Shown: piece by piece, positions 1 through 64,000 of the stretch
How positions within the stretch are numbered: position 1 is the first letter of the stretch
Layout: each line of letters begins with the position of its first letter
From: Planctomycetota bacterium
GTDB taxonomy: Bacteria; Planctomycetota; Planctomycetia; Pirellulales; Pirellulaceae
Length of the DNA stretch: 64,000 bases
Direction: 5' to 3'
Assembly: GCA_027619595.1 (NCBI GenBank)
Contig: JAQCHP010000005.1
Location: forward strand, 1-64,000
The notes under the pieces: generated by a model
Databases searched by the model: none
Seen by the model: only the letters and a program-made list of their open reading frames with translations
What the model was told of the DNA's origin: nothing
Position numbers and translations under genes: made by a program

Positions 1-1
1 C

Positions 2-385
2 ATTCGATGGATAGAACTACCGTTAACTTTGGCCGTCCTTCCGCTCACACTGGCCATCGGTTTTTTTTGGGTTGCGACGTGGCCAACTCTGAACGGGATA
101 TTCGCCTTGCAGATCGGGCAACGGGTGCTGACGTACGGGCTTATGGGCCCCGCTCGAGAAATCCTGTTTACTGTGGCCACCCGCGAAGAGAAATACAAAT
201 CAAAGGGGTTAATTGATACGGCCATTTTTCGAGCCGGCGACACACTTTCTGCTTACCTCCATACAGCGATGAAGTCGAATCTCCCAGGGCAAAACCCCTC
301 CTGGTGGATGATTCCCATTTGCGTCATCTGGGGGATACTAGGATTGTGCATCGGGGGCGCCCAACGCCGCCGGACCGTACCGTAA
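2..385 (+). CDS. C-terminal part of an ATP:ADP antiporter / NTP-NDP exchange family membrane protein (5' partial)
   Basis: Last ~127 codons of a gene that starts upstream of the window; the frame is open from base 2 to the TAA at 383-385. Seen: a hydrophobic segment near the left edge (LTLAIGFFWVATW), a polar stretch containing YGLMGPAREILF and REEKYKSKGLIDT, and a final hydrophobic helix (WWMIPICVIWGILGL) followed by a basic tail. These motifs resemble bacterial members of the TLC/Npt nucleotide translocase family, which exchange nucleotides across the inner membrane in intracellular parasites and also occur, with unknown substrates, in free-living planctomycetes. Only a fraction of the protein is visible, so the substrate cannot be judged; a general MFS-like transporter is the alternative. 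Confidence 0.6.
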   Translation: MRWIELPLTLAVLPLTLAIGFFWVATWPTLNGIFALQIGQRVLTYGLMGPAREILFTVATREEKYKSKGLIDTAIFRAGDTLSAYLHTAMKSNLPGQNPSWWMIPICVIWGILGLCIGGAQRRRTVP

Positions 386-545
386 AGTACAATCGGCCGC
401 CAAATTCCACTCGTACCGATTTTGTGTATTTTACCGCCATGCACGTCAGTTCCATTTGGCGATCGATCTCTATACTTTTTCGCTCGGGCGAATAGGCTGG
501 AACAGAGAGAATTCGTAGCGCAACAATTGGGTGAAAAGGGACAAG

Positions 546-2717
546 ATGAAACAAGTTTTGCGTCAGGGATTTAAAGACATCGTCGTGGACGAAGTGCCGG
601 TGCCGCCGGTCTCGTCGCACCAAGTCCTTATTCAGACAGCCTATTCGTTGATCAGCGCGGGCACCGAAACAGCAAGCATTCATCAGGAGGGAGTACTTAA
701 GGAGGTCGCCAAGAATCCGTCGCACCTAAAGACAGTTTGGGACGCCATTAAGGAGCATGGCCCCTTTCGCACGGTCAATGACGTGCGCGCGAAATTCAGC
801 GAATATTCGGCTTTGGGTTATTGCGGAGCTGGTGTCGTCGTTGACTGTCACCCAACCGTGACCGACGTGAAAGTTGGGGATCGAGTCGCCTATGGCGGCG
901 AAGGGACGGGACACGCAGAAAATGTCGTGATTGGCCGCAAGTTAGTGGCTAGAATTCCTGAAAAAGTACCATTCGAACATGCATGTTTCGCTACCTTAGG
1001 TAGCATCGCGATGAATGCTTGTCGAATCGCCGAAATCGGAATTGGCGATACGGTCGTCGTGGTCGGCATGGGTTTGGTTGGGCAGCTTGTGGCGCAACTG
1101 GCCCGGATCCAAGGCGCCGTGGTCATCGCTGTGGATATGCGTGCTGAGCGAACCGCATTAGCCAAGCGTTTGGGCAGCGACTATGAAGTTCTGGCACCTG
1201 CGGCAGCCAATCGGATTGCAGAACTTACCAACGGTCGCGGAGCCGACCGAGTGATTATTGCAGCAGCCGCAAAATCGTCGGCACCCTGTGACCTCGCCCT
1301 AGAAGTATGTCGCGACCGCGGTCGCATTGTCGTCGTGGGAGCCGTGGAGATGAGCTTTCACTGGGAACGCATGTATCTCAAAGAAATTCAGCTTTTCATG
1401 TCGCGAGCCTACGGACCTGGTAGTTATGACGTCGGATATGAAAAGTACAACCAAGATTATCCCGTGTCGTACGTCCGTTGGACCGAAAATCGCAATATGG
1501 AAGAATTTCTGCGGCTCATTTCGATTGGTCGCGTCGACGTGCAGCCATTGATTACGCACGTATTTCCGCTGGATGAGGCACAGAAAGCCTACGACACGAT
1601 CATGGATGGTTCGTCGGGAAGCTTGGCTGCCGTATTTCAGTATCCGAGTTCTGTATCGCTCGCCCAAGACGCAACCGCAACACCTCCTTTACGCAAGATT
1701 GAGATCACCCCTTCCGCCGCTACGAGCCAAACGCTCGGAGCAGCTCTTGTCGGCGCTGGGAACCTCGCAAGGTGGGCGCACTTGCCAAACTTGAAGCGAA
1801 ACCGACACGTGAATGTGCGAGCAATCTGCTCCAGGGATGGCGTACGCGGCAAGAGCTACGGAAAACGATTCGGAGCTGCCTATTGCTCGACCGACTATGC
1901 CGAGGTACTCGGTGACCCCCAGATCGATCTGGTGGTGATTGTCAGTCGCAATCCCGAACACGCCAACCAATCTCTGCAAGCGTTGGAAGCCGGAAAGCAT
2001 GTATTCGTCGAAAAGCCAATGGCGCTGACCGAAACCGAATGTCGGTCACTGTGCCAAGCGGTCGAGACGAGCGGGAAGCAATTGACAGTCGGGTTCAATC
2101 GCCGTTTTGCCGCCTATTACATGGACCTCAAACAAAAATTGAGCGGGCGAAAGGGGCCTGCCGTGATCAATTGTCGAGTCAATTCTCCGGGGATTTCAGG
2201 GGCGTATTGGATGGCCGATCCAGCGATTGGCGGCGCCATCTTGGGAGAAGCATGCCACTTCGTGGATCTTATCTACTGGTTGTTAGAATCCGCATTTGTC
2301 CAGGTCTCGGCATACTGTCTGCCAACCAACAAGACGGAACCCGTTGGCGAAAACAATATGGTCGCGAGCTTTCGATTCGCAGATGACTCGATTGCAAATC
2401 TCACGTACACGACGATCGGCAGTAAGATGGGGGGGGGCGAACGTGTAGAGGTATTCGCACCGGGCGTAACGGCCATGACAAACGATTTTACACGACTGTC
2501 AACGTACACGCCACAGCGCAAGAATCGCTGGCGAGCATGGCCCGAAAAGGGGTACGGCCACCAAATGGATCTTTTCATTTCGAGCATTCGCGAAGGGACC
2601 GCTCCAGCCGTAACGGTCTACGACGGAGCTCGTGCGACGCTCGGTTGCCTACGCATGCTCGAGTCGGCTAAGACCAAACAACCATGCGATATTTCCCTTG
2701 ATGCACTTCTGAAGTAG
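546..2717 (+). CDS. Two-domain oxidoreductase: zinc-type MDR dehydrogenase fused to a Gfo/Idh/MocA dehydrogenase
   Basis: The N-terminal ~370 residues are a medium-chain dehydrogenase/reductase with a GroES-like part (ISAGTETASIHQEG) and a Rossmann motif (VVVVGMGLVGQLVAQLA). After a linker, residues ~390-720 form a Gfo/Idh/MocA domain with its own Rossmann start (ALVGAGNLARWAHLPNL) and the family's EKP signature (VFVEKPMALTE). Such fusions are usually found in exopolysaccharide or capsule gene clusters and probably act on nucleotide-sugar-linked or polyol substrates; the exact reaction is not known to me. I chose ATG 546 over GTG 531 because AAAAGGGA at 534-541 is correctly spaced for it. The next gene, a glycosyltransferase, starts 66 bases after the stop, so both are probably one surface-glycan operon. 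Confidence 0.85.
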   Translation: MKQVLRQGFKDIVVDEVPVPPVSSHQVLIQTAYSLISAGTETASIHQEGVLKEVAKNPSHLKTVWDAIKEHGPFRTVNDVRAKFSEYSALGYCGAGVVVDCHPTVTDVKVGDRVAYGGEGTGHAENVVIGRKLVARIPEKVPFEHACFATLGSIAMNACRIAEIGIGDTVVVVGMGLVGQLVAQLARIQGAVVIAVDMRAERTALAKRLGSDYEVLAPAAANRIAELTNGRGADRVIIAAAAKSSAPCDLALEVCRDRGRIVVVGAVEMSFHWERMYLKEIQLFMSRAYGPGSYDVGYEKYNQDYPVSYVRWTENRNMEEFLRLISIGRVDVQPLITHVFPLDEAQKAYDTIMDGSSGSLAAVFQYPSSVSLAQDATATPPLRKIEITPSAATSQTLGAALVGAGNLARWAHLPNLKRNRHVNVRAICSRDGVRGKSYGKRFGAAYCSTDYAEVLGDPQIDLVVIVSRNPEHANQSLQALEAGKHVFVEKPMALTETECRSLCQAVETSGKQLTVGFNRRFAAYYMDLKQKLSGRKGPAVINCRVNSPGISGAYWMADPAIGGAILGEACHFVDLIYWLLESAFVQVSAYCLPTNKTEPVGENNMVASFRFADDSIANLTYTTIGSKMGGGERVEVFAPGVTAMTNDFTRLSTYTPQRKNRWRAWPEKGYGHQMDLFISSIREGTAPAVTVYDGARATLGCLRMLESAKTKQPCDISLDALLK

Positions 2718-2783
2718 CAGCCCGACGTGCAACCATGGTTCGTGGTCGCTGCGGGAAAAACAACAACGGACAGGGAGAGACAG

Positions 2784-3830
2784 ATGCAGGTCCTGCAGAT
2801 GGGCGCTTACCCACCGCCCCACGGTGGCGTTCAAACCAACGTCGTGGCAATTCGAACGCATCTGCTCGACAGAGGAATCCCGTGCTCCGTAATCAACCTG
2901 ACTCGACACAGGGACTCCCAAGCTGAAAACTTGTACCACCCACGCAATGCGCTAGAGGTCATCAAGCTATTACTGAGCCTGAAGTTTGATATCGTCCATC
3001 TCCACCACGGAGGTGAGTTAACGCCACGATTACTCGCGATGTACCTATTTTGCAGTTTATTGCCAGGAAAAAAGACGGTCTTGACCTGTCATTCCGGCGG
3101 CTACGCAACCTCCACAGAGGAAAAACGCGCGCGCTGGTGGTCGCTGCCAGGTTTCATCTTTCGACGATTGAGCAGCATCATCGCTGTCAATCCCGAATTG
3201 TGTGACGTCTTTCGACGGTTTGGTGTGCCGGACGCGCGAATTCACCTCATCTTGCCGTTTGCGCTCAAGACTCCCGCAGCAGATCGCAAATTGCCGGCTC
3301 CCATCGACAACTTCTTCTTGCAGCACCATCCGAAATTACTGACCGTCGGCCTTCTTGAACCAGAGTATGATCTAACACTCCAAATTGATGCATTGGAGCG
3401 AATTCTGGACGACCACCCCAACGCCGGTTTGGCCATTATTGGATCGGGCAGCTTACAGCAGCAACTCACCGACCATATTCGAACCAAGAGCTATTCCGAT
3501 CGCGTTTTGTTGTGTGGGGACGTCGACCACGGCGACACACTTTGCGCAATTCGCGACTGCGATATTTTCCTCAGAACGACGCTCTATGACGGCGACGCGG
3601 TCTCTGTGCGTGAGGCGTTGCATCTTGGCAAACGGGTAATTGCGAGCGACAACGGAATGCGTCCTACCGGCGTGCGATTGGTGCCACGCCAGGATCTTGT
3701 TGCGCTGTGCGCCAGCATAAGCGAGTCACTGCAGGTCCCAATTCTAAAGACGGAACTCTCTCCCAGCGACGACGCCAACATGCAAGCTGTTCTTGAGCTC
3801 TACCGGCGATTGTTAAGCACATCGCGTTAA
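2784..3830 (+). CDS. Glycosyltransferase family 4 (GT-B fold)
   Basis: A ~348-residue protein with the GT-B plan: N-terminal acceptor domain opening with MGAYPPPHGGVQTNV, a glycine-rich loop typical of GT4 enzymes, and VHLHHGGE plus LTCHSGGYAT as the usual sheet-end motifs. The C-terminal donor domain has LLTVGLLEPEYDL, IIGSGSLQQQL and a late acidic motif, DAVSVREALHLGKRVIAS, matching the E-x7-E region that binds the sugar nucleotide. It likely transfers a sugar to a lipid-linked or surface glycan in the cytoplasm. The start at ATG 2784 is preceded by AGGGAGAG; the in-frame upstream ATG at 2727 has no such site. It follows the two-domain oxidoreductase directly. Donor and acceptor cannot be inferred. 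Confidence 0.82.
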   Translation: MQVLQMGAYPPPHGGVQTNVVAIRTHLLDRGIPCSVINLTRHRDSQAENLYHPRNALEVIKLLLSLKFDIVHLHHGGELTPRLLAMYLFCSLLPGKKTVLTCHSGGYATSTEEKRARWWSLPGFIFRRLSSIIAVNPELCDVFRRFGVPDARIHLILPFALKTPAADRKLPAPIDNFFLQHHPKLLTVGLLEPEYDLTLQIDALERILDDHPNAGLAIIGSGSLQQQLTDHIRTKSYSDRVLLCGDVDHGDTLCAIRDCDIFLRTTLYDGDAVSVREALHLGKRVIASDNGMRPTGVRLVPRQDLVALCASISESLQVPILKTELSPSDDANMQAVLELYRRLLSTSR

Positions 3831-4262
3831 GAGCATCGCGTTGACGCAGCAGACAGCCGCCTCCCAACACTCTACGTGGCTCGTCCATCTCCCCGCCCTC
3901 GTTGTTAGACCAGTACCAACATCCTATCGATAGAGTGCAAAATCTCCTCGATCTTCCGATATCTTCATCCGTGATTCACGAAATCGACACATCGTTGCGT
4001 AAGAATCGCAGTGCGAGTGGCGAATACACCTTCCTCTCCCACTGATTCGCGTCGTGACCGCCACACAAGGTGGGTGCATTTCGCCACTCGCTATTTATTT
4101 TCGACTTCACGCCTTCATGCAATTTTCTTTGTTTATTCACTGTCTGTTCATTGCATCTTTACATCCGATGGCAAAACTTTTGTTGCCTGGACCTTGAAGG
4201 GCCATTAAATCACCGACAACCGTCAGGCTGCATCTATTTCTTATTCCCAAATAGGAGGATCA
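3831..4262. other. Intergenic region with a long inverted repeat upstream of the DUF1559 gene
   Basis: No credible coding sequence; the short ORFs here lack ribosome sites and family features. It begins with a small direct repeat (GCATCGCGTT near 3822-3842) and contains the inverted repeat listed separately at 4013-4091. The A/T-rich stretch 4091-4160 is a plausible promoter or leader zone, but I could not assign -35/-10 boxes. AGGAGGA at 4254-4260 is the ribosome site of the following gene. Confidence 0.6.
4013..4091. repeat. 12-bp perfect inverted repeat, extendable to ~18 bp, in the DUF1559 upstream region
   Basis: GCGAGTGGCGAA at 4013-4024 is the exact reverse complement of TTCGCCACTCGC at 4080-4091. 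Beyond one small bulge, GGTG (4073-4076) and CACC (4027-4030) also pair. The loop is about 42 bases with no T-run after the right arm, so it is not a normal intrinsic terminator. It could be a leader-RNA stem or an operator pair. Confidence 0.6.
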
Positions 4263-5441
4263 ATGAGAAGGCGAAGGATCAGGTCAGCGTTTACCTTGGT
4301 TGAATTACTTGTTGTGATCGCCATTATTGGCGTATTGGTGGCTTTGCTGCTGCCAGCCGTTCAAGCCGCGCGAGAAGCGGCGCGACGTGCGGCCTGCATC
4401 AATAACCTCAAGCAACTCGCTTTGGCATCGTTGAACTTCGAATCAGGGCAGGGATACATGCCTCCTGGCGGTCCAACGTGTGTTGATCGACAGGATCAGC
4501 CCGAAAACACCAACGGGGGCGGCGGCGGTCGGAAAATGCCGTCGTGGTGGGTAAGTGGTACTCAGCGTGGAGGCACTTGCTACGGCCCGAATTGGGCTGT
4601 GCAATTGCTCGGCTTCTTGGAAAGTCAACCACTTGCCGATTTCGCGAACCGAGCGATGCAAGAATTTCCAGAAGAAGTCAAAGAGGCAAACCCACCTGAC
4701 AACTGGGACATGAAACGTCCGGAATGGGGTGCCATTGGTGGCAAAGCGCAAGACATTTGGCTCTGCCCAAGTTCCGGAACGGCAAGCGCTGGTTTTTACA
4801 ACGACGATGACGAAGGGACTTCAGGCATGGGTCTCGGCAGTCTCAGTAAAGCCAATTACGTAGCCTGTTTCGGCAGTAACACGATGGTAAATGCCATACC
4901 ACTCGACTCACAATTTCCGCCCAACATTCATCCCGAATACGCGGGGATTTTCGGCATGGTACGCATTAAGAAATATCCTGCTGCTGCTCGGCTAGGCCGC
5001 GGAACGCGATCTGCAGAAATCTCCGATGGACTATCAAAAACCGTAGCGTTTAGCGAAGTCATGACGTGGAATCAAAACAACGACCAAGGAACCACTGACG
5101 AGGGACTCACCGGCAACGACGACTGGCGTGGCGTATGGATGATTCCCAGCGTCGGTGCGAGTGCGTTCACCGGCCGCCACGCGCCCAACTCAACAAAGCC
5201 TGACAGCATTCCTGCTTGCGGCACCGGAATCGAAGAGTCACCCGATTTCGCCGCGATGCCGTGCACCGAAGAGCAGGATGGAGCTGGTCAAACGTGGGCA
5301 TCCGCTCGTAGCCGGCACGTCGGGGGCGTGAATGCTGCAATGGGCGATGGTTCCGTGCGATTTGTGGCCAATGAAGTCAAGGAATCTATCTGGCAAAGCG
5401 CTTGCACTCGTGCCGGCGATGAAGTCGGAGGAGATCTCTAG
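4263..5441 (+). CDS. DUF1559 domain-containing protein with prepilin-type N-terminus
   Basis: 392 residues. The N-terminus is a class III signal / prepilin methylation segment: basic start, then [20 protein letters not shown], then the very common planctomycete continuation [11 protein letters not shown] and CINNLKQ. The rest is the extracellular DUF1559 domain, ending with the family's H-x9-DG motif ([12 protein letters not shown]) just before the C-terminus. DUF1559 proteins form large paralogous families in planctomycetes and are thought to be pseudopilin-like surface proteins; the precise role is unknown. A strong AGGAGGA sits three bases before ATG 4263. The large dockerin protein follows on the same strand after ~110 bases and may be co-expressed. 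Confidence 0.93.
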
Positions 5442-5550
5442 GAGTGAATTATTCAGATGTGCGGCACAATTCGCGATTTCGAATACACAAAATTCGCTAG
5501 CAGAGCCGCTGTACTTTGTCCGCCATTTACTTTACATGAGGATAACTTCC

Positions 5551-8500
5551 GTGCGAATCACCAATCTTTTTTCCCAGTATAAACAACCGCGGCAAATCAG
5601 TCGCAAGCGACATACCCAGAGAACCTTCGCCCAATCGATCGAATCCCTTGAGTCGCGTGTCGTCATGGCCGTCGCGACGTTTCAGGATGGACTCGGAGCG
5701 TACGCGGGCACGCAGGATACCATTCTGTTTTCCACGAACCCCGACGTCAACTTCGGCAGTGAAACCGGTATCAGTGTCGATCAGCAAGATGTGAACGGCG
5801 TCCGACAGGGCCTTTTGCGATTCGATGGAATTATTGGCGCAGGGGTCACCCAGATACCGGTCGGTTCTCAGATCAATTCGGCCACACTCACAGTTTCGGT
5901 CTTCAACGATTCGAATACTGCCATGCAAATGAGCATGTACCGAATGCGCAGCAATTGGAGCGCAGCAACGGCGACTTGGAACAGTTTTGGCTCGATTGGG
6001 GGTATACAAGCGTCACAAGGCGAAGTCGAAGGACTTCCTCCCGACGCCATTTTGTTCGATTCGTCGGTGGGAACGAAAACCTTCGACGTAACAACATCGC
6101 TCAAACATTGGGCGGCCGGCGAAACCAACTTGGGCTGGCTTTTTGAATCCGCTTCGACCAATGGGTGGGACTTTAACTCCTCCGAAGCCGATCCATCCAA
6201 CCGCCCCCGGCTGACCGTCGACTTCACGCCACCCCCAGCCGGTGCGACTGGGAGCGCCGAGTTCATTAACTTAATCCCAATGCATAGTGAAGGAGATGCA
6301 GGAACGACAACAGCGAATTTGACTGTCGCTCGGGCAGGAGGCACTAGCGGGACACTCAACGTTCCCTACACAATCACGGCTGGTACGGCGACTGCCAGTG
6401 ACTTCGTTGCCGCCGGGCCACTCAATTTGACTTTTCTGCCAGGCGAAACGCTAAAGACAATTCCCGTCACGATCAACGGCGACACATCCCTCGAAGGGCT
6501 AGAAACTATCAACGTCACAATGTCTGGAGCCATCGTTGCCGGTCGCAATGTGGCCACTCTGACCATCGCAGATGACGACGCGCTGATCAACGAAGTGCTC
6601 GCCAATGTTACCGACAGTGCGGGTGAGTCAAACCGCGATTTTGTCGAACTGCTCGGCACTCCCGGCGCTAGCCTTGACGGATATTTCTTTGTCGTCTTCG
6701 AGAGTGAAGAAGAAGAGAATGGCGGTACAGGGAGCGGGATCGCGGACTTAGTGGTGCCGCTAACCGGTCAAACCTTCGGCAGCAACGGACTGCTCGTTAT
6801 CACGGGCACGTCCTGGGCTTACCAATCGCAAAAAGATCCGGCTACGAACCAACTTCAACTGCCCGCCTTTGACGTGGCGGGCGGAATCCTGGAAGATTCG
6901 TCGCAGACTTACGCGCTAGTTCGCAGTCCAATCAGCCCAATCGTGCAGGGTACGGACTACGATACCCAGGGTGCCTATGAGAATAACCAAATCGGTGCGC
7001 AACTTTCGATCGGTACTGGCGTCGGCATACTTGACCAACTTCCTGCCGGTGCCCAAATCGTCGACAGTGTCGGAGTGGTCGAAGGTGGCGGCAATGACCG
7101 TGACCGCATCGCAACTGTCGTGGGTCACCCTGGCGTACACGTGCATCAGCCAATCGGCCGCCCAGGTGATAATGCCGCATCCGACGGAGTGAGCCGACGC
7201 GTGGGCGCCCGCGACCCGAATAGTATCGGAGTTTGGTTCAATGGCGACGTTTTTGATGGTGCAGCCGTCCCCTTGGCCTATGCCAACGGAACTCCTCAGA
7301 TTAGCGTGGTTGCGCCGGCCGGATCTGTGGTAACTCCGGGTGCGGCTAACACCTTGCGGAATGTCTTTTTTGACGTCAAAGCCGAAAACGTTGATGAAAG
7401 CGCCGGAACCGTGACCCTGACTGTAAGTCGATCGGATGCGACGACTTCCATGAGCGTGCAATACGCTACTTCGAATAGCACGGCAGTCGCCGGGGCCGAT
7501 TACACGGCCAAATCCGGGAACATCAACTTTCTCGTGGGCGAGACATCAAAAGATATAGTGATCGATATTTTGGGCGACTCGGTGGCCGAAGGTTTTGAGT
7601 CGTTCCGCGTAACTCTAAGCAATCCAACCACACCGTTCTTGATTACGTCCGGCGTTACCGTTGTCACGATTGTCGACGGAGATGTACTGGTTCGGTCGTT
7701 CCAAGACGACGTCGACGGCTATCAAGGTACAAAGGATACCTATCTTGATAGTTCGTTGCCTGATCTTGAATTCGGCTTCGCTTCCAGTGTCATCGCTGAT
7801 GAAGAACGAGGTGAGGTAGACCTTCAAAATGGGGATGCTCGACCGGTACAGGGACTGATCCGATTCGACGACATGTTTGGTACCGGTATTAGCCAAGTAC
7901 CAAACGGATCGAAAATCTTCAGTGCATTTCTCACGGTGAACGTCGTGAGCCCGAGTCCGCTGTCAAAGGTTCGTTTCTTTGCCATGCAACAGGGATGGGA
8001 CGAGGGCACCTCGACTTGGAGTTCCCCGCAGGGCTCGACTGGGGCTAGTGTCATCAATGGTGTTACTCCTGACGGCGTCGAGGCTTCCGCCGAAATCGAC
8101 GCGATCGTCATCGACCCCTCGGTAGCCGGATTGGTCGATATTCCACTGAACGCCGAGACAATTCAAGCGTGGGCGAATGGCAGCCTCCCGAACTTTGGTT
8201 GGGCGATTATTTCTGATTCCGCCGACGGTTGGTCATTCTCAAGCTCCGATGACTTCCTCAGCATAATTCCGCAACCTCCTAAGCTGACCATTCTCTATAC
8301 TGCGCCAACGGGCCAAGGAACTCTCGGGTTTTCCGATAGCAGTTTTACGGTCAATGAAAACGGGCAAGCGAGAGTTGCGGTACAGCGCGTGGGTGGACTA
8401 ACGGGTGCTGCTTCCGTCAACTATACCATTACGCCCATCACTGGTTCTGCGGCGGACATCACGGGATCGCTGAGCGGCACGCTGAATTTCGGCGATCCTT

Positions 8501-10059
8501 CAGTTACTTCGCGGGAAATTGTAATACCCATTGTCAATGACACGCTACTCGAACGTAACGAGTCGTTCACGTTGACGTTGTCTAATCCGAGCGGCGCAAC
8601 AATCGATGCCGGGCGCGCTACGACGATGTTGACGATTCGCGATAATGACTTTGTTCCTACAAGCGGCGGCATGCTATTAAGTGAAGTATGGATTAATTCT
8701 CCAGGCTTGGATGACAAACACGAATTTCTCGAACTCACCGGAACACCCGGAGCGGGCCTGGGGTCGTTGTATGTAGCGATCTTCGGCGGCGATATCGGTG
8801 AAGGAGAAGGATCTACGGACTTGGTAGTGGATCTAGGGACGTTCTTGAATGGGGCAAACGGTCATACCGTTGTGACCGCCCTGAATGACTTCGGTTTCCA
8901 GGTACCCGCTGGAGCAACAAGGGTGCCCCGCCTCGAACTCGACACTGAAATCGTCTCCAACGATACGGCGACCTACGCCTTGCTGTATAGCCCCAACGCA
9001 ACTCTCTTGACTGGGGCGTACGACTACGACTGGGACAACGATGGTTCGTTGGAACTGCCGACAGGTGTCGTGATCGTAGACTCCGTCGCTGTCAAGGACA
9101 ACGGCTTGACGGATCAAACTTATGGACCTGCAGCCAACGTCATCAACTCGGCGTTAAACCCGAACCTGTACGTCGCCGATGCGGTCAGCCGATTGCGAGG
9201 AAATACGTCAAGAAATAGTGCAGCAGCTTGGATGCACGGTGACCTGACTGCAGCCGGCGATGATGGATTGGTCTATTCACCGACCAATTCGATTGGCCTC
9301 CCATCACCCGGGACGGCCATGACGCCAGGTGAAGTGAATACCGGAACGCCGGCAATCAGTCCACTCGTCTCGCTTACCAGCGTCACTCCGGCCGCACACG
9401 TAGGTGCTGTGACGTTGAACTTCAGTGGCCCGGTTAGTCAAGTTACCATCGGCGATGGAAGCGCTGGTCCCACGGGGGCTGGTATCACGATCAGTAACCC
9501 GGACGGAACTCCAAACGGTCAGGTCAACTCCCTGCCGACGATTAGTGGCTTCGGAACTAACACGTTAACACTGACGTTTACCGGATCTGGAGTGGTGGGC
9601 GGACAATTGCCGGCGGGTCAATATCGGCTCAACTTTGTGGGCAACAGCATCATTGCAAACGGCCGCGCCGTCGATACCGCTAACAACGGCACCGTTACGG
9701 GCAGCAGTCACAGCGTGACGTTCACCACAACGCCGATCGTTACCACACCGGGCGACCTGAACGGTGACGGTGGCGTCGATGGCGCGGATGTCTCCGTCGT
9801 TTATTCGAGCTGGGGCGGTTCGGGGGTAGCTGACATCAATGGCGATGGATTCGTGGATGGCGCCGACCTGGCAGTTGTGTTTTCCAATTGGACCGGTGAC
9901 AGTTTAGCCACAAACAATGCGAAGCCTGCCGCGAAGCAAAACATATCGCTGAAAGGCAACGCTAGCTCCGTCGACGCGGTCATGTCGCAGGGGAATGAGT
10001 GGGCACCAACCACAGGTCGGCGCGGAGTGCGACCACGATCGCGACGGCTGACAGCTTAG
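5551..10059 (+). CDS. Giant modular secreted protein: DNRLRE, Calx-beta, lamin-tail-like and dockerin type I domains
   Basis: About 1,502 residues. After a basic N-terminus comes SLESRVVMA, a version of the planctomycete 'LE-R-LLA' motif seen in giant exported proteins. Approximate order: DNRLRE-like domain 41-225; Calx-beta 230-340; lamin-tail-like domain 345-580 (FVELLGTPGASLDG); Calx-beta 593-710; second DNRLRE 710-920; third Calx-beta 923-1033; second lamin-tail-like domain 1040-1260 (FLELTGTPGAGLGS); an Ig/Big-like domain 1270-1390; dockerin type I 1400-1450 with two calcium loops (DLNGDGGVDGADVS and DINGDGFVDGADLA). The order reflects an internal duplication. Probably a calcium-binding surface or matrix protein. 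I prefer GTG 5551 because GAGGA at 5538-5542 lies eight bases upstream; ATG 5536 is the alternative. Confidence 0.85.
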   Translation: MRITNLFSQYKQPRQISRKRHTQRTFAQSIESLESRVVMAVATFQDGLGAYAGTQDTILFSTNPDVNFGSETGISVDQQDVNGVRQGLLRFDGIIGAGVTQIPVGSQINSATLTVSVFNDSNTAMQMSMYRMRSNWSAATATWNSFGSIGGIQASQGEVEGLPPDAILFDSSVGTKTFDVTTSLKHWAAGETNLGWLFESASTNGWDFNSSEADPSNRPRLTVDFTPPPAGATGSAEFINLIPMHSEGDAGTTTANLTVARAGGTSGTLNVPYTITAGTATASDFVAAGPLNLTFLPGETLKTIPVTINGDTSLEGLETINVTMSGAIVAGRNVATLTIADDDALINEVLANVTDSAGESNRDFVELLGTPGASLDGYFFVVFESEEEENGGTGSGIADLVVPLTGQTFGSNGLLVITGTSWAYQSQKDPATNQLQLPAFDVAGGILEDSSQTYALVRSPISPIVQGTDYDTQGAYENNQIGAQLSIGTGVGILDQLPAGAQIVDSVGVVEGGGNDRDRIATVVGHPGVHVHQPIGRPGDNAASDGVSRRVGARDPNSIGVWFNGDVFDGAAVPLAYANGTPQISVVAPAGSVVTPGAANTLRNVFFDVKAENVDESAGTVTLTVSRSDATTSMSVQYATSNSTAVAGADYTAKSGNINFLVGETSKDIVIDILGDSVAEGFESFRVTLSNPTTPFLITSGVTVVTIVDGDVLVRSFQDDVDGYQGTKDTYLDSSLPDLEFGFASSVIADEERGEVDLQNGDARPVQGLIRFDDMFGTGISQVPNGSKIFSAFLTVNVVSPSPLSKVRFFAMQQGWDEGTSTWSSPQGSTGASVINGVTPDGVEASAEIDAIVIDPSVAGLVDIPLNAETIQAWANGSLPNFGWAIISDSADGWSFSSSDDFLSIIPQPPKLTILYTAPTGQGTLGFSDSSFTVNENGQARVAVQRVGGLTGAASVNYTITPITGSAADITGSLSGTLNFGDPSVTSREIVIPIVNDTLLERNESFTLTLSNPSGATIDAGRATTMLTIRDNDFVPTSGGMLLSEVWINSPGLDDKHEFLELTGTPGAGLGSLYVAIFGGDIGEGEGSTDLVVDLGTFLNGANGHTVVTALNDFGFQVPAGATRVPRLELDTEIVSNDTATYALLYSPNATLLTGAYDYDWDNDGSLELPTGVVIVDSVAVKDNGLTDQTYGPAANVINSALNPNLYVADAVSRLRGNTSRNSAAAWMHGDLTAAGDDGLVYSPTNSIGLPSPGTAMTPGEVNTGTPAISPLVSLTSVTPAAHVGAVTLNFSGPVSQVTIGDGSAGPTGAGITISNPDGTPNGQVNSLPTISGFGTNTLTLTFTGSGVVGGQLPAGQYRLNFVGNSIIANGRAVDTANNGTVTGSSHSVTFTTTPIVTTPGDLNGDGGVDGADVSVVYSSWGGSGVADINGDGFVDGADLAVVFSNWTGDSLATNNAKPAAKQNISLKGNASSVDAVMSQGNEWAPTTGRRGVRPRSRRLTA

Positions 10060-10123
10060 TGGCAAATGACGCGAAAGGTTGCCCGTGGACCTTAAAATTC
10101 TGTGACTTATTTGATCGATTTGC

Positions 10124-10160
10124 AGCCCGGCGACGTGCCAATTGTCGCCGGGCTTTTTTT
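10124..10160 (+). terminator. Rho-independent terminator after the giant surface protein
   Basis: A perfect 10-bp GC-rich stem, GCCCGGCGAC (10125-10134) with GTCGCCGGGC (10144-10153), loop of nine bases, followed by seven T. It lies 65 bases after the stop at 10059. The rest of 10060-10353 shows no gene and presumably carries the promoter of the regulator that follows. Confidence 0.92.
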
Positions 10161-10353
10161 GGGGGACGGTCACTGGCCCCCCATAGCACCGGCCCCATTA
10201 CACCTGACCGTGTAGCCAAATTACAGCTCGCCTTAAAATCGCGTTGGTCCTATAATTCCTGCACACGGGTAATTCCTACACGCAGGTCGCTGCTCCGGAC
10301 GAATGGAATAGCACACAAGGGTGGTGTGGGAGCGTAGTTTTGGGGTTTCGCGC

Positions 10354-10710
10354 ATGACAAATTGGTCACTCGAAACTCGCGATACATTACAAAGTGCGAT
10401 CTCCCATGAGGCCCGGGCGCGCAGATCGGCGCAACGACAGCAGACCGCCGCTGGCACTGATTATCTGGTGACCTTGGGGCGAAAAGCGGTCGTTGTCGAC
10501 GGAATCGAGTTTCGGATCCTTCGATTTCTCGCGTCGCAACCGTACCGAGCATTCACCCCCGACCGCATTGTGGCCGCCGTTACGACCCCGCAGGAACCAG
10601 TCACCTCGGAAACTCTGCGAGCTTACATACTGTCCCTGCGGGACAAATTGGGGATGTTCAGCGACTACGTACAGTCGGTCCCCTACGTCGGGTATCGTTT
10701 CCGCCAATAG
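10354..10710 (+). CDS. Stand-alone winged-helix DNA-binding protein (OmpR/PhoB type)
   Basis: About 118 residues. Residues ~45-118 match an OmpR/PhoB C-terminal DNA-binding domain: a beta strand (LVTLGRKAVVVDGIEFRIL), helices rich in Arg (YRAFTPDRIVAAV), the recognition helix with SETLRAYILSLRDKLG, and the closing hairpin VQSVPYVGYRFRQ, which corresponds to the usual 'TVRGVGYRL'. There is no receiver domain or other partner domain, and the first ~40 residues are polar with no recognised fold. It likely binds DNA as a transcription regulator, perhaps of the MFS gene 117 bases downstream. ATG 10354 is chosen; GTG 10321 in frame is the alternative, and neither has a strong ribosome site. Confidence 0.75.
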   Translation: MTNWSLETRDTLQSAISHEARARRSAQRQQTAAGTDYLVTLGRKAVVVDGIEFRILRFLASQPYRAFTPDRIVAAVTTPQEPVTSETLRAYILSLRDKLGMFSDYVQSVPYVGYRFRQ

Positions 10711-10827
10711 GATCCCCTGACTGGACGGTAGTATCCGACCGGGCATTCGTCGTATAATCGGGCTGCCCTAACCCAATCGGCTGCGGCATTCCTGATAGTC
10801 GACAATACACCTTTCGGAAGAGCCAAC

Positions 10828-12408
10828 GTGGACCAACAGACACACCGTGGCCGTTGGCCCGCCTTTGCCGCAGCCATGCTGGGGTGGATGTTCGATGGCT
10901 TTGAAATGGGCCTGTTCCCGCTTGTGGCTCAGCCTGCCCTACGGGAACTCATCCCCGGCGCGAACGAAGCGATCGTTGGCAATTGGATGGGTGCCATGAC
11001 GGCGGCGTTCCTGGTGGGTGCAGCGACCGGAGGGGTCGTCTTCGGATGGTTAGGCGATCGGATCGGGCGAGTCCGGGCAATGAGCCTCAGTATCTTGGTC
11101 TACGCCGTATTCAGTGGACTGTGTGGTGTAGCAAACGCCCCCTGGCAATTGTTTCTGCTCCGTTTTGTCGCAGCACTCGGGATGGGAGGAGAGTGGTCCC
11201 TCGGCGTCTCGCTGGTCATGGAAATCTGGCCCAGTCAATCACGCGGGTGGCTCGCCGGGCTCATTGGCGCTGCCTCCAATGTTGGATTCGTACTGGTCGC
11301 TTTATTAGGCTTAAGTTTTGTGCATTGGATCGATCCTATCCGGACGAGTTTACTGGGCCTGGGTATTTCCAGCGGCATCGTCGATCCGCTCACCGCCAAC
11401 GGTGCCTGGCGTTTACTGGCCCTATCGGCCGCACTACCCGCCATCCTCACGTTTCTCGTACGAATCTTTGTACCCGAATCTGAACGATGGCTCGAAGAAC
11501 AAGCGAAAGGAAACACAAAGCAATGGTCTTCGTGGGACCTCTTAGCCGTAGTTTTCGGTACCTGTTGCGCTATTGGGTTCGTTCGCCTGTGGTCTACGGA
11601 TGAGATCTTTGGTTGGTCACTGACCATGCCTATCCGAATCATTGGCACGGTGTTGGGATTGGGTTGCGTATATTGGGGATACACATTCCCAGTGCGCCGC
11701 TACCTGGCGCGATCGGCGAATGAGATCTTGCCTGTCGATACCCCGCAACACGTCGCGGTGCCCGTTGTCCGCAACATGCTCGTTGGCGCAACGTTAAGCG
11801 GGATTGCCCTGTTGGGAACCTGGGCATCGATTCAAAACGCTCCCCCCTGGGCCGGATCGATGGAATCGATACGCGTGGCGCAGGACTTTGCGGATCTACC
11901 CCCAACTGAACTTAAGGCACGAAAAGATTCGGCAGCGGCAAGGGCTCGCGCTACGACACAAGTCGCATCCGCATTTGGGGCCATCTTCGGCACAATCGCC
12001 GCCGCCTATATCGGCAACCGCATGGGTCGCCGTAGTTTCTATTGCCTCTTGTGTACATTGGCATTGGGATCATCACTACTGTTCTTTCGCACCAACACTC
12101 AATTCGGTCCCTATTTCCTCGCGACCGTCTTTTTAGCCGGGGGAATGACAGCGTCCTTTTACGGTTGGCTACCGCTTTACCTCCCCGAACTATTTCCGAC
12201 ACGTGTCCGCGCATTTGGCCAAGGCTTCGCATTCAACTTTGGACGCATTATCGCCGCCGTCGGAGCCTTGCAATTTGGGTACTTGATGAACAATGTTTAT
12301 CATGGCAGCTATCCAGCTACCTGCACGGTGCTCAGTACCATTTACCTGATCGGCCTCCTTGTGGTGTGGCTTGCTCCCGAGACGCACGGGCAAGAACTTC
12401 CCAGTTAA
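10828..12408 (+). CDS. Major facilitator superfamily transporter
   Basis: 526 residues with about twelve hydrophobic segments. The MFS motif A appears between helices 2 and 3 (GWLGDRIGRVRAM) and in weaker form in the second half (YIGNRMGRRSFYC). Other family features: MLGWMFDGFEMGLFPL in helix 1, FVAALGMGGEWSLGVSLVME in helix 4 and PETHGQELP at the C-terminus, which are common in the metabolite:proton symporter and sugar porter branches. A long soluble loop with DLPPTELKARKDSAAARA lies in the second half of the protein. It probably imports an organic acid or similar small molecule across the inner membrane. The start is GTG 10828. The substrate is not predictable. Confidence 0.85.
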   Translation: MDQQTHRGRWPAFAAAMLGWMFDGFEMGLFPLVAQPALRELIPGANEAIVGNWMGAMTAAFLVGAATGGVVFGWLGDRIGRVRAMSLSILVYAVFSGLCGVANAPWQLFLLRFVAALGMGGEWSLGVSLVMEIWPSQSRGWLAGLIGAASNVGFVLVALLGLSFVHWIDPIRTSLLGLGISSGIVDPLTANGAWRLLALSAALPAILTFLVRIFVPESERWLEEQAKGNTKQWSSWDLLAVVFGTCCAIGFVRLWSTDEIFGWSLTMPIRIIGTVLGLGCVYWGYTFPVRRYLARSANEILPVDTPQHVAVPVVRNMLVGATLSGIALLGTWASIQNAPPWAGSMESIRVAQDFADLPPTELKARKDSAAARARATTQVASAFGAIFGTIAAAYIGNRMGRRSFYCLLCTLALGSSLLFFRTNTQFGPYFLATVFLAGGMTASFYGWLPLYLPELFPTRVRAFGQGFAFNFGRIIAAVGALQFGYLMNNVYHGSYPATCTVLSTIYLIGLLVVWLAPETHGQELPS

Positions 12409-12470
12409 AACGCAATTCGTCGGAGATGACGAGGATGCTAATACAACCGGCGATTTGAATTCCAAAACCA

Positions 12471-13223
12471 ATGATCCCGATCGAACTCACTGGAAAAACT
12501 GCGATCATTACCGGAGCCTCCCAAGGATTGGGCCTGGCCACAGCGCAATTGTTACATCGTGCCGGTGCCAACGTTGTGCTCAATTATTTTGACGACTCCG
12601 ACGGCCAGAATTCGCGGAATACCATGGAAGCTGTATCCAAATTGTCAGAGCGAGCTGTTGCCGTGAGTGCCGACGTACGCCAGATCGACGAAGTTGCTCA
12701 GATGGTGGACTCTACGATCCGGCAATTTGGTACCTTCGACATTCTAGTCAACAATGCCGGGATCTTGCGCGACAAGACCGTCAAGAATATGTCTGCGGAA
12801 GAATGGCAATCCGTAATCGATACCAACTTGACGGGGGTCTTTAACACCAGCCATATCGCGGCCGATAAGCTCAGCGATTCGGGCACGATTGTGAATCTTG
12901 CCTCGATCAGCGCAGTTTTGGGTTTTTTTGGGCAGGCTAACTACGCGGCGGCAAAAGCGGGGGTCATTGGCCTGACAAAGGTCGTCAGCCGCGAATTGGC
13001 GAAGCGTCAGATTCGAGTCAACGCAATTGCGCCCGGGGTAATACTCACCGATATGGGGAAATCGATTCCTCCGCAAAGTCGCGATCAAATGCTGCAGCAG
13101 ATTCCATTAAATCGGTTTGGCGAACCTGCGGAAATTGCCAGCGTCGTCTTGTTCCTTTGCAGTCCCTTGGCATCGTACATGACGGGCCAAGTACTGCACG
13201 TTAACGGGGGTTGGTGGGGTTAA
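12471..13223 (+). CDS. SDR-family oxidoreductase, FabG-like 3-oxoacyl reductase
   Basis: 250 residues, the standard length of a classical short-chain dehydrogenase. Seen: the cofactor loop TGASQGLG near residue 14, NNAG near 90, the catalytic Ser-Tyr-Lys set in SISAVLGFFGQANYAAAKAG, and the C-terminal LASYMTGQVLHVNGGWWG typical of FabG/PhaB proteins. It would reduce a 3-oxoacyl thioester, or another keto group, with NAD(P)H in the cytoplasm. It is followed 76 bases later by an acyl-CoA dehydrogenase on the same strand, so a lipid or branched-acid degradation role is as likely as fatty acid synthesis. ATG 12471 overlaps no other gene. Confidence 0.85.
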   Translation: MIPIELTGKTAIITGASQGLGLATAQLLHRAGANVVLNYFDDSDGQNSRNTMEAVSKLSERAVAVSADVRQIDEVAQMVDSTIRQFGTFDILVNNAGILRDKTVKNMSAEEWQSVIDTNLTGVFNTSHIAADKLSDSGTIVNLASISAVLGFFGQANYAAAKAGVIGLTKVVSRELAKRQIRVNAIAPGVILTDMGKSIPPQSRDQMLQQIPLNRFGEPAEIASVVLFLCSPLASYMTGQVLHVNGGWWG

Positions 13224-13299
13224 ATCACCTTGCACAAATATTATTGGTGCGCTCAATTTCGTTATTGTCGCTCGACGCCACAGGCCAAGGATGTGATCG

Positions 13300-15363
13300 A
13301 TGCCCGCAAATCCAGACCCGAAGATTGCCATCCCACTCCCTGCCGATGCCACCGATGCCGTTTCGCTCATCCTGAAGCAGGCGGGTAGAACGGCCGATGA
13401 GGTCGCTTCACTTTCTTCGCTCGACGATGCCGACCGCAGTGCCGAATCTCAGTTTTCGGGTGAACCACCCACGGTGACTTCGCTCTTCGGCCACGTCAAA
13501 GCAGTCGAATTCGATGCCGGCGAATTTCGACCTGCCGCGGACGTCGCGCAGACAATGGCCTCCTGCCTCACCATGCTTCTTCAACGCAAACAAGCCGGCA
13601 CGCTGTTGGACCATGCCAAGATGCTGTTCCACGACGAGACCCTAGCGCAGCTCGCTCAATTGGGATTTTTCGGGCTGGCAATACCAAAAAGATATGGGGG
13701 AAGTGGCGCAAAACTAGGAGATCTCGGTCCACTGCTGCGCGCGCTCACGTTTGTACATCCCGATCTCGCCGTCATGTTCGAAGTCCATAACTTTCTGGGT
13801 CCGGTGACTCCGATTCTCGACTTCGGCACGGAGCAGCAAAAAAACGAATATTTGCCACGTATGGCCCGTGGAGAATTATTGGGATCGTTTGCGTTGACGG
13901 AACCTGGGGCCGGAGCCGACCCGAGCCAACTCTCCCTGACGGCGCGGCGTAACGGGGAAAAATACCTCGTTTCCGGGGTAAAATGGCCCATCACGAACGT
14001 CCTCTACGGAGGAATATGCGTACTTGTTCTGAAACTCGAAGGGCACAATTTGCCCCCAGGTCGGGACTCAGGAATGCTCATCTTTGAAGTCCCCCAACAC
14101 GACACCATCCATTTTCGCATGGTCCGGAATCGACTCAAAGCCTTTGACTATTTGTGGAACGCTCGATTTCGACTGACGAACTTCGAGATTCCCACCGACA
14201 ATTTACTGGGACCGCCCGGCAAAGGACTGGCGCAGGCGTTTAGTTCGCTCGCCAAGGGACGCGGGGGCATCTGCGTCAATAGCTCAGCGAAGATCTTTCG
14301 ATTGCTGGCCCAAGTCATCGTCGATCCGAGCGCACCGAACGACAAAAATATCGGTACCCAACAGACGGCCCGCGGCGGCTGGACCGCCTTTCGAACCACC
14401 TTTGGCAAACGAATCGGCGATTCCTCACGCATCCAAAGTTGGATTGGGCGCGCCACAACACACGCTTTGGCAAGTCGCGCACTAGGAGATCTCTGCTTTC
14501 GATTGGGTGCAAACGGCGTACGCGACGAAACGCTCGGCATGATCGCCAAAGTATTCGCCACAAAGGCTCTTCTCCAAACGGCGATTCATGCCTACCAAAT
14601 CCAGGGTGGAAGGTCGGTGCACACGGACGAGCGTCGCGAAGCCATGCGACATCCACACGATCCAACCAATGCAAACTCGGAGGCTGCCATCGAAAACTAT
14701 ATTGGTGAGAATATCCACGAATTTCTCATTGCCAGTGTGTACGAAGGCCCCAACCCGGTACTCGCAGATGTAGGCGGTCCCAACGCCATGACGCGAGGAA
14801 TTCGTTCCCGCTATTTGGAACCGATTGGGCTCGCCAACATCCAAGGAAAAGTCGGCCTGTCGTCGATGGCAAAATTCGCCTGGTTTGTCCTACGGACTAT
14901 GGTGGGATCTCTCCATCCCTGGCCCGGATCCCTGGTAGGAGTGTCAAATCTCTTTCCCGCAAAGCGTCGCTTGGTATGGCGGGCTCTACATCGCAACCGT
15001 GTCCTCGGCCGACGAATCCTCCTGACAATCGCTCGACATCAGAAATCCTTCATTGATCAACACTTCCAGCTAGGTGACGAAGGGGGAATCTTCGATCAGC
15101 TAAGCTGCACAGTCGCCACCCTGGCGTACACCATGTCGCTCGACAAACCCGATGACGATTATGGCCTCGTGGCGCACGCTCTCGACCTTGAGTCTGAATT
15201 GCGGTTGCGTGGTTTGACGAGCTCTCCAAAGTTACAGACCACTTGGGCGCTGATTGGCCAACAAATGTTGGATCCACAGTCCCGACTTTACGCTGACCTA
15301 ATTGCTGACATTGAAGTGAGTGATATTCCGCTCGATCCTCGGTTCGTTGAACGCTTTATATAG
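13300..15363 (+). CDS. Acyl-CoA dehydrogenase with long C-terminal extension
   Basis: 687 residues. The first ~85 are a polar, Asp/Ala-rich extension. The acyl-CoA dehydrogenase core runs from ~90 to ~500 and shows FFGLAIPKRYGGSGA, the FAD-binding FALTEPGAGADPS, LGPPGKGLAQAFSSLAKGRG, and YQIQGGRSVHTDE in the C-terminal helical domain, where a flavin-contacting glycine pair is expected. The catalytic base is probably the Glu in VYEGPNPVL. The last ~170 residues are helical and resemble the extended tail of FadE-type enzymes. It oxidises acyl-CoA to enoyl-CoA in beta-oxidation, passing electrons to an electron-transfer flavoprotein. It converges with the thiolase gene at a 44-base gap. Confidence 0.88.
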   Translation: MPANPDPKIAIPLPADATDAVSLILKQAGRTADEVASLSSLDDADRSAESQFSGEPPTVTSLFGHVKAVEFDAGEFRPAADVAQTMASCLTMLLQRKQAGTLLDHAKMLFHDETLAQLAQLGFFGLAIPKRYGGSGAKLGDLGPLLRALTFVHPDLAVMFEVHNFLGPVTPILDFGTEQQKNEYLPRMARGELLGSFALTEPGAGADPSQLSLTARRNGEKYLVSGVKWPITNVLYGGICVLVLKLEGHNLPPGRDSGMLIFEVPQHDTIHFRMVRNRLKAFDYLWNARFRLTNFEIPTDNLLGPPGKGLAQAFSSLAKGRGGICVNSSAKIFRLLAQVIVDPSAPNDKNIGTQQTARGGWTAFRTTFGKRIGDSSRIQSWIGRATTHALASRALGDLCFRLGANGVRDETLGMIAKVFATKALLQTAIHAYQIQGGRSVHTDERREAMRHPHDPTNANSEAAIENYIGENIHEFLIASVYEGPNPVLADVGGPNAMTRGIRSRYLEPIGLANIQGKVGLSSMAKFAWFVLRTMVGSLHPWPGSLVGVSNLFPAKRRLVWRALHRNRVLGRRILLTIARHQKSFIDQHFQLGDEGGIFDQLSCTVATLAYTMSLDKPDDDYGLVAHALDLESELRLRGLTSSPKLQTTWALIGQQMLDPQSRLYADLIADIEVSDIPLDPRFVERFI

Positions 15364-15407
15364 CCGAGGGGCAAGCCAATAGTGCGGACTCCGAAGACGA
15401 TGTTCAG

Positions 15408-16628
15408 TCAATCGCGTTCGACCAACATGGCCACAGCTTCACCACCGCCGAGGCACAGCGATGCGATTCCGCGAGCAGCCCCGCGTTCGAGCAGATTGTG
15501 AATGAGACTCACCAAAACTCGGGCTCCGCTACAGCCCAGTGGATGGCCAAGGGCGATTGCACCGCCATTGACGTTAACGGAATCCTCGTCAATTTGGAGT
15601 CCTCGAATACACGCGATCGTCTGCGCGGCGAATGCTTCATTAATCTCGAACAGGTCGACGTCGGATTTCGCCACTCCGGTTAATGCGAGCAATCGCTCGA
15701 CAGCGTGTACGGGCGCCGTAAAAAGATGTCGATGCTCCCCAGCAAAAGAACAGTGCCCCACGATCCGAAACGCCCAGTCACTTTGCAACTCACCTCGCGT
15801 GGATTCGTCAACCACCAATACAGCCGCAGCACCGTCGCTGAGTGTTGAGGCGTTACCTGCTGTGACCGTACCCGAATCCACTGCCAATTGACCCGCACCG
15901 TCCGCGACCGATTCTATCGGAAATGCAGGCAAAAGCCGTGCAAGTGACTCCAACGTACAATCCCGACGGGGCCCTTCATCCCTCGATACGATGACTGGCT
16001 GTCGCCCTTGAATCACCGGTACCGGTACAATCTCTGCATCCAATCGCGAAGAATCTTGGGCCGCTATGGCACGAGCGTGACTGCGAACCGCCCAGCTATC
16101 TTGATCATCTCGCGTGATGCCGAGCGAATTTGCCAGGGACTCAGCATAGCAGCCCATCGGTAGGCCATCGTGAGCACATCGAAGTCCGTCGACGTCCACG
16201 GAATCGACGAGTGGTTGACTACCATACTTCCATCCTGCACGCCCTTGCCGTAGCAAATGGGGCGCCTGACTCATACTCTCCATGCCTCCGGCCACCACGC
16301 GGCTGTAAACTGCCGCGCGAATTGCCATATCGGCCATCATTGCCGCATACAGTCCCGATCCGCACACCTTGTTGATGGTCACAGCCCCGACCGTTACGGG
16401 CAATTTCGCCAAGGTTGCTGCCTGCCTAGCAGGTGCTTGACCCGACCCAGCTGAAATCACCTGTCCCAAGATCACTTGATCGATGGACGCAACCGGGAAG
16501 TTTTCCTTCTTAAGTACCGCTTCGACCGCAAATCCCGCCAACTCCACCGCACGTAGCGTGGACAATGTGCCCATAAACCTTCCCACCGGCGTCCGACATG
16601 CCGACACAATATAGGATGAATTCGACAT
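15408..16628 (-). CDS. Thiolase family protein (acetyl-CoA acyltransferase)
   Basis: 406 residues from the chosen ATG at 16628, which has GGAAGG seven bases upstream on the minus strand; an in-frame start at 16823 would add ~65 residues not found in thiolases. Catalytic residues are visible: the acylated Cys in NKVCGSGLYAAM (residue 89), the His of GHPLGCSGAR, and the late Cys of SLCLGGGEA. Also NEAFAAQ and GGMESMSQAP, both standard. It cleaves 3-ketoacyl-CoA to acetyl-CoA plus a shorter acyl-CoA, or condenses two acetyl-CoA. It lies between the acyl-CoA dehydrogenase and a divergent enoyl-CoA hydratase, giving an almost complete beta-oxidation set in 5 kb. Confidence 0.93.
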   Translation of the reverse strand: MSNSSYIVSACRTPVGRFMGTLSTLRAVELAGFAVEAVLKKENFPVASIDQVILGQVISAGSGQAPARQAATLAKLPVTVGAVTINKVCGSGLYAAMMADMAIRAAVYSRVVAGGMESMSQAPHLLRQGRAGWKYGSQPLVDSVDVDGLRCAHDGLPMGCYAESLANSLGITRDDQDSWAVRSHARAIAAQDSSRLDAEIVPVPVIQGRQPVIVSRDEGPRRDCTLESLARLLPAFPIESVADGAGQLAVDSGTVTAGNASTLSDGAAAVLVVDESTRGELQSDWAFRIVGHCSFAGEHRHLFTAPVHAVERLLALTGVAKSDVDLFEINEAFAAQTIACIRGLQIDEDSVNVNGGAIALGHPLGCSGARVLVSLIHNLLERGAARGIASLCLGGGEAVAMLVERD

Positions 16629-16861
16629 GATTCGCCTTCCGACGTACGATTTTGCCTTGACGCGTGGGTAACACCCGAGCACGGGATTGACTCCCGTAGA
16701 GCATACCATAGGCTTTTGAAATGGGGCAATTGGACGAACGCATCCATGCCGCGACGTCGGACACCCTTGATATCCTAGTCGACTTAGCATCACAATCCTG
16801 GTGCGATCCCCCAGCCGACACACTTAACCGATAAGTAACTTGCCAACCAAGGATTAGCACA

Positions 16862-17659
16862 ATGCAACCACTGATTGTGACGCAACAACTCGCACCAGGT
16901 CTAACTTCATTCCAACTGAACCGTCCCGACCGTCGCAACGCCCTCAGCATCGCGCTAATGGATGAATTATGTGATGCGATGGAGCAACTTGCACAACAAC
17001 CCACCGCGCGGGTTGTTATGCTGCGGGGCGCCGGGACTGCCTTCTGCGCCGGATTGGATCTGCACGAAGCATCGAACATGTCGCTCGTTCAACGGTCGGC
17101 TGAGTGCGTACAGCGAACACTGACCCTCCTGCGTGAGTCACCGCTCGTGACAATTGCAGTGGTACACGGCGGCGCTTACGCTGGCGGGGCTGGGTTGATG
17201 GCTGCTTGTGACATTGCCATCGCATCGGACGATGTCACCATCGGATTCCCCGAAGCGCGGCGTGGTTTACTTCCAGCATTGATTTGCGAGGTGATGATGA
17301 CGAAGGTGCGTGAAGGGGACTTACGTGAATTGTTTTTGGCTGGATCCATGATCGATGCGGAACGTGCTCAACAGATTGGATTGCTGCAACAGATCGCTCC
17401 ACCGGTACAACTTGAAGTGAAGGCCTTAGAGATCGCCCACAGTGTCTTGGCTGGCGGTCCACAGACAATTCGGGCGACGAAAGCCATGCTCAATGCCGCT
17501 TTTGCCCGATTCAAAAACGCCGACGCTCGATCGGTCGTCGCAACACACACCGACGCGAGGCATACCGACGAAGCGACTGAGGGGTTAGCGGCATTCCTGG
17601 AGAAACGGGATCCTGATTGGGTACAACCCACACGCCGTAACAAAGATGGAATGTCATGA
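16862..17659 (+). CDS. Enoyl-CoA hydratase/isomerase family protein
   Basis: 265 residues with the crotonase fold signatures: NRPDRRNALSIALMDEL, the first oxyanion-hole segment AFCAGLDLHE, the second GGAYAGGAGLMAACDIAIAS, and FPEARRGLLPALI, which contains a Glu where crotonases carry a catalytic acid. The other catalytic Glu of true hydratases lies in the region that here reads AYAGGAGLM, so hydratase versus isomerase or hydrolase activity is uncertain. It is transcribed divergently from the thiolase across a 233-base gap that should hold both promoters. Its stop overlaps the start of the AlkB-like gene by four bases (ATGA), so those two are translationally coupled. Confidence 0.9.
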   Translation: MQPLIVTQQLAPGLTSFQLNRPDRRNALSIALMDELCDAMEQLAQQPTARVVMLRGAGTAFCAGLDLHEASNMSLVQRSAECVQRTLTLLRESPLVTIAVVHGGAYAGGAGLMAACDIAIASDDVTIGFPEARRGLLPALICEVMMTKVREGDLRELFLAGSMIDAERAQQIGLLQQIAPPVQLEVKALEIAHSVLAGGPQTIRATKAMLNAAFARFKNADARSVVATHTDARHTDEATEGLAAFLEKRDPDWVQPTRRNKDGMS

Positions 17660-18261
17660 TGACCGGCAATGCACCCCTGCAGCCAACGCGTCTTGAGATG
17701 CCCGATGCAGACGTCGTTTACTTCCCTGCGATATTCTCTACGGAAGAATGCCTTCGGTACTTCCAGTCCCTTTCCCAAGTAATCCAATGGACACAAGACG
17801 CGATCACGATGTATGGCCGTAAGATCTATACGCCTCGCCTCACTGCATGGTACGGAGACTCAGGCACGAAGTACACCTATTCTGGCATTGCTAAGACGGC
17901 AATTCCCTGGACCTCGGAGTTACTGCAAATTAAAGAGCGTCTTGAACCGTTGTCGAACACAGTCTTTAATAGCGTCCTCTTGAACTTATACCGGGACGGA
18001 AACGATAGCGTAGCTTGGCATAGCGACAACGAGCCCGAACTTGGTACGAACCCGACCATCGGCTCCGTGAGCTTCGGCGAAACGCGGCGTTTTCAATTCA
18101 AACACAAGCAAGCTGCAAATCGACGTATCAGCATCGCACTTACCGACGGAAGTTTTCTGTTGATGCGTGGTCCGACACAACATCATTGGGTTCATCAGGT
18201 CCCCAAGTCGAAGAGCAAAATAAATGAACGTATCAACCTAACCTTCCGAGTCATCTATTGA
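17656..18261 (+). CDS. AlkB-like 2-oxoglutarate/Fe(II) dioxygenase
   Basis: 201 residues. The double-stranded beta-helix core has the iron-binding HxD (WHSDNEPELG), the distal His in TQHHWVHQVPK, and the 2-oxoglutarate-binding Arg motif NLTFRVIY at the C-terminus. The substrate-lid region includes RLTAWYGDSGTKYTYSG, which is standard for AlkB homologues near ALKBH2/3. AlkB proteins directly reverse methyl lesions such as 1-methyladenine and 3-methylcytosine in DNA or RNA. The ATGA overlap with the enoyl-CoA hydratase gene is curious, since the functions are unrelated. A fragment very similar to its last 61 codons occurs at 20460-20645. Confidence 0.93.
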   Translation: MMTGNAPLQPTRLEMPDADVVYFPAIFSTEECLRYFQSLSQVIQWTQDAITMYGRKIYTPRLTAWYGDSGTKYTYSGIAKTAIPWTSELLQIKERLEPLSNTVFNSVLLNLYRDGNDSVAWHSDNEPELGTNPTIGSVSFGETRRFQFKHKQAANRRISIALTDGSFLLMRGPTQHHWVHQVPKSKSKINERINLTFRVIY

Positions 18262-18583
18262 CGAAGCCGGCGCGGCCGAGACAACATCCAGATGATTAGA
18301 AAGGCTGACGTAAGACATTACGCCGCAGCAGCCAGCAACCCCTGACTCCAGTGGACGCCATTACCGTCGCTCGCAGGCATCTCCGTGTCTCTGCGTCTCC
18401 GTGAGAGATGGTATCGATCTATCATTCTCCCTGTATCGTTGATTGACGAGGTGGTTCGTCTTCAGGAGCATACGCAAGCAAACCGACAAGCGGTCCCGGT
18501 AGTAGATCGCCCGCAAGCGATGATGTTCTTCGGATTTTAACTCGGCCATGGAGTGCCCATGGTCCTCGGTGCATACGAACGTT
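18262..18583. other. Non-coding stretch with simple 'CTCTGCGTCTCCGTG' type repeat
   Basis: I see no real gene. ORFs can be drawn on the minus strand (e.g. to 18636) but their ends encode the low-complexity product of a CTCCGTGTCTCTGCGTCTCC tract at 18381-18410. This kind of tract is a common intergenic remnant in planctomycete genomes and resembles the sequence at 20200-20340. The interval therefore looks like decayed DNA at the edge of a small island. Confidence 0.5.
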
Positions 18584-19264
18584 TCAATTGTCGTGTGTAT
18601 AGACGTAAGCTGCATGGGTTTTTTCTTGGTTTGCAACCCATAATATCGTGCTGGGAAAGGTACTTGGATCTTTCCAGACGTAGAAGACTGATGGTTCCAT
18701 GTTGAAAATCGACTCGTCCAGCAAGTCGGTCGACAACTGATTCAACCAGTCTATTTCGTCGAAACTCGTGGGTTCGAAACCTCGCTCTTCAACGATTAGG
18801 TCAAAGTCGGCAGGTGAAATCTGACACTGTATCATCACCCTTACGTATTGAAGGAGCGAGAAGTCGCTTGCTCGAATATTTTTGACGCTAGGCGGAACCG
18901 GTTGACGCACGTACCTGGCGAATTTGGCCTTGGGAGTTTCATTCACGCATGTACCTGCGATCTGTACCAAGGCGAGGACCATACAGGAATAGGAGGCGTA
19001 CTTACGAATACATTTGTCAGAAAATCGCGTTAGCATGCGCAGGAGCAGCCACGTCGCTCCGTAAACGCATGAGAAGACCGCAAACGCGAGGACAAGTAAG
19101 AATGGGGCCATCAGGAATTCGTCGCCGTTTCTCACAATCACTTCGATGCTAAGAATGAGAAGGACACTGGTCAGGCAAATCGACAAGCATCCGTGGTAAA
19201 CGTTTGTTTGCCACCGGTCACGACATTTTTCGGAAGTTTGGACGGGGTGGACCAGGAGGGACAT
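18584..19264 (-). CDS. Hypothetical membrane protein
   Basis: 226 residues that I do not recognise. The N-terminal half has two or three hydrophobic segments (LSICLTSVLLILSIEVIV; FLMAPFLLVLAFAVFSCVYG with WLLLRML; a weaker SCMVLALVQIAGT). The C-terminal half is soluble: VRQPVPPSVKNIRASDFSLL, then an acidic FDLIVEERGFEPTSFDEIDWL and a final part with FYVWKDPSTFPSTILWVANQEKT split by short polar turns. The membrane-then-soluble layout suggests an exposed or periplasmic domain. No strong ribosome site precedes ATG 19264 and both flanks are decayed DNA, so it could be an island cargo gene. Coding reality is likely from the long open frame and sensible protein composition. Confidence 0.55.
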   Translation of the reverse strand: MSLLVHPVQTSEKCRDRWQTNVYHGCLSICLTSVLLILSIEVIVRNGDEFLMAPFLLVLAFAVFSCVYGATWLLLRMLTRFSDKCIRKYASYSCMVLALVQIAGTCVNETPKAKFARYVRQPVPPSVKNIRASDFSLLQYVRVMIQCQISPADFDLIVEERGFEPTSFDEIDWLNQLSTDLLDESIFNMEPSVFYVWKDPSTFPSTILWVANQEKTHAAYVYTHDN

Positions 19265-19437
19265 CTTTTGTGTATGCGAACGCCGTTAAATGGGACCAAG
19301 CAGCGAAATTGCGAGATCAGTTGGTGGAATTCCGAACGGAGCCGTAACCGCACGGTTCAGTGGGCGGCGAGATTTGACTCCCTATCCGAACACGCGAGGT
19401 TCCGCAGCACTATTGCAACGTTTGTTCGGGATTTGCG

Positions 19438-19733
19438 TCAGAGTCGGGTCTGCCAATAGCCCGGTCGACGTTTCGCATGCGCAACCGCTACGACTGTAAT
19501 CGATCGGCACTGTATTGGTAGACGACGCAGTACGGGTAACGCTTCAAACGACACAGTTGGCAACCAGCGTACGTTCGCACAAATCGCGTTGGATCTGCGA
19601 TGATCGACTCAATGGCGACGTCGATCTCAGTGACAAACCCAATCGCGGCACCCTTACTTCGTTCGGCGTACCAGTTGACGGCCTCATCAAACTCCGCTCG
19701 TGCGTCAGTGGTGAAATTAAGAGATACTGCCAT
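19438..19733 (-). pseudogene. RelE/ParE-family toxin, frameshifted near its C-terminus
   Basis: From ATG 19733 the frame reads as a ParE-type toxin (FTTDARAEFDEAVNWYAER, then RFVRTYAGCQLCRLKRYPY and VVYQYSADR) but stops early at 19488. Reading on from codon 'cga' (about 19500) in the -1 frame gives ITVVAVAHAKRRPGYW, then QTRL and a stop at 19438-19440. That is exactly the conserved ParE C-terminal strand with the RRPGYW ending. So a single base has been lost around 19497-19503. The short product (81 residues) lacks residues usually needed for a stable, active toxin. Its start overlaps the antitoxin gene by 17 bases, the normal layout. A sequencing error is the main alternative. Confidence 0.82.
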
Positions 19734-19959
19734 GGCCAATCCGTGCCAATGCCTCTGCGCGAATTTGCGACCATGCGATTGTCATTCCATCCCCGACTTT
19801 CAGCTCATTCACACGCCGTTCTAGCTCGGACGCCCAGTCGAGATGAAGCGGAAAGTCAACATCGTCAGGAACTGCGTCCCACAATGCGTCAATCAGCTTA
19901 GCCTGATCTTGTGGTGAGAGCTGGCGAGCATGCTCAAGAACCGAGTTGAAATCCACCAT
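19717..19959 (-). CDS. Addiction-module antitoxin (Unstab_antitox type)
   Basis: 80 residues: LEHARQLSPQDQAKLIDALWD followed by LHLDWASELERRVNELKVG and MTIAWSQIRAEALARI. This matches the short acidic 'addiction module' antitoxins that pair with RelE/ParE toxins. The signature is the L-x4-K-x-x-L-I-x-x-L-W helix followed by W-x-x-E-I/L-x-x-R and a C-terminal toxin-wrapping segment with W-x-x-I/V. AAAGG precedes ATG 19959 at good spacing. The gene comes first and overlaps the toxin, as expected for an antitoxin that autoregulates the operon. Because the toxin is frameshifted, this gene is probably an orphan antitoxin now. Confidence 0.85.
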   Translation of the reverse strand: MVDFNSVLEHARQLSPQDQAKLIDALWDAVPDDVDFPLHLDWASELERRVNELKVGDGMTIAWSQIRAEALARIGHGSIS

Positions 19960-20459
19960 GGCAATGCCTTTCTATGGTCATCGTAGCAGCCCGAACGTTA
20001 GGGATCACGGGGACCGAGCCTTTGACGCTGACCTCCCAATGAACTCCGCCGAGGCCTCCCGTGCATCCGACTGTTCGGCAACACGAGGAGGGTGATCAAC
20101 GTGGTGAATCATTTACACTACGGGCATTGTACCGGCGGTGATTCTCCAGGGCAATCCTGCCGCGAATGCCCACACTGCGGCTCTTCCTCGTTCCGTGCAC
20201 TCTATTGTCTCACAGAGACACAAAGACACTGAGACTGAGACTGAGACTGAGAAGGAATGGCACCGTCAAAACGAAGGCGCTTCGCGTCGTACATGGAACT
20301 CTTCCCTCCGTGTGCTCGGTGGCTCTGTGAGAACCAAACCACGAAGAAAAGGCGTGCACGAAGGGCGGAAAGACCATGTTTGGTTGCCGAGATGCGAACA
20401 AGCTCGTGATGCTAGGCCGGAGTCTCATGAGCTTTAAGAAAGAACGGTCGAGCTAAAGG
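19960..20459. other. 500-base non-coding island DNA with hexamer and rRNA-like low-complexity repeats
   Basis: No supported gene. It contains four ACTGAG units at 20228-20251 embedded in an AGAGACACAAAGACACTGAG-type tract, and CCCTCCGTGTGCTCGGTGGC with CTCTGTGAGAACC at 20302-20335. These two tracts look like opposite-strand relatives of the same intergenic repeat seen at 18381-18410. Promoter elements for the antitoxin operon should lie just right of 19959. The right edge abuts a truncated alkB copy. Confidence 0.5.
20228..20251. repeat. Hexanucleotide tandem repeat, ACTGAG x4
   Basis: Four exact copies of ACTGAG in a purine-rich context, inside decayed intergenic DNA. Simple repeats like this change copy number by slippage; nothing suggests a coding or regulatory role here. 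Confidence 0.85.
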
Positions 20460-20645
20460 GGCGAAACGCGACGATTTCAATTCAAACACAAGCAGGACGC
20501 AAATCGGCGTATCAGCATCGAACTTTCCGACGGAAGTTTTCTGTTGATGCGTGGACCGACGCAACACCACTGGGATCATCAAGCCCCCAAGTCGCAACAC
20601 AAATTAAAACAGCGTATCAACCTCACTTTTCGGGTAATCCATTGA
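20460..20645 (+). pseudogene. 3' fragment of a second alkB-like gene
   Basis: The frame reads GETRRFQFKHKQDANRRI then DGSFLLMRGPTQHHWDHQ, and RINLTFRVIH before a TGA at 20643-20645. This matches the last 61 residues of the intact AlkB-like protein ending at 18261, with a few substitutions (ALT to ELS, HHWVHQV to HHWDHQA, KINE to KLKQ). The HxD iron motif and everything N-terminal are missing, and no start codon or ribosome site fits. It is therefore a truncated paralogue, not a gene. Substitutions show it is not a recent perfect duplication. Confidence 0.9.
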
Positions 20646-20735
20646 GAAAAACGGCACCACGAGCGACATCCTGCTGGCCTGGGAAGGCGACTTTTGGTTC
20701 GAGCCAGCTATGCCAGTGCAAGCAAACACAGCACC

Positions 20736-23177
20736 TTACGATTGCAATAGGTACGCAATCAAGTCCGCCATCCCTTGAACATCCATCGCGTCCTCAAAGC
20801 CTTCAGGCATCATCGACATCCCCGTATTTTTGATCTCGTCGACCTCAATCAAAAGCACAGCTTCAGCAACGTTCTGGGCGTTACGCAGCGTCATACTCGT
20901 TGAACCCTCGTCGATGATCATCCCTGTCAACACGCGTCCGTCAAGCATCGAAACGACATAGTTCAGATATTGCGGATTCACCTCACGATTCGGATCAAGA
21001 ACTGCGGAAAGCAAAGTTTCGGCCCCTCGTGTCTTGATGGTTGCCAGGTTCGGACCAATTTCATTTCCCATGCCATCCACTCGATGGCAACTACTGCATT
21101 GTTTCTTGAAATGCTCGCGACCTTGCTCGATGTTTCCGGTCATTTTTAGCGCAGCCTGGTATTTCGCGACTACTTGTTCCCGTTTCTTCGTCTGGTCGGT
21201 CATCCGACGTATCGACCCGATGGCAATTTGTGTTCGAGTAGTTACATCGTGTCCAGATTCTCGCACACGTTTGCGCGTTGCGGCTTGTTCGGCGAGTTGC
21301 TTCAAGAAAGTGTCTGCCGATCCGCCGACAAACGATGAATCGAGACGAAGCAACTCACCGAGCTGCTCCGCTTCATCGCCAATCGAACAAAGCACGGCGG
21401 CACGCATCCAGCGATCTTCTGGATTTTGACGAAGCAGTCGAGCGAGACGGGCGACTAGAGCATCCGTCTGCAGTGTCCCCAAGGTAAATGCTAACTGATA
21501 ACGCACCTCCAGCGAAGGATCGTCCACGAGTTCGTCGAGCTTCTTTAATAACTCGGGTCCCAAAGCGACTCGATCCGCCATTCGCACTGCATGCCGGCGC
21601 ACTTGCTCGTGCGAGTCACTCAAACGGGAACGCACTGTCGCCGCATCGAGACCGTTTAGTCCGTCGAGCGCGTACAGGGCGTGCATTCGACCCAGTGGCG
21701 AAGAGCTTTCTCTCGTCAGTTTTCGAAGCGACTCGATGGCTGACATATCTTGTCGTTCATACAACAAACGGGCTGCTGTTTCGCGATGCCAAGCATTAGA
21801 ATGAGCCAACGTTTGCACGAGAAAATCGGTGCTTTGAAGCTTCAAAGGCACCAAAGCTGGACGACTGAACCCCGTTGGAACGATTTGGTAGACGCGCCCC
21901 CGATCATGTCCGGATGTCAGATCAAGATGCTTCTTTATCTCATCCGGAAGCGACAAAGGATGCTCGATCACCTCGCGATAAACGTCTATCACATACAACG
22001 CACCGTTCGGCCCGTTCGCGAATTGGGCCGGACGAAACCAGATGTCGGATGACGCGACGAATTCGCTTTTCTCATCAATTCGTTTTGCCGTGAACTCCAA
22101 ACCGTTCACGTCGAGACGTTTGCGATGGATCAGATTACCACCGACGTCACCAACGATTGCTAGTCCCTTCCATTCTTGCGGCCACGCGTCACCCCGATAA
22201 ATCGTGACGCCAGTCGCGCCCGTGAAATACCCAGCGGCTCGACCGCCTCCTTCGATAGGACCCTTGTCCTGACCAGACACTCGCAAACGCGTGCGTACAA
22301 TTCTCCAAGGTTCAACGGGACTGATCCGAAACACTTCTGCCTGAGGACCATCTGCGGCGATCGAGATTCTTGCAGGCGGTGCAACAACGAAAGGATTTCT
22401 AGCGATGTAACGGTCTTCGTACATCACCTGTTGAATATGATCACTGTTGGAGGATACGAACTTACGTCCCCAATCGTCGAAGCACATTCCATGCTGTGCC
22501 GCACCACTCGTCGGTTCAAATTCGTAGGTTCTCGGATTCAGCGCTAGATCACGGCCCCGAATGCTGATTCCACGATCGTCTGGCAGTGTATGAAGACGGC
22601 GAATTTCGCCACCATCGCTGCTGCATGCGATATGGATGCGATTGTCCAATCCCCAGCGAAATGAATTCATCAGGCCCTGGACATTTGACGTGCCAAAACC
22701 TGTCAGCACGCGTTGTTTCAAGTCAGCTTTACCATCGCCATCGATGTCTTTCAGGTACAGCAAATCAGGCGCATCGCCAACGAACAAACCGCCGTCGTAG
22801 GGAAACAATCCAGTCGGCCAAAACAATCCTGCGGCGAATTCAGTGCGGGTATCGTAGACCCCGTCGTGATCGGTATCCGTCAGTTTCGCAATTCGCGAAA
22901 TCCCGGCGTCGCGATTCTCGCTGTACCCTCGCATTTCGCATACATACATGGCACCGTCGGCATCCCACTCAATGGCAACGGGGCTACCAACAAGCGGCTC
23001 GGCCGCAACAAGTTGCATCTCGAATCCCTCAGCGACACTAAGGGTTGAAATTGCCGCCTCGGGTTCCGTCGGCCTGATCCTCGGCAGCTCGCTGGAATAG
23101 TCGGGCTCTTGCGCAATTGCAGCAATCGAGAGCAAAGTTGCAAAACACCAAGGAGTCAATCGATGGGAAACGTTCAT
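20736..23177 (-). CDS. PVC-type heme-binding CxxCH protein (membrane-bound dehydrogenase / planctomycete cytochrome c)
   Basis: 813 residues with a signal peptide (CFATLLSIAAIAQ). Residues ~45-430 form a beta-propeller like those of soluble glucose dehydrogenases (VAIEWDADGAMYVCEMRGY; FRWGLDNRIHIACSSDG; GPNGALYVIDVYREVIEHP). Residues ~450-640 look like HEAT-type helical repeats (SLEVRYQLAFTLGTLQTDAL). The C-terminal ~130 residues are a cytochrome c domain with one CSSCH heme site and Met ligand candidates in SMMPEGF. This architecture is specific to planctomycetes and relatives; the exported protein probably oxidises a sugar or similar substrate, passing electrons to the heme. Its start overlaps the stop of the ceramidase-like gene by four bases, so both form one operon. 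Confidence 0.93.
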   Translation of the reverse strand: MNVSHRLTPWCFATLLSIAAIAQEPDYSSELPRIRPTEPEAAISTLSVAEGFEMQLVAAEPLVGSPVAIEWDADGAMYVCEMRGYSENRDAGISRIAKLTDTDHDGVYDTRTEFAAGLFWPTGLFPYDGGLFVGDAPDLLYLKDIDGDGKADLKQRVLTGFGTSNVQGLMNSFRWGLDNRIHIACSSDGGEIRRLHTLPDDRGISIRGRDLALNPRTYEFEPTSGAAQHGMCFDDWGRKFVSSNSDHIQQVMYEDRYIARNPFVVAPPARISIAADGPQAEVFRISPVEPWRIVRTRLRVSGQDKGPIEGGGRAAGYFTGATGVTIYRGDAWPQEWKGLAIVGDVGGNLIHRKRLDVNGLEFTAKRIDEKSEFVASSDIWFRPAQFANGPNGALYVIDVYREVIEHPLSLPDEIKKHLDLTSGHDRGRVYQIVPTGFSRPALVPLKLQSTDFLVQTLAHSNAWHRETAARLLYERQDMSAIESLRKLTRESSSPLGRMHALYALDGLNGLDAATVRSRLSDSHEQVRRHAVRMADRVALGPELLKKLDELVDDPSLEVRYQLAFTLGTLQTDALVARLARLLRQNPEDRWMRAAVLCSIGDEAEQLGELLRLDSSFVGGSADTFLKQLAEQAATRKRVRESGHDVTTRTQIAIGSIRRMTDQTKKREQVVAKYQAALKMTGNIEQGREHFKKQCSSCHRVDGMGNEIGPNLATIKTRGAETLLSAVLDPNREVNPQYLNYVVSMLDGRVLTGMIIDEGSTSMTLRNAQNVAEAVLLIEVDEIKNTGMSMMPEGFEDAMDVQGMADLIAYLLQS

Positions 23178-24592
23178 TTCGTCGCCTCGTCAACTTGAAG
23201 CAACGTCCTTATCCCGCTCATGAGTACCGCTTCCGTTTCAGGAGCCACGTTCGAGGCTCGCTCGCTTGTTTCATAGCCTCCCTGTCCATACGCCTCAGCC
23301 GTTCCGATGTATCCAGGACCGTAGTCTCCATAGGCCGCCATCGCCACTTGCAAATCAGGACGCATGGCTTTCGCGGCCAGTTGGTACTCCACGAATAGCT
23401 CACCGGGCATATGCAGGATCCGCACAGTCCCGACGGTCAAACAACTCAAGTCAATCGTATGTCCACTTTCGCACCGCAAAAGCCAAGCCAACTTATCAGG
23501 AGCTCCCCAATAGGTTACGCCATCCCATTCCTTTAATTCCGTCGTGAGCTTCTCTCGATCCAAGTGCTTGGCCAGCGGCAGCGAGACTGGCGTTGTCTCC
23601 CATTTGACCTGCGTGGACGAGACTTCAAACTTTTGGGTTGCCTTGAACGACTCACGCATCGCGTCCGCGACTCGCGTCGCGAGCACCATTCGATTCTCTT
23701 TCGAACCGTCGTTGTACTTGCCAGCCCCCACGTTCCCGCCAGCGCCATTGAAGTGTATGTACAACGGACCTGGGGCATCTTGACTACGCATGAATCGAGC
23801 GATCCCGGGAAAATCGGGATTTGGAATGCCTGTACGGTAATAGCTCTGCGGATGGCACGCGTAATAGCTAAGAACGGCGACGGGCGTTTCCCCATTCCAA
23901 AACGAAACGGAACTGAGTTCAGGATCGATAATTCCGTCAGGCAAAGCGCGCAGCTTTTCATCGCGAGTGGTTGAAAAACGCGTTGCGATAACTTGTCCCG
24001 TCTCGTCTTGAATCCGCCGATTCGAAGCGACGTCCCTGACGAATGCTGAGCCGAATCCTGCATGCGTGATGGGCGTCGCTTTTGCAATCGACGATTCAAT
24101 TTCTCGAACGAGGCGATTAATTAATTCACGTGCAAAGGAACCGTCGTGCGCACCAAGATCCGATGCACCGATTTGATGCAGGAGTGACTCGGCGCTAAAG
24201 TCGCAGCGAGGTGCATCATGCTGATGCAGCGTATGCACGGCGACTCGTGATGGCGATGTTCCCGCTGCTTTTGCGATGCGTTCTCGAAAGACATCTTGGC
24301 TTTCATTCGCGATACCGATCCAATCAACGGCACACAATACAATCGGTTCTCCAGCCCCCAGAATCGCTATGCCGCGGCAACGCAGTCCGAGCTCATCAAC
24401 ACGTACCGCGCGATCGTACGCCATCATGAACCCAACGGGCGGCGTCGCGTCGACGTCAAAGGTCGCAATCGACAATACACTGAGCGTTTTTTCCTCAGCA
24501 GCCTTTAAGCGTCTCATGCTCGAGAAGACGATACAAAAAGCGGCGAACAATACACAAGCACGCTGAAGTTTTTTCTTCGCTTCAGATTTCAT
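23174..24592 (-). CDS. Exported neutral/alkaline ceramidase-like protein
   Basis: 472 residues, N-terminal signal segment with ACVLFAAFCIVFSS. The body resembles the N-terminal catalytic domain of neutral/alkaline non-lysosomal ceramidases: IATFDVDATPPVGFMM at the start, VAVHTLHQHDAPRCD giving the zinc-type histidines, SYYACHPQSYYRTG with a further His, and LYIHFNGAGGNVGAGKYND. Late motifs are LHMPGELFVEYQLAAK and GDYGPGYIGTAEAYGQGGYE, the latter usual in planctomycete members. Many such proteins are annotated only as hypothetical, and the natural substrate in these bacteria is unknown. It is the upstream gene of a two-gene operon with the CxxCH cytochrome (four-base overlap). Confidence 0.82.
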   Translation of the reverse strand: MKSEAKKKLQRACVLFAAFCIVFSSMRRLKAAEEKTLSVLSIATFDVDATPPVGFMMAYDRAVRVDELGLRCRGIAILGAGEPIVLCAVDWIGIANESQDVFRERIAKAAGTSPSRVAVHTLHQHDAPRCDFSAESLLHQIGASDLGAHDGSFARELINRLVREIESSIAKATPITHAGFGSAFVRDVASNRRIQDETGQVIATRFSTTRDEKLRALPDGIIDPELSSVSFWNGETPVAVLSYYACHPQSYYRTGIPNPDFPGIARFMRSQDAPGPLYIHFNGAGGNVGAGKYNDGSKENRMVLATRVADAMRESFKATQKFEVSSTQVKWETTPVSLPLAKHLDREKLTTELKEWDGVTYWGAPDKLAWLLRCESGHTIDLSCLTVGTVRILHMPGELFVEYQLAAKAMRPDLQVAMAAYGDYGPGYIGTAEAYGQGGYETSERASNVAPETEAVLMSGIRTLLQVDEATK

Positions 24593-24973
24593 GGTACGGT
24601 CCTCTTTTCGCGAATGGCTGGAGGGGGATATTCAAGACTGAGCAGCGAAACCAGAGGCCGCCGCCAGCTTGGCAGTCGTCTCGGACCTGATCGGTCAGCT
24701 CATATTACACTGTTTCGACGGGGGAGTATAGAATCGCCGAAAAAAGGTGCGGACGTGTCTTTCGACGAGCATGACGACGCAACGTACAAGCGTTTCGAAA
24801 GTCGCAATTGGGATGGATTCGCGGTTCCAACGTGTGCGTCTCTAGCCAGCGGTGGTCGATCAATTTCTCGCTGCCAAGTTTTTAAACGCGGAGCACGCTG
24901 CGATCCCGGAGATTTGAATCGACACAGTCTCGTCCAGCAAGTCGCCTGCGTCGATTCGGGAGCGCAACAGGAT
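24593..24973. other. Intergenic region between anti-sigma gene and ceramidase-like gene
   Basis: About 380 bases. A plus-strand ORF spans it but runs into the 3' end of the anti-sigma gene and encodes low-complexity Arg/Ser-rich sequence, so I do not accept it. The promoter and leader of the ceramidase-cytochrome operon should be here, on the minus strand. A sigma factor pair lies just upstream, but I could not recognise a shared promoter motif. Confidence 0.5.
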
Positions 24974-25783
24974 TCAGCCGGAGCCAAGCCACTGCTCGCC
25001 CAAACCGCCGTGAAGTAACTCTTGATCGGAAGGGACCGTTGGGTTGGGAAGCGATTCCAGTGTGACCCGGATTATGGCGACACGTCTTGGATCTTTCGGG
25101 AAAGGAATCGAGACGGCTCCCCCCCCTTGCTTGTCGCGCGAGAAGACCGCCGAATGAATCACCTCCTGATGGACGTCCAACAGCCACAACACAAAATGTT
25201 GCGGCATGCCGGTCGCGGGAAGTCCATAGGCCAAGAAATGCCCCTCATTTTTAACGGGATCGTATACAAGGTACGCCCCCGCTGGTTGCGGACCATCGTC
25301 ACTGTGCAACGCAACGTAACGCAACTGCGGTGATGCGAATACCTGCTTCATTTCATCCAGATGTTTGAGCCGTTGCGCAAGTTCGCGTACTACTAGGTCC
25401 TCAGCAGTCCTCGACAGTGGGTAATCACTCGCCGGTCGAAGGTAGAAATAGCTAATAAGTCCCATCAACACGACCGAGGCGACCATGTACCTTGACTGCA
25501 GAATGTGGCTACGCGCGTATCGACCTCGCAATGGAATCGTTTTCTCCACGGACGAAGGGATCTTACTCACACGTTCAAGGATTCGGTCTTCGAGCGATTC
25601 GTTGATCGGAACAGATGCAAGCACTTCCGCGAGACTGGCCCACGCCTCACGTAACGACCGCACGGAATCCCTACAATCAGCACAGTTGATTAAATGCTCT
25701 GTAATAGCCTGCTTGTCCGCGCACCGATTCTCGTCGAGTGCATAACGTTCCAATTCAGACTGGCATTCAAGGCAAGTCATCAT
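24974..25783 (-). CDS. Anti-sigma factor with zinc-finger and RskA-like C-terminal domain
   Basis: 269 residues. The N-terminus is an anti-sigma zinc domain (MMTCLECQSELERY, with the H-x3-C-x2-C motif HLINCADC near residue 30). A single membrane helix (YMVASVVLMGLISYFYL) lies near residue 100. The outside domain resembles the anti-sigma-K RskA C-terminal domain: AYLVYDPVKNEGHFLAYGLP, FVLWLLDVHQEVIHSAVF and VAIIRVTLESL. It would hold the ECF sigma factor encoded just upstream at the membrane and release it on an outside signal. The two genes overlap by 17 bases, strongly supporting the pairing. GGAG precedes ATG 25783. Confidence 0.9.
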   Translation of the reverse strand: MMTCLECQSELERYALDENRCADKQAITEHLINCADCRDSVRSLREAWASLAEVLASVPINESLEDRILERVSKIPSSVEKTIPLRGRYARSHILQSRYMVASVVLMGLISYFYLRPASDYPLSRTAEDLVVRELAQRLKHLDEMKQVFASPQLRYVALHSDDGPQPAGAYLVYDPVKNEGHFLAYGLPATGMPQHFVLWLLDVHQEVIHSAVFSRDKQGGGAVSIPFPKDPRRVAIIRVTLESLPNPTVPSDQELLHGGLGEQWLGSG

Positions 25784-26393
25784 TGAGATTTTCTCCTCGC
25801 AGCGCGACCTTGAGGCACGCCAAGCCTTTTCGAATGTGTGTCTTGACCGTCCCCAGTGGCATATCTAACCGTGAGGCGATCTGCGAATGCGATAGGTCGT
25901 CGTAGAACGCCAAAAGTAATGCCGTCCGCTGCAATTGGCTCAACGTACGGAGTGCCTGTTTCACTCGGACACCTGCCTCGTTGCGGTCAACCTGTTCATA
26001 GGTCTGGTCGTCGCAGGGTTCTCGTGACGCCTCTCCGGCCGCCAACGAAGTCTCGCGTTGAGCTACCGTTCGCGCTCGCAAACGATCGATGGCACGCGAC
26101 CGTGTAAGCAACATCAAGTAGCTACGCGGGGAAGAGCGTGTCGCATCGTATCGGTGCCGTTTCTCCCAAATCTCAGCAAACACGTCCGACAATACCTCCT
26201 CGGCATCCGAGGAATTGGCGAGAATTCGCTGACAGACGGCCATGGCTTGGGAAGCATATCGGCGGAAAAAGGCTCGAAAAGCATCCGCACTTCCGGACAC
26301 GACACGGTCAAATAAAGCATCATCGCTCTCATCGGAAGCTGCAGCAACCTCGCCCTCGAAGGCGTGCTCCCGATTAGATTTTGGAAGGGTCAT
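25767..26393 (-). CDS. ECF-family RNA polymerase sigma factor (SigK-like)
   Basis: 208 residues. Region 2 spans ~30-100 with FDRVVSGSADAFRAFFRRY and DAEEVLSDVFAEIWEKRHRYD, followed by SYLMLLTRSRAIDRLRAR. Region 4 spans ~140-200 with LRTLSQLQRTALLLAFYDD, then the helix-turn-helix LSHSQIASRLDMPLGTVKTH and IRKGLACLK. These are standard ECF sigma features, closest to the RskA-controlled group. The gene is followed by its anti-sigma with a 17-base overlap. Upstream on the same strand lies the disrupted DUF4864 gene, so insertion of the 5.1 kb element may have separated this operon from an upstream promoter. The targets are unknown. Confidence 0.93.
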   Translation of the reverse strand: MTLPKSNREHAFEGEVAAASDESDDALFDRVVSGSADAFRAFFRRYASQAMAVCQRILANSSDAEEVLSDVFAEIWEKRHRYDATRSSPRSYLMLLTRSRAIDRLRARTVAQRETSLAAGEASREPCDDQTYEQVDRNEAGVRVKQALRTLSQLQRTALLLAFYDDLSHSQIASRLDMPLGTVKTHIRKGLACLKVALRGENLNDDLP

Positions 26394-26511
26394 CGCAAAG
26401 TCATCTACCGCCGCCCAGCAATTTCGTTTCCAAGATCAGCCGACCTCACATCCCCCCAGGGAAATACTACGTATGCTGGCCTCGAATGGATGTAAGAAAC
26501 GTTTTTCCGCG

Positions 26512-26634
26512 TTAAATCTCCGATACGCCCCGTTTGGACGGCGGGCCGGTCGACTGGACCTCGAGCACGGCATCGCTCATCCAGCAGCCCACATAGGGGG
26601 AGTTTCGCTGCTTCGTCAAAATCCAAATATAGGA
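26512..26634 (-). pseudogene. C-terminal half of a DUF4864-like gene, cut off by the mobile element
   Basis: On the minus strand, from base 26634, the frame reads S-YIWILTKQRNSPYVGCWM then SDAVLEVQ and ends at TAA 26512-26514. 'LxKQ...PYxGCWM-D-V' is the expected C-terminal end of DUF4864 proteins, as I know the family. The N-terminal half is at 31755-32166. Joining ...GGT from the right with TCC TAT ATT from the left gives a continuous frame (GEGS-YIWIL). Without the element the gene would end 118 bases upstream of the ECF sigma gene. Confidence 0.85.
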
Positions 26635-26656
26635 CCCCAGCTGTTCTCCGTGCCGT
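26615..26656 (-). other. Attachment site, left junction (recombinase 3' end / host gene)
   Basis: The proposed TC crossover is at 26633-26634 (GA on the plus strand). Sequence to the right (26635 upward) is element; to the left is host. The element side carries the half-site CGGAGAA (minus strand) nine bases from the core. The recombinase stop codon (TGA, 26616-26618) lies on the host side. Confidence 0.75.
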
Positions 26657-28559
26657 AGTTTCGTTGTGAACTCCACGGGTGGCCGGTTTTGGGGATGATC
26701 TTCACGTCGATCAGTTCCCGGCTGTCATCCTCGAAGCGGCAGATCATTTTGTCGATCAACTGGCGGACGACTTCCCCCTTGCGGCGGTTCTCGTTGCCTT
26801 GAACAGTTTCCAAGGCCGACTCATAAGCAGCGGCCAGTCGTTTCGATTCTTCCAGAACTTCGTGATACTGTTCGACCAGTGGTTCCAACTGGCCTTTCAG
26901 CTTTTTGATTTCGACTTCGGCCATGCCCATTTCGGCGTCGGCCCGTTCTCTTGCCATCTCGGTTTTGAGTGACTTGTATCGCTCAAACAGGCGGTCGAAG
27001 TCGGCTTGCTTTTCGGCCAGCTTCTCTTGCAGCATCTTGGCGTTGCTGGCGTAGGCTTCGTTGTAGATTTCTTCTAGCGTGATTTCGCCATACACGTCCA
27101 TCGTGTCTTGGTCGATGATGACTTCGCTATCGTCGATGTAGTGGATTCCTTGGGCCAGATTGGCCGTGATGAAGTCGGTCATCTTCATGTAGACGTAGTG
27201 CAGTTCGCACTCCTTCATCCAGCTTTCGGTGAACAGAGCATCGACCAGCGATGAGTTTTGATCGGCGGCCACCAACACGTTCAGCCGATGGCCGACTTCT
27301 TCCAAGTAGCATTCCAAGATTGGCTCAATCTCAGCATTCGGAACCCGAAAGCACTGGCAGCCGGTCTCGTTCTTCTTGCCGTTCACCTTGTAAGTTTTGC
27401 AGATATACCCTTCACAGGCTTTGTCGCCTGACAGTTTTTCGCCGCACCTGTGGCAGTAGAGCAGACCAGACAACCAGTGAGCCTCGCCCCGGTTCGTCTT
27501 CCGGTGAATCTCCCGGTCGTTCATTTTGGTCTGGACCTTCTCCCAGATTTCGACCGGCACGATTGCGTCGAAGACAGGTTCATCGGGCTGCACCCAATCA
27601 TCCGGCTCCCGCTGGCGACCGTTGATGCTGTCGCCATTCTTCTTGCGGGGAGCGGTGCGGTATTCGCCCTCGACGAACTCGCTGAACCGGCTGTTCGAGC
27701 GTTTGTTGTAGGCCGGCAGTCCGATGTAGACCGGATTGAGCAGCATCTTGCTAACAAACCCGCTCGACCATGCCCCGGCCCGGACGGGATCGACCTTCAT
27801 TGCTTTCAATCGTTCGGCGATCTTGTTGAAGCTGATCGTTTCGGTCGCATACCACTCGAAGATTTTCCGCACGGCTTCCAAGCGTTCGGTGCGGATCGAC
27901 GGAGCCAGATAGAACTTGTCGGTTGGGTCTTTCGCCGGGAAGTTTCCTTTGCCGTCGAAGCGTTCCTGTTTCCCATCGGGCCAGATCTTCAAGCGGTGGC
28001 TCCATCCTTCGATGACGACTCGCCACTTGTTCTTCTTGCCGCTCATGCAGACGACATCCAGACCGTAGGGAACCGGGCCGCCCGTCCATTCGCCGGCCTT
28101 GGCCTGCACGATCTTCTTGGACAAATCCCGGTCGGCCTTCACCTTCTGTTCTCGTCGGGACGCCAGTGAATTGACCGTGGTGGTCAGCACGGTGGCGTCG
28201 TCTTCGTCGGAGAGACAACGGTTCTCGATGATCGACCACAACCGGCAGCCGCCCTTGCGGAGCGTCGAAAGGAACTCGCCCCATTCATGCGGGCCGCTGG
28301 TTCCAAAGCGGTCCTGCGACTCGACCACGATCCAGTCGAGCATTTCGTTCCGCACCATGTCGAGCAGCAGTTGGAACTGCTCCCGCTTGTCGGCCTTGTC
28401 TCTGGACCCCACGTCCTCAAACAGGGGTGCAATATTCAAGTCGTGCTGTGTCTCGAACCGGCTGAATGATTTCTTCTGCCGGTCGTTGTCCTGTTTGTCG
28501 GTCGAGACTCGGATCAATCCGGCGATCCGTCCCGCTGGGAAGTTGTCGTTATGGGTCAT
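26616..28559 (-). CDS. Large serine recombinase (integrase) of the element
   Basis: 647 residues. The resolvase domain (~12-150) has the nucleophile in GLIRVSTDKQ (Ser19) and the active-site region IVVESQDRFGTS. A 'Recombinase' domain (~160-330) has GGPVPYGLDVV and SSGFVSKMLLNPVYIGLPAY. A zinc ribbon (~375-415) has YCHRCGEKLSG plus a later Cys pair (YICKTY, GCQCFRV). A coiled coil (~525-605, MLQEKLAEKQADFDRLFERY) follows, as in phage-type large serine integrases. The gene crosses the attachment core: residues up to Gly642 are element-encoded and the last five (PIFGF) come from host sequence. In the predicted circle the frame instead continues 65 codons through a basic tail to 31557. Confidence 0.93.
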   Translation of the reverse strand: MTHNDNFPAGRIAGLIRVSTDKQDNDRQKKSFSRFETQHDLNIAPLFEDVGSRDKADKREQFQLLLDMVRNEMLDWIVVESQDRFGTSGPHEWGEFLSTLRKGGCRLWSIIENRCLSDEDDATVLTTTVNSLASRREQKVKADRDLSKKIVQAKAGEWTGGPVPYGLDVVCMSGKKNKWRVVIEGWSHRLKIWPDGKQERFDGKGNFPAKDPTDKFYLAPSIRTERLEAVRKIFEWYATETISFNKIAERLKAMKVDPVRAGAWSSGFVSKMLLNPVYIGLPAYNKRSNSRFSEFVEGEYRTAPRKKNGDSINGRQREPDDWVQPDEPVFDAIVPVEIWEKVQTKMNDREIHRKTNRGEAHWLSGLLYCHRCGEKLSGDKACEGYICKTYKVNGKKNETGCQCFRVPNAEIEPILECYLEEVGHRLNVLVAADQNSSLVDALFTESWMKECELHYVYMKMTDFITANLAQGIHYIDDSEVIIDQDTMDVYGEITLEEIYNEAYASNAKMLQEKLAEKQADFDRLFERYKSLKTEMARERADAEMGMAEVEIKKLKGQLEPLVEQYHEVLEESKRLAAAYESALETVQGNENRRKGEVVRQLIDKMICRFEDDSRELIDVKIIPKTGHPWSSQRNYGTENSWGPIFGF

Positions 28560-28591
28560 CGGTCTGGTTTCATCGTCTATACAAAAGAGAA

Positions 28592-28623
28592 GCCCCCGTA
28601 GCCGACAGGGAGGCTATGGGGGC
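28592..28623 (-). terminator. Putative intrinsic terminator between resolvase and integrase genes
   Basis: On the minus strand a 12-bp stem (GCCCCCATAGCC with GGCTACGGGGGC, one G-T style mismatch) with a short loop is followed by TTCTCTTTT. It lies 37 bases after the resolvase stop and 32 bases before the integrase start. It would limit read-through from the resolvase promoter into the integrase, implying that the integrase has its own regulated expression or relies on partial read-through. Confidence 0.6.
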
Positions 28624-28660
28624 GGAACTCGCAGGAGGCAAACACTTCGGAATTTCCGAA

Positions 28661-29272
28661 TTAGTTTTTTTGCAACGCCGGCTCGGTCTTCAACACGTCG
28701 TAGATGGTGGGCCTCGATAGCCCCGTCGCCCTTGCGATGGCGGCCACCTTTTCCCCTTCGGCCTTCATCCGGTGAATCAGCCGAATCTGTTCGTCATTGA
28801 CCTTGATCCGTCGTCCCTTCTCCGATCCGCCCCAAGTCTTCCCCTTGGCACGGGCCGCCGCCTGACCGGCCAAAATCCGCTCCGCACGGACTTCGGTTTC
28901 GTAGGCGGCCACGCTCGCCAGCACATTCGCCATGAGCCGGCCAGCCGCCGTGGACAGGTCCAGCCCATCACGCAAGCTGACCAGTCGCACGTTCAATTCC
29001 GTCAGTTCGTCGAACAGGGCGGTCAGCCCTTTGGCGGTTCGTCCCAGCCGATCCAGCCGCCACACGGCCACTTGCTGAACCTCGCCGGATCGAACATGCC
29101 GCAGCAACCGGGTGAAGGCGGGCCGCTCCATCGTCTTGCCGGTGAAGCGGTCCCGATACCAGCGAACCTCTCCTTCCTGCTGGGCCGCCCATCGCCGTAA
29201 TTCCGGCTCTTGGCTGGCGACATCCTGCGACTTGCTGGACACCCGCAGATAGATGGCGATGGTCTGGCTCAT
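28661..29272 (-). CDS. Small serine recombinase / resolvase (Tn3-Pin type)
   Basis: 203 residues. The N-terminal resolvase domain has IAIYLRVSSKSQ with the nucleophile Ser, then QVAVWRLDRLGRTAKGL (conserved Arg cluster) and STAAGRLMANVLASVAAYE, leading into the long E helix (RAERILAGQAAARAKG). The C-terminal helix-turn-helix is MKAEGEKVAAIARATGLSRP followed by TIYDVL. Length and order are those of Tn3 resolvases and Pin-type invertases. In a circular or multimeric element it could resolve dimers, or control a DNA inversion, but no inverted crossover sites were noticed. It is on the same strand as the integrase and precedes it by 101 bases. It is divergent from the PEP-CTERM gene. Confidence 0.93.
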   Translation of the reverse strand: MSQTIAIYLRVSSKSQDVASQEPELRRWAAQQEGEVRWYRDRFTGKTMERPAFTRLLRHVRSGEVQQVAVWRLDRLGRTAKGLTALFDELTELNVRLVSLRDGLDLSTAAGRLMANVLASVAAYETEVRAERILAGQAAARAKGKTWGGSEKGRRIKVNDEQIRLIHRMKAEGEKVAAIARATGLSRPTIYDVLKTEPALQKN

Positions 29273-29621
29273 GCTCGGCCTCGGTGCTGATCCCCCCTGA
29301 TTCTCTGAACGATGAGGATAGGTTAGCGAAAGTGGCCGTTTGTGTCAATAGTGGATTACACAAGACGCTTGACGGACATAATGCTCGCAGCGAAGCCGGA
29401 AACGAGCGTAATTTGGCGTTTTTGGCATACTGTATCGAGACTTTACACTTTTCGGACCTGCTGGAGCGGTTTGGCGAGGCGGGAAAATTTCTCGGATTTA
29501 CCGATTCTGCCTATTGTCCCCCCCCCCCCTGCGTGGTATCATAGCCGTTCGTTAATTAACGCCATCGCTGCCGGATTCGCAGCGGGCTAGATTCCAAGAC
29601 CTACAACACGGGAGAAGCAAA
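29273..29621. other. Divergent intergenic region with a 12-C tract, inside the element
   Basis: No gene supported. It must hold promoters for the resolvase (minus) and the PEP-CTERM gene (plus). A run of 12 C at 29518-29529 lies about 90 bases before the PEP-CTERM start, followed by a palindromic GTTAATTAAC at 29550-29559. A homopolymer of this length is slippage-prone. ACGGGAGAAGC at 29609-29619 is the ribosome site of the PEP-CTERM gene. I saw no sigma-54 type promoter that some PEP-CTERM genes use. Confidence 0.6.
29518..29529. repeat. Poly-C tract (12 C)
   Basis: Twelve consecutive C on the plus strand, in the promoter-proximal region of the PEP-CTERM cargo gene. It may alter promoter spacing by slippage, but that is inference; the count itself can be inflated by sequencing. 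Confidence 0.8.
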
Positions 29622-30245
29622 ATGATGCGGGCAAGTCAACTGGCGGTGGCGTGCGTGGCGGTGCTGTTCGCTACGGCGGGGCAAGTCCAGGCGGACATCA
29701 TCACGATTGATTTTGACGGATTCACACCCACCGGCAGTTTCGGTGGCGGTGTAGAAGATGGAATAGTAGTAGGCGGGATTAGCGGTCCTGTCGCAGTCAG
29801 CGGGATCTTCCTAGGCCCATTAAGCGGAATAAATTCATTGCACCACGGAAGTGGGTCTTTAGCGGTCTTTTCCTTGTCGGGCTTTACTGGAGAAACATTC
29901 ACACTGTCCAGTTTCTATGCTGGATCTACATATGGTGGTGGCGAACCGTTGACTTTAAGTGGATTTCTTGGTGGCTCACTGGTTGGCACCGACGTGTTCA
30001 GCCCAAACCCTCCCGGCAGCTACTTATCATTCACACCAACAAATCTCTCGGGCGTAACGATGGATACCTTGGTATTCGATATGGGTGCAGCAGGACCCGG
30101 ACCCACCAATATTGATGATATTGTGTTGAATGTAAATGTTCCCGAACCTTCCTCCCTCGCTTTGTTCGGCATCGGTGCATGCGTCGCAGGGCTTGGAGCC
30201 GCCCGTCGTCGCCGACGTGAAAAACAACAAGAGACCGTAGCCTGA
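29622..30245 (+). CDS. PEP-CTERM sorting domain-containing exported protein
   Basis: 207 residues. N-terminal signal peptide (LAVACVAVLFATAGQVQA), a Gly/Ser/Thr-rich beta-type middle part (ITIDFDGFTPTGSFGGG; FTLSSFYAGSTYGGGEPLTL), and a C-terminal PEP-CTERM tail: VPEPSSLALFGIGACVAGLG followed by an Arg cluster (AARRRRREKQ). PEP-CTERM proteins are thought to be processed by an exosortase and linked to extracellular polymer. The middle part resembles low-complexity planctomycete surface proteins with no catalytic motif. It is the only plus-strand gene in the element and appears to be cargo. ATG 29622 is preceded by GGGAGAAG; a second ATG follows immediately. Confidence 0.9.
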   Translation: MMRASQLAVACVAVLFATAGQVQADIITIDFDGFTPTGSFGGGVEDGIVVGGISGPVAVSGIFLGPLSGINSLHHGSGSLAVFSLSGFTGETFTLSSFYAGSTYGGGEPLTLSGFLGGSLVGTDVFSPNPPGSYLSFTPTNLSGVTMDTLVFDMGAAGPGPTNIDDIVLNVNVPEPSSLALFGIGACVAGLGAARRRRREKQQETVA

Positions 30246-30282
30246 TCGGGTGAACACAACAGTCAATGAAATCGGGCGACCA

Positions 30283-30501
30283 TCATGTTCGTCCGTTTTT
30301 CGTTGCTGCGATTGAGAACGTCGGCAGCACCGGACGCACCTGCGGCTTGGCCGGCCTCACGGCCTGCGTGAGCGGCTTGCATTGGGGTGGTTTTTTCGGC
30401 TTGGGCTGGGGCAACTTCGACAGACCTTTCACGGCCTTGTCGTCGTTGAGCCACAACCCTTCCCGAATTGCCAGCCATTCTTGAAACGTCATCATTGTCA
30501 T
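30283..30501 (-). CDS. Small basic protein of the element, function unknown
   Basis: 72 residues that I do not recognise by function. It opens MTMMTFQEWLAIREGLWL and then NDDKAVKGLSKL, an amphipathic N-terminal helix pattern I associate with short planctomycete hypothetical proteins, followed by a Pro/Lys/Gln-rich basic tail (PQPKPKKPPQCKPL). It follows the HUH protein gene by eight bases on the same strand, so it is probably co-translated with it. AGGA lies close to the first ATGs (30501 or 30495). A DNA-binding or accessory replication role is possible, but only from context. A longer frame on the same strand (30263-30526) lacks such features. Confidence 0.6.
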   Translation of the reverse strand: MTMMTFQEWLAIREGLWLNDDKAVKGLSKLPQPKPKKPPQCKPLTQAVRPAKPQVRPVLPTFSIAATKNGRT

Positions 30502-30509
30502 TCCTGTAT

Positions 30510-31553
30510 TTACGCCCGTCGGTCACAAAATCGGACTAAGCCAGCCCTCTCGAAACACGCCCACACCATGCCTGCAACCGCATCTAAATGGTTGCTAGTG
30601 CTAGCGTTCGTGGGGGAACGGTTTCGGGGCGGTCCACGGGGAAAAATCGGCTCACATACCCGGCTAATAACGGGCAGGACCGACGCCGTCACGCTCTGGC
30701 GGTGGTGACGTGCGAGCGGCCACGATGGCGTCGGCTCCCGTTGTTCGTCTGCTGGCGGCTCGTCCGTCTGTTGGTCTTCATCCTGCCGGCCTTCCGCATC
30801 GGCCGCCAACTGTTCCTCGCTCGGCTGCCACCTTCGCCGCTGGGGCGGCTCAGGCGGCCTCCACTCCTCGATGTAGCTTTCGCCAAACCACGCCCGCCGA
30901 CACTCCTTCCATAACTCCCCTTTGGACTTCACGAAATAACCGCCGAACTGCCCCGACAGGTTCAGCCCCAGCCCCTTCTTGAACAGCAGAACCTCCCGCT
31001 CCCCGTCCTGCACGTCGGCCATGTCCTTGACCGTGTAGCGAGTGATGGCGGCTACCGACCGGATGTTTTCACAGTGGGCCAGTTCCGCCGTGGTTCCGCT
31101 GGCCTTCTGCACGATCTTCCCCAACACGTCTGCCGGATCGTCCATGCTGGTCCTTATGAGCAGATGCAGATGGATCAGGTTGTTTCGTTCGATCTCCCGC
31201 ACAAAGTAAACAGCCAGTTCCATCGCTCTTGTCTTGGCAAAGTAGCCTGCTTGCCGCCGTAGTTTTTCATGGAAGTCCCGAAACTCTGAAACCGTGCGGA
31301 CTTCGCTGAACTTGACCACTGCTTCATGGGTCGGCTGGGTATACCGATGGTTCATATTCAGGATTCCACACTCCCTCACCGACCAATTCTGCCGAGATTC
31401 GATAGATGCCGATGGGGTCCGGTTGATGTGGTTCCCCCAAGGAAGCTCCCATCGTTGCCGGGGCTGGGCTTGGTAATAACAGGGAACCCTTGGTTCTTCG
31501 TCCTCCCATTGATCGAATTGTTCGTTAGTAACCGCCTGACAGACCATCTCCAC
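30510..31553 (-). CDS. HUH-type replication / relaxase-like protein
   Basis: 347 residues. The central part contains NLIHLHLLIRTSMDD, whose H-L-H is the metal-binding HUH motif of rolling-circle replication initiators and related transposases. It is followed about 45 residues later by ITRYTVKDM, a likely catalytic Tyr with Lys four positions away (Y-x-x-K). Upstream are FSEVRTVSEFRDFHEKLRRQ and AMELAVYFVREIER, matching the strand-helix plan of Rep domains. The C-terminal third is polar and Pro/Arg/Glu-rich (WRPPEPPQRRRWQPSEEQ). It would nick one DNA strand to start rolling-circle replication of the circular form. Starts: GTG 31553 or ATG 31547. IS91-like transposase is the alternative, less likely at this length. 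Confidence 0.75.
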   Translation of the reverse strand: MEMVCQAVTNEQFDQWEDEEPRVPCYYQAQPRQRWELPWGNHINRTPSASIESRQNWSVRECGILNMNHRYTQPTHEAVVKFSEVRTVSEFRDFHEKLRRQAGYFAKTRAMELAVYFVREIERNNLIHLHLLIRTSMDDPADVLGKIVQKASGTTAELAHCENIRSVAAITRYTVKDMADVQDGEREVLLFKKGLGLNLSGQFGGYFVKSKGELWKECRRAWFGESYIEEWRPPEPPQRRRWQPSEEQLAADAEGRQDEDQQTDEPPADEQREPTPSWPLARHHRQSVTASVLPVISRVCEPIFPRGPPRNRSPTNASTSNHLDAVAGMVWACFERAGLVRFCDRRA

Positions 31554-31556
31554 CGC

Positions 31557-31753
31557 TCACACACGTCCTTTCCTCTTGCCACCGTGCTTACAAGAGTGTC
31601 GTGAGCCAGATTTTTTCGATGAGTCTGGGGAAAATTTCTTTTGAGAGGATGGTTTTCGTCGTGATGTGTGTTTCTTTGTAGGCCCGCTTCCACGCCTACG
31701 CCGGCCCTCAGGCTTGCTCCCGCTGGGAAGCGTCAGGCAGAGAAGTTCATAAA
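31557..31753 (-). other. Displaced 3' tail of the recombinase frame (basic, 65 codons)
   Basis: In the integrated state this is an orphan open frame between the disrupted host gene and rep. In the predicted circle it fuses in frame to the integrase: ...SWG followed by LYELLCLTLPSGSKPEGR, then a Lys/Arg-rich tail ending HGGKRKGRV at TGA 31557-31559. 20 of the 65 residues are Lys or Arg. The stop is three bases before the GTG of the HUH protein. I list it as part of the excised-form integrase gene, not as a separate gene. Confidence 0.65.
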
Positions 31754-31775
31754 GAACCTTCGCCGTGGAGCAGGC
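31735..31775 (-). other. Attachment site, right junction (host gene / element)
   Basis: The proposed TC crossover is at 31754-31755 (GA on the plus strand). Host DUF4864 sequence lies at 31756 upward; the element begins below. The element side carries TTCTCTG (minus strand) nine bases from the core, mirroring CGGAGAA at the other end. Confidence 0.75.
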
Positions 31776-32166
31776 TGACCAATACACGGGCTGAGTCATC
31801 ACGCAACACCGGCGTCCCCACAACGACTGTACCGGATCGGCACAGGACATTGTAGGGAGGACGGCGGACCATCTCCGCAAACCGCCCGATCGGCCCTGTT
31901 TGTACCAAATTGGCCGGCGACGCGAAACAGATACACTGGATCAGGCCAAAACGATCGCCCTGCGCCAAACTATCGATCTGGAGCTTCACCACCTGCTCGG
32001 GGGTTAAGTCGGGATGTGGATAGACCAAGGACGCCGTCGTATCAACGGTCGTGAGTCCTAGCGGGTGCAGGGGAAACCACCACTGAAATGTCCATGTGAC
32101 TACATAGAAAAGGCCAACCACCAACAGCGTTGGACGCCAGAAGTGGAAGTTTGCCCGTCCATCCAT
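31755..32166 (-). pseudogene. N-terminal half of the DUF4864-like gene, disrupted by the element
   Basis: From ATG 32166: a membrane anchor (PTLLVVGLFYVVTWTFQWWF), then LTPEQVVKLQIDSLAQGD, CFASPANLVQTGPIGRFAEM and VRRPPYNVLCRSG, which is the N-terminal and central part of DUF4864. The frame runs to GEGS at the junction, then into element DNA and stops at 31747, giving a 139-residue truncated product. The missing end is at 26512-26634. The intact protein would be about 177 residues, membrane anchored with the domain outside. The domain's function is not known to me. Confidence 0.85.
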
Positions 32167-32346
32167 TTGCCATCCCTCTTCCCGTGAAATCTCCTCGTCG
32201 CGAACCGATCAATCTAGCCTACTTCGATGTAATGCAGACGTCCAGTAAACTCGCGATGGGGCCAGACGGGTTCCCACATTTCACTTGGTGCTATCGGCCT
32301 CCTGCCCTATCCACGTCGTGATCAACGGCCAACAACGAATTCCCAC

Positions 32347-34068
32347 TTAAGCCGTTTCGATCCGCGCCACATCCTGCAGTCCCAGGTCGATGATGCCTTG
32401 CTCTCGAATTTTGAACTTTTGCACTTTTCCCGTTACGGTTGTCGGAAAGCTGTCGACGAATTTCCAGTAAAGCGGCACTTTGAAATGGGCCAGACCCTGT
32501 CGGCAAAACTCCTTGAGTTCGTGGAAGGTCGTGGACTGACCTTCGCGGAGCTTAACCCATGACAAGACTTCTTCGCCGAACTTCCGGTCGGGAACGCCCA
32601 CCACTTGGACCTCTTGAACAGCCGGATGTTCATATAATCGCTCTTCGATCTCTCGCGGATAAATATTCTCGCCGCCTCGAATAATCACATCACGCAATCG
32701 CCCAGTAATTCGGTAATATCCATTCGATTCCCGCATCGCCAAATCACCCGTATGAAGCCATCCCTCTGCGTCGACAACTTCGGCTGTCTTTTCGGGCATA
32801 TTAAAATAACCGATCATTCGATTGTGGCCGCGACAACACAGTTCACCCGATTGCAAGTCGCCTAAATCTTGCCGCGTCTCGGGACACACGACTTTGACCT
32901 CCACGCCAGGCAACGGTCGACCCACCGTTCCAACCCGTAATTCCAACGGATCATCAGCCCTTGTCTGCGTGATCAACGGGGCAGCCTCTGTCTGACCGTA
33001 GCCGATCGTAATCTCCGACGCGCCCATTTCGCCCGTAACTCGCCGCATCAGTTCAATCGGACATGGGCTCCCAGCCATAATCCCTGTTCGCAAAGTCGAA
33101 AGATCGCGGCGCGGGTAATCGGCATGCTCCAACATGCCAATAAACATCGTTGGTACACCGTAAATCGCCGTACACCGCTGGTCCTCGATCGCTTGCAAGA
33201 CGGCCGACGACTGAAAAGTTTCCGACGGAAAGACCATCGTCGCACCATGTGCTACGGCGCACAACGTACCAAGCACGCAGCCAAAGCAATGGTAGAGCGG
33301 TACTGGAATACAGATCCGGTCGTGACTCGTAAAGCGTTGAAAAACGCCAGCATAATAAGCGTTTAACAGGATATTGCGATGGGATAGCATGGCCCCCTTT
33401 GGCGAGCCCGTTGTCCCCGACGTATATTGAATATTGATCGGATCCTCGCAACGCAACTGCGATTCAATATCCGCAAGTAATTGGGCGTTAACCGTACGTG
33501 ACCGCTCCAAGAACTGTTGCCACGGCAAGATGCCTGACGCCGGCAGGCCACGCATCGCAATAGCCCAAACAAGGTCTGGAAAATCGGTGCTTGCAAGTTG
33601 TCCCGGTTCGGCGGATTGGAGTTCTGGACAGGCCTCACCGAGCGTTGCGAAATAATCGTTTGCCTTGTACTTGTCGATCAACGCCAACCCGCGAAGCTTC
33701 GATTGGCGCACTGCATACGCGACTTCATTGGTCCGATACGCTGGATTAATCGTGACCAAGACGACGCCAATTCTGGCCGTCGCGAATTGAAGCAACACCC
33801 ATTCGGGAACATTCGTGCCCCACACTCCAAAGCGATCGCCGGGGCGAAATCCAAGTGCGAGTAGGCTTAGCGCAACACGATCGACGGCAGCGTCGAATTC
33901 ACGCCAAGTGGCGCGTTCGTGCGACTGCTCGAATACATAGGCCTCTCCATCGGGAAAGCGTTCGGCCGTTGCTCCAAGCACTTCTCCAATGGTCAAATCA
34001 TGCAACCAAGGAGTTCCCATCGCTGCCGCGTCCAAGTCGTTGCCGTCATCTTTTCTGGTAGGATCCAT
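32347..34068 (-). CDS. AMP-binding acyl-CoA synthetase
   Basis: About 573 residues. Adenylation signatures: the P-loop-like YTSGTTGSPKGAMLSHRN (residues ~215-232), the GYGQTEAAPL motif, WLHTGDLAMRESNGYYRITG, RLRDVIIRGGENIYPREIEE, and the catalytic Lys in TVTGKVQKFKI near the C-terminus. The N-terminal part has TIGEVLGATAERFPDGEAYV, typical of fatty-acyl-CoA synthases of the FadD3/FCS-like group. It activates a carboxylic acid with ATP and CoA. ATG 34068 has GAGGAG six bases upstream; GTG 34074 is an unlikely alternative. It lies 23 bases after the AtuA-like gene and probably forms an operon with it and the carboxylase gene. Confidence 0.93.
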   Translation of the reverse strand: MDPTRKDDGNDLDAAAMGTPWLHDLTIGEVLGATAERFPDGEAYVFEQSHERATWREFDAAVDRVALSLLALGFRPGDRFGVWGTNVPEWVLLQFATARIGVVLVTINPAYRTNEVAYAVRQSKLRGLALIDKYKANDYFATLGEACPELQSAEPGQLASTDFPDLVWAIAMRGLPASGILPWQQFLERSRTVNAQLLADIESQLRCEDPINIQYTSGTTGSPKGAMLSHRNILLNAYYAGVFQRFTSHDRICIPVPLYHCFGCVLGTLCAVAHGATMVFPSETFQSSAVLQAIEDQRCTAIYGVPTMFIGMLEHADYPRRDLSTLRTGIMAGSPCPIELMRRVTGEMGASEITIGYGQTEAAPLITQTRADDPLELRVGTVGRPLPGVEVKVVCPETRQDLGDLQSGELCCRGHNRMIGYFNMPEKTAEVVDAEGWLHTGDLAMRESNGYYRITGRLRDVIIRGGENIYPREIEERLYEHPAVQEVQVVGVPDRKFGEEVLSWVKLREGQSTTFHELKEFCRQGLAHFKVPLYWKFVDSFPTTVTGKVQKFKIREQGIIDLGLQDVARIETA

Positions 34069-34091
34069 GACCACTCCTCAGAAAACGTCCG

Positions 34092-35888
34092 TTATACTCG
34101 CAAATCGGCTGCGGGGATCGGCATGGCCAATAAGGCTTGCGCCAAGGCCTTGCCTTGAGCATCGTTACGGAGTCCACGACGCAAGACACCCTGCAACACA
34201 AAATTGAACCCCTGCAAATTGGCCAGTTCGAATCGCTCCACGGCATCTACGTTAAGTGGCTCGAAGTACTCTTGCACGCGATCGGCTGTAAGCCACTGTC
34301 GAATCCACCCGAAGTCCTTGACAGATTTGGCCAAGATACCGATGTTCGCTGCCGTCCCTTTATCGCCACTACGTCCGAACGCAATATCGCCCAACGTTGG
34401 AATAGTCGATCGACCGTGGCGGCTGGGTTCGCAATGCAACTCCGGGACACGTAGGTCACCGCGGTGCTGAGTGGGCCAGGATTCGCGTGTATCGGTTTGG
34501 GTCGATGCTGTTGTGGCCTGAGTCATGATGTAATCGACGTGCTGCGAAACCTGATCGGCTCCGATAAGGCACGGCCAGTAGCGAAATATGGAATGAACTC
34601 GTGGTCGTCCCTCAGCGTAGCCCGTTGTCCCTGGCGGCCCGGAGGTGACAAGGGGTATCACTTCACGACCAAACGTCTCGGCGTCAGCCCGCGAGTCGGA
34701 TTCCACCGCGATACGGAGCACGGTCTCCATCGATGCTTCGGAATTGTGGACACAACCTGCCACTGGAACGCTTTCGCCGTTACCGAGACACTCGACGATC
34801 GTATCACGGAAAACACACCCTCGTTCGGCCAATCGCCGAAGTATCATCTGACCGCAGCAACGCGCTTTATGCACGGCGTTGCTACCAAAAATCGTCAGCA
34901 TGCCGGCAGCTCGATATCCGTCGTGGTAGGTTGCACTGACCTTGAGGGTCTGGGGTCCTTGAATTCCTCGCGCGCCAGTCACACGAACTCGATCGGCGGC
35001 TATCCGTTCCACCTGCAATTGATCGAAGGCCACAATCACATCGGGGCTCAGGTACCGCCTTGGATCTCCGATTTCGTAAATCAATTGCTCTTTGACAGTT
35101 TCGACGGTAACGTGGCCTCCGGAATCTTTGGGCTTCGTAATGATACATTGTCCATCCCCATCGATTTCCGCGATCGGGAATCCGATATGGGTCACGTCCG
35201 GAACGTTAAGCCAATCGGTACTGATGCCACCCGTGACTTGTGTTCCGCATTCCAATAGGTGGCCGGCGACCGTTGCCCCGGCGAGCCGATCCCAGTCATC
35301 CAGTTGCCATTGAAATTCATAGACACAGGGTGCCACGACCATGCTCGGGTCGGCGACTCGACCCGTGATCACAATGTCCGCCCCAGCCCGAAGTGCTGCC
35401 ACAATACCGGCCGCTCCCAGATAGGCGTTGGCCGTAATAAGTCGATCACGTACGGTCAGCAAGCTGGCTCGACTATCCAGATTCTGAAAGTCATATTCGA
35501 CCGACGCGTCGGCCCGTAACAGGTGCAGAACATCGTCTCCAGAAACGACTGCGATCTTGATCGAACGGCATCCCGCTGCTTCTAACGCTGCGGCACAGGC
35601 AATCGCACAGGCTTGGGGATTCAAACCACCGGCATTGGCGACCAAACGACAGCGACCACCGTTGGCCCAATAGGGGGCCAGACCGCGAACGACGTGCACA
35701 AAATCCTGTGGATATCCACACGACGCGTCTCGTTCCCGCTGTTGAGCGAGAATCGACATGGACACTTCGGCCAGATAGTCCATCGTAAGGTAGTCGAGGT
35801 CGGGCTCCTGCGTCAACAGCTCGATCGCGGCCGAAGTCCGATCGCCCCAAAACGCTTGCGCATTGCCGATTCGAATCAAGTGCTTCAC
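34092..35888 (-). CDS. AtuA-family protein (DUF1446 plus AtuA C-terminal domain)
   Basis: About 598 residues. The N-terminal DUF1446 domain runs from ~5 to ~450: IRIGNAQAFWGDRTSAAIEL, LVANAGGLNPQACA, GADIVITGRVADPSMVV and LECGTQVTGGISTDW. The C-terminal ~100 residues match the AtuA partner domain (IAFGRSGDKGTAANIGILA). AtuA is needed for acyclic terpene utilisation in Pseudomonas; its reaction is not established. Start: GTG 35888 overlaps the carboxylase stop in GTGTGA (four bases), which fits coupled translation better than TTG 35912. In family clusters AtuA sits beside acyl-CoA carboxylase genes, as here. Confidence 0.92.
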   Translation of the reverse strand: MKHLIRIGNAQAFWGDRTSAAIELLTQEPDLDYLTMDYLAEVSMSILAQQRERDASCGYPQDFVHVVRGLAPYWANGGRCRLVANAGGLNPQACAIACAAALEAAGCRSIKIAVVSGDDVLHLLRADASVEYDFQNLDSRASLLTVRDRLITANAYLGAAGIVAALRAGADIVITGRVADPSMVVAPCVYEFQWQLDDWDRLAGATVAGHLLECGTQVTGGISTDWLNVPDVTHIGFPIAEIDGDGQCIITKPKDSGGHVTVETVKEQLIYEIGDPRRYLSPDVIVAFDQLQVERIAADRVRVTGARGIQGPQTLKVSATYHDGYRAAGMLTIFGSNAVHKARCCGQMILRRLAERGCVFRDTIVECLGNGESVPVAGCVHNSEASMETVLRIAVESDSRADAETFGREVIPLVTSGPPGTTGYAEGRPRVHSIFRYWPCLIGADQVSQHVDYIMTQATTASTQTDTRESWPTQHRGDLRVPELHCEPSRHGRSTIPTLGDIAFGRSGDKGTAANIGILAKSVKDFGWIRQWLTADRVQEYFEPLNVDAVERFELANLQGFNFVLQGVLRRGLRNDAQGKALAQALLAMPIPAADLRV

Positions 35889-37471
35889 ACGACGTGTGTC
35901 CTTCTGGGGCAATTACCCCAATCTTGTTGCGTCGTAACCTGGAGAGCCGTGCTCAACCAACGGCGTGTTTCGTCCGGCGCAATAATCGCATCGACCCATC
36001 CGCGGGCAGCTCCATACCGGATATCAGTTTGTGCTTCGTACTGGCTACACACGGTATGCCGGAGCGCATCGATCGCTTCGCTCGACAACTTCGTTCCATC
36101 TTTTTGAGCTTCGCGAATTCGTAGACTGACGAGCGTCTCTGCAGCTTGATGGCTCCCCATGACGGCGTAACGAGCGTTGGGCCAGGCCAGGATGAGGGCC
36201 GGATCGTAGGCCTTTCCGCACATCGCATAATTCCCCGCACCGAAAGAGCCGCCAATAATTACCGTGAACTTAGGAACCGTAGCGTTGCTAACAGCTTGAA
36301 CCAATTTCGCTCCCGCTCGGATAATCCCCGATTGTTCGGCTTGCTTGCCGACCATGAATCCCTGCACGTCCTGAAGGAAGACCAAAGGGACCCGCGTTTG
36401 ATCGCAATCCAAGATAAACTTAGCTGCTTTTTCGACCGCTTCGGGATAAAGAACGCCCCCCATCTGAACTTCACCCCGCGCCGAGTGGGACCGGTGTCGC
36501 TGGTTGGCTACAACACCGGCAGGTTTTCCGTCAATACGAACAAACGCCGTGACCAATGTGCGTCCGAAATCGGCCTTGTACTCCTGCAGACTGTCTTGGT
36601 CAATGACCGACTGCAGAACGTCTCGTACGTCGTATTCACCGCGACCGTCGGCGGGCACAATTTGATAGACGTCATCCTGCGGACGTAACGGTGCACGACC
36701 TGTGATGCGTTGTGCGGAAGTCGGCAGCAATGCGACGAGACTTCTTAGTCGCGCCAAGCACGAGGCGTCATCTGGCTCGTAAAAATCGACGGTGCCGCTG
36801 ATTTCCGCATGCATCTTGGCGCCACCCAATTCCTCGGGATCGACAGCCTGTCCAATCGCGGCTTTTACGAGGGCCGGCCCGGCCAAACACAACTGGCTCC
36901 CCTGGGTCATGAGCAACTTGTCGCACAAAACGGGCAGGTAAGCACCGCCGGCAATACAATTTCCCATCACGGCCGCAAATTGAGGTATTCCATTGGCCGA
37001 CAGTACCGCATTATTCCGAAAGATTCGCCCGAAGTCATCTTCGTCAGGGAATACCTCATCTTGCAGCGGCAGGAACACGCCCGCCGAATCGACCAAATAG
37101 ATGATCGGCAATCGCAACTGAAATGCGATTTTTTGCACTCGAATCAATTTCTTGACCGATTGCGGGAACATCGCGCCAGCCTTGACCGTGGCGTCATGAG
37201 CTGCGATCACACAGGGCTGACCACTGACCCAGCCAATTCCGGCAATCAAAGCGGCCGCAGGCACGGCGCCCCAATCGGAATACATTTCGTGGGCCGCCCA
37301 GAGACCAATCTCCAAGAACGAGGGATCACGATCCAGCAACGCCTCAAGTCGCTCGCGAACTGGCAGTCGCCCAAGATTACGCTGTCGCGCAAAACCGGCC
37401 TCATCCCCTCCTTGCAGGAGTGTTGCTTCACGCAGTCGTATCGTCTGAGATATTTCTCGCAGCGCACTCAC
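35885..37471 (-). CDS. Acyl-CoA carboxylase beta subunit (methylcrotonyl/geranyl-CoA carboxylase type)
   Basis: 528 residues, the usual length of the carboxyltransferase subunit. N-terminal lobe: NLGRLPVRERLEALLDRD, YSDWGAVPAAALIAGIG, AHDATVKAGAMFPQSVKK and YLVDSAGVFLPLQDEVFPD. C-terminal lobe: GVLYPEAVEKAAKFI, DVQGFMVGKQAEQSGII, and the oxyanion-type GGSFGAGNYAMCGKAYDP. These fit methylcrotonyl-CoA or geranyl-CoA carboxylase beta chains (LiuB/AtuC). It would transfer CO2 from biotin to a branched enoyl-CoA. No biotin carboxylase/carrier subunit lies in the window. GTG 37471 is preceded by AGGGAGGGAG. AtuA overlaps its 3' end, which points to branched or terpenoid acid degradation. Confidence 0.92.
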   Translation of the reverse strand: MSALREISQTIRLREATLLQGGDEAGFARQRNLGRLPVRERLEALLDRDPSFLEIGLWAAHEMYSDWGAVPAAALIAGIGWVSGQPCVIAAHDATVKAGAMFPQSVKKLIRVQKIAFQLRLPIIYLVDSAGVFLPLQDEVFPDEDDFGRIFRNNAVLSANGIPQFAAVMGNCIAGGAYLPVLCDKLLMTQGSQLCLAGPALVKAAIGQAVDPEELGGAKMHAEISGTVDFYEPDDASCLARLRSLVALLPTSAQRITGRAPLRPQDDVYQIVPADGRGEYDVRDVLQSVIDQDSLQEYKADFGRTLVTAFVRIDGKPAGVVANQRHRSHSARGEVQMGGVLYPEAVEKAAKFILDCDQTRVPLVFLQDVQGFMVGKQAEQSGIIRAGAKLVQAVSNATVPKFTVIIGGSFGAGNYAMCGKAYDPALILAWPNARYAVMGSHQAAETLVSLRIREAQKDGTKLSSEAIDALRHTVCSQYEAQTDIRYGAARGWVDAIIAPDETRRWLSTALQVTTQQDWGNCPRRTHVV

Positions 37472-37501
37472 GATTGCTCCCTCCCTAGCGTCGTATCCTC
37501 A

Positions 37502-39799
37502 TTATTCCGAGTCTATCTTGCCAGGGAAGGCAATGGTAGCAGCTCCGGCCTCTAGGTTGCGGAAAATGGTGCGAATGAGCTTCGTGCGGTCGATCGGTTT
37601 GGAGGCGTAGTCATCGCAACCCGCTTCCAAACACCTTTCTCGGTCACCCGTCATGGCATTGGCTGTCAGGGCGATGATGGGACGAAAGAACCCTTGGGCC
37701 CGCAACTGGCGGGCGGCTTCGTATCCGTCCATGACCGGCATTTGCATATCCGTGATCACCATATCATAAGGCAAGCCGCGCGATTCTGCGGCGTTGACGG
37801 AATCAATAACTTGTCGTCCGTCCGACACGACGTCGACCTCGGCGCCAATCCTTTGCAGGACGTGACGTATTAACCTTTGATTGTCCGGTCCATCTTCGGC
37901 CAACAAGATGCGACACCCAACGGGCAAAAGTGAGTCTTTGTCTTTCTGCGTGACATCGGGCGACTTCGGTACCGATGGTTCGTGAGATCGCCTTACATGT
38001 CGCGGCGCCTCCATCGGCGCATTCTCGACAATGCTTGCGGTCATGCGCGCGGTAAAGACACTGCCACTCCCCGGCACACTTTCCACTTGAATGCCACCCC
38101 CGAGCATCTCTGCAAGACGCCGTGAAATGGTCAATCCAAGTCCTGTACCGCCAAATCGGCGGGTCGTCGACGTGTCCGCTTGCGAGAACGGCGAAAACAG
38201 CCGTTGCTTCTGCTCTTCGGTCATCCCGACACCAGTATCGGCAACCTCAAATTCGATTTGTTCGAGCTTCGCATCGTAGCGGACAGCCGCCGACACACTA
38301 CCACCTTCCGTAAATTTGATGGCATTTCCGACCAAATTTATCAGGATCTGGCGAATCCGAGTCGCGTCGGAAATGATTTGCGAGGGCATGGGACTGACGA
38401 CCTGCATCTCAAGTCGAATGTTCTTGCCCTGCGCCCTCACCTCCATCAGGCTATAGACCTCTTCCAAGAGTTGTGCTGGGGAACAGGGAACCAGCTCCAG
38501 TTCCATGCGTCCGGCTTCAATTTTTGATAAATCAAGAATATCGTTAATGATCGTCAGCAAATGGTGACCATTGCGTTGAACAATCCCCAAATAATCGCGG
38601 ACCTCGGGACTCGTGGACTGCTCCATGAGAAGTTCGGTATAGCCAAGGATGGCGGTCATCGGCGTGCGGATCTCATGACTCATATTCGCGAGAAACTCAC
38701 TCTTCGAACGACTGGCCTGCTCTGCGAGCTGCTGGGTGAAACGCAGTTCGCGATTGGTTGCATCGAGAGATTCTCGGGATACGGTCGTTTCACGGAGGTT
38801 GCGAAAGACTTGATTGAACGAACGCGCGAGGATACGCATTTCGGTGGGTCCCGACTCCCTGACCCCGTTCCAGTCGTCCGCAGCAACGTGCATTTGCTTC
38901 ACTTCGTTTACCAATCGTGACACGGGACGGGTAACCAGCCGTCCGGTCACCACGATGCCACAAACTAGTGCCGTCAGACTCATTACCAATTCGGCCAAGA
39001 GTCGTCGTTGCAGAGACAGTTCTTGCCGTAGGGATTTAGCGCGGTCTTCCAGCACACAGACACGAAGTGACTTGCCGGTTCCTGCCACAGGCATCGTGGC
39101 GAGTAGTGCCTTGTCTTGGGGTTGTTGCAGTACATCGCCAGAAAGGAATCGTTCTGGCTGCGTGGATGTAATGATCCGATTTTGGTCGTCAACAACGAGT
39201 ACAGCTTCCTGAGACGAAATGGTCCCGACATACTCCCGCAACGCAATCCGATCCAATTGAACGAAGACGATTCCGTGCGTCACTTGATTTCGACGTGCGG
39301 GAACGGCCAGCGCGATGCCGCTAAAGTCAACGCGGGACCACGTTTCTCCACACACAACACGATCGAGCCAGTTCTCATCGACATATCCGATCGAGTCGTG
39401 ATTCGCGGCAACCGCCCGCCCCCGATTGTCCGCCAGGCAAACTCGCGCATCGGTCGCGCCGGGCAACGTAAGCGACTGGAAAAATTGCTTGATTTGCGGT
39501 TGCGGCGTTGCCGATTCAAGCAGTGCACGTGTCACGAAATCATTCGCTGCTAACGCATGAGCAGCATCGAGAAGACCAGATAAACGCTGCGCCACGAACG
39601 TCGCTGCCTGCTGCGACTCGGTGGTAATCCGAGACTCCATCTCTTGGTGGACCATCCGACGCAAACTGGCTTGAGCCGAATACCAAATCACACAAATTGC
39701 CACAATGGCTACCGGTAGGACGCGAATCAACACGCTCGGCAGCAGTCGTGAAACGAATGCGTCACGTTGGCCTTCGGGTTGACGAGCAGAAGCGGACAT
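37502..39799 (-). CDS. Hybrid sensor histidine kinase / response regulator
   Basis: 765 residues. Membrane helix 1 at ~25-42 (VLPVAIVAICVIWY), an outside sensor of ~220 residues, helix 2 at ~270-288, a HAMP region (VTRPVSRLVNEVKQM), then HisKA with the phosphorylated His in FLANMSHEIRTPMTAILGY, and HATPase_c with NLVGNAIKFTEGG, DTGVGMTEEQ and GGTGLGLTISRRLAEMLGG. A linker leads to a receiver domain (~635-755): ILLAEDGPDNQRL, phospho-acceptor Asp in MVITDMQMPVMDGYEAA, TANAM and the KPID lysine. The sensor domain resembles Cache-type ligand-binding domains; its signal is unknown. No separate output regulator is adjacent, so phosphotransfer to a distant HPt or regulator is likely. It lies 30 bases upstream of the carboxylase gene. 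Confidence 0.93.
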   Translation of the reverse strand: MSASARQPEGQRDAFVSRLLPSVLIRVLPVAIVAICVIWYSAQASLRRMVHQEMESRITTESQQAATFVAQRLSGLLDAAHALAANDFVTRALLESATPQPQIKQFFQSLTLPGATDARVCLADNRGRAVAANHDSIGYVDENWLDRVVCGETWSRVDFSGIALAVPARRNQVTHGIVFVQLDRIALREYVGTISSQEAVLVVDDQNRIITSTQPERFLSGDVLQQPQDKALLATMPVAGTGKSLRVCVLEDRAKSLRQELSLQRRLLAELVMSLTALVCGIVVTGRLVTRPVSRLVNEVKQMHVAADDWNGVRESGPTEMRILARSFNQVFRNLRETTVSRESLDATNRELRFTQQLAEQASRSKSEFLANMSHEIRTPMTAILGYTELLMEQSTSPEVRDYLGIVQRNGHHLLTIINDILDLSKIEAGRMELELVPCSPAQLLEEVYSLMEVRAQGKNIRLEMQVVSPMPSQIISDATRIRQILINLVGNAIKFTEGGSVSAAVRYDAKLEQIEFEVADTGVGMTEEQKQRLFSPFSQADTSTTRRFGGTGLGLTISRRLAEMLGGGIQVESVPGSGSVFTARMTASIVENAPMEAPRHVRRSHEPSVPKSPDVTQKDKDSLLPVGCRILLAEDGPDNQRLIRHVLQRIGAEVDVVSDGRQVIDSVNAAESRGLPYDMVITDMQMPVMDGYEAARQLRAQGFFRPIIALTANAMTGDRERCLEAGCDDYASKPIDRTKLIRTIFRNLEAGAATIAFPGKIDSE

Positions 39800-40004
39800 A
39801 TCCGAAAGCCGAGGACTGCGAGTAATGGTTCGGGCACCGGCCTAGGCGATTCGCGCTAGACTCCAAAGAACCGTAAGACACGCGCACGTGCAAGGCAAAT
39901 CTGCCTGATCGATAAAAACGGAACTGTTTACTGACACAGCCCGACACCGCTACCTACAATCGAACCAATCGCAATAACCCATCCTCGACCCACGGAATCA
40001 CCCG

Positions 40005-40712
40005 ATGAATCTTGAAGATGTCATGAATGAGCTAAAAGCCCTGGGCTCAAGTCAAACCGTCAAGACATTTCGTAACCACGGTGCGCAAGGCGAGCTGTAC
40101 GGTGTAAAGGTAGGAGACCTCAAGCCGATCGCAAAACGATTGAAAAAACGCCAAGAATTAGCCATGCAACTGTGGGATACAAACAATTCGGACGCTATGT
40201 ACTTAGCTTCGCTGGTAGCAGACGGTAGTCAAATGTCGGTGAAACAGCTCAACCATTGGGCGAAGACAGCCTCATGGTACATGCTTAGTGAATACGCGGT
40301 CCCGTTTGTTGCAGCAGAACACGGTCAGGCGGTAACACTGGCGTCGAATTGGATTGGGGCGAAACAAGCACATACCGCAACCTCCGGTTGGACGACCTAT
40401 GCAGCAACTGTTTCAGTGTTCCCCGACGAACGCCTTAACCTAGATCAGATTAGCGAACTTCTCGAGTCGATTTCAAGTGACATTCATAACTCCGCGAACC
40501 GGGTACGATATACCATGAACGGATTCGTCATCGCGGTCGGGACTTATGTTCGCCCCTTGCTACCATTAGCCAAGAAGGTGGCTCGCCAGATCGGAGTTGT
40601 AGCGGTCGACATGGGCACAACTTCGTGCAAAGTCCCCCATGCGACTGAATATATCGCCAAAATCGAAGCGATGGACAGAGTGGGCAAGAAACGCAAAACC
40701 GCCCGCTGCTGA
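40005..40712 (+). CDS. DNA alkylation repair protein (AlkD-like, HEAT repeats)
   Basis: 235 residues built of alpha-helical repeats. The opening, MNLEDVMNELKALGSSQTVKT followed shortly by YGVKVGDLKPIAKRLKK, is the hallmark of the DUF/AlkD-like 'DNA alkylation repair' family, as is ELAMQLWDTNNSDAMYLASL. Later helices include WAKTASWYMLSEYAVPFVA and VRYTMNGFVIAVGTYV. AlkD excises positively charged alkylated bases; this branch is more distant, so glycosylase activity is not certain. It stands alone on the plus strand with a 205-base upstream gap. A second alkylation-repair type gene (AlkB-like) is also in the window, but far away. Confidence 0.85.
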   Translation: MNLEDVMNELKALGSSQTVKTFRNHGAQGELYGVKVGDLKPIAKRLKKRQELAMQLWDTNNSDAMYLASLVADGSQMSVKQLNHWAKTASWYMLSEYAVPFVAAEHGQAVTLASNWIGAKQAHTATSGWTTYAATVSVFPDERLNLDQISELLESISSDIHNSANRVRYTMNGFVIAVGTYVRPLLPLAKKVARQIGVVAVDMGTTSCKVPHATEYIAKIEAMDRVGKKRKTARC

Positions 40713-40816
40713 CGAAACAATTGCAACGAGCGAAACGAGAAGCACTTCCTAGAACCGAACCGACATCGAAAGACGTACCCTGAGCCACTCGCATCCGTGT
40801 CTCAGAGTATCATTTA

Positions 40817-40850
40817 GATCACAGTGTCTCTCGGATCACAGTGTCTCTCG
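40817..40850. repeat. 17-bp tandem duplication at the 3' end of a small gene
   Basis: GATCACAGTGTCTCTCG occurs twice, at 40817-40833 and 40834-40850, without a gap. The second copy contains the last codons and stop of the minus-strand gene ending at 40836; the first lies just beyond the stop. The protein end is unaffected. Confidence 0.9.
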
Positions 40851-41126
40851 GATCCGATCGAAACTTGACTTGACTTCCCCGGCAACAATTTTTAGCGACT
40901 CCCAGATACTATCAGCCGACTCGGCCACAGCTTTCTTGAGTGGCTCGTAGTCGTCCGCCAGTCGATCTAGTCTTTGTTGCGCTTTATCAAATTCGTCTCG
41001 TGCCTCCATTTCGGCGAGATGGATTTGTAGCGCAATTTCGTCCCGCTGCTGCTTCAGAGCACTAATCCACTCGCCCATGGAATCCTTGGGACGATCGGAA
41101 CTCAGGTTTTCGTTTGGATCCGGCAT
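40836..41126 (-). CDS. Small coiled-coil protein, function unknown
   Basis: 96 residues from ATG 41126, chosen because GGAGGG lies seven bases upstream on the minus strand; longer in-frame starts (to 41198) would overlap the acetolactate synthase gene. The N-terminus is disordered (PDPNENLSSDRPKDS). The rest is a heptad-like helix (SALKQQRDEIALQIHLAEM; EFDKAQQRLDRLADDYEPLK) with an amphipathic end (SIWESLKIVAGEVKSSFDRI). It has no membrane segment. Such short helical proteins are common in planctomycetes and have no assigned role. It follows the acetolactate synthase gene on the same strand, 68 bases after its stop. Confidence 0.7.
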   Translation of the reverse strand: MPDPNENLSSDRPKDSMGEWISALKQQRDEIALQIHLAEMEARDEFDKAQQRLDRLADDYEPLKKAVAESADSIWESLKIVAGEVKSSFDRIRETL

Positions 41127-41194
41127 CGAATGACCCTCCATTGCAAGTTCGCAACCTAACAGAATTCCCCAGCAGACGATCATCGTACCGTCTG

Positions 41195-42964
41195 TCACTC
41201 GACAATAATATCTCGAACTGTTCCGCCTGACGGAATCATCGGCAAGACCTGTTCTTGATACGGGACTTGGACGTCCAGCACGTAGGGTCCAGCATAGTCA
41301 ATCATTTCCTGCAGCGCCGGCAACAGATCGGCCTTGCGACTGACGGTGGCTCCACCACATTTATACCCCTTGGCGATTTGCACAAAATCGGGATATCGCT
41401 CTTGGGCGAACTTCCCCTGCCCTTTACCGGTCGCCTCGGGATGGTCTATGGGCCCGAGATAGGTGTGTGCTCGGTTCCCCTGCATGAACCGATCTTCCCA
41501 CTGCACGACCATCCCCAAGTGTTGGTTATTAAGCAACATAACTTTGACGGGGAGTCGCTCGCAGAAACATGTGGCAAGCTCTTGGATATTCATCTGGAAA
41601 CTCCCGTCACCATCAATATCGATAACAAGAGCATCAGGGTGAGCGGCCTGCACGCCCATCGCGGCGGGCAATCCAAACCCCATCGTGCCCAGACCGGAAC
41701 TCGATAGCCAGGTCCTCGGCTTGTTGAATTTAAAAAACTGAGCTGACCACATTTGATGCTGACCAACGCCTACGGTAACGTAGGTTTCACGTCCACTGAC
41801 CAGATTGCACAACGTATGGATGGCATGTTGCTGCAATATCCCGTCAAATTCCGTATCGTACTTGAACGGATACTTTGCCTTCCATGCATCGATGGTGGAA
41901 TACCATTCTTGCAGATCGGCATCGGGCGGCTCCACGATACGATTCAATTCCTCTAAGGCGGCTTTCACATCCGAAATCACGGAAATATGTGCTTCCTTGT
42001 TCTTATTGATTTCCGAAGGATCGATATCAATATGAACAATCTTTGCCCCTTTGGCGAATTCTTCGAACTTGCCGGTCACGCGGTCATCGAAGCGAACGCC
42101 CAGTGCAATAAGGAGATCGCATTCATCGACCGCGAAATTGGAGTAAACACTTCCGTGCATACCAAGCATGTCGAGTGCTCGAGGATGCCCGGCGGGAAAA
42201 GCGCCCAAGCCCATCACCGTGAGCCCGACGGGGATTCCTGTTTTGTCGACAAATTCCCTTAAGGCGCCACTAGCACCGGCGGCAATAATTCCGCCACCCG
42301 CGTAAATCACGGGACGGCGAGCACGTTTAATCGCCGCGGCCACTTGCTTAATCTGTTCGGGCTGCGGTCGTCGATATTCAACGCGGTAGCCCGGCAAGTT
42401 CATGGGCTCATCCCAATTCGGTACGCACTGTTGGTTCTGAACGTCCTTGGGCATGTCGATGATGACCGGGCCCGGACGTCCCGTTGTCGCGATATGAAAG
42501 GCTTCTTTCATTACCCGAGCCAAATCGTTGACGTCGGTCACCAGGTAATGGTGCTTGGTTATGCCTCGACAAACTTCCACGACAGGCGTTTCCTGGAACG
42601 CGTCCTTGCCGATGTACCAGGTGGGAACTTGTCCCGTAATGGCAATCAATGGAACACTGTCAAGCTTGGCATCCGCGATGGCCGTCACTAAATTGGTTGC
42701 TCCGGGTCCGCTGGTGGCCATCACGACGCCCACTCGCCCGGTGGATCGCGCATACCCTTGCGCAGCGAAGGCCCCCCCCTGTTCGTGACGGGGCAGGATG
42801 GTCCGTAATTGCGGGGCATAACGTGTTAGCGACTGATGCATGGGCATGCTGCAGCCGCCAGGATAGGCAAAAAGAACCTCCACACCGTGGTCCACCAACG
42901 ACTTCACGAGGATATCCGAGCCGGCCATGACCTGCGTTTGGGTATTTCGGTTGACAGTCGACAC
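41195..42964 (-). CDS. ilvB: Acetolactate synthase large (catalytic) subunit
   Basis: 589 residues. The catalytic Glu that activates thiamine diphosphate lies in [18 protein letters not shown]. The central FAD domain has [20 protein letters not shown] and [11 protein letters not shown]. The cofactor-binding [14 protein letters not shown] with [17 protein letters not shown] is in the C-terminal part. All are typical of the biosynthetic enzyme, which condenses pyruvate (with pyruvate or 2-ketobutyrate) in branched-chain amino acid synthesis. GTG 42964 has GGAGA seven bases upstream. The regulatory small subunit is not in the window; the adjacent downstream gene is unrelated. Confidence 0.96.
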
Positions 42965-43050
42965 GCGATATTCTCCAAAAAGGGATACGGGTACACGGAG
43001 CCCGCTCTAGCTTATTCAGGATAGGCAGTAACGCCCATTTCCGCAACTTT

Positions 43051-43078
43051 GCCCCTGCCCGACTGCCCCTGCCCGACC
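43051..43078. repeat. 14-bp tandem repeat (two copies) upstream of ilvB
   Basis: GCCCCTGCCCGACT and GCCCCTGCCCGACC follow each other directly in the 210-base gap between ilvB and the next gene. No function suggested; it is too GC-rich to be part of a promoter core. Confidence 0.75.
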
Positions 43079-43174
43079 GTCGCTGCAGACGGTAAGGGCC
43101 TGGCAAAGACCATCTTGGATGACCATTGTCGACGGCCGACCGGGAGGGACCCCATTCGGACGCTACGGACAAGG

Positions 43175-43960
43175 TTATTTGCCGTCGTGCTTCCGGCACC
43201 AATCCACAATATCGGCGGTCGCCTGCGGAAGATTCGACTTTGCACCGCCTGACGTCGCCTTCGGAGGAGTCGGAACTTCGGCTTTGCTGGATGGGGCCTC
43301 TTTCGCGACGCCCTTTGCCGAACTGACGGTGGGCTTCGCTTCGACCTGGGGAGCTGGCGGCTCGACCTTGTCTGCCACCGCTTTCCCTCGCGCAGCAGCC
43401 AGGATCTCCGAAACGGACATCTTCTTGACATCGGCGGTGGGCGCTGCCGCTCCGGCCCCCTTCGCCTCGGAAGCTGGTTTCGCTTTGGCCACTGGAGTGT
43501 CGGATTTGGGGGTTGGGGGGGTCGGGCCCTTCGCCGAAGCCGACGCGGCACCCCCACGAGCTTGCGCCAGAATATCGGCGACCGACATGCCACTGGCGGC
43601 GGCGGCACCCTTCGCAGCTGGGGCTTTTCCCGCGGCGGGCTGGCTAGCTGCGGGTTTTCCAGCCACCGTGGCATCCGCAGCACGTTCGGCCTTCGCAGCG
43701 GCCGGTTTGGCCGGCTTCTTCTCGGCAACTTCTGCTACGGGGGGCGGGGCGTCAACCACCTTGAGGTAGCAGGGATCGATGTCGTACCAGGCAATATTGC
43801 TATTACCATCAAATTCAACGAGCGCTCGACCGTTCATATTCACCGTTCGCACGCGCCCCGTGAGTCGGGCGAATCGCCGAAGTTCAGGGCGTGTACCGTC
43901 CACGACGACGTATTTGTCGGTGAATTGCAGCTTGAGACTTTCAATGTGCTCAAAAACCAT
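43175..43960 (-). CDS. Planctomycete Ala/Pro/Lys-rich protein with N-terminal beta domain and repeated DILA(Q/A)ARG motif
   Basis: About 261 residues from ATG 43960. The first ~75 residues are well folded: FEHIESLKLQFTDKYVVVDG, ELRRFARLTGRVRTVNMNGR and ALVEFDGNSNIAWYDIDPCY, resembling a small SH3/KOW-like beta domain. The rest is low-complexity Ala/Pro/Lys sequence, interrupted by two copies of a short motif: SVADILAQARGG and SVSEILAAARGK. The last residues (ATADIVDWCRKHDGK) are again ordered. The pattern of a beta domain plus repeated short helices on a flexible tail is conserved in planctomycetes, as far as I know without assigned function; a nucleic-acid or scaffold role is possible. The in-frame start at 44053 is unlikely. 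Confidence 0.75.
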   Translation of the reverse strand: MVFEHIESLKLQFTDKYVVVDGTRPELRRFARLTGRVRTVNMNGRALVEFDGNSNIAWYDIDPCYLKVVDAPPPVAEVAEKKPAKPAAAKAERAADATVAGKPAASQPAAGKAPAAKGAAAASGMSVADILAQARGGAASASAKGPTPPTPKSDTPVAKAKPASEAKGAGAAAPTADVKKMSVSEILAAARGKAVADKVEPPAPQVEAKPTVSSAKGVAKEAPSSKAEVPTPPKATSGGAKSNLPQATADIVDWCRKHDGK

Positions 43961-44116
43961 GGAGCCCCAACCTTTCGGGTGCGAAATCGGCGAGAGATGG
44001 CAATCCCGTATTGTTGGGATTCTTGGCTGGCCGACAAGTGGGGCCACCCCCACACGAATGCCAAACGGCGGCCGCCGTATTTCGTCGGCCGCAATATTTT
44101 GTCAGCACGACGGCCG

Positions 44117-45076
44117 CTACACCACGTTATTGACGACGTTGGGAAGTTTTTGGCCCCGGAGGGCTTGGGCGGCAATTCCCGCCGCCGTTTCTCGAAGTGT
44201 TCGCACGGCTTGTTCGCTGACCGACGCCACGTGCGACGCCGTCACAACATTATCCAATGTCCTCAGTGGGCTGTCGGCCGGAAGTGGCTCCTGTTCAAAA
44301 ACATCCAAGGCTGCCGCGCCTAAATGGCCTGACTGTAAGGCCGAGACGAGAGCCGTAGTCTCGATTAGATCTCCCCGACCGAGATTCACCAGAATCGCAC
44401 CTGGCTTCATCGTCGGCAGACTGTCCGCATTCAACAAATGACGCGTCGCTGAATTCGATGGGCAGTGCAGTGTTACGATATCCGAGTTCTTCAGGAGCGA
44501 GGCAAGGTCAGACGGCTCAACGTGAGATTCTCGCAGATTTTCCGCCGAAACCAGCGGATCATGTACCAAGACACGGCACTTAAACGGGCGCAAACGCGCG
44601 GCAACTTCCCGCCCAATCCGACCGAAACCGACGATCCCCACACATTGGGTTCGCATGGCTCGCATGCCGGTAAGCGGGAGTGCCAATCCCCAGCCTCCCT
44701 GCTGTACCTTCCGCGCATTGGGTACCACGCCGCGGGTGGCCGCCAAGATGAAGGCCAACGTGTGATCAGCAACTTCATCGATGCAATAATCAGGGACATT
44801 GCAGACGGGAATCCCGCGTCGACGCGCCGCCTCCAGATCTACATTATCAACACCAATTCCATACCGAACAATCACGCGGGCTTTTTGCATGCCGTCAATC
44901 ACATGGGCAGACACGGGCGCAAACTGAGTAATCACCGCGTCGGCGTCGGCCACCAGCGCCAGAAGACTCTCCGGCGTCTTGCACTGACCACTGGTGATCG
45001 AGGCACCCACTTCCTGCAAGATCTGTTGTTCGATAGCCAGATCTGGGAACGTGAAATCGGTAATCACTACCTTCAT
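44117..45076 (-). CDS. C-terminal-binding-protein-type D-2-hydroxyacid dehydrogenase
   Basis: About 319 residues. NAD-binding motif VGIVGFGRIGREVAARL, substrate-side YGIGVDNVDLEAARRRGI and NVPDYCIDEVADH, catalytic Arg in ILVNLGRGDLIET, Glu in ALDVFEQEPLP and His in VVTASHVASVSEQAVRT. This order is that of the D-isomer 2-hydroxyacid dehydrogenases, nearest the CtBP-like group. It reduces a 2-keto acid with NADH, or the reverse; the substrate is not predictable. ATG 45076 (MKVVITDF) is the natural start; the longer frame to 45154 lacks support. It lies 156 bases upstream of the Ala/Pro-rich protein gene on the same strand. Confidence 0.9.
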   Translation of the reverse strand: MKVVITDFTFPDLAIEQQILQEVGASITSGQCKTPESLLALVADADAVITQFAPVSAHVIDGMQKARVIVRYGIGVDNVDLEAARRRGIPVCNVPDYCIDEVADHTLAFILAATRGVVPNARKVQQGGWGLALPLTGMRAMRTQCVGIVGFGRIGREVAARLRPFKCRVLVHDPLVSAENLRESHVEPSDLASLLKNSDIVTLHCPSNSATRHLLNADSLPTMKPGAILVNLGRGDLIETTALVSALQSGHLGAAALDVFEQEPLPADSPLRTLDNVVTASHVASVSEQAVRTLRETAAGIAAQALRGQKLPNVVNNVV

Positions 45077-45395
45077 TGGAAAAACCCTTGAGGAACACGG
45101 GACGATTGCCGAGGGTTCTGTCGACTCCCTTTCGGCGTAATTTGCCAGTAACATAAAAGGCCGTCCGATCGACGACCACCGCGTTCCGTTGGAATGCTTT
45201 GACGCCGCAATCGGACCCTATCATGACCCGTAAGCCACACGCCATAAATGGGGGGAGGCCGCGGATACTGGCGAACGGGCGTGAATCAGGAGTGGACGAC
45301 GTGCTTGAAGTACAGACGTAACCGAGGTTTCGACTTTCTTTTCGCTGCAAGATTCATGATAGCGTTTACTCAAATGCATCCCCCCTCCCCCCCCG

Positions 45396-45427
45396 CCCCT
45401 CTCCCCCAGAAGACTGAGGGAGAGGGG
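45396..45427. repeat. Inverted repeat of the CCCCTCTCCC / GGGAGAGGGG type
   Basis: CCCCTCTCCC at 45396-45405 is the exact reverse complement of GGGAGAGGGG at 45418-45427, loop of 12 bases. This sequence style is a widespread intergenic repeat family in bacteria. No T-run follows, so terminator function is unlikely. Confidence 0.8.
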
Positions 45428-45450
45428 GGCCAGATTATTGATCGAGACGC

Positions 45451-45510
45451 ATCGTGCGCGATAAGATCGTGCGCGATAAGATCGTGCGCAATAAGATCGT
45501 GCGCAACAAG
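45451..45510. repeat. 15-bp tandem repeat, four copies (ATCGTGCGCGATAAG)
   Basis: Two identical units (45451-45465, 45466-45480) and two with one or two changes (ATCGTGCGCAATAAG, ATCGTGCGCAACAAG) lie 100 bases before the E2 gene. The unit contains the near-palindrome TCGTGCGCGA, so it could bind a dimeric regulator, or simply be a slippage product. Confidence 0.9.
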
Positions 45511-45611
45511 ATTGTCCAAGCCAATTCGATTTTTTCGCCAACTTTTCATCAGCCCACCCCTAGTCGGCATGTCCCGCCGGCCGGTAATGAGTCTTTTCCA
45601 GGAATACCCCT

Positions 45612-46946
45612 ATGGCAATTGAAATCCGAGTCCCTCGTTTAGGCTGGTCGATGGAAGAGGGGACGTTTTCTCAATGGCTGTTCGGCGACGGAGATCAGGT
45701 CACCGCCGGTGATATGGTTTACGAATTGGAAGGCGAAAAGGCGACGCAGGCCATTGAATCGTTTGACGCAGGAATCCTGCGACTGAGACCCGACGCTCCC
45801 CGACCGGGTGAGAAGGTCGTGGTCGGTCAAGTCATAGGGTTTCTGTGCGCACCAGGCGAATCAATTCCGACTGGGCCCGAACCGATAGCTCCGGCCGCTA
45901 CCGACGCCGTGTCCGCCATCGTCCCTAGCGCGGGCCCCAGCGCGCGACGCTTGGCACGTAAGCTAAATGTACCACTCGACGAAATTGCGGGCAGCGGCAA
46001 GAAAGGACGAGTCACTCGGCAAGACATCTTGGCAGAGCACAAAAATGTGGCCGCCACTACGGCCTCCCCCAGAAATCGAACAGCCAGCCCGGCGGGAAAG
46101 GGGCGGCTACGAGTTAGTCCCCGAGCGGCCAGACTCGCCGCCGAACTTGGCGTGAACCTGCGCGACGTGCAGCCGACAGGCTCGACCGGGCGCGTACGCG
46201 AATGTGACGTGCAGGCGATGGCTGAGCAACTCGCAACGGAGAACCGCCGACCCAACTCTCGGAATTCCTTGCCGGGAACCTCGTCGATCCGACAGACCAT
46301 CGCCAACCGCATGTTGTCCGCCAGCAACGAAACGGCTGCCGTCACCCTCACCGCCAACGCAGACGCAACCGAACTGAAACGACTCCGAGACGCCTTTCGG
46401 CGGAATCATGGCGATTCACCCGGGCGGCCCACAGGGTATACGGAGCTCTGCATCAAGCTGGCGGGGGCGGCCCTGAAGCACCATCCCCAGCTTTTGCAAC
46501 AATGGACCGACCAAGGGCTTTTAGCCCTAGATTCAATCCACATTGCCGTTGCAGTCCATACACCGCATGGACTCTTCACGCCCGTGCTCCATGATGTGCC
46601 AGCCCTCTCCGTCCCACAACTGACCCAACAGCTGTCAGAATTGGTCGCCCGTGCACAGGCCCGAAAATTGACGGCTGCGGAAATGGAAGGGGGCACATTC
46701 ACTGTGACCAGCTTGGGGGCCTATCGCGTGAATAGCTTCACACCCATCCTTAATCTTCCACAATCGGCGATTCTTGGCCTGGGACGCATCGTTGACGTCC
46801 CGGTTGTCATTCAAGGTGAGATCTCCATTCGACCGCAACTGCCCCTGAGCCTAACCTTTGACCATCGCGTGGTCGACGGCGTCCCAGCGGCCGAACTATT
46901 AACAACTCTCTGCGAGATCTTGGAGAATCCAGGCGACCACCTGTAA
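45612..46946 (+). CDS. 2-oxo acid dehydrogenase E2 component (dihydrolipoamide acyltransferase)
   Basis: 444 residues. Lipoyl domain ~1-78 with the lipoylated Lys in LEGEKATQAIESF. Two peripheral subunit-binding-like segments follow: PSARRLARKLNVPLDEIAG then KKGRVTRQDI, and VSPRAARLAAELGVNLRDV then STGRVRECDV. The catalytic domain (~225-440) ends with the active-site LTFDHRVVDGVPAAELL. It would transfer an acyl group from lipoamide to CoA in a pyruvate-, branched-chain- or acetoin-type complex. No E1 or E3 gene is nearby, so the complex type is open. Two binding domains is unusual for a one-lipoyl bacterial E2. The upstream region carries tandem repeats. Confidence 0.9.
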   Translation: MAIEIRVPRLGWSMEEGTFSQWLFGDGDQVTAGDMVYELEGEKATQAIESFDAGILRLRPDAPRPGEKVVVGQVIGFLCAPGESIPTGPEPIAPAATDAVSAIVPSAGPSARRLARKLNVPLDEIAGSGKKGRVTRQDILAEHKNVAATTASPRNRTASPAGKGRLRVSPRAARLAAELGVNLRDVQPTGSTGRVRECDVQAMAEQLATENRRPNSRNSLPGTSSIRQTIANRMLSASNETAAVTLTANADATELKRLRDAFRRNHGDSPGRPTGYTELCIKLAGAALKHHPQLLQQWTDQGLLALDSIHIAVAVHTPHGLFTPVLHDVPALSVPQLTQQLSELVARAQARKLTAAEMEGGTFTVTSLGAYRVNSFTPILNLPQSAILGLGRIVDVPVVIQGEISIRPQLPLSLTFDHRVVDGVPAAELLTTLCEILENPGDHL

Positions 46947-47092
46947 TCGTCGGTAGAGGATATGAACTTCCTCCACGAACCCTGCGGACGCCAGGCTTGT
47001 CCTATGTATTTGTCGGCGTCGCGGGGAGTGACAGCTGGCCGGATCCAGCGTAAAATAACACAGTACACCCATTTCTCTCCAAAGGAGGCCGA

Positions 47093-47563
47093 GTGATTTC
47101 TACCAGCACGACCTTGCAAGACTTGGAGCAACGACAAGTTCGCAGCCTTGCACTTGCCCAAGCAGCTGCTCGCACAGCAGCGGCCGATCGCGGACAAGAC
47201 GTTATCATCCTTGACTTGCGATCGCTCACGCAATTCTTCGATTTTTTTGTGATTGCCACAGGCACCAGTCGTCGACAGGTGCACGCCATGAGCGAGGATA
47301 TTGTCCGAACTTTGGCCCAGGAGTTGAATGACCGGCGAATCGGGCGGGAAGGATACGAAGAGAGTCGCTGGATCTTGCTGGACTATGGTTCGGTAGTGGT
47401 CCATTTATTTGACCAAGAAACCCGCGAATATTACAGCTTGGAAACGCTGTGGGCCGAGGCACCGCGGATTGAATGGAAACTCTCCGAAATGACCGGCTCC
47501 GCAACAAACGGTACCCTGTTTGCCACAACCCCAACTGTCTTTGATGGCAAAGAAATAGCCTGA
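47093..47563 (+). CDS. rsfS: Ribosome silencing factor RsfS
   Basis: 156 residues, longer than the ~110 core because of an N-terminal extension and a C-terminal tail. The core has AARTAAADRGQDVIILDLRS, LTQFFDFFVIATGTSRRQV, and the hallmark GREGYEESRWILLDYGSVVV followed by HLFDQETREYYSLETLWAEA. RsfS binds ribosomal protein L14 and blocks subunit joining when nutrients are low. GTG 47093 has AAAGGAGG six bases upstream. argS follows by ten bases and the methyltransferase after that, making a likely three-gene operon. Confidence 0.95.
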   Translation: MISTSTTLQDLEQRQVRSLALAQAAARTAAADRGQDVIILDLRSLTQFFDFFVIATGTSRRQVHAMSEDIVRTLAQELNDRRIGREGYEESRWILLDYGSVVVHLFDQETREYYSLETLWAEAPRIEWKLSEMTGSATNGTLFATTPTVFDGKEIA

Positions 47564-47573
47564 CAGGGAATGC

Positions 47574-49559
47574 ATGAACATCGTTGCGGAATTGAAGGAG
47601 CGTTTCCGCCCAGCCGTCGCTCCGTTGGTCGCCGACCCCGAAGCATTGCTTGATATGATCCGTCCGACACAGAACGTGTCGTTCGGTGACTATCAGATGA
47701 ATTGCGCGATGCCGCTCGAAAAACGTCTCGGCCGGCCGGCCCAAGAGATCGCGACCGACTTAGTTGCCGACTTGAAGATCGATGACCTGTGCGAGTCACC
47801 CCAAGTCGCAGGCAAAGGTTTTATTAACCTCAAACTGCGCACCTCATGGATCGAACAGCAGCTCGAAGAAGCTCGGCGAGACGAGCGACTCGGCGTCCTA
47901 GCCGTCACGGCACCACAGACGATTATCGTGGACTTCTCGTCGCCCAATGTCGCCAAGCCAATGCATGTCGGCCACATTCGTTCGACGGTGATCGGCGATG
48001 CCATTTCTCGAATGTTGCTATTCCGCGGTCATCGAGTCATTCGCGACAATCACTTGGGGGATTGGGGAACACAATTTGGCATGATCTTGTACGGCATGCA
48101 GAATTTCTCTCGGCAAGCCGATTACGAAGAGAACCCTGTCCGAGAGTTATCGCGACTCTATCGACTTGTGCGCAAATTAATGGACTACCATGAGTCGACC
48201 GAAAAACTGCCACGGCGTCAGATGGAATTGCAGAAATGCGAAGCGACGCTGACCAAGGCACAGGCAGCACGAAACTCGCACGATCCCGCGGATAAAGCGG
48301 GCCTTAAAAAGACAGACAAGGAACTCCGGCGGATCGAGTCGCAATGTCGAGAGTTTCGAGACGAAATCCGATCTCTCCAAGATCTTCTCAGCGCGATTGA
48401 TGGCGACGTTACGCTGTCGGGACTTACTCAAACACACCCCGACATCTGCGATTCGGTACTTCGAGAAACCGCTCTTCTGCACGCGTCTGATCCAGCGCGA
48501 CTGGAACGTTGGAGAGAAATACTGCCTAAGTGTCGCGAAGACATCCAGCGAACCTACGACCGACTGAACATCCAATTTGACGTCGAGCTGGGGGAGAGCT
48601 TTTATCACGATCGGCTGGACCGTGTCGTCAAGGATCTGGAAGCCCGTGACCTCGCTCGAAAAAGCGACGGTGCTACATGTGTATTCCTGCCCGACTTCGA
48701 AGCACCAATGATCGTACGTAAGCGCGATGGCGCGTTCCTCTACGCCACAACCGATCTGGCAACGATCCAGTACCGCATGGAAATGTGGCAACCCGATGCG
48801 ATACTTTACGTAGTCGATTTTCGACAAGGAGAACACTTCGACAAGTTATTCGCCGTGGCTCGGAATTGGGGATATGAGCAGGTCCATCTGCAACACATCA
48901 AGTTCGGCACCGTACTAGGTGACGACGGACGACCGTTCAAAACACGAGCCGGTGACTCGGTCGGGTTGGAGGGACTCTTGGACGAAGCGGTAACAGCCGC
49001 AGCCAAGGTGGTGGAAGAAAACGACCTCCAAAAAGAAGCAGGCCCGGATTTTACTCCGCAAGAACGCGCGTCGATTGCCAATATCGTCGGGCATGCCGCC
49101 ATCAAGTACGCCGATCTCTCGCAAAACCGAGAAAGCGACTACGTATACCAACAAGAAAAGATGGTGGCCATGAAAGGCAATACGGCAACGTACATGCAGT
49201 ATTCCTTTGCTCGCATTCAAAATATCTTTGCCAAGGGGCTCATCGATATCCAAGCCCTTCGCCAAGATCCACACAGCAAGATCCGCCTCCTTCAGCCCGC
49301 AGAACGAGCGTTGGGCCTGCAACTTCTCCGTTTTGAACAGGCGCTAGATGAAGCCCTGGAGGATTATCGGCCGCATTTGATGACCGAATACCTGTTCGAT
49401 CTGGCGAAGAATTTTTCTGATTTTTACAATGACTGTCCTGTGTTGCGTGCCGAAGAGCAAGACGAACGGATTAGCCGGTTGCTGCTATGCGATCTCGTTG
49501 GACGCACGATCGGCCGAGGTTTGGAACTGTTGGGGATTTCTGTGGTAGATCGCATGTAA
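47574..49559 (+). CDS. argS: Arginyl-tRNA synthetase
   Basis: 661 residues. N-terminal Add-1-like domain with SFGDYQMNCAMPLEKRLGRP, then the class I HIGH motif in NVAKPMHVGHIRSTVIGDA, DNHLGDWGTQFGMILYG, and the anticodon-binding DALR-like C-terminus (ALDEALEDYRPHLMTEYLF). It charges tRNA-Arg. It is about 80-100 residues longer than common bacterial ArgRS: an insertion at ~205-275 is charged and helical (QMELQKCEATLTKAQAARNS; DKELRRIESQCREFRDEIRS), inside the catalytic region. The KMSKS-like loop is not obvious, as in many ArgRS. AGGGAATGC precedes ATG 47574. Confidence 0.96.
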   Translation: MNIVAELKERFRPAVAPLVADPEALLDMIRPTQNVSFGDYQMNCAMPLEKRLGRPAQEIATDLVADLKIDDLCESPQVAGKGFINLKLRTSWIEQQLEEARRDERLGVLAVTAPQTIIVDFSSPNVAKPMHVGHIRSTVIGDAISRMLLFRGHRVIRDNHLGDWGTQFGMILYGMQNFSRQADYEENPVRELSRLYRLVRKLMDYHESTEKLPRRQMELQKCEATLTKAQAARNSHDPADKAGLKKTDKELRRIESQCREFRDEIRSLQDLLSAIDGDVTLSGLTQTHPDICDSVLRETALLHASDPARLERWREILPKCREDIQRTYDRLNIQFDVELGESFYHDRLDRVVKDLEARDLARKSDGATCVFLPDFEAPMIVRKRDGAFLYATTDLATIQYRMEMWQPDAILYVVDFRQGEHFDKLFAVARNWGYEQVHLQHIKFGTVLGDDGRPFKTRAGDSVGLEGLLDEAVTAAAKVVEENDLQKEAGPDFTPQERASIANIVGHAAIKYADLSQNRESDYVYQQEKMVAMKGNTATYMQYSFARIQNIFAKGLIDIQALRQDPHSKIRLLQPAERALGLQLLRFEQALDEALEDYRPHLMTEYLFDLAKNFSDFYNDCPVLRAEEQDERISRLLLCDLVGRTIGRGLELLGISVVDRM

Positions 49560-49562
49560 TTT

Positions 49563-50465
49563 GTGGGGATGGGAACCGTGACGAAACACAAGCCAACAAG
49601 CTATTTTCTCGAGAAATACCTCGACCGAATCCGTTGCGGAGACTCGAATCAGCTACTGCAACAAATGCCTGCGGCTTGTGTCGACACTGTCGTCACAAGC
49701 CCGCCGTATTATCAACAGCGCAACTACGAGGGCCAACGGGAACAAATCGGCCAAGAGTCAACACCGCAAGGATATATCGACCGGTTGGTTGCGTTGTTTC
49801 GCGAAACACATCGAGTCCTCCGTGACACAGGTAGTCTGTGGCTCGTCTTGGGCGACAAATACCAAGACGGGCAACAGTTAGGCATGCCATGGCGAGTCGC
49901 CTTGGCGTTACAACAAGACGGATGGATCCTGCGGAGCGATGTAATCTGGCACAAACCCAATGCTATGCCGTCTTCCGTGAAAAATCGCCTGACATTGGAT
50001 CACGAATACGTTTTTTTCTTTGTGAAGTCGATGCGCTACCACTACGACGCAGATGCGATCAGGGAACCACATGTTACGTTCAGCGATCATTCACGCATGA
50101 AAGGGGGCCGGCAACATTTTTTTCGCCGCGGTAGCACGCCGGAACAGGGCAAAAACGGCGGCACCAACAATTTACACGACGGCCGCTGGGACCAAGCCTT
50201 TCATCCCAAAGGCCGGAACAAACGAACCGTGTGGTCGGTGCCCCTGTCTAAATGCCGTGAAGCGCATTTCGCCGTATTTCCTGCGCCGCTGGTGCGCACG
50301 TGCATCCTGGCAACTTGCCCCGAACAAGGCTTGGTGCTTGACCCATTTTGCGGCAGCGGCACTACCTGCGCAGTCGCACAGGAATTGGGACGACATTTTG
50401 TGGGATTCGATTGCGTAGAAAAGTATTGCCGCATGGCCGCCAAAAGAACGGCGGCGCCAACATAA
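49563..50465 (+). CDS. Site-specific DNA methyltransferase (amino-methyltransferase, beta-type order)
   Basis: 300 residues. Catalytic motif IV TSPPYYQQRNYEGQREQIG lies at ~45, and the S-adenosylmethionine motif I, LDPFCGSGTTCAVAQELGR, at ~258, so the domain order is IV before I (beta class). SPPY is typical of N4-cytosine and some N6-adenine enzymes. Target-recognition sequence lies between (HPKGRNKRTVWSVPLSKCRE near its end). It modifies DNA after replication. No restriction endonuclease or specificity subunit is nearby, and it sits three bases after argS, so it is an orphan enzyme in a housekeeping operon, probably regulatory. Starts at GTG 49563, ATG 49569 or GTG 49578 are all possible. 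Confidence 0.92.
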   Translation: MGMGTVTKHKPTSYFLEKYLDRIRCGDSNQLLQQMPAACVDTVVTSPPYYQQRNYEGQREQIGQESTPQGYIDRLVALFRETHRVLRDTGSLWLVLGDKYQDGQQLGMPWRVALALQQDGWILRSDVIWHKPNAMPSSVKNRLTLDHEYVFFFVKSMRYHYDADAIREPHVTFSDHSRMKGGRQHFFRRGSTPEQGKNGGTNNLHDGRWDQAFHPKGRNKRTVWSVPLSKCREAHFAVFPAPLVRTCILATCPEQGLVLDPFCGSGTTCAVAQELGRHFVGFDCVEKYCRMAAKRTAAPT

Positions 50466-50500
50466 AAATTCTCGTAGGGTACCTTCTACGCAACAAAGCA

Positions 50501-51496
50501 CTAGGCCATTTTTACCGCGAGCGTAATCGCGTTTCGTAGACTGCCAGAATCGGCCTTGCCCTGCCATGCAATATCGTATGCCGTACCGTGATCAACGCTG
50601 GTACGAATAATAGGCAGCCCTACGGTGGTGTTGACCGCCTGATCAAATGCGATCGCCTTGACGGGAATATGCCCTTGGTCATGGTACATACAGACATAGG
50701 CATCAGTCGTCGCGCGCTTGCTCGGTAAAAATGCAGCATCAGGTGGCAGAGGACCTTCGACGCGAAAACCGAGCGCCAGGGCTTTTTGGATCGCAGGCAC
50801 GATAAAACGCTCTTCTTCCTGTTCGCCAAACAGACCGTGTTCGCCGGCATGCGGGTTGAGTCCACACACGACGATTCGCGGTTCACGCCCACGAATACGG
50901 CGCAACCCTTCACTGGTAAGTTCAATCACTTCCAAGATTCGTGACTCGGTCAATAACGACGGAACGGCGGCGTACCCGACATGCACCGTAACGAACGTGC
51001 AGGTGATAAGGTCGGAATACTGCATCATGCACCAACGCTTCGATTCACATCGATCGGCAAAAATTTCTGTGTGGCCCGGGTATCTTATGCCTGCCAGATA
51101 CAAGGCTTCTTTGTTGATCGGGGCAGTGGCTACCGCAATCACTTGCTGAGCGAGTGCGGCATCAATGGCTGCCTGAATATACGCAAATGCGGCGCGACCG
51201 TTCTCTGCGTTGACAACGCCGGGGACAACCACCTCGGCATCCAATAGCGGCACATCGACGACACACGGTTGCGACACACGTTGAAAATCGCCATTCCAGG
51301 CGGCCAGTGAGATCACCGGAGCGGTGAAAGGGCGATCGATTTGCTGCGCGACGCGGAGCAGCAACCGCGGGTCACCAAACACGACAGGAGTCACAACGGT
51401 CGTCTCCTGTAGAATATCGAGACAAATTTCCGGACCAATTCCGGCAGGATCGCCCATAGTGATCGCAATACGCGGACGGGTGCTATTGACTGACAT
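50501..51496 (-). CDS. pdxA: 4-hydroxythreonine-4-phosphate dehydrogenase
   Basis: 331 residues from ATG 51496, with GGAGAG six bases upstream; the longer frame to 51553 would overlap the glnD end. Motifs: ITMGDPAGIGPEI at the N-terminus, ATAPINKEALYLAG, then YPGHTEIFADR (metal-binding His) and late YHDQGHIPVKAI and RTSVDHGTAYDIA with the remaining metal-binding His residues. It oxidises 4-phosphohydroxy-L-threonine in the pyridoxal 5'-phosphate pathway. Its place at the end of the amtB-glnB-glnD run suggests co-transcription, though the functional link is not obvious. It converges with the methyltransferase gene across a 35-base gap. Confidence 0.96.
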   Translation of the reverse strand: MSVNSTRPRIAITMGDPAGIGPEICLDILQETTVVTPVVFGDPRLLLRVAQQIDRPFTAPVISLAAWNGDFQRVSQPCVVDVPLLDAEVVVPGVVNAENGRAAFAYIQAAIDAALAQQVIAVATAPINKEALYLAGIRYPGHTEIFADRCESKRWCMMQYSDLITCTFVTVHVGYAAVPSLLTESRILEVIELTSEGLRRIRGREPRIVVCGLNPHAGEHGLFGEQEEERFIVPAIQKALALGFRVEGPLPPDAAFLPSKRATTDAYVCMYHDQGHIPVKAIAFDQAVNTTVGLPIIRTSVDHGTAYDIAWQGKADSGSLRNAITLAVKMA

Positions 51497-51525
51497 GAGG
51501 ATTCTCTCCGCTACTTCGCCTAGTA

Positions 51526-54186
51526 CTATTCGCCTTGTGAGTCCGTGTTGCACGCTTGCACCGCCTGCAATAGGGATTCGCGAATAGTGTGCAGGATCTC
51601 GGCGTCCGCTATCTTTTGATTGTTTCGACCGGTGACATAAAACACATCGACAACTTGGTCTACATATGTCGAAATTTTTGCGTGGGACACCGATAGTCCA
51701 TTGTCATGCAGGGCACGGGCGATCCGGTACAACAAGCCTGGACTGTCATGCGCAAAGACCTCAAAGATGGTGAATCGATCGGAAGTGGCGTTATCGATTT
51801 GCACGTCTGTAATGTGACGTGACACGACAGCCGGAGATGCCAGGCTGGACCCCTTCCAGGTTTGCCGGAACGCTGGTGGGACCTCAGTGGAAGACATCAG
51901 CGCCGATTTCAGTGCGTCGCGAATCTCCTGAAACCGCGATGGATGCGGCTCGTCGCCAAAATCAGGGTCTTCGACGACAAATCGGTCGAGAAATCGTTTG
52001 TCATCCAGCGCTATAAGTTCGGCAGACAAGATCTGTAACCGTTTCGCCGTAAGCGCGCCGGTCAGCCTATGAAATATCCCGTCTGTGATTCCTTCGCGCG
52101 CTGCAATAGTATACTCACTTACGCCTCGCGATCGATCGAATCGTCCCCACGCTTGCACGTGATTGTCTTCGAGCAATCGCAAGTGCTTTAGATCCTCAAC
52201 GATGTTTTCCAGCGAAACAAGCCGCAAAAAGCTGCTGGGGATCAACTCTAACTGTTGTAGGTACCAATCTGCGTGAGCATCACCCGCGAAACTCTTGGCG
52301 ATTGTATCACGGAGTTCATGGCGTCCGCGGGCGTTGCGGTCGGACGGTTCTTCCACTGTCAAATGGGTCCGAATCCTCCGGTAGAGATCGCTGAGCAAGT
52401 CGATCTTCCAGGTATTCAGGACCCCCGGACCGACAGCCGCGTAGTCGGCGCAGGTGAGCACGAACAGCATGCGTAGCAGGTCCGGTGATCCGATATCCAC
52501 GGCAGCTCGCACAATGGCCGATTCGTCACTCGTATCACGATGAAAAGCCAAATGTGCGAGATAGAGATGGCGATAGACGAGAAATTCAAGTGACTCGCTG
52601 TCTTCTTCGGACAAACCGAGACGCTTAGCAACATCCACTGCGATTCGCCGGCCGACGTCACTATGGTCTTCGGCGAATCCTTTGCCCAAATCATGAATAA
52701 GGAGTGCCAAATGCAGAAGCTGCTTATTGCGTACCTTTCGATAGCATTCACCCAGGTAACCTGGGTCGTCTTGAAATTGAGTCGCCGCCTCTACGGCTCG
52801 AATGCTATGCTCATCAACCGTATATTTGTGATACTCATTGAATTGCAAGAGACAACGAGCGTGAGCAAATGACGGAATGATCCTCTCCAGTGCTCGCAAC
52901 TCATGTAGCCGGCGGAGCAAGTCGCCCAAGCGCGGTATCTGGGAAAGTAGCGACATGAACCTTTCTTTTGCGGCAGTCGATAGCTCGTTGACCGGCTGTT
53001 CCATCATCTTCGCTCGAATTGCTTCCCACGAACGATGTTCGATAAGTTTATCGTATCGGTTGGCCAAATCCATAAGTCGTAGCACCTCAAAGAGGTCGCC
53101 CCGGACGCGTTGGAGGCTGCGCGGGCGCACGGCAATTTGCCCGGGGGCGACGAGGAAATCGCCCTCCATGAAGTGTCCATACAGGGGTGCCATGAACCGG
53201 TTGTACGCGGCAGGCTGACAGGCGGAAGCGGCAAAATGGGAAACTATATCGCGGATGTTACTACTGTGATGGAAGTACTGCTGCATAAACCGTTCTACGG
53301 CCAGTACACCTTCGTCCCCGACAAAGCCAAATCGCTCGGAGATCCGCAACTGTTCTGCCCGCGATAACAGATCCTGGGATCTGCCAGCGTGAAAATGCAT
53401 TTCGTTCCGTAGCCGTAAGAGAAATTCCCAAGCGTCTCTTAACCGCCGATAATCGAGGGCGGAGAGTTGTCCCTGTCGGCGCAAGGTTTCCAGGTCGGCC
53501 GCTCCGTATCGCGCAAAACCTATCCACCTCAATAGATGCAAATCGCGCAAGCCACCGGGCGATCTCTTGATGTTAGGTTGCAATAGATTCACCGTATCGC
53601 CGTAGCGAGTTCGCTCGATGCGGCGTGCTTGCTCGACTCTCTTGACGATTCGTTTGGCACGCCAGCTCACCGTCCGGCGAAACCGTTGCTGAAATCTGGC
53701 GAATAGCCGCTCATTACCGGCGATTCGACGGGCCTCCACGAGCGATGAATAGACGACAGGATCTTGGGACGCCAATTTGCAAGCCTCTCGCGGCGTGCGA
53801 ACGCAGAACCCTATGTCTTCAGCCAGATCAGAAAAATCTTGTTGCAGCCTCCGAGCCAACGCGGGCAAGTGTTGGTTCAGTTCCGGACTGAACAGCAACA
53901 TGATATCCAAGTCGGAGTAGGGAGCCGTGTCGCGACGTCCGAAGCCACCGTGCACAACGAGCGTAACGCGGGAACGCCACGATAGGTTCGACATCTGCCG
54001 TTCCATCGCTTGCAACGCATCTTCGAACAGAAGAATGCTAACGTCTTCCAGTCGTTGGCTCCACGAAGAGCAAAGCTGGATTCCAGGCGAACCGCGATCA
54101 TGTTGCAGCCGCAGCTTTTGTCGCCCTAGCGCGAGCTGCTCTCGCGCTGCTACAACGGCCTCTCGCAATCCGGGAGTCGTCAACAT
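51526..54186 (-). CDS. glnD: Bifunctional [protein-PII] uridylyltransferase / uridylyl-removing enzyme
   Basis: 886 residues, the usual length. Nucleotidyltransferase domain near 85-200 with VVHGGFGRRDTAPYSDLDIM, GlnD second domain after it, HD domain with the metal-binding LALLIHDLGKGFAEDHSDVG (~490-510), and two ACT domains at the C-terminus (SEYTIAAREGITDGIFHRL; FEVFAHDSPGLLYRIARAL). It uridylylates PII when glutamine is low and removes UMP when glutamine is high. The PII substrate gene ends 25 bases upstream on the same strand and the ammonium transporter precedes that, forming a complete nitrogen-sensing operon. AGGAG precedes ATG 54186. Confidence 0.97.
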   Translation of the reverse strand: MLTTPGLREAVVAAREQLALGRQKLRLQHDRGSPGIQLCSSWSQRLEDVSILLFEDALQAMERQMSNLSWRSRVTLVVHGGFGRRDTAPYSDLDIMLLFSPELNQHLPALARRLQQDFSDLAEDIGFCVRTPREACKLASQDPVVYSSLVEARRIAGNERLFARFQQRFRRTVSWRAKRIVKRVEQARRIERTRYGDTVNLLQPNIKRSPGGLRDLHLLRWIGFARYGAADLETLRRQGQLSALDYRRLRDAWEFLLRLRNEMHFHAGRSQDLLSRAEQLRISERFGFVGDEGVLAVERFMQQYFHHSSNIRDIVSHFAASACQPAAYNRFMAPLYGHFMEGDFLVAPGQIAVRPRSLQRVRGDLFEVLRLMDLANRYDKLIEHRSWEAIRAKMMEQPVNELSTAAKERFMSLLSQIPRLGDLLRRLHELRALERIIPSFAHARCLLQFNEYHKYTVDEHSIRAVEAATQFQDDPGYLGECYRKVRNKQLLHLALLIHDLGKGFAEDHSDVGRRIAVDVAKRLGLSEEDSESLEFLVYRHLYLAHLAFHRDTSDESAIVRAAVDIGSPDLLRMLFVLTCADYAAVGPGVLNTWKIDLLSDLYRRIRTHLTVEEPSDRNARGRHELRDTIAKSFAGDAHADWYLQQLELIPSSFLRLVSLENIVEDLKHLRLLEDNHVQAWGRFDRSRGVSEYTIAAREGITDGIFHRLTGALTAKRLQILSAELIALDDKRFLDRFVVEDPDFGDEPHPSRFQEIRDALKSALMSSTEVPPAFRQTWKGSSLASPAVVSRHITDVQIDNATSDRFTIFEVFAHDSPGLLYRIARALHDNGLSVSHAKISTYVDQVVDVFYVTGRNNQKIADAEILHTIRESLLQAVQACNTDSQGE

Positions 54187-54210
54187 GGAGACTCCTAACA
54201 GGATAATTGC

Positions 54211-54576
<366 letters not shown>

Positions 54577-55962
54577 TCAATTTAGTATATACCCCTCTTC
54601 GCCATGCTCGGACAGATCAAGCCCTTGCAATTCACCCTGCTGGGAAACTCGGAGCCCCATGGTCGCGTCCAGGATTTTGAGCAGGATGAACGAAGCGACC
54701 GCAGCAAAAGCGATGGTTATCCCGGCGGCGGTCGCCTGCCCGGCCAGCAACTGCCCACCGGTGTCCTGATTGTAAAAGAGCCCATCCGCGGCAAGTGGAT
54801 TCACGGCGGTCGTGGCGAAGACGCCCGTGAGCAGCGCCCCCAAGGTCCCCCCTACGCCATGGACACCAAAAGCATCCAGTGAATCGTCGTATCGAAAGGT
54901 ACTCTTCAACGAACTGCACGCGAAATAGCATACGATCCCGGCCAAGAGCCCCATAACGAGGGCTGGCATCGGCTGCACGTAGCCCGAGGCAGGCGTAATA
55001 CAAACCAAGCCTGCAACGGCGCCGGACGCTGTACCCAGCACGCTGGGCTTGCCACGCAACACCCACTCCATGAAGGCCCAGGCAACCGCACCGGACGAAG
55101 CCGAAAGGTGGGTGACCACCATCGCATTGGTCGCCAAAAAATTGGCGGCTCCGGCACTGCCCGCATTAAATCCAAACCAACCCACCCACAACATGGCGGC
55201 ACCCAGCGTCGTATAAGTCAGATTGTGCGGACGCATGTCCTCCGTTCCATATCCCAACCGCCGCCCCATGACGATGGCACAAATAAGCGCCGATACTCCA
55301 GAACTGATATGAACGACGGTACCTCCGGCAAAATCCAACGCCCCGCCTTGAATCGCATTCTTACTTCCGTAGGCCAGGAACCCGCCGTCCCACACCCAAT
55401 GGCAAAGGGGGCAATACACCAGCGTCCCCCACAACACCGAGAAAACAACCATCGTCGAGAATTTCATGCGTTCAGCGAATGCGCCACAGATTAATGCTGG
55501 CGTAATAATGAAAAACATCCCTTGAAACAACATGAACGTCAATTCGGGAATCGAAAGACCCGTGTAAATGGGCCCAATCCCCTTGTTCAACTGAATGCTA
55601 TGAAGGAACAGATGTTCGCCGTTTCCAATCCACGGCCGAACGTTGCCGTCGCCGCCAAACGCCAAAGAATAGCCCCATAGCGACCACACGATTGACATGA
55701 TGCCCATTAAGAAGAGGCACTGCATGATCACACCCAGCACGTTCTTGCGACGCACCAGACCACTATAAAACATGGCCAGCCCGGGCGCCGTCATGAACAA
55801 GACCAACGCCGAACTAACCATCATCCAAGCGTTGTCACCCGCCGATACCTCGGCTGTCACCGTCGCCTCTCCCTGATTCGAATCGTCAGCCCGCATCACC
55901 GACGCAGGCCACAACAAACAGAGCGAAACCATGCCGCCCATCACGACTCGCCGCGTATCCAT
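54577..55962 (-). CDS. amtB: Ammonium transporter (Amt family)
   Basis: 461 residues with a signal-like N-terminus (GMVSLCLLWPASVMRA) and eleven membrane helices. Motifs: DNAWMMVSSALVLFMTAPGL, MFYSGLVRRKNVL, FGGDGNVRPW, DFAGGTVVHISSGVSALI, MLWVGWFGFNAGSAG, the pore twin histidines in TVVHISSG and FGVHGVGGTLGALLTG. These are standard for trimeric Amt channels that import ammonium across the inner membrane. The C-terminal cytoplasmic tail (LRVSQQGELQGLDLSEHGEE) has the PII-contact region. glnB starts 27 bases after its stop. I looked for a sigma-54 promoter in the 223-base upstream gap and did not find a good match. Confidence 0.97.
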   Translation of the reverse strand: MDTRRVVMGGMVSLCLLWPASVMRADDSNQGEATVTAEVSAGDNAWMMVSSALVLFMTAPGLAMFYSGLVRRKNVLGVIMQCLFLMGIMSIVWSLWGYSLAFGGDGNVRPWIGNGEHLFLHSIQLNKGIGPIYTGLSIPELTFMLFQGMFFIITPALICGAFAERMKFSTMVVFSVLWGTLVYCPLCHWVWDGGFLAYGSKNAIQGGALDFAGGTVVHISSGVSALICAIVMGRRLGYGTEDMRPHNLTYTTLGAAMLWVGWFGFNAGSAGAANFLATNAMVVTHLSASSGAVAWAFMEWVLRGKPSVLGTASGAVAGLVCITPASGYVQPMPALVMGLLAGIVCYFACSSLKSTFRYDDSLDAFGVHGVGGTLGALLTGVFATTAVNPLAADGLFYNQDTGGQLLAGQATAAGITIAFAAVASFILLKILDATMGLRVSQQGELQGLDLSEHGEEGYILN

Positions 55963-56185
55963 TGATCGTATCCCTCAAACTGAAAGTGAAATCCGCCAAA
56001 AACACTTTAGTCGCTCGCCATGCAATGCAACTCAGAACTGCGAAACCCGTAGCGACCAGTTCGAACCTCAGACGCCGATTCGTCCGACAACAAGAACGAC
56101 AAAGTCTGTGGACGCAGCAGCAACCAACATAATCCGTGCCCGCACGTGCGTAAAGGTCCCGCCAGTTCGGTTCCGGCCCGTCGCC

Positions 56186-56812
56186 TCAAGAAGGCGAGTC
56201 GTCTGTTGTGGCCGGCTTAGCCTCGGCAGCCAATCCCCCGTTCCAACGCCAAGGGGTCTCAGGCTGACGAACGTCGTGATTGGCACGCCGCGCCAGAACG
56301 AAGAGCAAGTCGCCCAAACGATTGAGGTAAATAACTAGGCGAGCCGATACATCAGGGACGGTCAATCGCAGCCGAACCACTTGCCGCTCCGCGCGACGGC
56401 AGACGGTCCGAGCGATATGGAGCTGCGCAGCAAGTGGGACCCCACCGGGTAGGATAAACTGCTGTAACGGCGGGAGTGAAGATTCCCATTCGTCAATAAA
56501 TCGCTCGAGACCGGAAACGGACTCGTTTTCCAGCATACGAGTCCCGGCGCGATCAGGATCCAGCGCCGCCAGTTCGGCCCCCACGCAAAACAACTCGCCT
56601 TGAATGAACTCTACAAGCTTCGTCATTCGTGCCGACAACGGGTGAGGAGCATGATCGCCCGTAACTCGCTGCGCTTCGGCCACCACCAAACCCAAATGGG
56701 CATTCAATTCATCTACCGTCCCATAGGCGGCAATTCGCTCATCCGACTTGGATACGCGTCCTCCTAAGACCCCAGTATCACCATCATCACCCGTCCGAGT
56801 GTAAATCTTCAT
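56186..56812 (-). CDS. Cob(I)alamin adenosyltransferase, PduO type
   Basis: 208 residues. The ATP-binding N-terminus MKIYTRTGDDGDTGVLGGRV, then KSDERIAAYGTVDELNAHLG, and the central FILPGGVPLAAQLHIARTVC, RRAERQVVRL and YLNRLGDLLFVLARRAN. These are the complete PduO/MMAB motif set. It adenosylates cob(I)alamin to form coenzyme B12. The last ~25 residues after WRWNGG are a flexible addition. It is the upstream neighbour of amtB on the same strand, but a 223-base gap makes a shared transcript uncertain. Confidence 0.96.
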   Translation of the reverse strand: MKIYTRTGDDGDTGVLGGRVSKSDERIAAYGTVDELNAHLGLVVAEAQRVTGDHAPHPLSARMTKLVEFIQGELFCVGAELAALDPDRAGTRMLENESVSGLERFIDEWESSLPPLQQFILPGGVPLAAQLHIARTVCRRAERQVVRLRLTVPDVSARLVIYLNRLGDLLFVLARRANHDVRQPETPWRWNGGLAAEAKPATTDDSPS

Positions 56813-56940
56813 CAGTATTCCAATCTCCGCGAGATCCGGTGTTAGACGCCATCAGACTAGAGTTTGCTGGCAATGCCCTCAAGACGCCGGTCAAGTACAC
56901 TGTAGGCCCGACATGAAAATGAGCAAAGGAGAAGACGCAA

Positions 56941-57363
56941 GTGGCAACGTGGGTCAAGTCGTGTGGCGTTCTGATTTATCGAGATCGACCTCAGCGTGAG
57001 TTCTTGTTAATGCGTCACCCTGATCGTTGGGATTTACCGAAGGGGCACATCGACGCAGGGGAAACGGAACTGGAATGCGCCCTCCGTGAACTCCAGGAAG
57101 AGACGCGAATCAGCCACAGCGACGTCCAGATTGATGGTTCATTCCGGTTCGCCTACGACTACACGTTTCGCGGTCGCAAGACGGGAAAACCGCATCAAAA
57201 AACGCTCGTGGTTTTCTTGGGCCTCCTGCTGCAGGACATCGAGATCGTGCCGACCGAACACCCCTCCTTTGCTTGGCAAACTTGGAGCCCCCCGCACCAG
57301 ATCCAAGCCCAAACCATTGACCCTTTGCTGGCCGCCGTAGCAGAACACTGGCAGTCCGGGTAA
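56941..57363 (+). CDS. Nudix hydrolase (Ap4A-hydrolase-like)
   Basis: 140 residues. The Nudix box is GHIDAGETELECALRELQEE followed by TRI, matching G-x5-E-x7-REUxEExGU. The N-terminal strand (WVKSCGVLIYRD) and FLLMRHPDRWDLPKGHID are typical of the bis(5'-nucleosyl)-tetraphosphatase and related mutT-like group. It hydrolyses nucleoside diphosphates linked to another group, often Ap4A. GTG 56941 is the start, preceded by AAAGGAGAAG. It is transcribed divergently from the cobalamin enzyme gene. Confidence 0.93.
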   Translation: MATWVKSCGVLIYRDRPQREFLLMRHPDRWDLPKGHIDAGETELECALRELQEETRISHSDVQIDGSFRFAYDYTFRGRKTGKPHQKTLVVFLGLLLQDIEIVPTEHPSFAWQTWSPPHQIQAQTIDPLLAAVAEHWQSG

Positions 57364-57739
57364 CCACTTCTTGGACCCTTCTCGCACCTTTCGCATGGGC
57401 CCTTTGGTCCATGGGCCTGGGAAAGCCATCGGAAATTTGTTTGAAGCCGGTCGACCTCGGCAGGAGGCTCAAGACGAATTGGGCCTGAGCGGCCGCGGAA
57501 TTCGACTGGCCGCGATCATAAATTACACCCACCAGGAAAATACGGAGCTAGACTTCAAAATGCAGGTGTCACCAGGCAGCGAACCCAATCGCCGCCCGGC
57601 CACTCGATCAGGACGTGCACATTACGACAGTCGTAGGGAATGGGTAGGCCAACGATTCAGCCTCTAGATTCCCATTTGTGAAGTAGAGTTGAAAGTATGG
57701 CCACGTGAGGCGTATCGCCGTCTCCAAACGAGGTGATGA
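57364..57739. other. Intergenic region, no supported gene
   Basis: A 98-codon plus-strand frame (57371-57667) runs through it but has no ribosome site and no family pattern, so I leave it out. A G/C-rich partial palindrome, GCATGGGCCC with GGGCCTGGG nearby, sits near 57393-57422 and may help end transcription of the Nudix gene, but lacks a T-run. AACGAGGTGATGA just before 57740 is the next gene's ribosome site. Confidence 0.5.
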
Positions 57740-58453
57740 ATGGGCTTCCTGAAGAATTTTTTTACCAACGTCTTCCACGAAACGACGCCGCAGCTGACCA
57801 ACAGCAGTTTCGAGCGGCTGTCGCCGGAACAGCTTGGATCGCATTTGGCCGTTCAACGGTACGGCGAATTCGAGTTGACGGACGCGGTGCGCCCGTCATT
57901 CGACTTAAAAGTTGTACCCAAGCAGGGATACCGGCACGACGTGTATCATGATGAAGAATTAGGCTCCCGCATGCCTGTCATTATGATTTCCGCCTCGCGT
58001 GAAAAACTATTCGAGCTTTTCACTGAACTCGTCGAGCCTCTTGGAAATGTCGTCGACGTGGTGCTGGAAACCAGCCACACTTGCGGGCAAGCAGGGCACA
58101 CAGACCTTTACCGCGAACACATGGATCAACCTGTACTCATGAGTACGCTGTGGGACTACGAGAACCTGCTGACCAACGACGGCTGTACGGGAATCGCGGT
58201 CCTGAATCTGCAGATCCCACAAGAAATTCAATTCGACGAACACAAATTACTCATCGTGTACGGACAAGACCTTACTTCGTATGAACGGATACTCGCTCGA
58301 CACGGTATCGCGTGTGACGAGAGCCTCAAGCTCATCACCGAAGCAGAACACGTCCATTCTTCTTCCGATGAGTTCACCGAACAATTCGAAGAACTGCGAA
58401 TGCGCCTGGGAATGGATACCTCGGACGGAGACCATGACTCCGTAGGGTATTAA
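57740..58453 (+). CDS. Conserved hypothetical protein
   Basis: 237 residues, no family I can name. It is soluble and acidic, with N-terminal FLKNFFTNVFHETTPQ, a middle LKVVPKQGYRHDVYHDEELG, and alternating strands and helices (MPVIMISASREKLFELFTEL; VLETSHTCGQAG; LLIVYGQDLTSYERILARHG). It ends in a charged helix EFTEQFEELRMRLGMD. Two regions (VIMISASREKLFELF, and the strand LLIVYGQ) look like a ferredoxin-like or similar alpha/beta fold, but this is a guess. AGGTGATGA precedes the ATG. It stands between Nudix and YceI genes on the same strand. Confidence 0.75.
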   Translation: MGFLKNFFTNVFHETTPQLTNSSFERLSPEQLGSHLAVQRYGEFELTDAVRPSFDLKVVPKQGYRHDVYHDEELGSRMPVIMISASREKLFELFTELVEPLGNVVDVVLETSHTCGQAGHTDLYREHMDQPVLMSTLWDYENLLTNDGCTGIAVLNLQIPQEIQFDEHKLLIVYGQDLTSYERILARHGIACDESLKLITEAEHVHSSSDEFTEQFEELRMRLGMDTSDGDHDSVGY

Positions 58454-58603
58454 CCACGTCGCCGGCGAAAACGCGGCCGCATCTGGCAAGCCACCGATTT
58501 ACCTATCTCCCGCCAGGCCATATCATGGCGTTCGGAAGTCTTCCTCTCGCGCAGTGAAGACAAGTCGGAATACTTTCCTCTACTTGCCCAAGGAACCGAT
58601 AGG

Positions 58604-59188
58604 ATGAAAAAGGCCCTTCTTAGTCTTCTGGCAGCAACATTCCTCAGCGGTTTCACCCTATGGGGAGCGAATCCCGTATTGGGCGCAGATGAATACGCAT
58701 ACGATCTTGTGCATTCGTCCGTAAGTTTCAAAGCGAGGCACTTGGACCTGAGCTGGATCCATGGCCGCTTCAATCAAGTTGACGGCAAATTCTCGCTCGA
58801 CCGTCAAGACCCGGCAAAATCCGCGTTCGAGCTTACCATTCAGGCAGAGAGCGTCGATACGGCGAACGCCGCCCGCGACGAACACCTCCGACAACCCGAC
58901 TACTTCGACACAAAACAGTTCCCCACCATTGAATTCAAAAGCACCAAGGTGCGGCCGATCGAGGGAGGATATGAAGTGCTCGGGGACTTCACGATGCACG
59001 GCCAGAAAAAGTCAATCACAATTCGATTGCTCGGTGGCCGGGAAATCGAACATAACGGTGTGAAGCGTGTCGGATTTTCTACAGAGGTCAAGCTGAAACG
59101 AAGTGATTTTGGATTTGACCCGACCCAAATTGGCCTTATCGGCGATGAGGCGATCATTATCATCGATTGCGAAGGAATGCGAAAATAG
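58604..59188 (+). CDS. YceI-family exported protein
   Basis: 194 residues. Signal peptide (LLSLLAATFLSGFTLWGA) with cleavage near GADEYAYDL. The mature part is an eight-stranded YceI barrel: VHSSVSFKARHLDLSWIHGR, FELTIQAESVDTANAARDEH, LRQPDYFDTKQFPTIEFKST, GDFTMHGQKKSITIRL and FGFDPTQIGLIGDEAIIII. YceI proteins bind polyisoprenoids in the periplasm; some are induced by base or stress. GATAGGATG precedes the ATG. It is followed at once by a membrane protein gene (three bases), suggesting an operon. Confidence 0.95.
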   Translation: MKKALLSLLAATFLSGFTLWGANPVLGADEYAYDLVHSSVSFKARHLDLSWIHGRFNQVDGKFSLDRQDPAKSAFELTIQAESVDTANAARDEHLRQPDYFDTKQFPTIEFKSTKVRPIEGGYEVLGDFTMHGQKKSITIRLLGGREIEHNGVKRVGFSTEVKLKRSDFGFDPTQIGLIGDEAIIIIDCEGMRK

Positions 59189-59191
59189 TTG

Positions 59192-60100
59192 ATGCCCGAC
59201 CCGGTCTTATATGGAAAGGCCATGCTTTCCTCCACCTTAGCCAGCGCCACGATCGTGTGGCTCCTGTGCGCTTGGCAGAAACCTTTGAGCGATGTTCGGG
59301 GAAAACTCGCGTGCTTGGCCGGGTGTGCCGGAGGGCTCCTGGCGGGACACGGAACGCTCAAACTCTATCCTGCTTTCCCCCCCGCGAATGGACTTGACCG
59401 ATTCTTGACGATCGTGCTGCCGTCGATCCTTGCCGTTCAGGCCATCGCGGTTCTGGTCGGTTCAAGCCGCAAGAACCGTTGGCTGCCGCATGGATTCCTG
59501 GCGATCGTCGTCATCCAAGTACTCCTTTATCGCTCGGTCTATTTGGGCGGTCCCCACAGCGATTGGAGTCCCTGGCGATCGACACTCCTGCTGACTATTA
59601 GCGCGGTACTCTGGACAGCCATCTGGAATTTGCTGACTGCCTTGGCACGGCGATCGCAGTCGACCGTGCTGCTCTCATTGGCCATGACGATATTGGGCTC
59701 CGGCGGTGTCATCCTGTTGGCGGGCTACTTGAAGGGAGGCTCAGCCGCCATTCCATTGGCCGCTTCGCTGTTCGGCGTATCGGCAGGTGCCATGTTTTGC
59801 GGCGCGAGAAGTCATCTGCACCCAACGATCCACGTTGGTATTACCGGTCTCTTTTGCCTGCTCTTTATTGGGCGATTTTTTGGCGGGGTCTCCACGAACA
59901 CTTCCGTCTTGCTTTTCGCCAGCCCGCTCATCTGCTGGACCGGGCACATCCCGTCACTGCGCACCCTACCACCTCAAAAATTGCAAGTGATGCAACTCCT
60001 TTTGGTAACGCTTGTCGTGGCCGTGGTATTATTGGTGGCAAAGCACTCCTTTGACCGAGAAATGGCTCCGCTGCTCGGCATACCCTCGTCCACAACTTGA
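59192..60100 (+). CDS. Polytopic membrane protein, unknown function
   Basis: 302 residues from ATG 59192, three bases after the YceI stop (TTG 59189 is also in frame). About eight hydrophobic helices: MLSSTLASATIVWLLCAW, LACLAGCAGGLLAGH, FLTIVLPSILAVQAIAVLVG, FLAIVVIQVLLYRSVYL, TLLLTISAVLWTAIWNLLTA, VLLSLAMTILGSGGVILLA, then two more near the C-terminus (ITGLFCLLFIGRFFGG; MQLLLVTLVVAVVLLV). No catalytic or transport motif. Similar small membrane proteins are conserved in planctomycetes. Coupling to YceI suggests an envelope role, but that is inference. Confidence 0.7.
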   Translation: MPDPVLYGKAMLSSTLASATIVWLLCAWQKPLSDVRGKLACLAGCAGGLLAGHGTLKLYPAFPPANGLDRFLTIVLPSILAVQAIAVLVGSSRKNRWLPHGFLAIVVIQVLLYRSVYLGGPHSDWSPWRSTLLLTISAVLWTAIWNLLTALARRSQSTVLLSLAMTILGSGGVILLAGYLKGGSAAIPLAASLFGVSAGAMFCGARSHLHPTIHVGITGLFCLLFIGRFFGGVSTNTSVLLFASPLICWTGHIPSLRTLPPQKLQVMQLLLVTLVVAVVLLVAKHSFDREMAPLLGIPSSTT

Positions 60101-60160
60101 CCTGGACTTTCCAGCTCGCAACCGACTCTACGACCACCCGTCGCAGCACCCTTCCCTACA

Positions 60161-61723
60161 TTAGCGCGGCGCCGTCGGCACAAGCTTAGGGAACGGCCGA
60201 AACTGCGGTTCTTTCGCGCGATGTTCGTCACCTGGCACAATCTCGACTTTGGATAACCCCTCAAGGGAAGACCAATAAACCGCTCCTGACATGAGACTGT
60301 TGATATTGTCGCGGCTGTAGAAGGGGTCAACGCCGGCACGAAGGACTCGCGGCATCATCTTATTCAGGTTAAGTGCTGGGGGCCGATGCTCGTTCAGCCA
60401 GCGGTAGAGTTGCCAAGCCGAAGCGAGATTCTGCCACTGCAGACGGGGCTTTCGCTTGCCCGAATACGGTATGTGCGACCATTGCGGATATGCCATCGCG
60501 ATGGCCTCGTCGTGAAACGCATGATCCATCATCATTTCAGCGGGCAACGACGAAAGGAAATCGAATAGGCTTGAGTCCATAAAGGGCATGTGCACTTGAT
60601 ACGAACGGAATACGCTCAGCGGTGACAATGCCACTTCACGTCGCGTACGATTCCAGAATGCAAACGAACCGCAGGGGTTCGGGGCGTCGGCATGACGGGG
60701 CAATTCTGCCATCAAACGCTGAATAGCAATCGATGGAGTAACTTTCTGCAGAAGCTCGGGGGCAAGCAGAGAGGCAATCCAAGACTCCGTATTTTTCTTC
60801 AGCAACCAATGACGCGACAGCTCTTCGAATTGGCCCGTCCTGAATAGTTGAATCGCCTGAGTACTGAGCATAAATCCGGCAGAAAACACATCACCCGCGC
60901 CAGTTCCTTCGTAGAGCAGGTCACAGTGCCCTTGAAAGACCTGTGGCAAGCCAAGAATCCACGCGTGCTCATCCGCACAGTAGTGAGTCAGTGAGTTTTT
61001 TTGTTGCTCCAACGCCACGGTTTGAGGAGGCACAGGAATCAATTGGTGCCGAATGTCTAATTCGGTGGTAATTCGTTTTGCTACTCGAGCATCGGAGATC
61101 CCAGGCAATTTCACCGTCGACACCAAACACGGCTTGAATCCTTGGCGACAAAGTTCAAATAAGATATGCCTAGAATCCCGCCCGCCGCTGAGCATCAATC
61201 CGTAGGGACGATCTGGCAATCGACGACGAATCGCTGCCGAAAATAAATCACAATAAACTCGCAAAGCCGTGGGGCGGTCCAAAGGAGATGCTGTTTGCGC
61301 CGCTTCTCCACTTGCTTTCACGATCAAGCGTTGAGGCGTCCATCGAAATACGGCGCGTAGAGGTACGGCGCGAATTGCCCGAAACGGGGTATCTTCACCC
61401 AGGTAGTAGCCCAACCGAAGAAAGACAGATATCGCTTCCCAATCGAGATCTTGCGGCGCGCCGCGCTGCAACAGGCAGCGTAGGCTGGGGCTGATGCACA
61501 CTTCGCCGGGCCTGGAAAAATAGAAGAGGGGTTGAAGTCCAAACCGATCGTTGTGAACGACCAATTCTTGCCCATCCCAATTCCATTCGAAATACACACC
61601 CTCGCGCATTTCGGTGCTAGCGGAAATCGGGTTACCAGATGTGTGCGATGCAATCCCTTCCGCGCGAACCGTCTGGCCCGCTCGAAGATGTAGGAATGGT
61701 TCGCTCGTTAGCGGAGATGACAT
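60161..61723 (-). CDS. Asparagine synthase-related protein lacking the glutaminase cysteine
   Basis: 520 residues. The N-terminal part (~40-150) has the fold signature of a class II glutamine amidotransferase (DGQELVVHNDRFGLQPLFYF; YLGEDTPFRAIRAVPLRAVF), but the protein begins MSSPLTSE, so the essential N-terminal Cys is absent. The C-terminal synthetase domain has the ATP pyrophosphatase loop YGLMLSGGRDSRHILFEL, then GTGAGDVFSAG and ending motifs HMPFMDSSLFDFLSSLPAEM and YSGKRKPRLQW. Proteins like this use ATP to form amide bonds on small molecules or peptides rather than asparagine, as in beta-lactam or lasso peptide synthetases. No peptide precursor or related gene is near. Substrate unknown. 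Confidence 0.85.
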   Translation of the reverse strand: MSSPLTSEPFLHLRAGQTVRAEGIASHTSGNPISASTEMREGVYFEWNWDGQELVVHNDRFGLQPLFYFSRPGEVCISPSLRCLLQRGAPQDLDWEAISVFLRLGYYLGEDTPFRAIRAVPLRAVFRWTPQRLIVKASGEAAQTASPLDRPTALRVYCDLFSAAIRRRLPDRPYGLMLSGGRDSRHILFELCRQGFKPCLVSTVKLPGISDARVAKRITTELDIRHQLIPVPPQTVALEQQKNSLTHYCADEHAWILGLPQVFQGHCDLLYEGTGAGDVFSAGFMLSTQAIQLFRTGQFEELSRHWLLKKNTESWIASLLAPELLQKVTPSIAIQRLMAELPRHADAPNPCGSFAFWNRTRREVALSPLSVFRSYQVHMPFMDSSLFDFLSSLPAEMMMDHAFHDEAIAMAYPQWSHIPYSGKRKPRLQWQNLASAWQLYRWLNEHRPPALNLNKMMPRVLRAGVDPFYSRDNINSLMSGAVYWSSLEGLSKVEIVPGDEHRAKEPQFRPFPKLVPTAPR

Positions 61724-62064
61724 AGTCGGAAAGCAGCTCGTTGTTTGCGCGGTGCGTTAAAGTTAACGAGATCAATCCTTTACCAATATTCCTTTCCGCC
61801 CAGACCATGGTAGCAGTATCGACTTGCCATGTCCAACATTTCGTGGTGGCTAAAACCCAGTTCCCTTTTAGCTGCAGGGGGGGTGGTTTTTTGCTTGCCG
61901 GGATTACCAGCCCCGATCACGCAATTTGAGCCAACTTCGCCCTCGCCCGGCCGCGCGAAGGAAAAAAATCGCTCTGGGAACCAAAGCCGCTCGGCGGTAC
62001 AATCCTGCCCCGCCAGGGAGCAGTGCCGGAATGAAGCCAGGGCTACTATTTTCAAGGACGCAGC
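61724..62064. other. Intergenic region between divergent genes, no supported gene
   Basis: 340 bases between the asparagine-synthase-like gene (minus) and the TIGR03009 gene (plus). A frame at 61829-62314 overlaps the next gene in another phase and has no family features. Promoters for both genes must be here; no clear motif recognised. Confidence 0.5.
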
Positions 62065-63264
62065 ATGCTTAGAGTCGTGTGGAAACCTCAAATTGTCTGT
62101 TGGGTCCTCTTGTGCGGCATCCTCACGTTCGGTCCCCGACCTACTGCCGCTACGCACGCGCAGCAGACGAAGACGGGTACGACGCCACCCCGTCGTCAGG
62201 CGGAGCTACGACCGGCCAACCGCAAGCCGGGCACCAACGGAATTGGCAACACTCAAGGCGCTCTACGGGCTGACAACGCACTTCCAGCAGATCCAACGAG
62301 AAAACCGAGCCTAGCGATGCCGCTGCCTCCGCAGCACGCCGTACCCCAGGACACCCCACCTGCAGACCCGAATGGGGTGCTGCCGCCGCCATTTCAATTG
62401 ACGGAGGTCGAACAGCAACGGGTCGACCAAGTCCTTGCGCTTTGGGAGAAACAAAACAGCAAGATTAACAAGTTTCGCTGCGAGTTTACCCGTCAAGACT
62501 TCGATCCAGTCTGGGGACCCAACGACCCCAATATCGCCAAGACCATTAGCACGGGAGAAATTCGGTATTCGGAGCCCGACCGTGGCCTGTTCCAGATTGA
62601 CGGGAAAAACGTCCGAGAATATTCGGGGCCGGACGCCCAAGGTAAGCCGATCTATGCGGCCGGCAAGAAAGAGTTTGGCGAAAAATGGATTTGCGACGGT
62701 GATTCGATTTTCGAATTTGATGCCAGCCAAAAAATATTGAAGCAAATGAAACTTCCACCGGAGCTGCGCGGCAAAGCGATCGCAGATGGCCCCCTACCGT
62801 TTCTGTTTGGCGCGTCGGCATCGAAGCTAAAGGCGCGATACTATGTTCGTGAACTCCAGCCACCTGCCAACGTCAAGCAAGAATTCTGGCTGGAAGCTCA
62901 GCCTCGGAACGCTGTGGACGCCGCAGAATTCCGAGTGGTACGAATCGCCATGGACGACAAATTCCTGCCTAAGGCCATGGAGATCATCGGTCAACCTAAT
63001 CCGACCACGCAACAATTTACGCGACAGGTTTATCAGTTTAGCGAAGTGCGCATCAATAGTCCCTTGGACGATCTCAAGGAACTGGCCGGGCAAATGATCA
63101 ATTCACGCACTCCTGGGGGATGGCAAAAAGTGGTGGAGGACTACGGTGTCTCCGCGCCTGCACCATCGCCAACGACACAGGAGCTTCCAGCAGCCGCACG
63201 CGTAGGGCAGCGGCCCGATCCCCCTGCCGTAGCCCCGGAAACAGCCGTTCCACGCAACCGCTAA
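62065..63264 (+). CDS. TIGR03009-family exported protein (planctomycete, LolA-like)
   Basis: 399 residues. N-terminal signal (CWVLLCGILTFGPRP), then a ~90-residue Pro/Thr-rich linker, then the conserved domain (~115-355): VDQVLALWEKQNSKINKFRC, EFTRQDFDPVWGPN, TGEIRYSEPDRGLFQIDG, EKWICDGDSIFEFDASQK, and LPFLFGASASKLKARYYVRE. This is the TIGR03009 plan, a planctomycete-specific family with a LolA-like half-barrel that may bind lipid in the periplasm. The C-terminus (APAPSPTTQELPAAAR) is again flexible. The start context is weak (ACGCAGC), so alternatives cannot be excluded. Confidence 0.85.
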   Translation: MLRVVWKPQIVCWVLLCGILTFGPRPTAATHAQQTKTGTTPPRRQAELRPANRKPGTNGIGNTQGALRADNALPADPTRKPSLAMPLPPQHAVPQDTPPADPNGVLPPPFQLTEVEQQRVDQVLALWEKQNSKINKFRCEFTRQDFDPVWGPNDPNIAKTISTGEIRYSEPDRGLFQIDGKNVREYSGPDAQGKPIYAAGKKEFGEKWICDGDSIFEFDASQKILKQMKLPPELRGKAIADGPLPFLFGASASKLKARYYVRELQPPANVKQEFWLEAQPRNAVDAAEFRVVRIAMDDKFLPKAMEIIGQPNPTTQQFTRQVYQFSEVRINSPLDDLKELAGQMINSRTPGGWQKVVEDYGVSAPAPSPTTQELPAAARVGQRPDPPAVAPETAVPRNR

Positions 63265-63387
63265 TGCTCCGGCCAGCTGTACCCTACCTGTAATGGCTCG
63301 TATAGTCGTAGTGCTAACTCTGCTACGGCCAAGCGTGGCCAACTACGACCGAGCGTCGCTAGGTCGGTGCGCCAGGAGGACGGACCA

Positions 63388-64000
63388 TTGTTGCGATACG
63401 GATTCCAACCGAGCGTGAGCGGATTCCTGCAGAAGCATGTCTTTTGCCTCGTGCTACTGACGATGGCGCCGCTTGTGTTCCCGTTGATGGAAGCACATGG
63501 ACTCGGATCCGCGGTTTCAGAAAAATCGGTTCGCCGTGTCGAGGAGACCAACCGTGTCACCAGCCCGGCGACCCCCGTTGCACCGAACGCAGCTCCACCC
63601 CACTCGACCGACGTGAGTGGACCGACGTTTCTCGTCCGCGTGCCACTTCCCATCACGGGTTCGGTCGACCTGCAGATCAAACAAACATTGGAAAACATTC
63701 TGCAGCAGTCGGCCAATGACGGACCACGCCCTACCGTTGTGCTTGAGTTTTCTCAGGAAGAAACCGGCCAGGGGAGCGAATTTGAGCGGTCGTTGGCCTT
63801 GGCTCGATTTCTGACAAGTAATCGCGCCGGTCGATTGCGCACGGTGGCTTACGTGCAAAAATCCGTGTACGGCCACACATTGCTGGTGGTGTGTGCATGC
63901 GAACAGATTGTAGCGCACCCAGACGCCGAATTGGGAGACGCTGGACGACACGAAACGGCAATCGATGTCACCATGCGAAGCGGCTACCGGGAAATCGCCA
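63388..64000 (+). CDS. ClpP/NfeD-type serine protease, N-terminal part (3' partial)
   Basis: The frame is open from TTG 63388 to the window edge (204 codons), with a perfect AGGAGGA at 63374-63380 seven bases upstream. A membrane/signal segment is HVFCLVLLTMAPLVFPL. After a linker come FLVRVPLPITGSVDLQIKQT, RPTVVLEFSQEETGQGSEFE, RSLALARFLTS, RTVAYVQKSVYGHTLLVVCA and CEQIVAHPDAELGDAGRHE. This matches the N-terminal half of planctomycete NfeD/ClpP-class membrane proteases (SppA-like crotonase fold). The catalytic Ser/Lys region is only partly inside. Function is probably membrane protein quality control. It is absent from a simple ATG/stop ORF list because it lacks an in-window stop. Confidence 0.85.
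   Translation, partial: MLRYGFQPSVSGFLQKHVFCLVLLTMAPLVFPLMEAHGLGSAVSEKSVRRVEETNRVTSPATPVAPNAAPPHSTDVSGPTFLVRVPLPITGSVDLQIKQTLENILQQSANDGPRPTVVLEFSQEETGQGSEFERSLALARFLTSNRAGRLRTVAYVQKSVYGHTLLVVCACEQIVAHPDAELGDAGRHETAIDVTMRSGYREIA

Follow-up and report, generated by a model that had tools for sequence, protein, structure and literature searches.

A serine-integrase element with a PEP-CTERM cargo slot splits a DUF4864-like gene in a planctomycete

Gene content of the interrupted locus

The window, by which is meant the whole 64,000-nucleotide stretch analysed (contig JAQCHP010000005.1, here C255, of a 5.18-Mb, 281-contig Planctomycetota genome), contains the two parts of a DUF4864-like gene on the minus strand, 5.1 kb apart. 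The N-terminal part (31765–32166) is supported by alignment to intact homologues and the Pfam comparison below, and the C-terminal part (26512–26649) by the alignment together with the sequence. The split described in the first-pass annotation is real: intact homologues are present in relatives, and the two joined fragments align to them from end to end. Against the Pfam DUF4864 profile (PF16156), the interrupted gene scored 18.5 bits (E = 0.0025) and its homologue L003 24.6 bits (E = 3e-5), both below the curated cut-off of 27.1 bits. The gene is split by a well-bounded serine-recombinase element inserted into it. The element, including both copies of an AC core, occupies 26650–31766 on the minus strand, which corresponds to a predicted circle of 5115 bp.

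The window retains the four ORFs and the two ends of the element intact. The large serine integrase (26616–28559, minus strand) is 647 amino acids long as integrated; its last codons and stop are host DNA, the element contributing 26650–28559. Resolvase, recombinase, and zinc ribbon domains were recognized, with PF00239 and PF07508 above their cut-offs and PF13408 just under, and the protein matched a PHROG integrase at 2.6e-53; a Pfam search gave no match to a DUF4368 domain. The second serine recombinase is a small resolvase of 203 amino acids (28661–29272, minus strand; PF00239, E = 1.8e-37, with HTH_7). An HUH/YxxK Rep-like protein of 347 amino acids (30510–31553, minus strand) was assigned by its motifs, HLHLL (HUH) and YTVK (YxxK), which are preserved in homologues at 25–46% identity, and by Pfam matches that fell under their cut-offs: PF23343 (REP_ORF2-G2P) at E = 0.0095 and RepSA at E = 0.021 (14.4 bits against a cut-off of 34). 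A PDB sequence search with Rep returned no match, and AlphaFold models, made for two Rep sequences and one cargo sequence, had mean pLDDT values of 33–34 and were discarded. The fourth ORF encodes a PEP-CTERM protein on the plus strand. These genes correspond to the interior content first proposed for the locus, the integrase, resolvase, and PEP-CTERM protein by profile matches and Rep by motifs and sub-threshold matches; as also proposed, no conjugation or phage structural genes were seen in the element, nor was any ORF for a TraB-like translocase. Values of pN/pS were 0.08 for the integrase, 0.07 for the resolvase, and 0.19 for rep, indicating strong purifying selection on the first two.

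Element ends, insertion sites, and circle layout

The ends were set by lining up the junctions of independent insertions (8 left and 5 right). At all eight left ends, conserved element DNA starts at AC-GGCGAAGG (GGCGAAGGTTC after AC) with unrelated flanks outside, and at all five right ends conservation extends as far as ACTACGGC-AC, beyond which the flanks are unrelated. The 2-bp core AC is present at every one of these ends and is the sole sequence that is both common to the two ends and required of the target. In the window, the left core, where the host gene meets the element, lies at 31765–31766 and the right core at 26650–26651 (both minus strand). The first-pass annotation had been right in kind about a dinucleotide core; its supposedly base-exact TC/TC ends were 11 and 17 bp off, and a TC core was ruled out by the ends of the other copies. 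Its circle junction, CTGGGG-TC-TTTATGAAC, is replaced by a predicted ACTACGGC-AC-GGCGAAGG.

The frame across the earlier joint was misleading because many end pairs, when tested in the window, leave a frame open; the deletion first proposed and the true one differ in length by 6 bp, so both preserve the frame. Rejoining at AC gives SLLHGEQLGSYIWIL in frame (VLVSLLHGEQLGSYIWILTKQ), with GEQLGS at the protein joint, and the empty host site is predicted to read CTGCTCC-AC-GGAGAACAG. Compared with the earlier GEGS joint, the AC joint scored higher against three of five homologues, by most for the closest (126 versus 118 bits for L003, 100 versus 95 for L004, and 92.8 versus 90.5 for L005); it was about equal for L008 (82.0 versus 81.6) and marginally lower for L006 (81.3 versus 82.0). 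The attP is a 20+AC+20 imperfect dyad, GTTCACAACGAAACTACGGC-AC-GGCGAAGGTTCTTTATGAAC, whose arms match at 15 of 20 positions about AC, a value attained by 1 of 100,000 shuffles.

Integrase searches placed the closest kin of the element in Rubripirellula MAGs. The integrase of L028 is 96% identical in amino acid sequence and belongs to an intact element inserted at another site, and that of L029 (92%) to a decayed element at a third; searches with rep and with the cargo slot gave further copies or remnants in G287, G067, G105, G430, G300, G584, G349, G569, G006, G027, and G150. The same gene set, about 90% identical, recurs at other sites, broadly supporting the earlier suggestion of a distinct element class. 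A rep 86% identical to that of the window was found in another family. Three targets are represented among integrases 92–100% identical, with further sites at which most of the integrase is missing. Most relatives are decayed, many with frameshifts and deletions.

The first-pass annotation had named the presence of the element outside a DUF4864 gene in close relatives as a counter-indication; close relatives do carry it at unrelated sites, which speaks for multi-site insertion rather than against the split. For the L028 insertion, an element-free counterpart with the same flanks was found in G267, collinear across the site, with a spacer too diverged for base-by-base confirmation of the core. 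Exact empty sites were also sought for L047 and L029 and none was found, their flanks being insufficiently conserved. No circle junction was present in the 398 genomes and viral contigs searched, and no second copy of the element was found in the host genome. A phage or plasmid origin was considered and set aside, the integrase having no matches in viral contigs and rep none in phage or plasmid records. Elsewhere, a resolvase 63% identical occurs with a distant rep near a tyrosine-recombinase-like ORF (L052), a rep at 44–46% identity lies beside another such ORF (L135), and distant rep and resolvase pairs sit beside ArdC-like and HsdR-like ORFs (L140 and L141). Given these neighbours, rep and resolvase may form a core joined to different integrases.

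The integrase gene contains attP. In the window, L028, L029, and L047, the integrase stop codon is outside the element, supplied by the host within a few codons past the element end; with no stop inside the element, the ORF in a circle must cross the joint. Across it, the frame stays open for 69 codons in the window, L028, and L029, and to the contig end in L177. The left end of the element (31557–31766, minus strand; 69 codons and a stop) would therefore, once circular, make up the 3′ end of the integrase gene, and the stop of this extended ORF falls 3 nt before the rep start. The tail is basic (21 Lys/Arg in 69 residues), its pN/pS is 0.43 in frame and 1.15–1.19 in the other frames, and 20 of its 39 variable columns are at third positions (p = 0.015). 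This coding signal is modest and weaker than that of the integrase, resolvase, or rep; the tail is short and is broken in decayed copies, and 68 codons stay open in 4.6% of composition-matched shuffles. It follows from the sequence that a circle would encode a longer, tailed integrase. We infer that the tail has a role and that rep would be expressed solely in the circle.

The PEP-CTERM slot and its passengers

The cargo gene (29622–30245, plus strand) comprises a signal (29622–29693), a passenger (29694–30137), and an anchor (30138–30242). Its product scored 29.4 bits against PF07589 (cut-off 20.7) and 28.1 against TIGR02595 (cut-off 16) and has a C-terminal PEP motif, a transmembrane segment, and a basic tail, with a signal peptide recognized by inspection only. 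A promoter, TTGTCC-17-TATCAT (29514–29542, plus strand), is predicted by consensus match only, and its spacer is mostly a C tract (C12 at 29518–29529).

Almost every relative has this surface-protein gene, with a wholly different middle part. Eleven slots were compared, from the window, L028, L047, L051 (two), L134, L136, L137, L138, L174, and L176. In each of these copies or remnants, a PEP-CTERM gene occupies the same slot and the signal peptide, anchor, and flanking DNA are kept, with homology to the window stopping at 29694–29718 and resuming at 30127–30138. Identity is about 0.8–0.9 before the signal cleavage site, collapses there to the background level, and recovers at the VPEP codons. 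The 11 passengers have no match to each other at an E value of 1e-3. The window and L028 are approximately 80–90% identical on both sides of passengers that are dissimilar, differ in length, and have sharp borders. The window passenger shares 62% identity with that of L139 in G217, a gene that has a different signal, anchor, and flanks; between the L176 passenger and L181 the identity is 70%. No further match to the window passenger was found in the 241 family genomes beyond G217, nor was a donor found in its own genome. GC3 was 0.45 in the window passenger, compared with 0.79 in the signal and 0.75 in the integrase.

The unrelated passengers, their sharp borders, the L139 and L181 matches, and the GC3 contrast together indicate that the passenger has been exchanged between a fixed signal and anchor. 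Replacement most likely proceeded by recombination, through the conserved ends, with other PEP-CTERM genes that the element met in one host after another. Such genes are numerous (27 PEP-CTERM matches each in G000 and G349) and could serve as passenger donors.

Proposed mechanism and comparison with known systems

We consider it probable that the locus holds an integrative element with its own large serine integrase, AC targets, an integrase tail that the circle adds next to rep, and a passenger that is replaced. The ends, the diversity of targets, and the element-free site in a relative come from comparison; excision and circles we infer. The integrase would recombine attP with unrelated sites holding AC, leaving AC at both ends. 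In the circle, its gene would run across the joint for the 69 codons noted above; because the tail stop lies immediately upstream of rep, tailed integrase and Rep would be expressed together. Integration would cut the tail off, replacing it with a few host codons, and rep would thereby be unlinked from the integrase and its promoter. Rep may nick and replicate, or mobilize, the circle, and the resolvase may resolve multimers. The cargo would be an exosortase-type surface protein with fixed signal and anchor.

The main competitor, which we regard as unlikely yet the strongest of those weighed, is that the element is an inactive relic of one serine-integrase insertion that has lost excision, its tail and integrase–rep layout being accidental. 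The lack of a circle junction or second copy, the frameshifts and deletions in many relatives, and the shuffle frequency of the open tail frame all fit such a history. It sits poorly with the intact ORFs and ends in the window, with an intact element at another site in L028 whose integrase is so nearly identical, and with purifying selection on the integrase and resolvase. A different objection concerns the cargo: passengers might never have been swapped, having instead diverged beyond recognition under selection, or the whole PEP-CTERM gene might have been taken up anew by each copy. Beyond the sorting signal, PEP-CTERM proteins generally have little homology (PMC1569441), and passengers may be fast-evolving surface domains; even so, we think this improbable. 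Divergence does not readily give sharply bounded, dissimilar passengers of different length between well conserved sides, as in the window and L028, nor a passenger resembling that of a gene with an unrelated signal and anchor, and whole-gene uptake would not leave the signal, the anchor, and the flanking DNA unchanged.

Least credible, and rejected as a register for the core, is crossover within a 5-bp ACGGC shared by the two ends, whereby the element would be site-specific and its targets would have to hold ACGGCAC. Nearly all copies do have ACGGC at each end. On this register, however, all the unrelated targets would need the same seven fixed bases, the DUF4864 frame is broken, and the dyad register of attP is lost; the G267 empty site, moreover, does not contain ACGGCAC.

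On the preferred reading of an integrative element with AC targets, the analysis establishes where a Planctomycetota mobile element family begins and ends, what it requires of its targets, and which genes it carries. A broader interpretation, which we offer tentatively and hold somewhat less likely than its negation, is that small integrative elements of this family shuttle surface-protein domains in planctomycetes, their fixed signal and anchor frame taking up passengers by recombination in successive hosts, and that they sense their own state via the integrase gene, whose tailed form, linked to rep, only the circle would encode; this would be a bacterial serine counterpart of archaeal gene-splitting integrases. 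Passenger exchange, if true, would give diverse PEP-CTERM surface proteins a concrete route to acquire and spread domains; the state switch, if true, would extend gene-splitting integration beyond archaea and beyond tyrosine recombinases. The literature searched held nothing relevant on planctomycete serine-integrase elements or on PEP-CTERM proteins on mobile elements. The proposed movement is of a known kind, that of an integrative element with a multi-target serine integrase; the family, cargo slot, and integrase layout appear new according to the sources searched.

Among known systems, IMEs with serine recombinases and RCR-type (non-canonical) relaxases (PMC5704250) are likewise small, integrate by their own recombinase, have no mating apparatus, and encode a protein resembling rolling-circle initiators. 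The present element differs in its planctomycete hosts, PEP-CTERM cargo, and extra small resolvase; its mobilization is putative, and its Rep has no assignment to a family listed there. AICEs, with a RepSA-type initiator and a TraB-like translocase, are a class into which it does not fall. Tn5397, with its recombinase TndX (PMC4430133), also combines a large serine recombinase with many targets in which only the central dinucleotide is always present. That core is GA and the one here AC/GT, so the element departs from the GA rule; it is also only 5 kb, without conjugation genes, and its attP is internal to the integrase gene. Among multi-targeting large serine recombinases (LSRs), too, integrases that are almost identical occupy unrelated sites and share a dinucleotide core (PMC10083194). 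They are defined by integrase clusters (90%) that reach more than three target gene clusters and commonly, not universally, carry DUF4368; the element has no DUF4368 match and only three targets at ~90% or more integrase identity.

The circle layout recalls that of Tn916, in which expression of the transfer genes depends on circularization (PMC11658703); only then do the genes required after excision acquire a promoter. Here, as predicted from sequence only, the joint would complete the integrase gene itself, with rep 3 nt later. In archaeal suicidal integrases such as those of SSV1 and pT26-2 (PMC8371274), the attachment site is also inside the integrase gene and integration interrupts that gene, and such gene-disrupting recombinases were stated to occur only in archaea (PMC8371274). 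Those enzymes are archaeal tyrosine recombinases, whereas the integrase here is a bacterial serine recombinase that would lose its C-terminal tail only, leaving the catalytic domain whole.

Variable C run in a predicted PEP-CTERM promoter

The promoter predicted for the PEP-CTERM cargo gene (window 29514–29542) has a 17-nt spacer that contains a C12 run. The length of this run varies among copies of the element (e.g. 8, 8, 10, 6, and 7), and phase variation of the predicted promoter is therefore possible. G runs were seen at a similar place in loci L181 and L182.

Decayed copies and insertion surroundings

In genome G105, two decayed element remnants were found in opposite orientation with ~2 kb between them (L051, 7267–11613), and their passengers, the exchangeable middle parts of the cargo gene, differ from each other. 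An internal deletion in the L029 copy joined rep in frame to the end of the resolvase (9314–9898), the fusion point being a VAAI stretch common to both. On the right flank of the L047 copy (genome G287), the insertion site abuts an intergenic repeat of roughly 30 bp, which occurs >30 times in that genome. The G430 copy is closely flanked at its left end by a second PEP-CTERM gene (L134, 7565–8407), which has an anchor of the same type and a different signal.

Distant relatives

Tyrosine-recombinase-like ORFs lie close to distant rep/resolvase relatives at L052 (5264–9057) and to a distant rep relative at L135 (7959–10400); ArdC-like and HsdR-like ORFs adjoin such rep/resolvase relatives at L140 and L141 (all ORFs named by eye). 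At L055 (9227–11663), the end of a 33% related integrase adjoins a truncated ComM-like ORF, and phage-tail-like ORFs occur in the surrounding region. The attachment site may again be located at the integrase 3′ end.

Follow-up and report, generated by a model that had tools for sequence, protein, structure and literature searches.

In mycobacteriophage BPs and others, the attachment site (attP) lies in the repressor gene, and on integration the reading frame loses its phage-encoded C-terminus and stops early, at attL (PMC4557955, PMC8092301). In the Ralstonia phage phiRSS0, attP lies in ORF13, and integration shortens the C-terminus of the encoded protein by 26 aa (PMC3816273). SSV-type archaeal tyrosine integrases carry attP inside the integrase gene itself, which is split by integration, and recombinases that disrupt their own gene were described in a review as exclusive to archaea (PMC8371274). 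Durrant et al. mined the attachment sites of large serine recombinases, and passages of their study report targets enriched in DNA competence genes as well as multi-targeting enzymes; these passages mention neither an exchange of C-termini nor a recombinase gene that contains attP (PMC10083194). In the searchable open literature, which is only part of the whole, we found no earlier report of a serine integrase that loses a tail on integration while its catalytic body stays intact.

The locus described here is a 5115 bp (~5.1 kb, AC to AC) integrative element of a planctomycete bacterium, located in a 64,000-nucleotide stretch of DNA that was analysed as a whole (the window). It interrupts a host gene, of which the 3′ part lies on the host side of attL (26512–26649, minus strand) and the 5′ part on the host side of attR (31767–32166, minus strand). 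Joining the two flanks at AC restored a protein with the join sequence LLHGEQLGSYIWILTKQ, which aligned without gaps to homologues such as L075. The gene is DUF4864-like by its homologues, with a weak Pfam DUF4864 match (0.0069, below cut-off). The window gave no hits in Rfam or tRNA scans, and attB therefore does not correspond to a tRNA gene.

When bacterial genomes were scanned, two elements nearly identical to this one were identified, each inserted at a host site of its own: L031 (96% aa) and L032 (92%, with a frameshifted integrase gene). Searches with the replication-protein-like gene and the tail DNA described below added L065 (G271) and L066 (G044), both decayed. At attR, all five copies are alike from AC-GGC onwards. 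At attL, the sequence ...TACGGC-AC is common to four copies (the window, L031, L032 and L065), which diverge beyond it. Judged from the sequences, the crossover core is AC (26650–26651 at attL and 31765–31766 at attR, minus strand), because the common sequence of the relatives stops there, the host gene is restored without a gap and attP is symmetric about AC. The left attP arm (26652–26676, minus strand) lies within the integrase coding sequence and the right arm (31740–31764, minus strand) covers the opening codons of the tail. Compared as inverted repeats, the two arms agree at 18 of 25 positions (shifted controls: 0.21–0.38). The site thus has the 2-bp non-palindromic crossover and the imperfect inverted-repeat attP of large serine recombinases. 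The first-pass annotation had taken TC as the core, which displaced the junction by 17 bp at attL and by 11 bp at attR. This candidate was ruled out, since the shared sequence of the relatives stops at AC and a TC join drops two residues of the host protein. The five copies occupy five different host sites with little in common besides AC, although the host sites of the window and L031 additionally share AGCCTnCTCCAC. The window-type enzyme is therefore relaxed in its choice of target.

The integrase gene (26616–28559, minus strand) encodes, in its integrated form, a large serine recombinase of 647 aa with Pfam Resolvase (PF00239, 2.3e-15), Recombinase (PF07508, 4.5e-17) and Zn-ribbon (PF13408, 2.9e-5, just under its cut-off) domains, and it matches a PHROG integrase (2.6e-53). 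All the recognised domains precede attP. The reading frame has no stop before the crossover, and its stop codon (26616–26618) is host DNA, as the first-pass annotation had recognised in stating that the frame crosses its own attachment site. The host side of attL thus supplies, in a frame other than that of the host gene, the stop and the last 10 residues (ENSWGPIFGF) of the integrated enzyme, which follow 637 element residues; the five residues (PIFGF) counted earlier are too few once the AC core is used. In L031 the host adds A; the corresponding additions would be T in L032 and AKV in L065. When the sequence is joined at AC, the predicted circle product has 637 + 68 = 705 aa. The earlier length of 647 aa for the integrated enzyme is accordingly retained, and that of ~707 aa for the circle form is slightly reduced. 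Across the integrated copies examined (the window, L031, L032, L065, and the six comM elements, G031 and G084 described below), the integrase frame runs up to the core without a stop in 12 of 12. Their host-derived ends are unrelated and range from 1 to ~35 residues. It is highly probable that attP lies within the integrase gene in this architecture, with a long circle form and a short, host-ended integrated form. The sequence comparison supports the earlier proposal that the C-terminus differs by state, with the element tail present only in the circle.

As in BPs-type repressors, attP is inside an element gene and the C-terminus is exchanged on integration, although the two products are here predicted from sequence. 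However, BPs-type systems involve a repressor gene, a tyrosine integrase and the loss of a degradation tag, whereas here the serine recombinase itself is affected and its tail is not tag-like. Likewise, ORF13 of phiRSS0 is a putative regulator for which XerCD of the host carries out the recombination, and not the recombinase gene itself. The locus resembles SSV-type elements in that attP lies within the integrase gene. It is not a suicidal integrase of the SSV type, in which integration cuts through the catalytic domain of an archaeal tyrosine-family enzyme and thereby abolishes the enzyme; the present integrase belongs to the bacterial serine family, its catalytic body remains whole and the tail is swapped. 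The enzymes of Durrant et al. belong to the same protein family as the window integrase, and their genes were called on integrated genomes, according to passages of that study (PMC10083194).

The circle-only tail (31557–31763, minus strand) has the sequence AKVLYELLCLTLPSGSKPEGRRRRGSGPTKKHTSRRKPSSQKKFSPDSSKKSGSRHSCKHGGKRKGRV, encoded by 68 codons (31763–31560) followed by TGA (31559–31557). The first-pass annotation had described a Lys/Arg-rich extension of 65 codons, 20 of them Lys or Arg; an open and basic extension is indeed present, but the AC join gives 68 codons with 21 Lys or Arg. Among the open reading frames listed for the window, the sole start of the tail frame is a TTG at 31880, within host DNA, and therefore the tail of the circle could be translated only when fused to the integrase. 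An open frame of 68 codons begins by chance at 27% of positions in this element. For this reason the open frame alone is weak evidence, and the claim is carried by comparison. In the window, L031 and L032 the tail is free of indels and stops. Parsimony placed 54 changes in the tails of the five copies, 12, 13 and 29 of them at codon positions 1, 2 and 3 (chi-square P 0.006), a third-position excess; the first-pass annotation had proposed a check of codon-position patterns in this segment. When the attP arm was left out, the counts were 12, 13 and 26 (P 0.028). Permutation of the changes gave P 0.009 for third positions and P 0.035 for synonymous changes; of the three frames, that of the integrase was the most synonymous. 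The tail dN/dS is 0.33–0.37, with a dS of 0.10–0.16 versus 0.28 in the integrase gene, so that constraint on protein and on DNA both seem to act on it. This low dS, together with the chance frequency of such frames, would also fit a non-coding tail that is conserved as an attP arm or as binding sites and is open by chance, but the codon-position pattern speaks against that explanation. With few substitution events, and with two of the five window-type copies dead, the evidence for coding from these copies is good but not overwhelming.

More distant relatives provide further comparisons. The integrases of G144, G261, G041, G047, G080 and, later, G750 are 32–37% identical to that of the window. 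All six elements are inserted in comM/yifB, and the other half of comM was located at the far end of each. A planctomycete family inserting in comM/yifB was also noted as L044, L045, L046, L047, L048 and L120, with elements of ~10–30 kb at the same site, a GG core and long inverted-repeat attP arms. The inferred core of the six elements is GG, and their attP arms are symmetric in five of six (14–18 of 25 positions), with G261 at a one-base offset. In 6/6 the integrase frame is open to the core and stops a few codons into antisense comM. The SPGPG/SPGPN ending of these relatives had been considered as the native end of the integrase, with the window tail as its homologue (sum P 0.005); the ending is antisense comM DNA, and the residual similarity was given no weight. 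Joined as circles, the frames are open for 57 (G144), 71 (G041), 53 (G047), 47 (G080), 66 (G750) and 15 (G261) codons. G261 has a clear tail one frame over, and its right attP arm contains exactly one extra base, which accounts for both its broken symmetry and its broken frame. Over all seven elements, the product of the chances of the open frames is 1.3e-4, which is not a formal test.

The tails of G144, G047, G261 and G750 form one family (0/2000 shuffles in four pairs), and in these four pairs the tail frames rank first of the 36 frame combinations. Because the integrases of the comM elements are just 34–57% identical, this likeness is not due to recent shared DNA. The G047 tail has no possible start codon and can therefore be expressed only by fusion. 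The G041 tail contains a resolvase-type helix-turn-helix with Pfam matches above cut-off (HTH_7, 3.2e-7; HTH_38, 2e-7); it also has an ATG and might be made as a separate protein. Three helices were predicted in the G144 tail with moderate confidence (mean pLDDT 69). In our reading by eye, xEIxxxLGQPWxxSIxxA set beside EIARILGLSRKQVSRVL suggests a likeness to a helix-turn-helix. No significant similarity was detected between the window tail and the comM tails. The tail net charge is +18 in the window subgroup versus +3 to +8 in comM tails. The idea that homologous integrases share a conserved basic tail thus holds for the layout, which recurs in the six comM elements with four tails homologous in the integrase frame, but a strongly basic tail is peculiar to the window's subgroup. 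The frame-specific homology of the comM tails and the Pfam helix-turn-helix domain in one of them add to the codon-position pattern against a non-coding tail, which we consider improbable.

Alternatively, integrase and attP may simply form a compact module with attP at its 3′ end, the enzyme tolerating any C-terminus and the tail being a by-product with no role. The unrelated host ends of the integrated copies are in line with this, and the overlap of attP with coding sequence could by itself preserve the first codons. However, conservation extends well beyond the attP arm, follows codons and is visible at the protein level between integrases 34–57% identical, and such a passive origin appears improbable. 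Taken together, the comparisons support the view that a circle-only tail belongs to the conserved design of this clade of planctomycete recombinases and did not arise by chance in one insertion, and that tails are kept as protein in two subgroups. We regard the tail as quite likely to be a selected protein segment, and the architecture and a selected tail are, jointly, likely to hold.

Two integrases 30% identical to that of the window, in G031 and G084, also take their stop codon from host DNA. The respective host genes are SMP-30-like (by eye; Pfam 0.13, below cut-off) and an amidohydrolase (5.8e-12), and their far halves were not found in the sequence stretches examined. The relatives G678 and G680 yielded no usable att site, and no interrupted host gene was seen for G138. 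Searches of plasmids, phages and viral contigs found neither a close relative nor a circular form.

We propose that attP near the 3′ end of the integrase gene would allow the circle to encode a long enzyme with an element tail. Recombination at the AC core would cut the tail off the gene, and host codons up to the first stop would take over. The tail may be a small DNA-binding module, and the circle-encoded enzyme would be integration-competent or more active. Loss of the tail at integration would leave a damped enzyme and favour stable insertion until another factor aids excision. The tailed form is favoured as the integrating enzyme on the grounds that the tail can be made at precisely the stage at which the element has to integrate; this direction, in which the tailed form integrates and the tail-less form is damped, is put forward tentatively. 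With slightly greater reserve, we suggest that these enzymes may be a clade of bacterial serine integrases with a self-shedding DNA-binding C-terminal module, acting as a direction or activity switch intrinsic to the recombinase, with no separate factor.

The opposite direction is conceivable as well. The tail could act as a negative module by destabilising the enzyme, inhibiting it or serving autoregulation, and activity would then be higher in the integrated enzyme that lacks it. BPs offers a parallel: an ssrA-like tag directs the degradation of the longer repressor encoded by the circle, and the active form is the truncated one made by the prophage (PMC4557955). However, the tails do not end like ssrA (...GKRKGRV in the window; ...SNSH, ...RDEA, ...GDG and ...AKGQ in others), and the circle, unlike in the case of a repressor, needs an integrase. 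A negative module is thus unlikely; nor is the locus a case of BPs-type integration-dependent immunity, as the switched gene is a recombinase with a tail ending in GKRKGRV.

The tail is followed by a replication-protein-like gene of 345 aa (30510–31547, minus strand) that is conserved in the relatives. The tail stop and the ATG of this gene are 9 nt apart, and the ribosome-binding-like GGTGGAG lies between them. Ribosomes reading through attP could therefore reach this start, and replication would be on only in the circle. This translational coupling does not need conserved amino acids, and the comM elements examined have no gene so close after the tail, yet their tails are conserved. As an explanation of the tail it is doubtful, but coupling may add to the effect of the tail in the window group only. 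The replication-protein-like product had no match in Pfam, NCBIfam, PHROG or PDB. Its HLH and YTVK motifs, read by eye, suggest an HUH Rep, and it is possibly an undescribed HUH replication initiator.

The direction control of serine integrases is an old question, and these enzymes are the basis of many genome-engineering tools. Switching by an attP inside a gene has been described in repressors and in the tyrosine integrases of archaea, and the present locus would add the serine integrases of bacteria. One gene would encode two forms of the enzyme, free and integrated, both of which are directly testable. When annotated from integrated genomes, these integrases receive a host-derived C-terminus. 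Therefore, surveys and tool screens may test the enzyme without the tail of its integrating state.

The element also encodes a small serine recombinase of the resolvase/invertase type (28661–29272, minus strand; Pfam Resolvase, 1.8e-37, and HTH_7) and a cargo gene with a PEP-CTERM sorting signal (29622–30245, plus strand; Pfam PEP-CTERM). The ends of the cargo gene are conserved (to ~29704 and from ~30137) and its middle is unrelated in the relatives (L031:4105–4584; L065; L068). It looks as if the central part is swapped between fixed borders. L068 carries two or three PEP-CTERM cassettes inside 10 kb, and no integrase was detected there. Between the small resolvase gene and the integrase start, a terminator-like hairpin is followed by CTTCTCTTTT at 28593–28611 (minus strand). 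With this hairpin 5′ of its start, the integrase gene may need its own promoter.

Follow-up and report, generated by a model that had tools for sequence, protein, structure and literature searches.

A small integrative element in a planctomycete genome, with a divergent HUH Rep-type protein and a large serine recombinase gene that crosses its predicted attachment site

The window (the whole stretch of DNA that was analysed, 64,000 nucleotides of a Pirellulaceae genome assembly) contains a complete integrative element at positions 26650-31766, which comprises 5,115 bp as a predicted circle. Read in the sense of its rep gene and starting at the left attachment site (attL), the element carries the tail of a large serine recombinase (LSR) gene, rep, an open reading frame of 72 codons, a PEP-CTERM gene on the opposite strand, a resolvase gene, and the LSR gene, which extends to the right attachment site (attR). 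The features of the element and of the host gene around it are as follows.

26512-26649, minus strand: 3' part of the interrupted host gene (in-frame joining ...LLHGEQLGSYIWILTKQ...)
26616-28559, minus strand: LSR gene, with Pfam matches to Resolvase (2e-15), Recombinase (5e-17) and a Zn ribbon
26650-26651: attR core dinucleotide AC (right end in rep sense); five attR end with ...CGAAACTACGGCAC and then diverge
28661-29272, minus strand: small serine recombinase of the resolvase/invertase type (203 aa), with Pfam matches to Resolvase (2e-37) and HTH_7
29514-29542, plus strand: promoter-like site ahead of the cargo gene; its -35/-10 spacer contains a C12 tract
29622-30245, plus strand: exported PEP-CTERM cargo protein (207 aa; Pfam PEP-CTERM, 8e-7), with a variable mature part at 29702-30138
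30283-30501, minus strand: small conserved ORF (72 aa, MTMMTFQEWLAIREGLWL...), with homologues downstream of rep
30510-31553, minus strand: HUH Rep-type endonuclease (rep), with HLH at 31164-31172 and YTVK at 31026-31037, matched by PF23343
30663-30745: candidate nick-site/origin hairpin in the 3' end of rep, with a 12-bp inner helix kept in five copies
31557-31764, minus strand: detached 3' end of the LSR gene, which would encode a basic C-terminal tail and continues the LSR frame only in the predicted circle
31765-31766: attL core dinucleotide AC (left end in rep sense)
31767-32166, minus strand: 5' part of the interrupted host gene (DUF4864-like, weak)

Of two Rubripirellula MAG contigs recovered by a scan of genome contigs, L007 has a full copy, 91% identical, and L008 a partial one. 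The window and L007 are about 91% alike throughout 26650-31766, save for the central part of the cargo gene, and their flanks differ. All five left ends compared (window, L007, L008, L010, L051) start with ACGGC(G/A)AAGGTTCTTTATGA and diverge before the AC, and all five right ends compared (window, L007, L008, L051, L074) finish with CACAACGAAACTACGGCAC. The consensus left and right ends overlap by exactly 2 bp, so that AC is all that the five attL and five attR share as a core among six copies, each with its own flank. Strand exchange by large serine recombinases takes place at a 2-bp core; AC is therefore the likely crossover dinucleotide. A longer core, ACGGC, was considered and dropped, since the AC past ACGGC is retained in 5/5 right ends and a junction placed at AC gives back the host frame. 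At its right end L051 has CTACGGCACGGCGAAGGTT, equal to the predicted attP, with extra bases beyond the end.

When the flanks in the window are joined at AC, a single open frame of about 179 codons runs across the junction, and intact homologues of the joined protein span this junction in G033 (46%), G141, G132 and G011; the element therefore interrupts a host gene. The targets differ among the copies, and the choice of target is thus a loose one. The predicted attP junction was absent from IMG/VR when searched for, and no circle or replicating form was observed.

Whole-genome searches revealed decayed copies in G006, G044, G082 and G214, and distant but intact Reps were found in G200, G176, G123, G444, G006 (a second locus), G183 and G665. 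L033 and L034 repeat the gene order of Rep, small ORF, cargo region, resolvase and LSR, with an LSR 29% and a Rep about 20% identical to those of the window. In L050 and L052 the Rep, the small ORF and the resolvase are kept, and the place of the LSR is taken by a tyrosine integrase that lies immediately upstream of rep; this adjacency is the same arrangement as that of LSR and rep in the predicted circle. Two further loci pair the Rep with a tyrosine integrase (L054 and L055, the latter also with an HTH_17 excisionase-like gene). The elements form a planctomycete family of their own, and its Rep module is found with tyrosine integrases as well. One member of the Rep family (L053, 10161-10916) has no integrase nearby and lies near type I restriction methylase and reverse transcriptase-like genes (named by eye). 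In the complete genome G082, two oppositely oriented element remnants were found within about 4 kb of each other (L011, 6400-7600 and 9000-10500).

The serine integrase claimed by an earlier note on this DNA is a genuine large serine recombinase, and the second, small serine recombinase is real as well. In its integrated form the LSR comprises 647 aa, of which 636 codons are encoded by the element and the last ~11 residues and the stop codon are contributed by host DNA. Resolvase, recombinase and Zn-ribbon domains are present, the Zn ribbon with 24.8 bits against a cut-off of 25.3 bits. The LSR is 96% identical to that of L007 (dN/dS 0.065), and the resolvase has a dN/dS of 0.062 in the same comparison, with homologues at the same place in L033, L034, L050 and L052. 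With the LSR and the att sites, the element has its own integration/excision module, as is expected of an IME.

The small ORF has homologues in L007, L011, L034, L050 and L052, and in L033 as recognized by position and motif. It is kept in all well-preserved elements (30283-30501 in the window, 9360-9587 in L033, 9456-9578 in L050) and has no match in Pfam; it is perhaps a Rep partner or a DNA-binding accessory protein.

The frame at 30510-31553, read in the earlier note as a divergent HUH endonuclease, is a real gene; it lies on the minus strand, which had been overlooked. The predicted Rep comprises 347 aa from the GTG at 31553 (alternative ATG starts at 31547 and 31355), and contains both motifs that had been pointed out, IHLHLLI and RYTVK. 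Nine intact homologues, which represent two planctomycete classes, were aligned; ten columns show no change, among them H126 and H128 of the metal-binding HUH motif and Y171 and K174 of the catalytic YxxK motif. The joint occurrence of HxH and YxxK is more than chance, because they are invariant across the nine homologues. Between the window and L007, the HUH core (roughly residues 65-222) has a dN/dS of about 0.08 and the N-terminus one of 0.13, and the C-terminal 115 codons, at about 0.8, are not clearly under purifying selection. The values for the core indicate purifying selection on this part of the protein. That rep has decayed or lost its function and is a passenger of the integrase might be supposed from the many decayed copies (L002/L009, L003/L010, L011, L051) and from the fusion of rep to the resolvase through an internal deletion in L008; against this stand the low dN/dS of the core and the catalytic residues unchanged in 9/9 members, and we regard it as very improbable. 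Through the deletion in L008 (9588-12399), the first 172 codons of rep run into the end of the resolvase gene; the cargo is lost, and the LSR and both ends are intact.

The best family match of the Rep is PF23343 (REP_ORF2-G2P), which matches 9/9 Reps at E <= 1 (best E 8.8e-6) and the window Rep at E about 0.0094-0.0095 (16.7 bits), with 0/9 reaching the gathering cut-off of 27.8 bits (best relative, 26.4 bits). Other Pfam matches of the window Rep below the cut-off are RepSA (E 0.021) and DUF6156 (E 0.035). Among the families that the earlier note had named for a profile search, Rep_1, Rep_2, RepL and IS91 (Y2_Tnp) gave no Pfam match at E <= 1; gpII of M13 fails to align with the Rep family. 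No match for the window Rep was found in PHROGs or NCBIfam, and none in plasmid, phage and IMG/VR searches (with the window Rep and with one relative), which agrees with the divergence proposed earlier. A profile search of solved structures gave no credible relative. Within the whole assembly (5.18 Mb, 96% complete) this ORF is the sole match to PF23343.

An alignment with VP4 of microvirus phiMH2K places PHWHVLIF on IHLHLLIR and VARYAAKK on ITRYTVKD, with poor statistics. In the AlphaFold models the order of strands and helices fits an HUH fold, but the pLDDT, 37 for the full Rep and 51 for the core, is too low to prove it. Foldseek returned nothing significant, and in VIA-align HUH chains (IS608, IS200, ISDra2 TnpA and SIRV1 ORF119; Z 6.2-6.6) tie with unrelated ferredoxin-like folds.

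The phage-type affinity of the Rep, i.e. REP_ORF2-G2P as best family and both motifs aligned with microvirus VP4, would also be expected of a satellite or remnant of an ssDNA phage that uses a G2P/VP4-like Rep for replication and a helper phage for packaging. The ORFs of the element include no capsid or morphogenesis gene, its PHROGs matches are limited to the recombinases, and the window Rep has neither a PHROG match nor a relative among phages or in IMG/VR; we consider such an origin improbable.

The Rep might instead act mainly as a relaxase. The element would then be an IME that replicates little by itself, its excised circle being nicked at an oriT and passed on by a helper conjugation system. 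RCR initiators and relaxases functionally overlap in IMEs (PMC5704250), the element is small and lacks transfer genes, and its copies and remnants across several Pirellulaceae genera show that it has spread. However, no coupling protein is encoded in the element and no Pfam relaxase family matches the Rep. No VirB4 was found in this genome (assembly 96% complete), and any helper would therefore need to come from elsewhere. On balance, we find a role chiefly as a relaxase rather doubtful, and prefer a Rep that initiates rolling-circle replication.

A nick-site hairpin, which the earlier note had suggested looking for within the element, has a conserved candidate at 30663-30745, in the poorly constrained 3' end of rep. 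Over five copies 96.7% of the cells of its 12-bp inner helix are paired, and the DNA fold has a z of -3.35 on the plus strand, but there is no compensatory change and other hairpins of the element rank above it. The strongest hairpins lie at 28450-28669, near the gap between the resolvase and LSR genes, and one of them is terminator-like. The strong hairpin at 28585-28669 between these two genes reads GCCCCCATAGCC...GGCTACGGGGGC, followed by a T-rich stretch; it looks like a terminator, or else is an alternative candidate for the origin.

The cargo gene was compared in five copies (window, 29622-30245; L007, 3998-4663; L011, 6407-7201 and 9588-10433; L051, about 8050-8800). The signal peptide and the C-terminal anchor, with its VPEPSSLALFGIGACVAG...RRRRRE end, are kept and near-identical among the copies, whereas the mature parts are unrelated to one another and the breakpoints coincide with the domain borders. 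The poly-C tract in the promoter-like site (29518-29529) has 12 C in the window, where it is the sole run of at least 10 G or C in 64 kb, and 8-10 C in L007, L011 and L051; a phase-variable cargo promoter is possible. The swap of mature domains and the variation of the poly-C tract look like a diversification of surface proteins, and this hints that the elements may diversify proteins at the surface of their hosts.

Besides the strand, two features had been missed by the earlier note, namely the exchange of serine and tyrosine integrases described above and an LSR gene that crosses attP. In the integrated state the LSR frame exits the element, and its stop comes after 11 codons of host DNA in the window and within a few codons in L007 and L008; in the predicted circle the frame runs through attP and gains 69 codons in each of these copies (3/3). 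The tail in the window, TAKVLYELLCLTLPSGSKPEGRRRRGSGPTKKHTSRRKPSSQKKFSPDSSKKSGSRHSCKHGGKRKGRV, is basic and ends with a TGA stop at 31557-31559, and in the predicted circle this stop is followed by the start of rep at a distance of 3 nt (GTG) or 9 nt (ATG). Of the 43 substitutions in the tail stretch, 28 affect a third codon position when read in the LSR/rep frame (p 2e-5), an excess that suggests translation of the tail. The tail has a dN/dS of 0.33-0.37 at a low dS, so that part of its conservation may be that of att-site DNA rather than of a protein. At the tentative attP of L033 the LSR would gain only a few codons, and the long tail may therefore be limited to the subfamily of the window.

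We tentatively propose, at somewhat short of even odds, that the overlap of LSR gene and attP serves as a switch set by the state of recombination: the circle would make a 705-aa LSR and the Rep from one operon, and integration would give the LSR a new tail and silence rep. Alternatively, the read-through may have no function and reflect a frame that happens to be open because the att-site DNA beneath it is conserved, with the integrated and the circular LSR being equivalent. By our own estimate (61/64 per codon), a run of 67 codons has a chance of about 4% of being free of stops, the low dS and the dN/dS of the tail would suit such a frame, and the relic copy L003/L010 has a 1-nt deletion inside the tail. 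Set against this are the excess of third-position changes in exactly the frame of the LSR tail, and the retention in three copies of the frame, its basic composition and the stop just before rep; we therefore treat a chance frame as a real possibility, though not a probable one. If the proposed switch is true, one crossover would set both the form of the integrase and replication, and the switch would be a bacterial serine-recombinase counterpart of the archaeal 'suicidal' integrases.

Taken together, we favor, with a probability of roughly 0.7, a small integrative element of the IME or integrative-plasmid kind, which would integrate and excise by its LSR, replicate as a rolling circle by its HUH Rep, and couple the Rep to the circular state by the LSR gene that spans attP. 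The LSR would recombine the attP of the circle with attB sites that are of loose specificity and have AC as their core, and would later excise the element as a circle of 5,115 bp. The Rep would nick one strand of this circle via Y171, with H126 and H128 holding the metal and K174 assisting, and nicking would drive rolling-circle replication and perhaps export of the strand through a helper. Because the LSR gene crosses attP, the circle is predicted to encode the 705-aa LSR with its basic tail and, 3-9 nt behind its stop codon, rep, so that the Rep would be co-produced with the full-length LSR. Upon integration, the LSR would end in host codons and rep would be separated from the LSR operon; with this upstream transcription lost, replication would be damped while the element is integrated. 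The small resolvase probably resolves multimers, and the exported PEP-CTERM protein would be cargo.

The occurrence of an HUH Rep-type protein and a large serine integrase in one integrative element, as proposed by the earlier note, is thus borne out, with ends, att core and split host gene mapped. The pairing, which had been thought unusual, is a common one: in IMEs, e.g. those of streptococci, a serine or tyrosine integrase is commonly accompanied by an HUH initiator or relaxase of the RCR type (PMC5704250). The streptococcal IMEs are alike in being small integrative elements with serine or tyrosine integrases and an HUH protein related to RCR initiators, and a serine-integrase element among them likewise disrupts a dispensable host gene (PMC5704250). 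They differ in having Rep_Trans/Rep_2 where the planctomycete element has a REP_ORF2-G2P-like Rep; the latter element also lacks a coupling protein, has a conserved resolvase and small ORF, and has an LSR gene that crosses attP. No description of such small integrative elements in Planctomycetota was found in the literature; the family now has base-exact ends, and its branch of Rep proteins is without a name in current family libraries.

The Rep of microviruses (VP4) and the inovirus-type Rep (PF23343) share with the planctomycete Rep the HxH and YxxK motifs in the same order and a profile that 9/9 members match, but the planctomycete Rep stays below the cut-off and resides in an integrative element without virion genes. 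Elements of actinomycetes of the pSAM2 type, with RepSA, unite an integrase and an RCR initiator in one integrative unit. The present element resembles them in this combination and in a weak match to the RepSA profile (E 0.021), and differs in that this match is below the cut-off, that there is no transfer gene, and that the integrase is a serine recombinase.

An attP inside the integrase gene has been stated to be exclusive to archaeal tyrosine integrases, and the suicidal integrases of the SSV type are tyrosine recombinases that are split into two inactive parts upon integration (PMC8371274). In our literature searches, with subscription literature mostly outside their coverage, no serine recombinase gene crossing its own attP was found. 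The likeness to the SSV type lies in an attP within the integrase gene, here in the predicted circle of three copies, and in an integration that alters this gene; integration itself could thereby change the form of the serine integrase and shut off replication. In contrast to the SSV type, the planctomycete LSR is a serine recombinase that keeps its catalytic and DNA-binding domains, and only its C-terminal tail changes. The element thus is of a known kind, an IME or integrative plasmid-like unit, and what is new is the planctomycete family, its divergent HUH Rep, and an LSR gene that spans attP.
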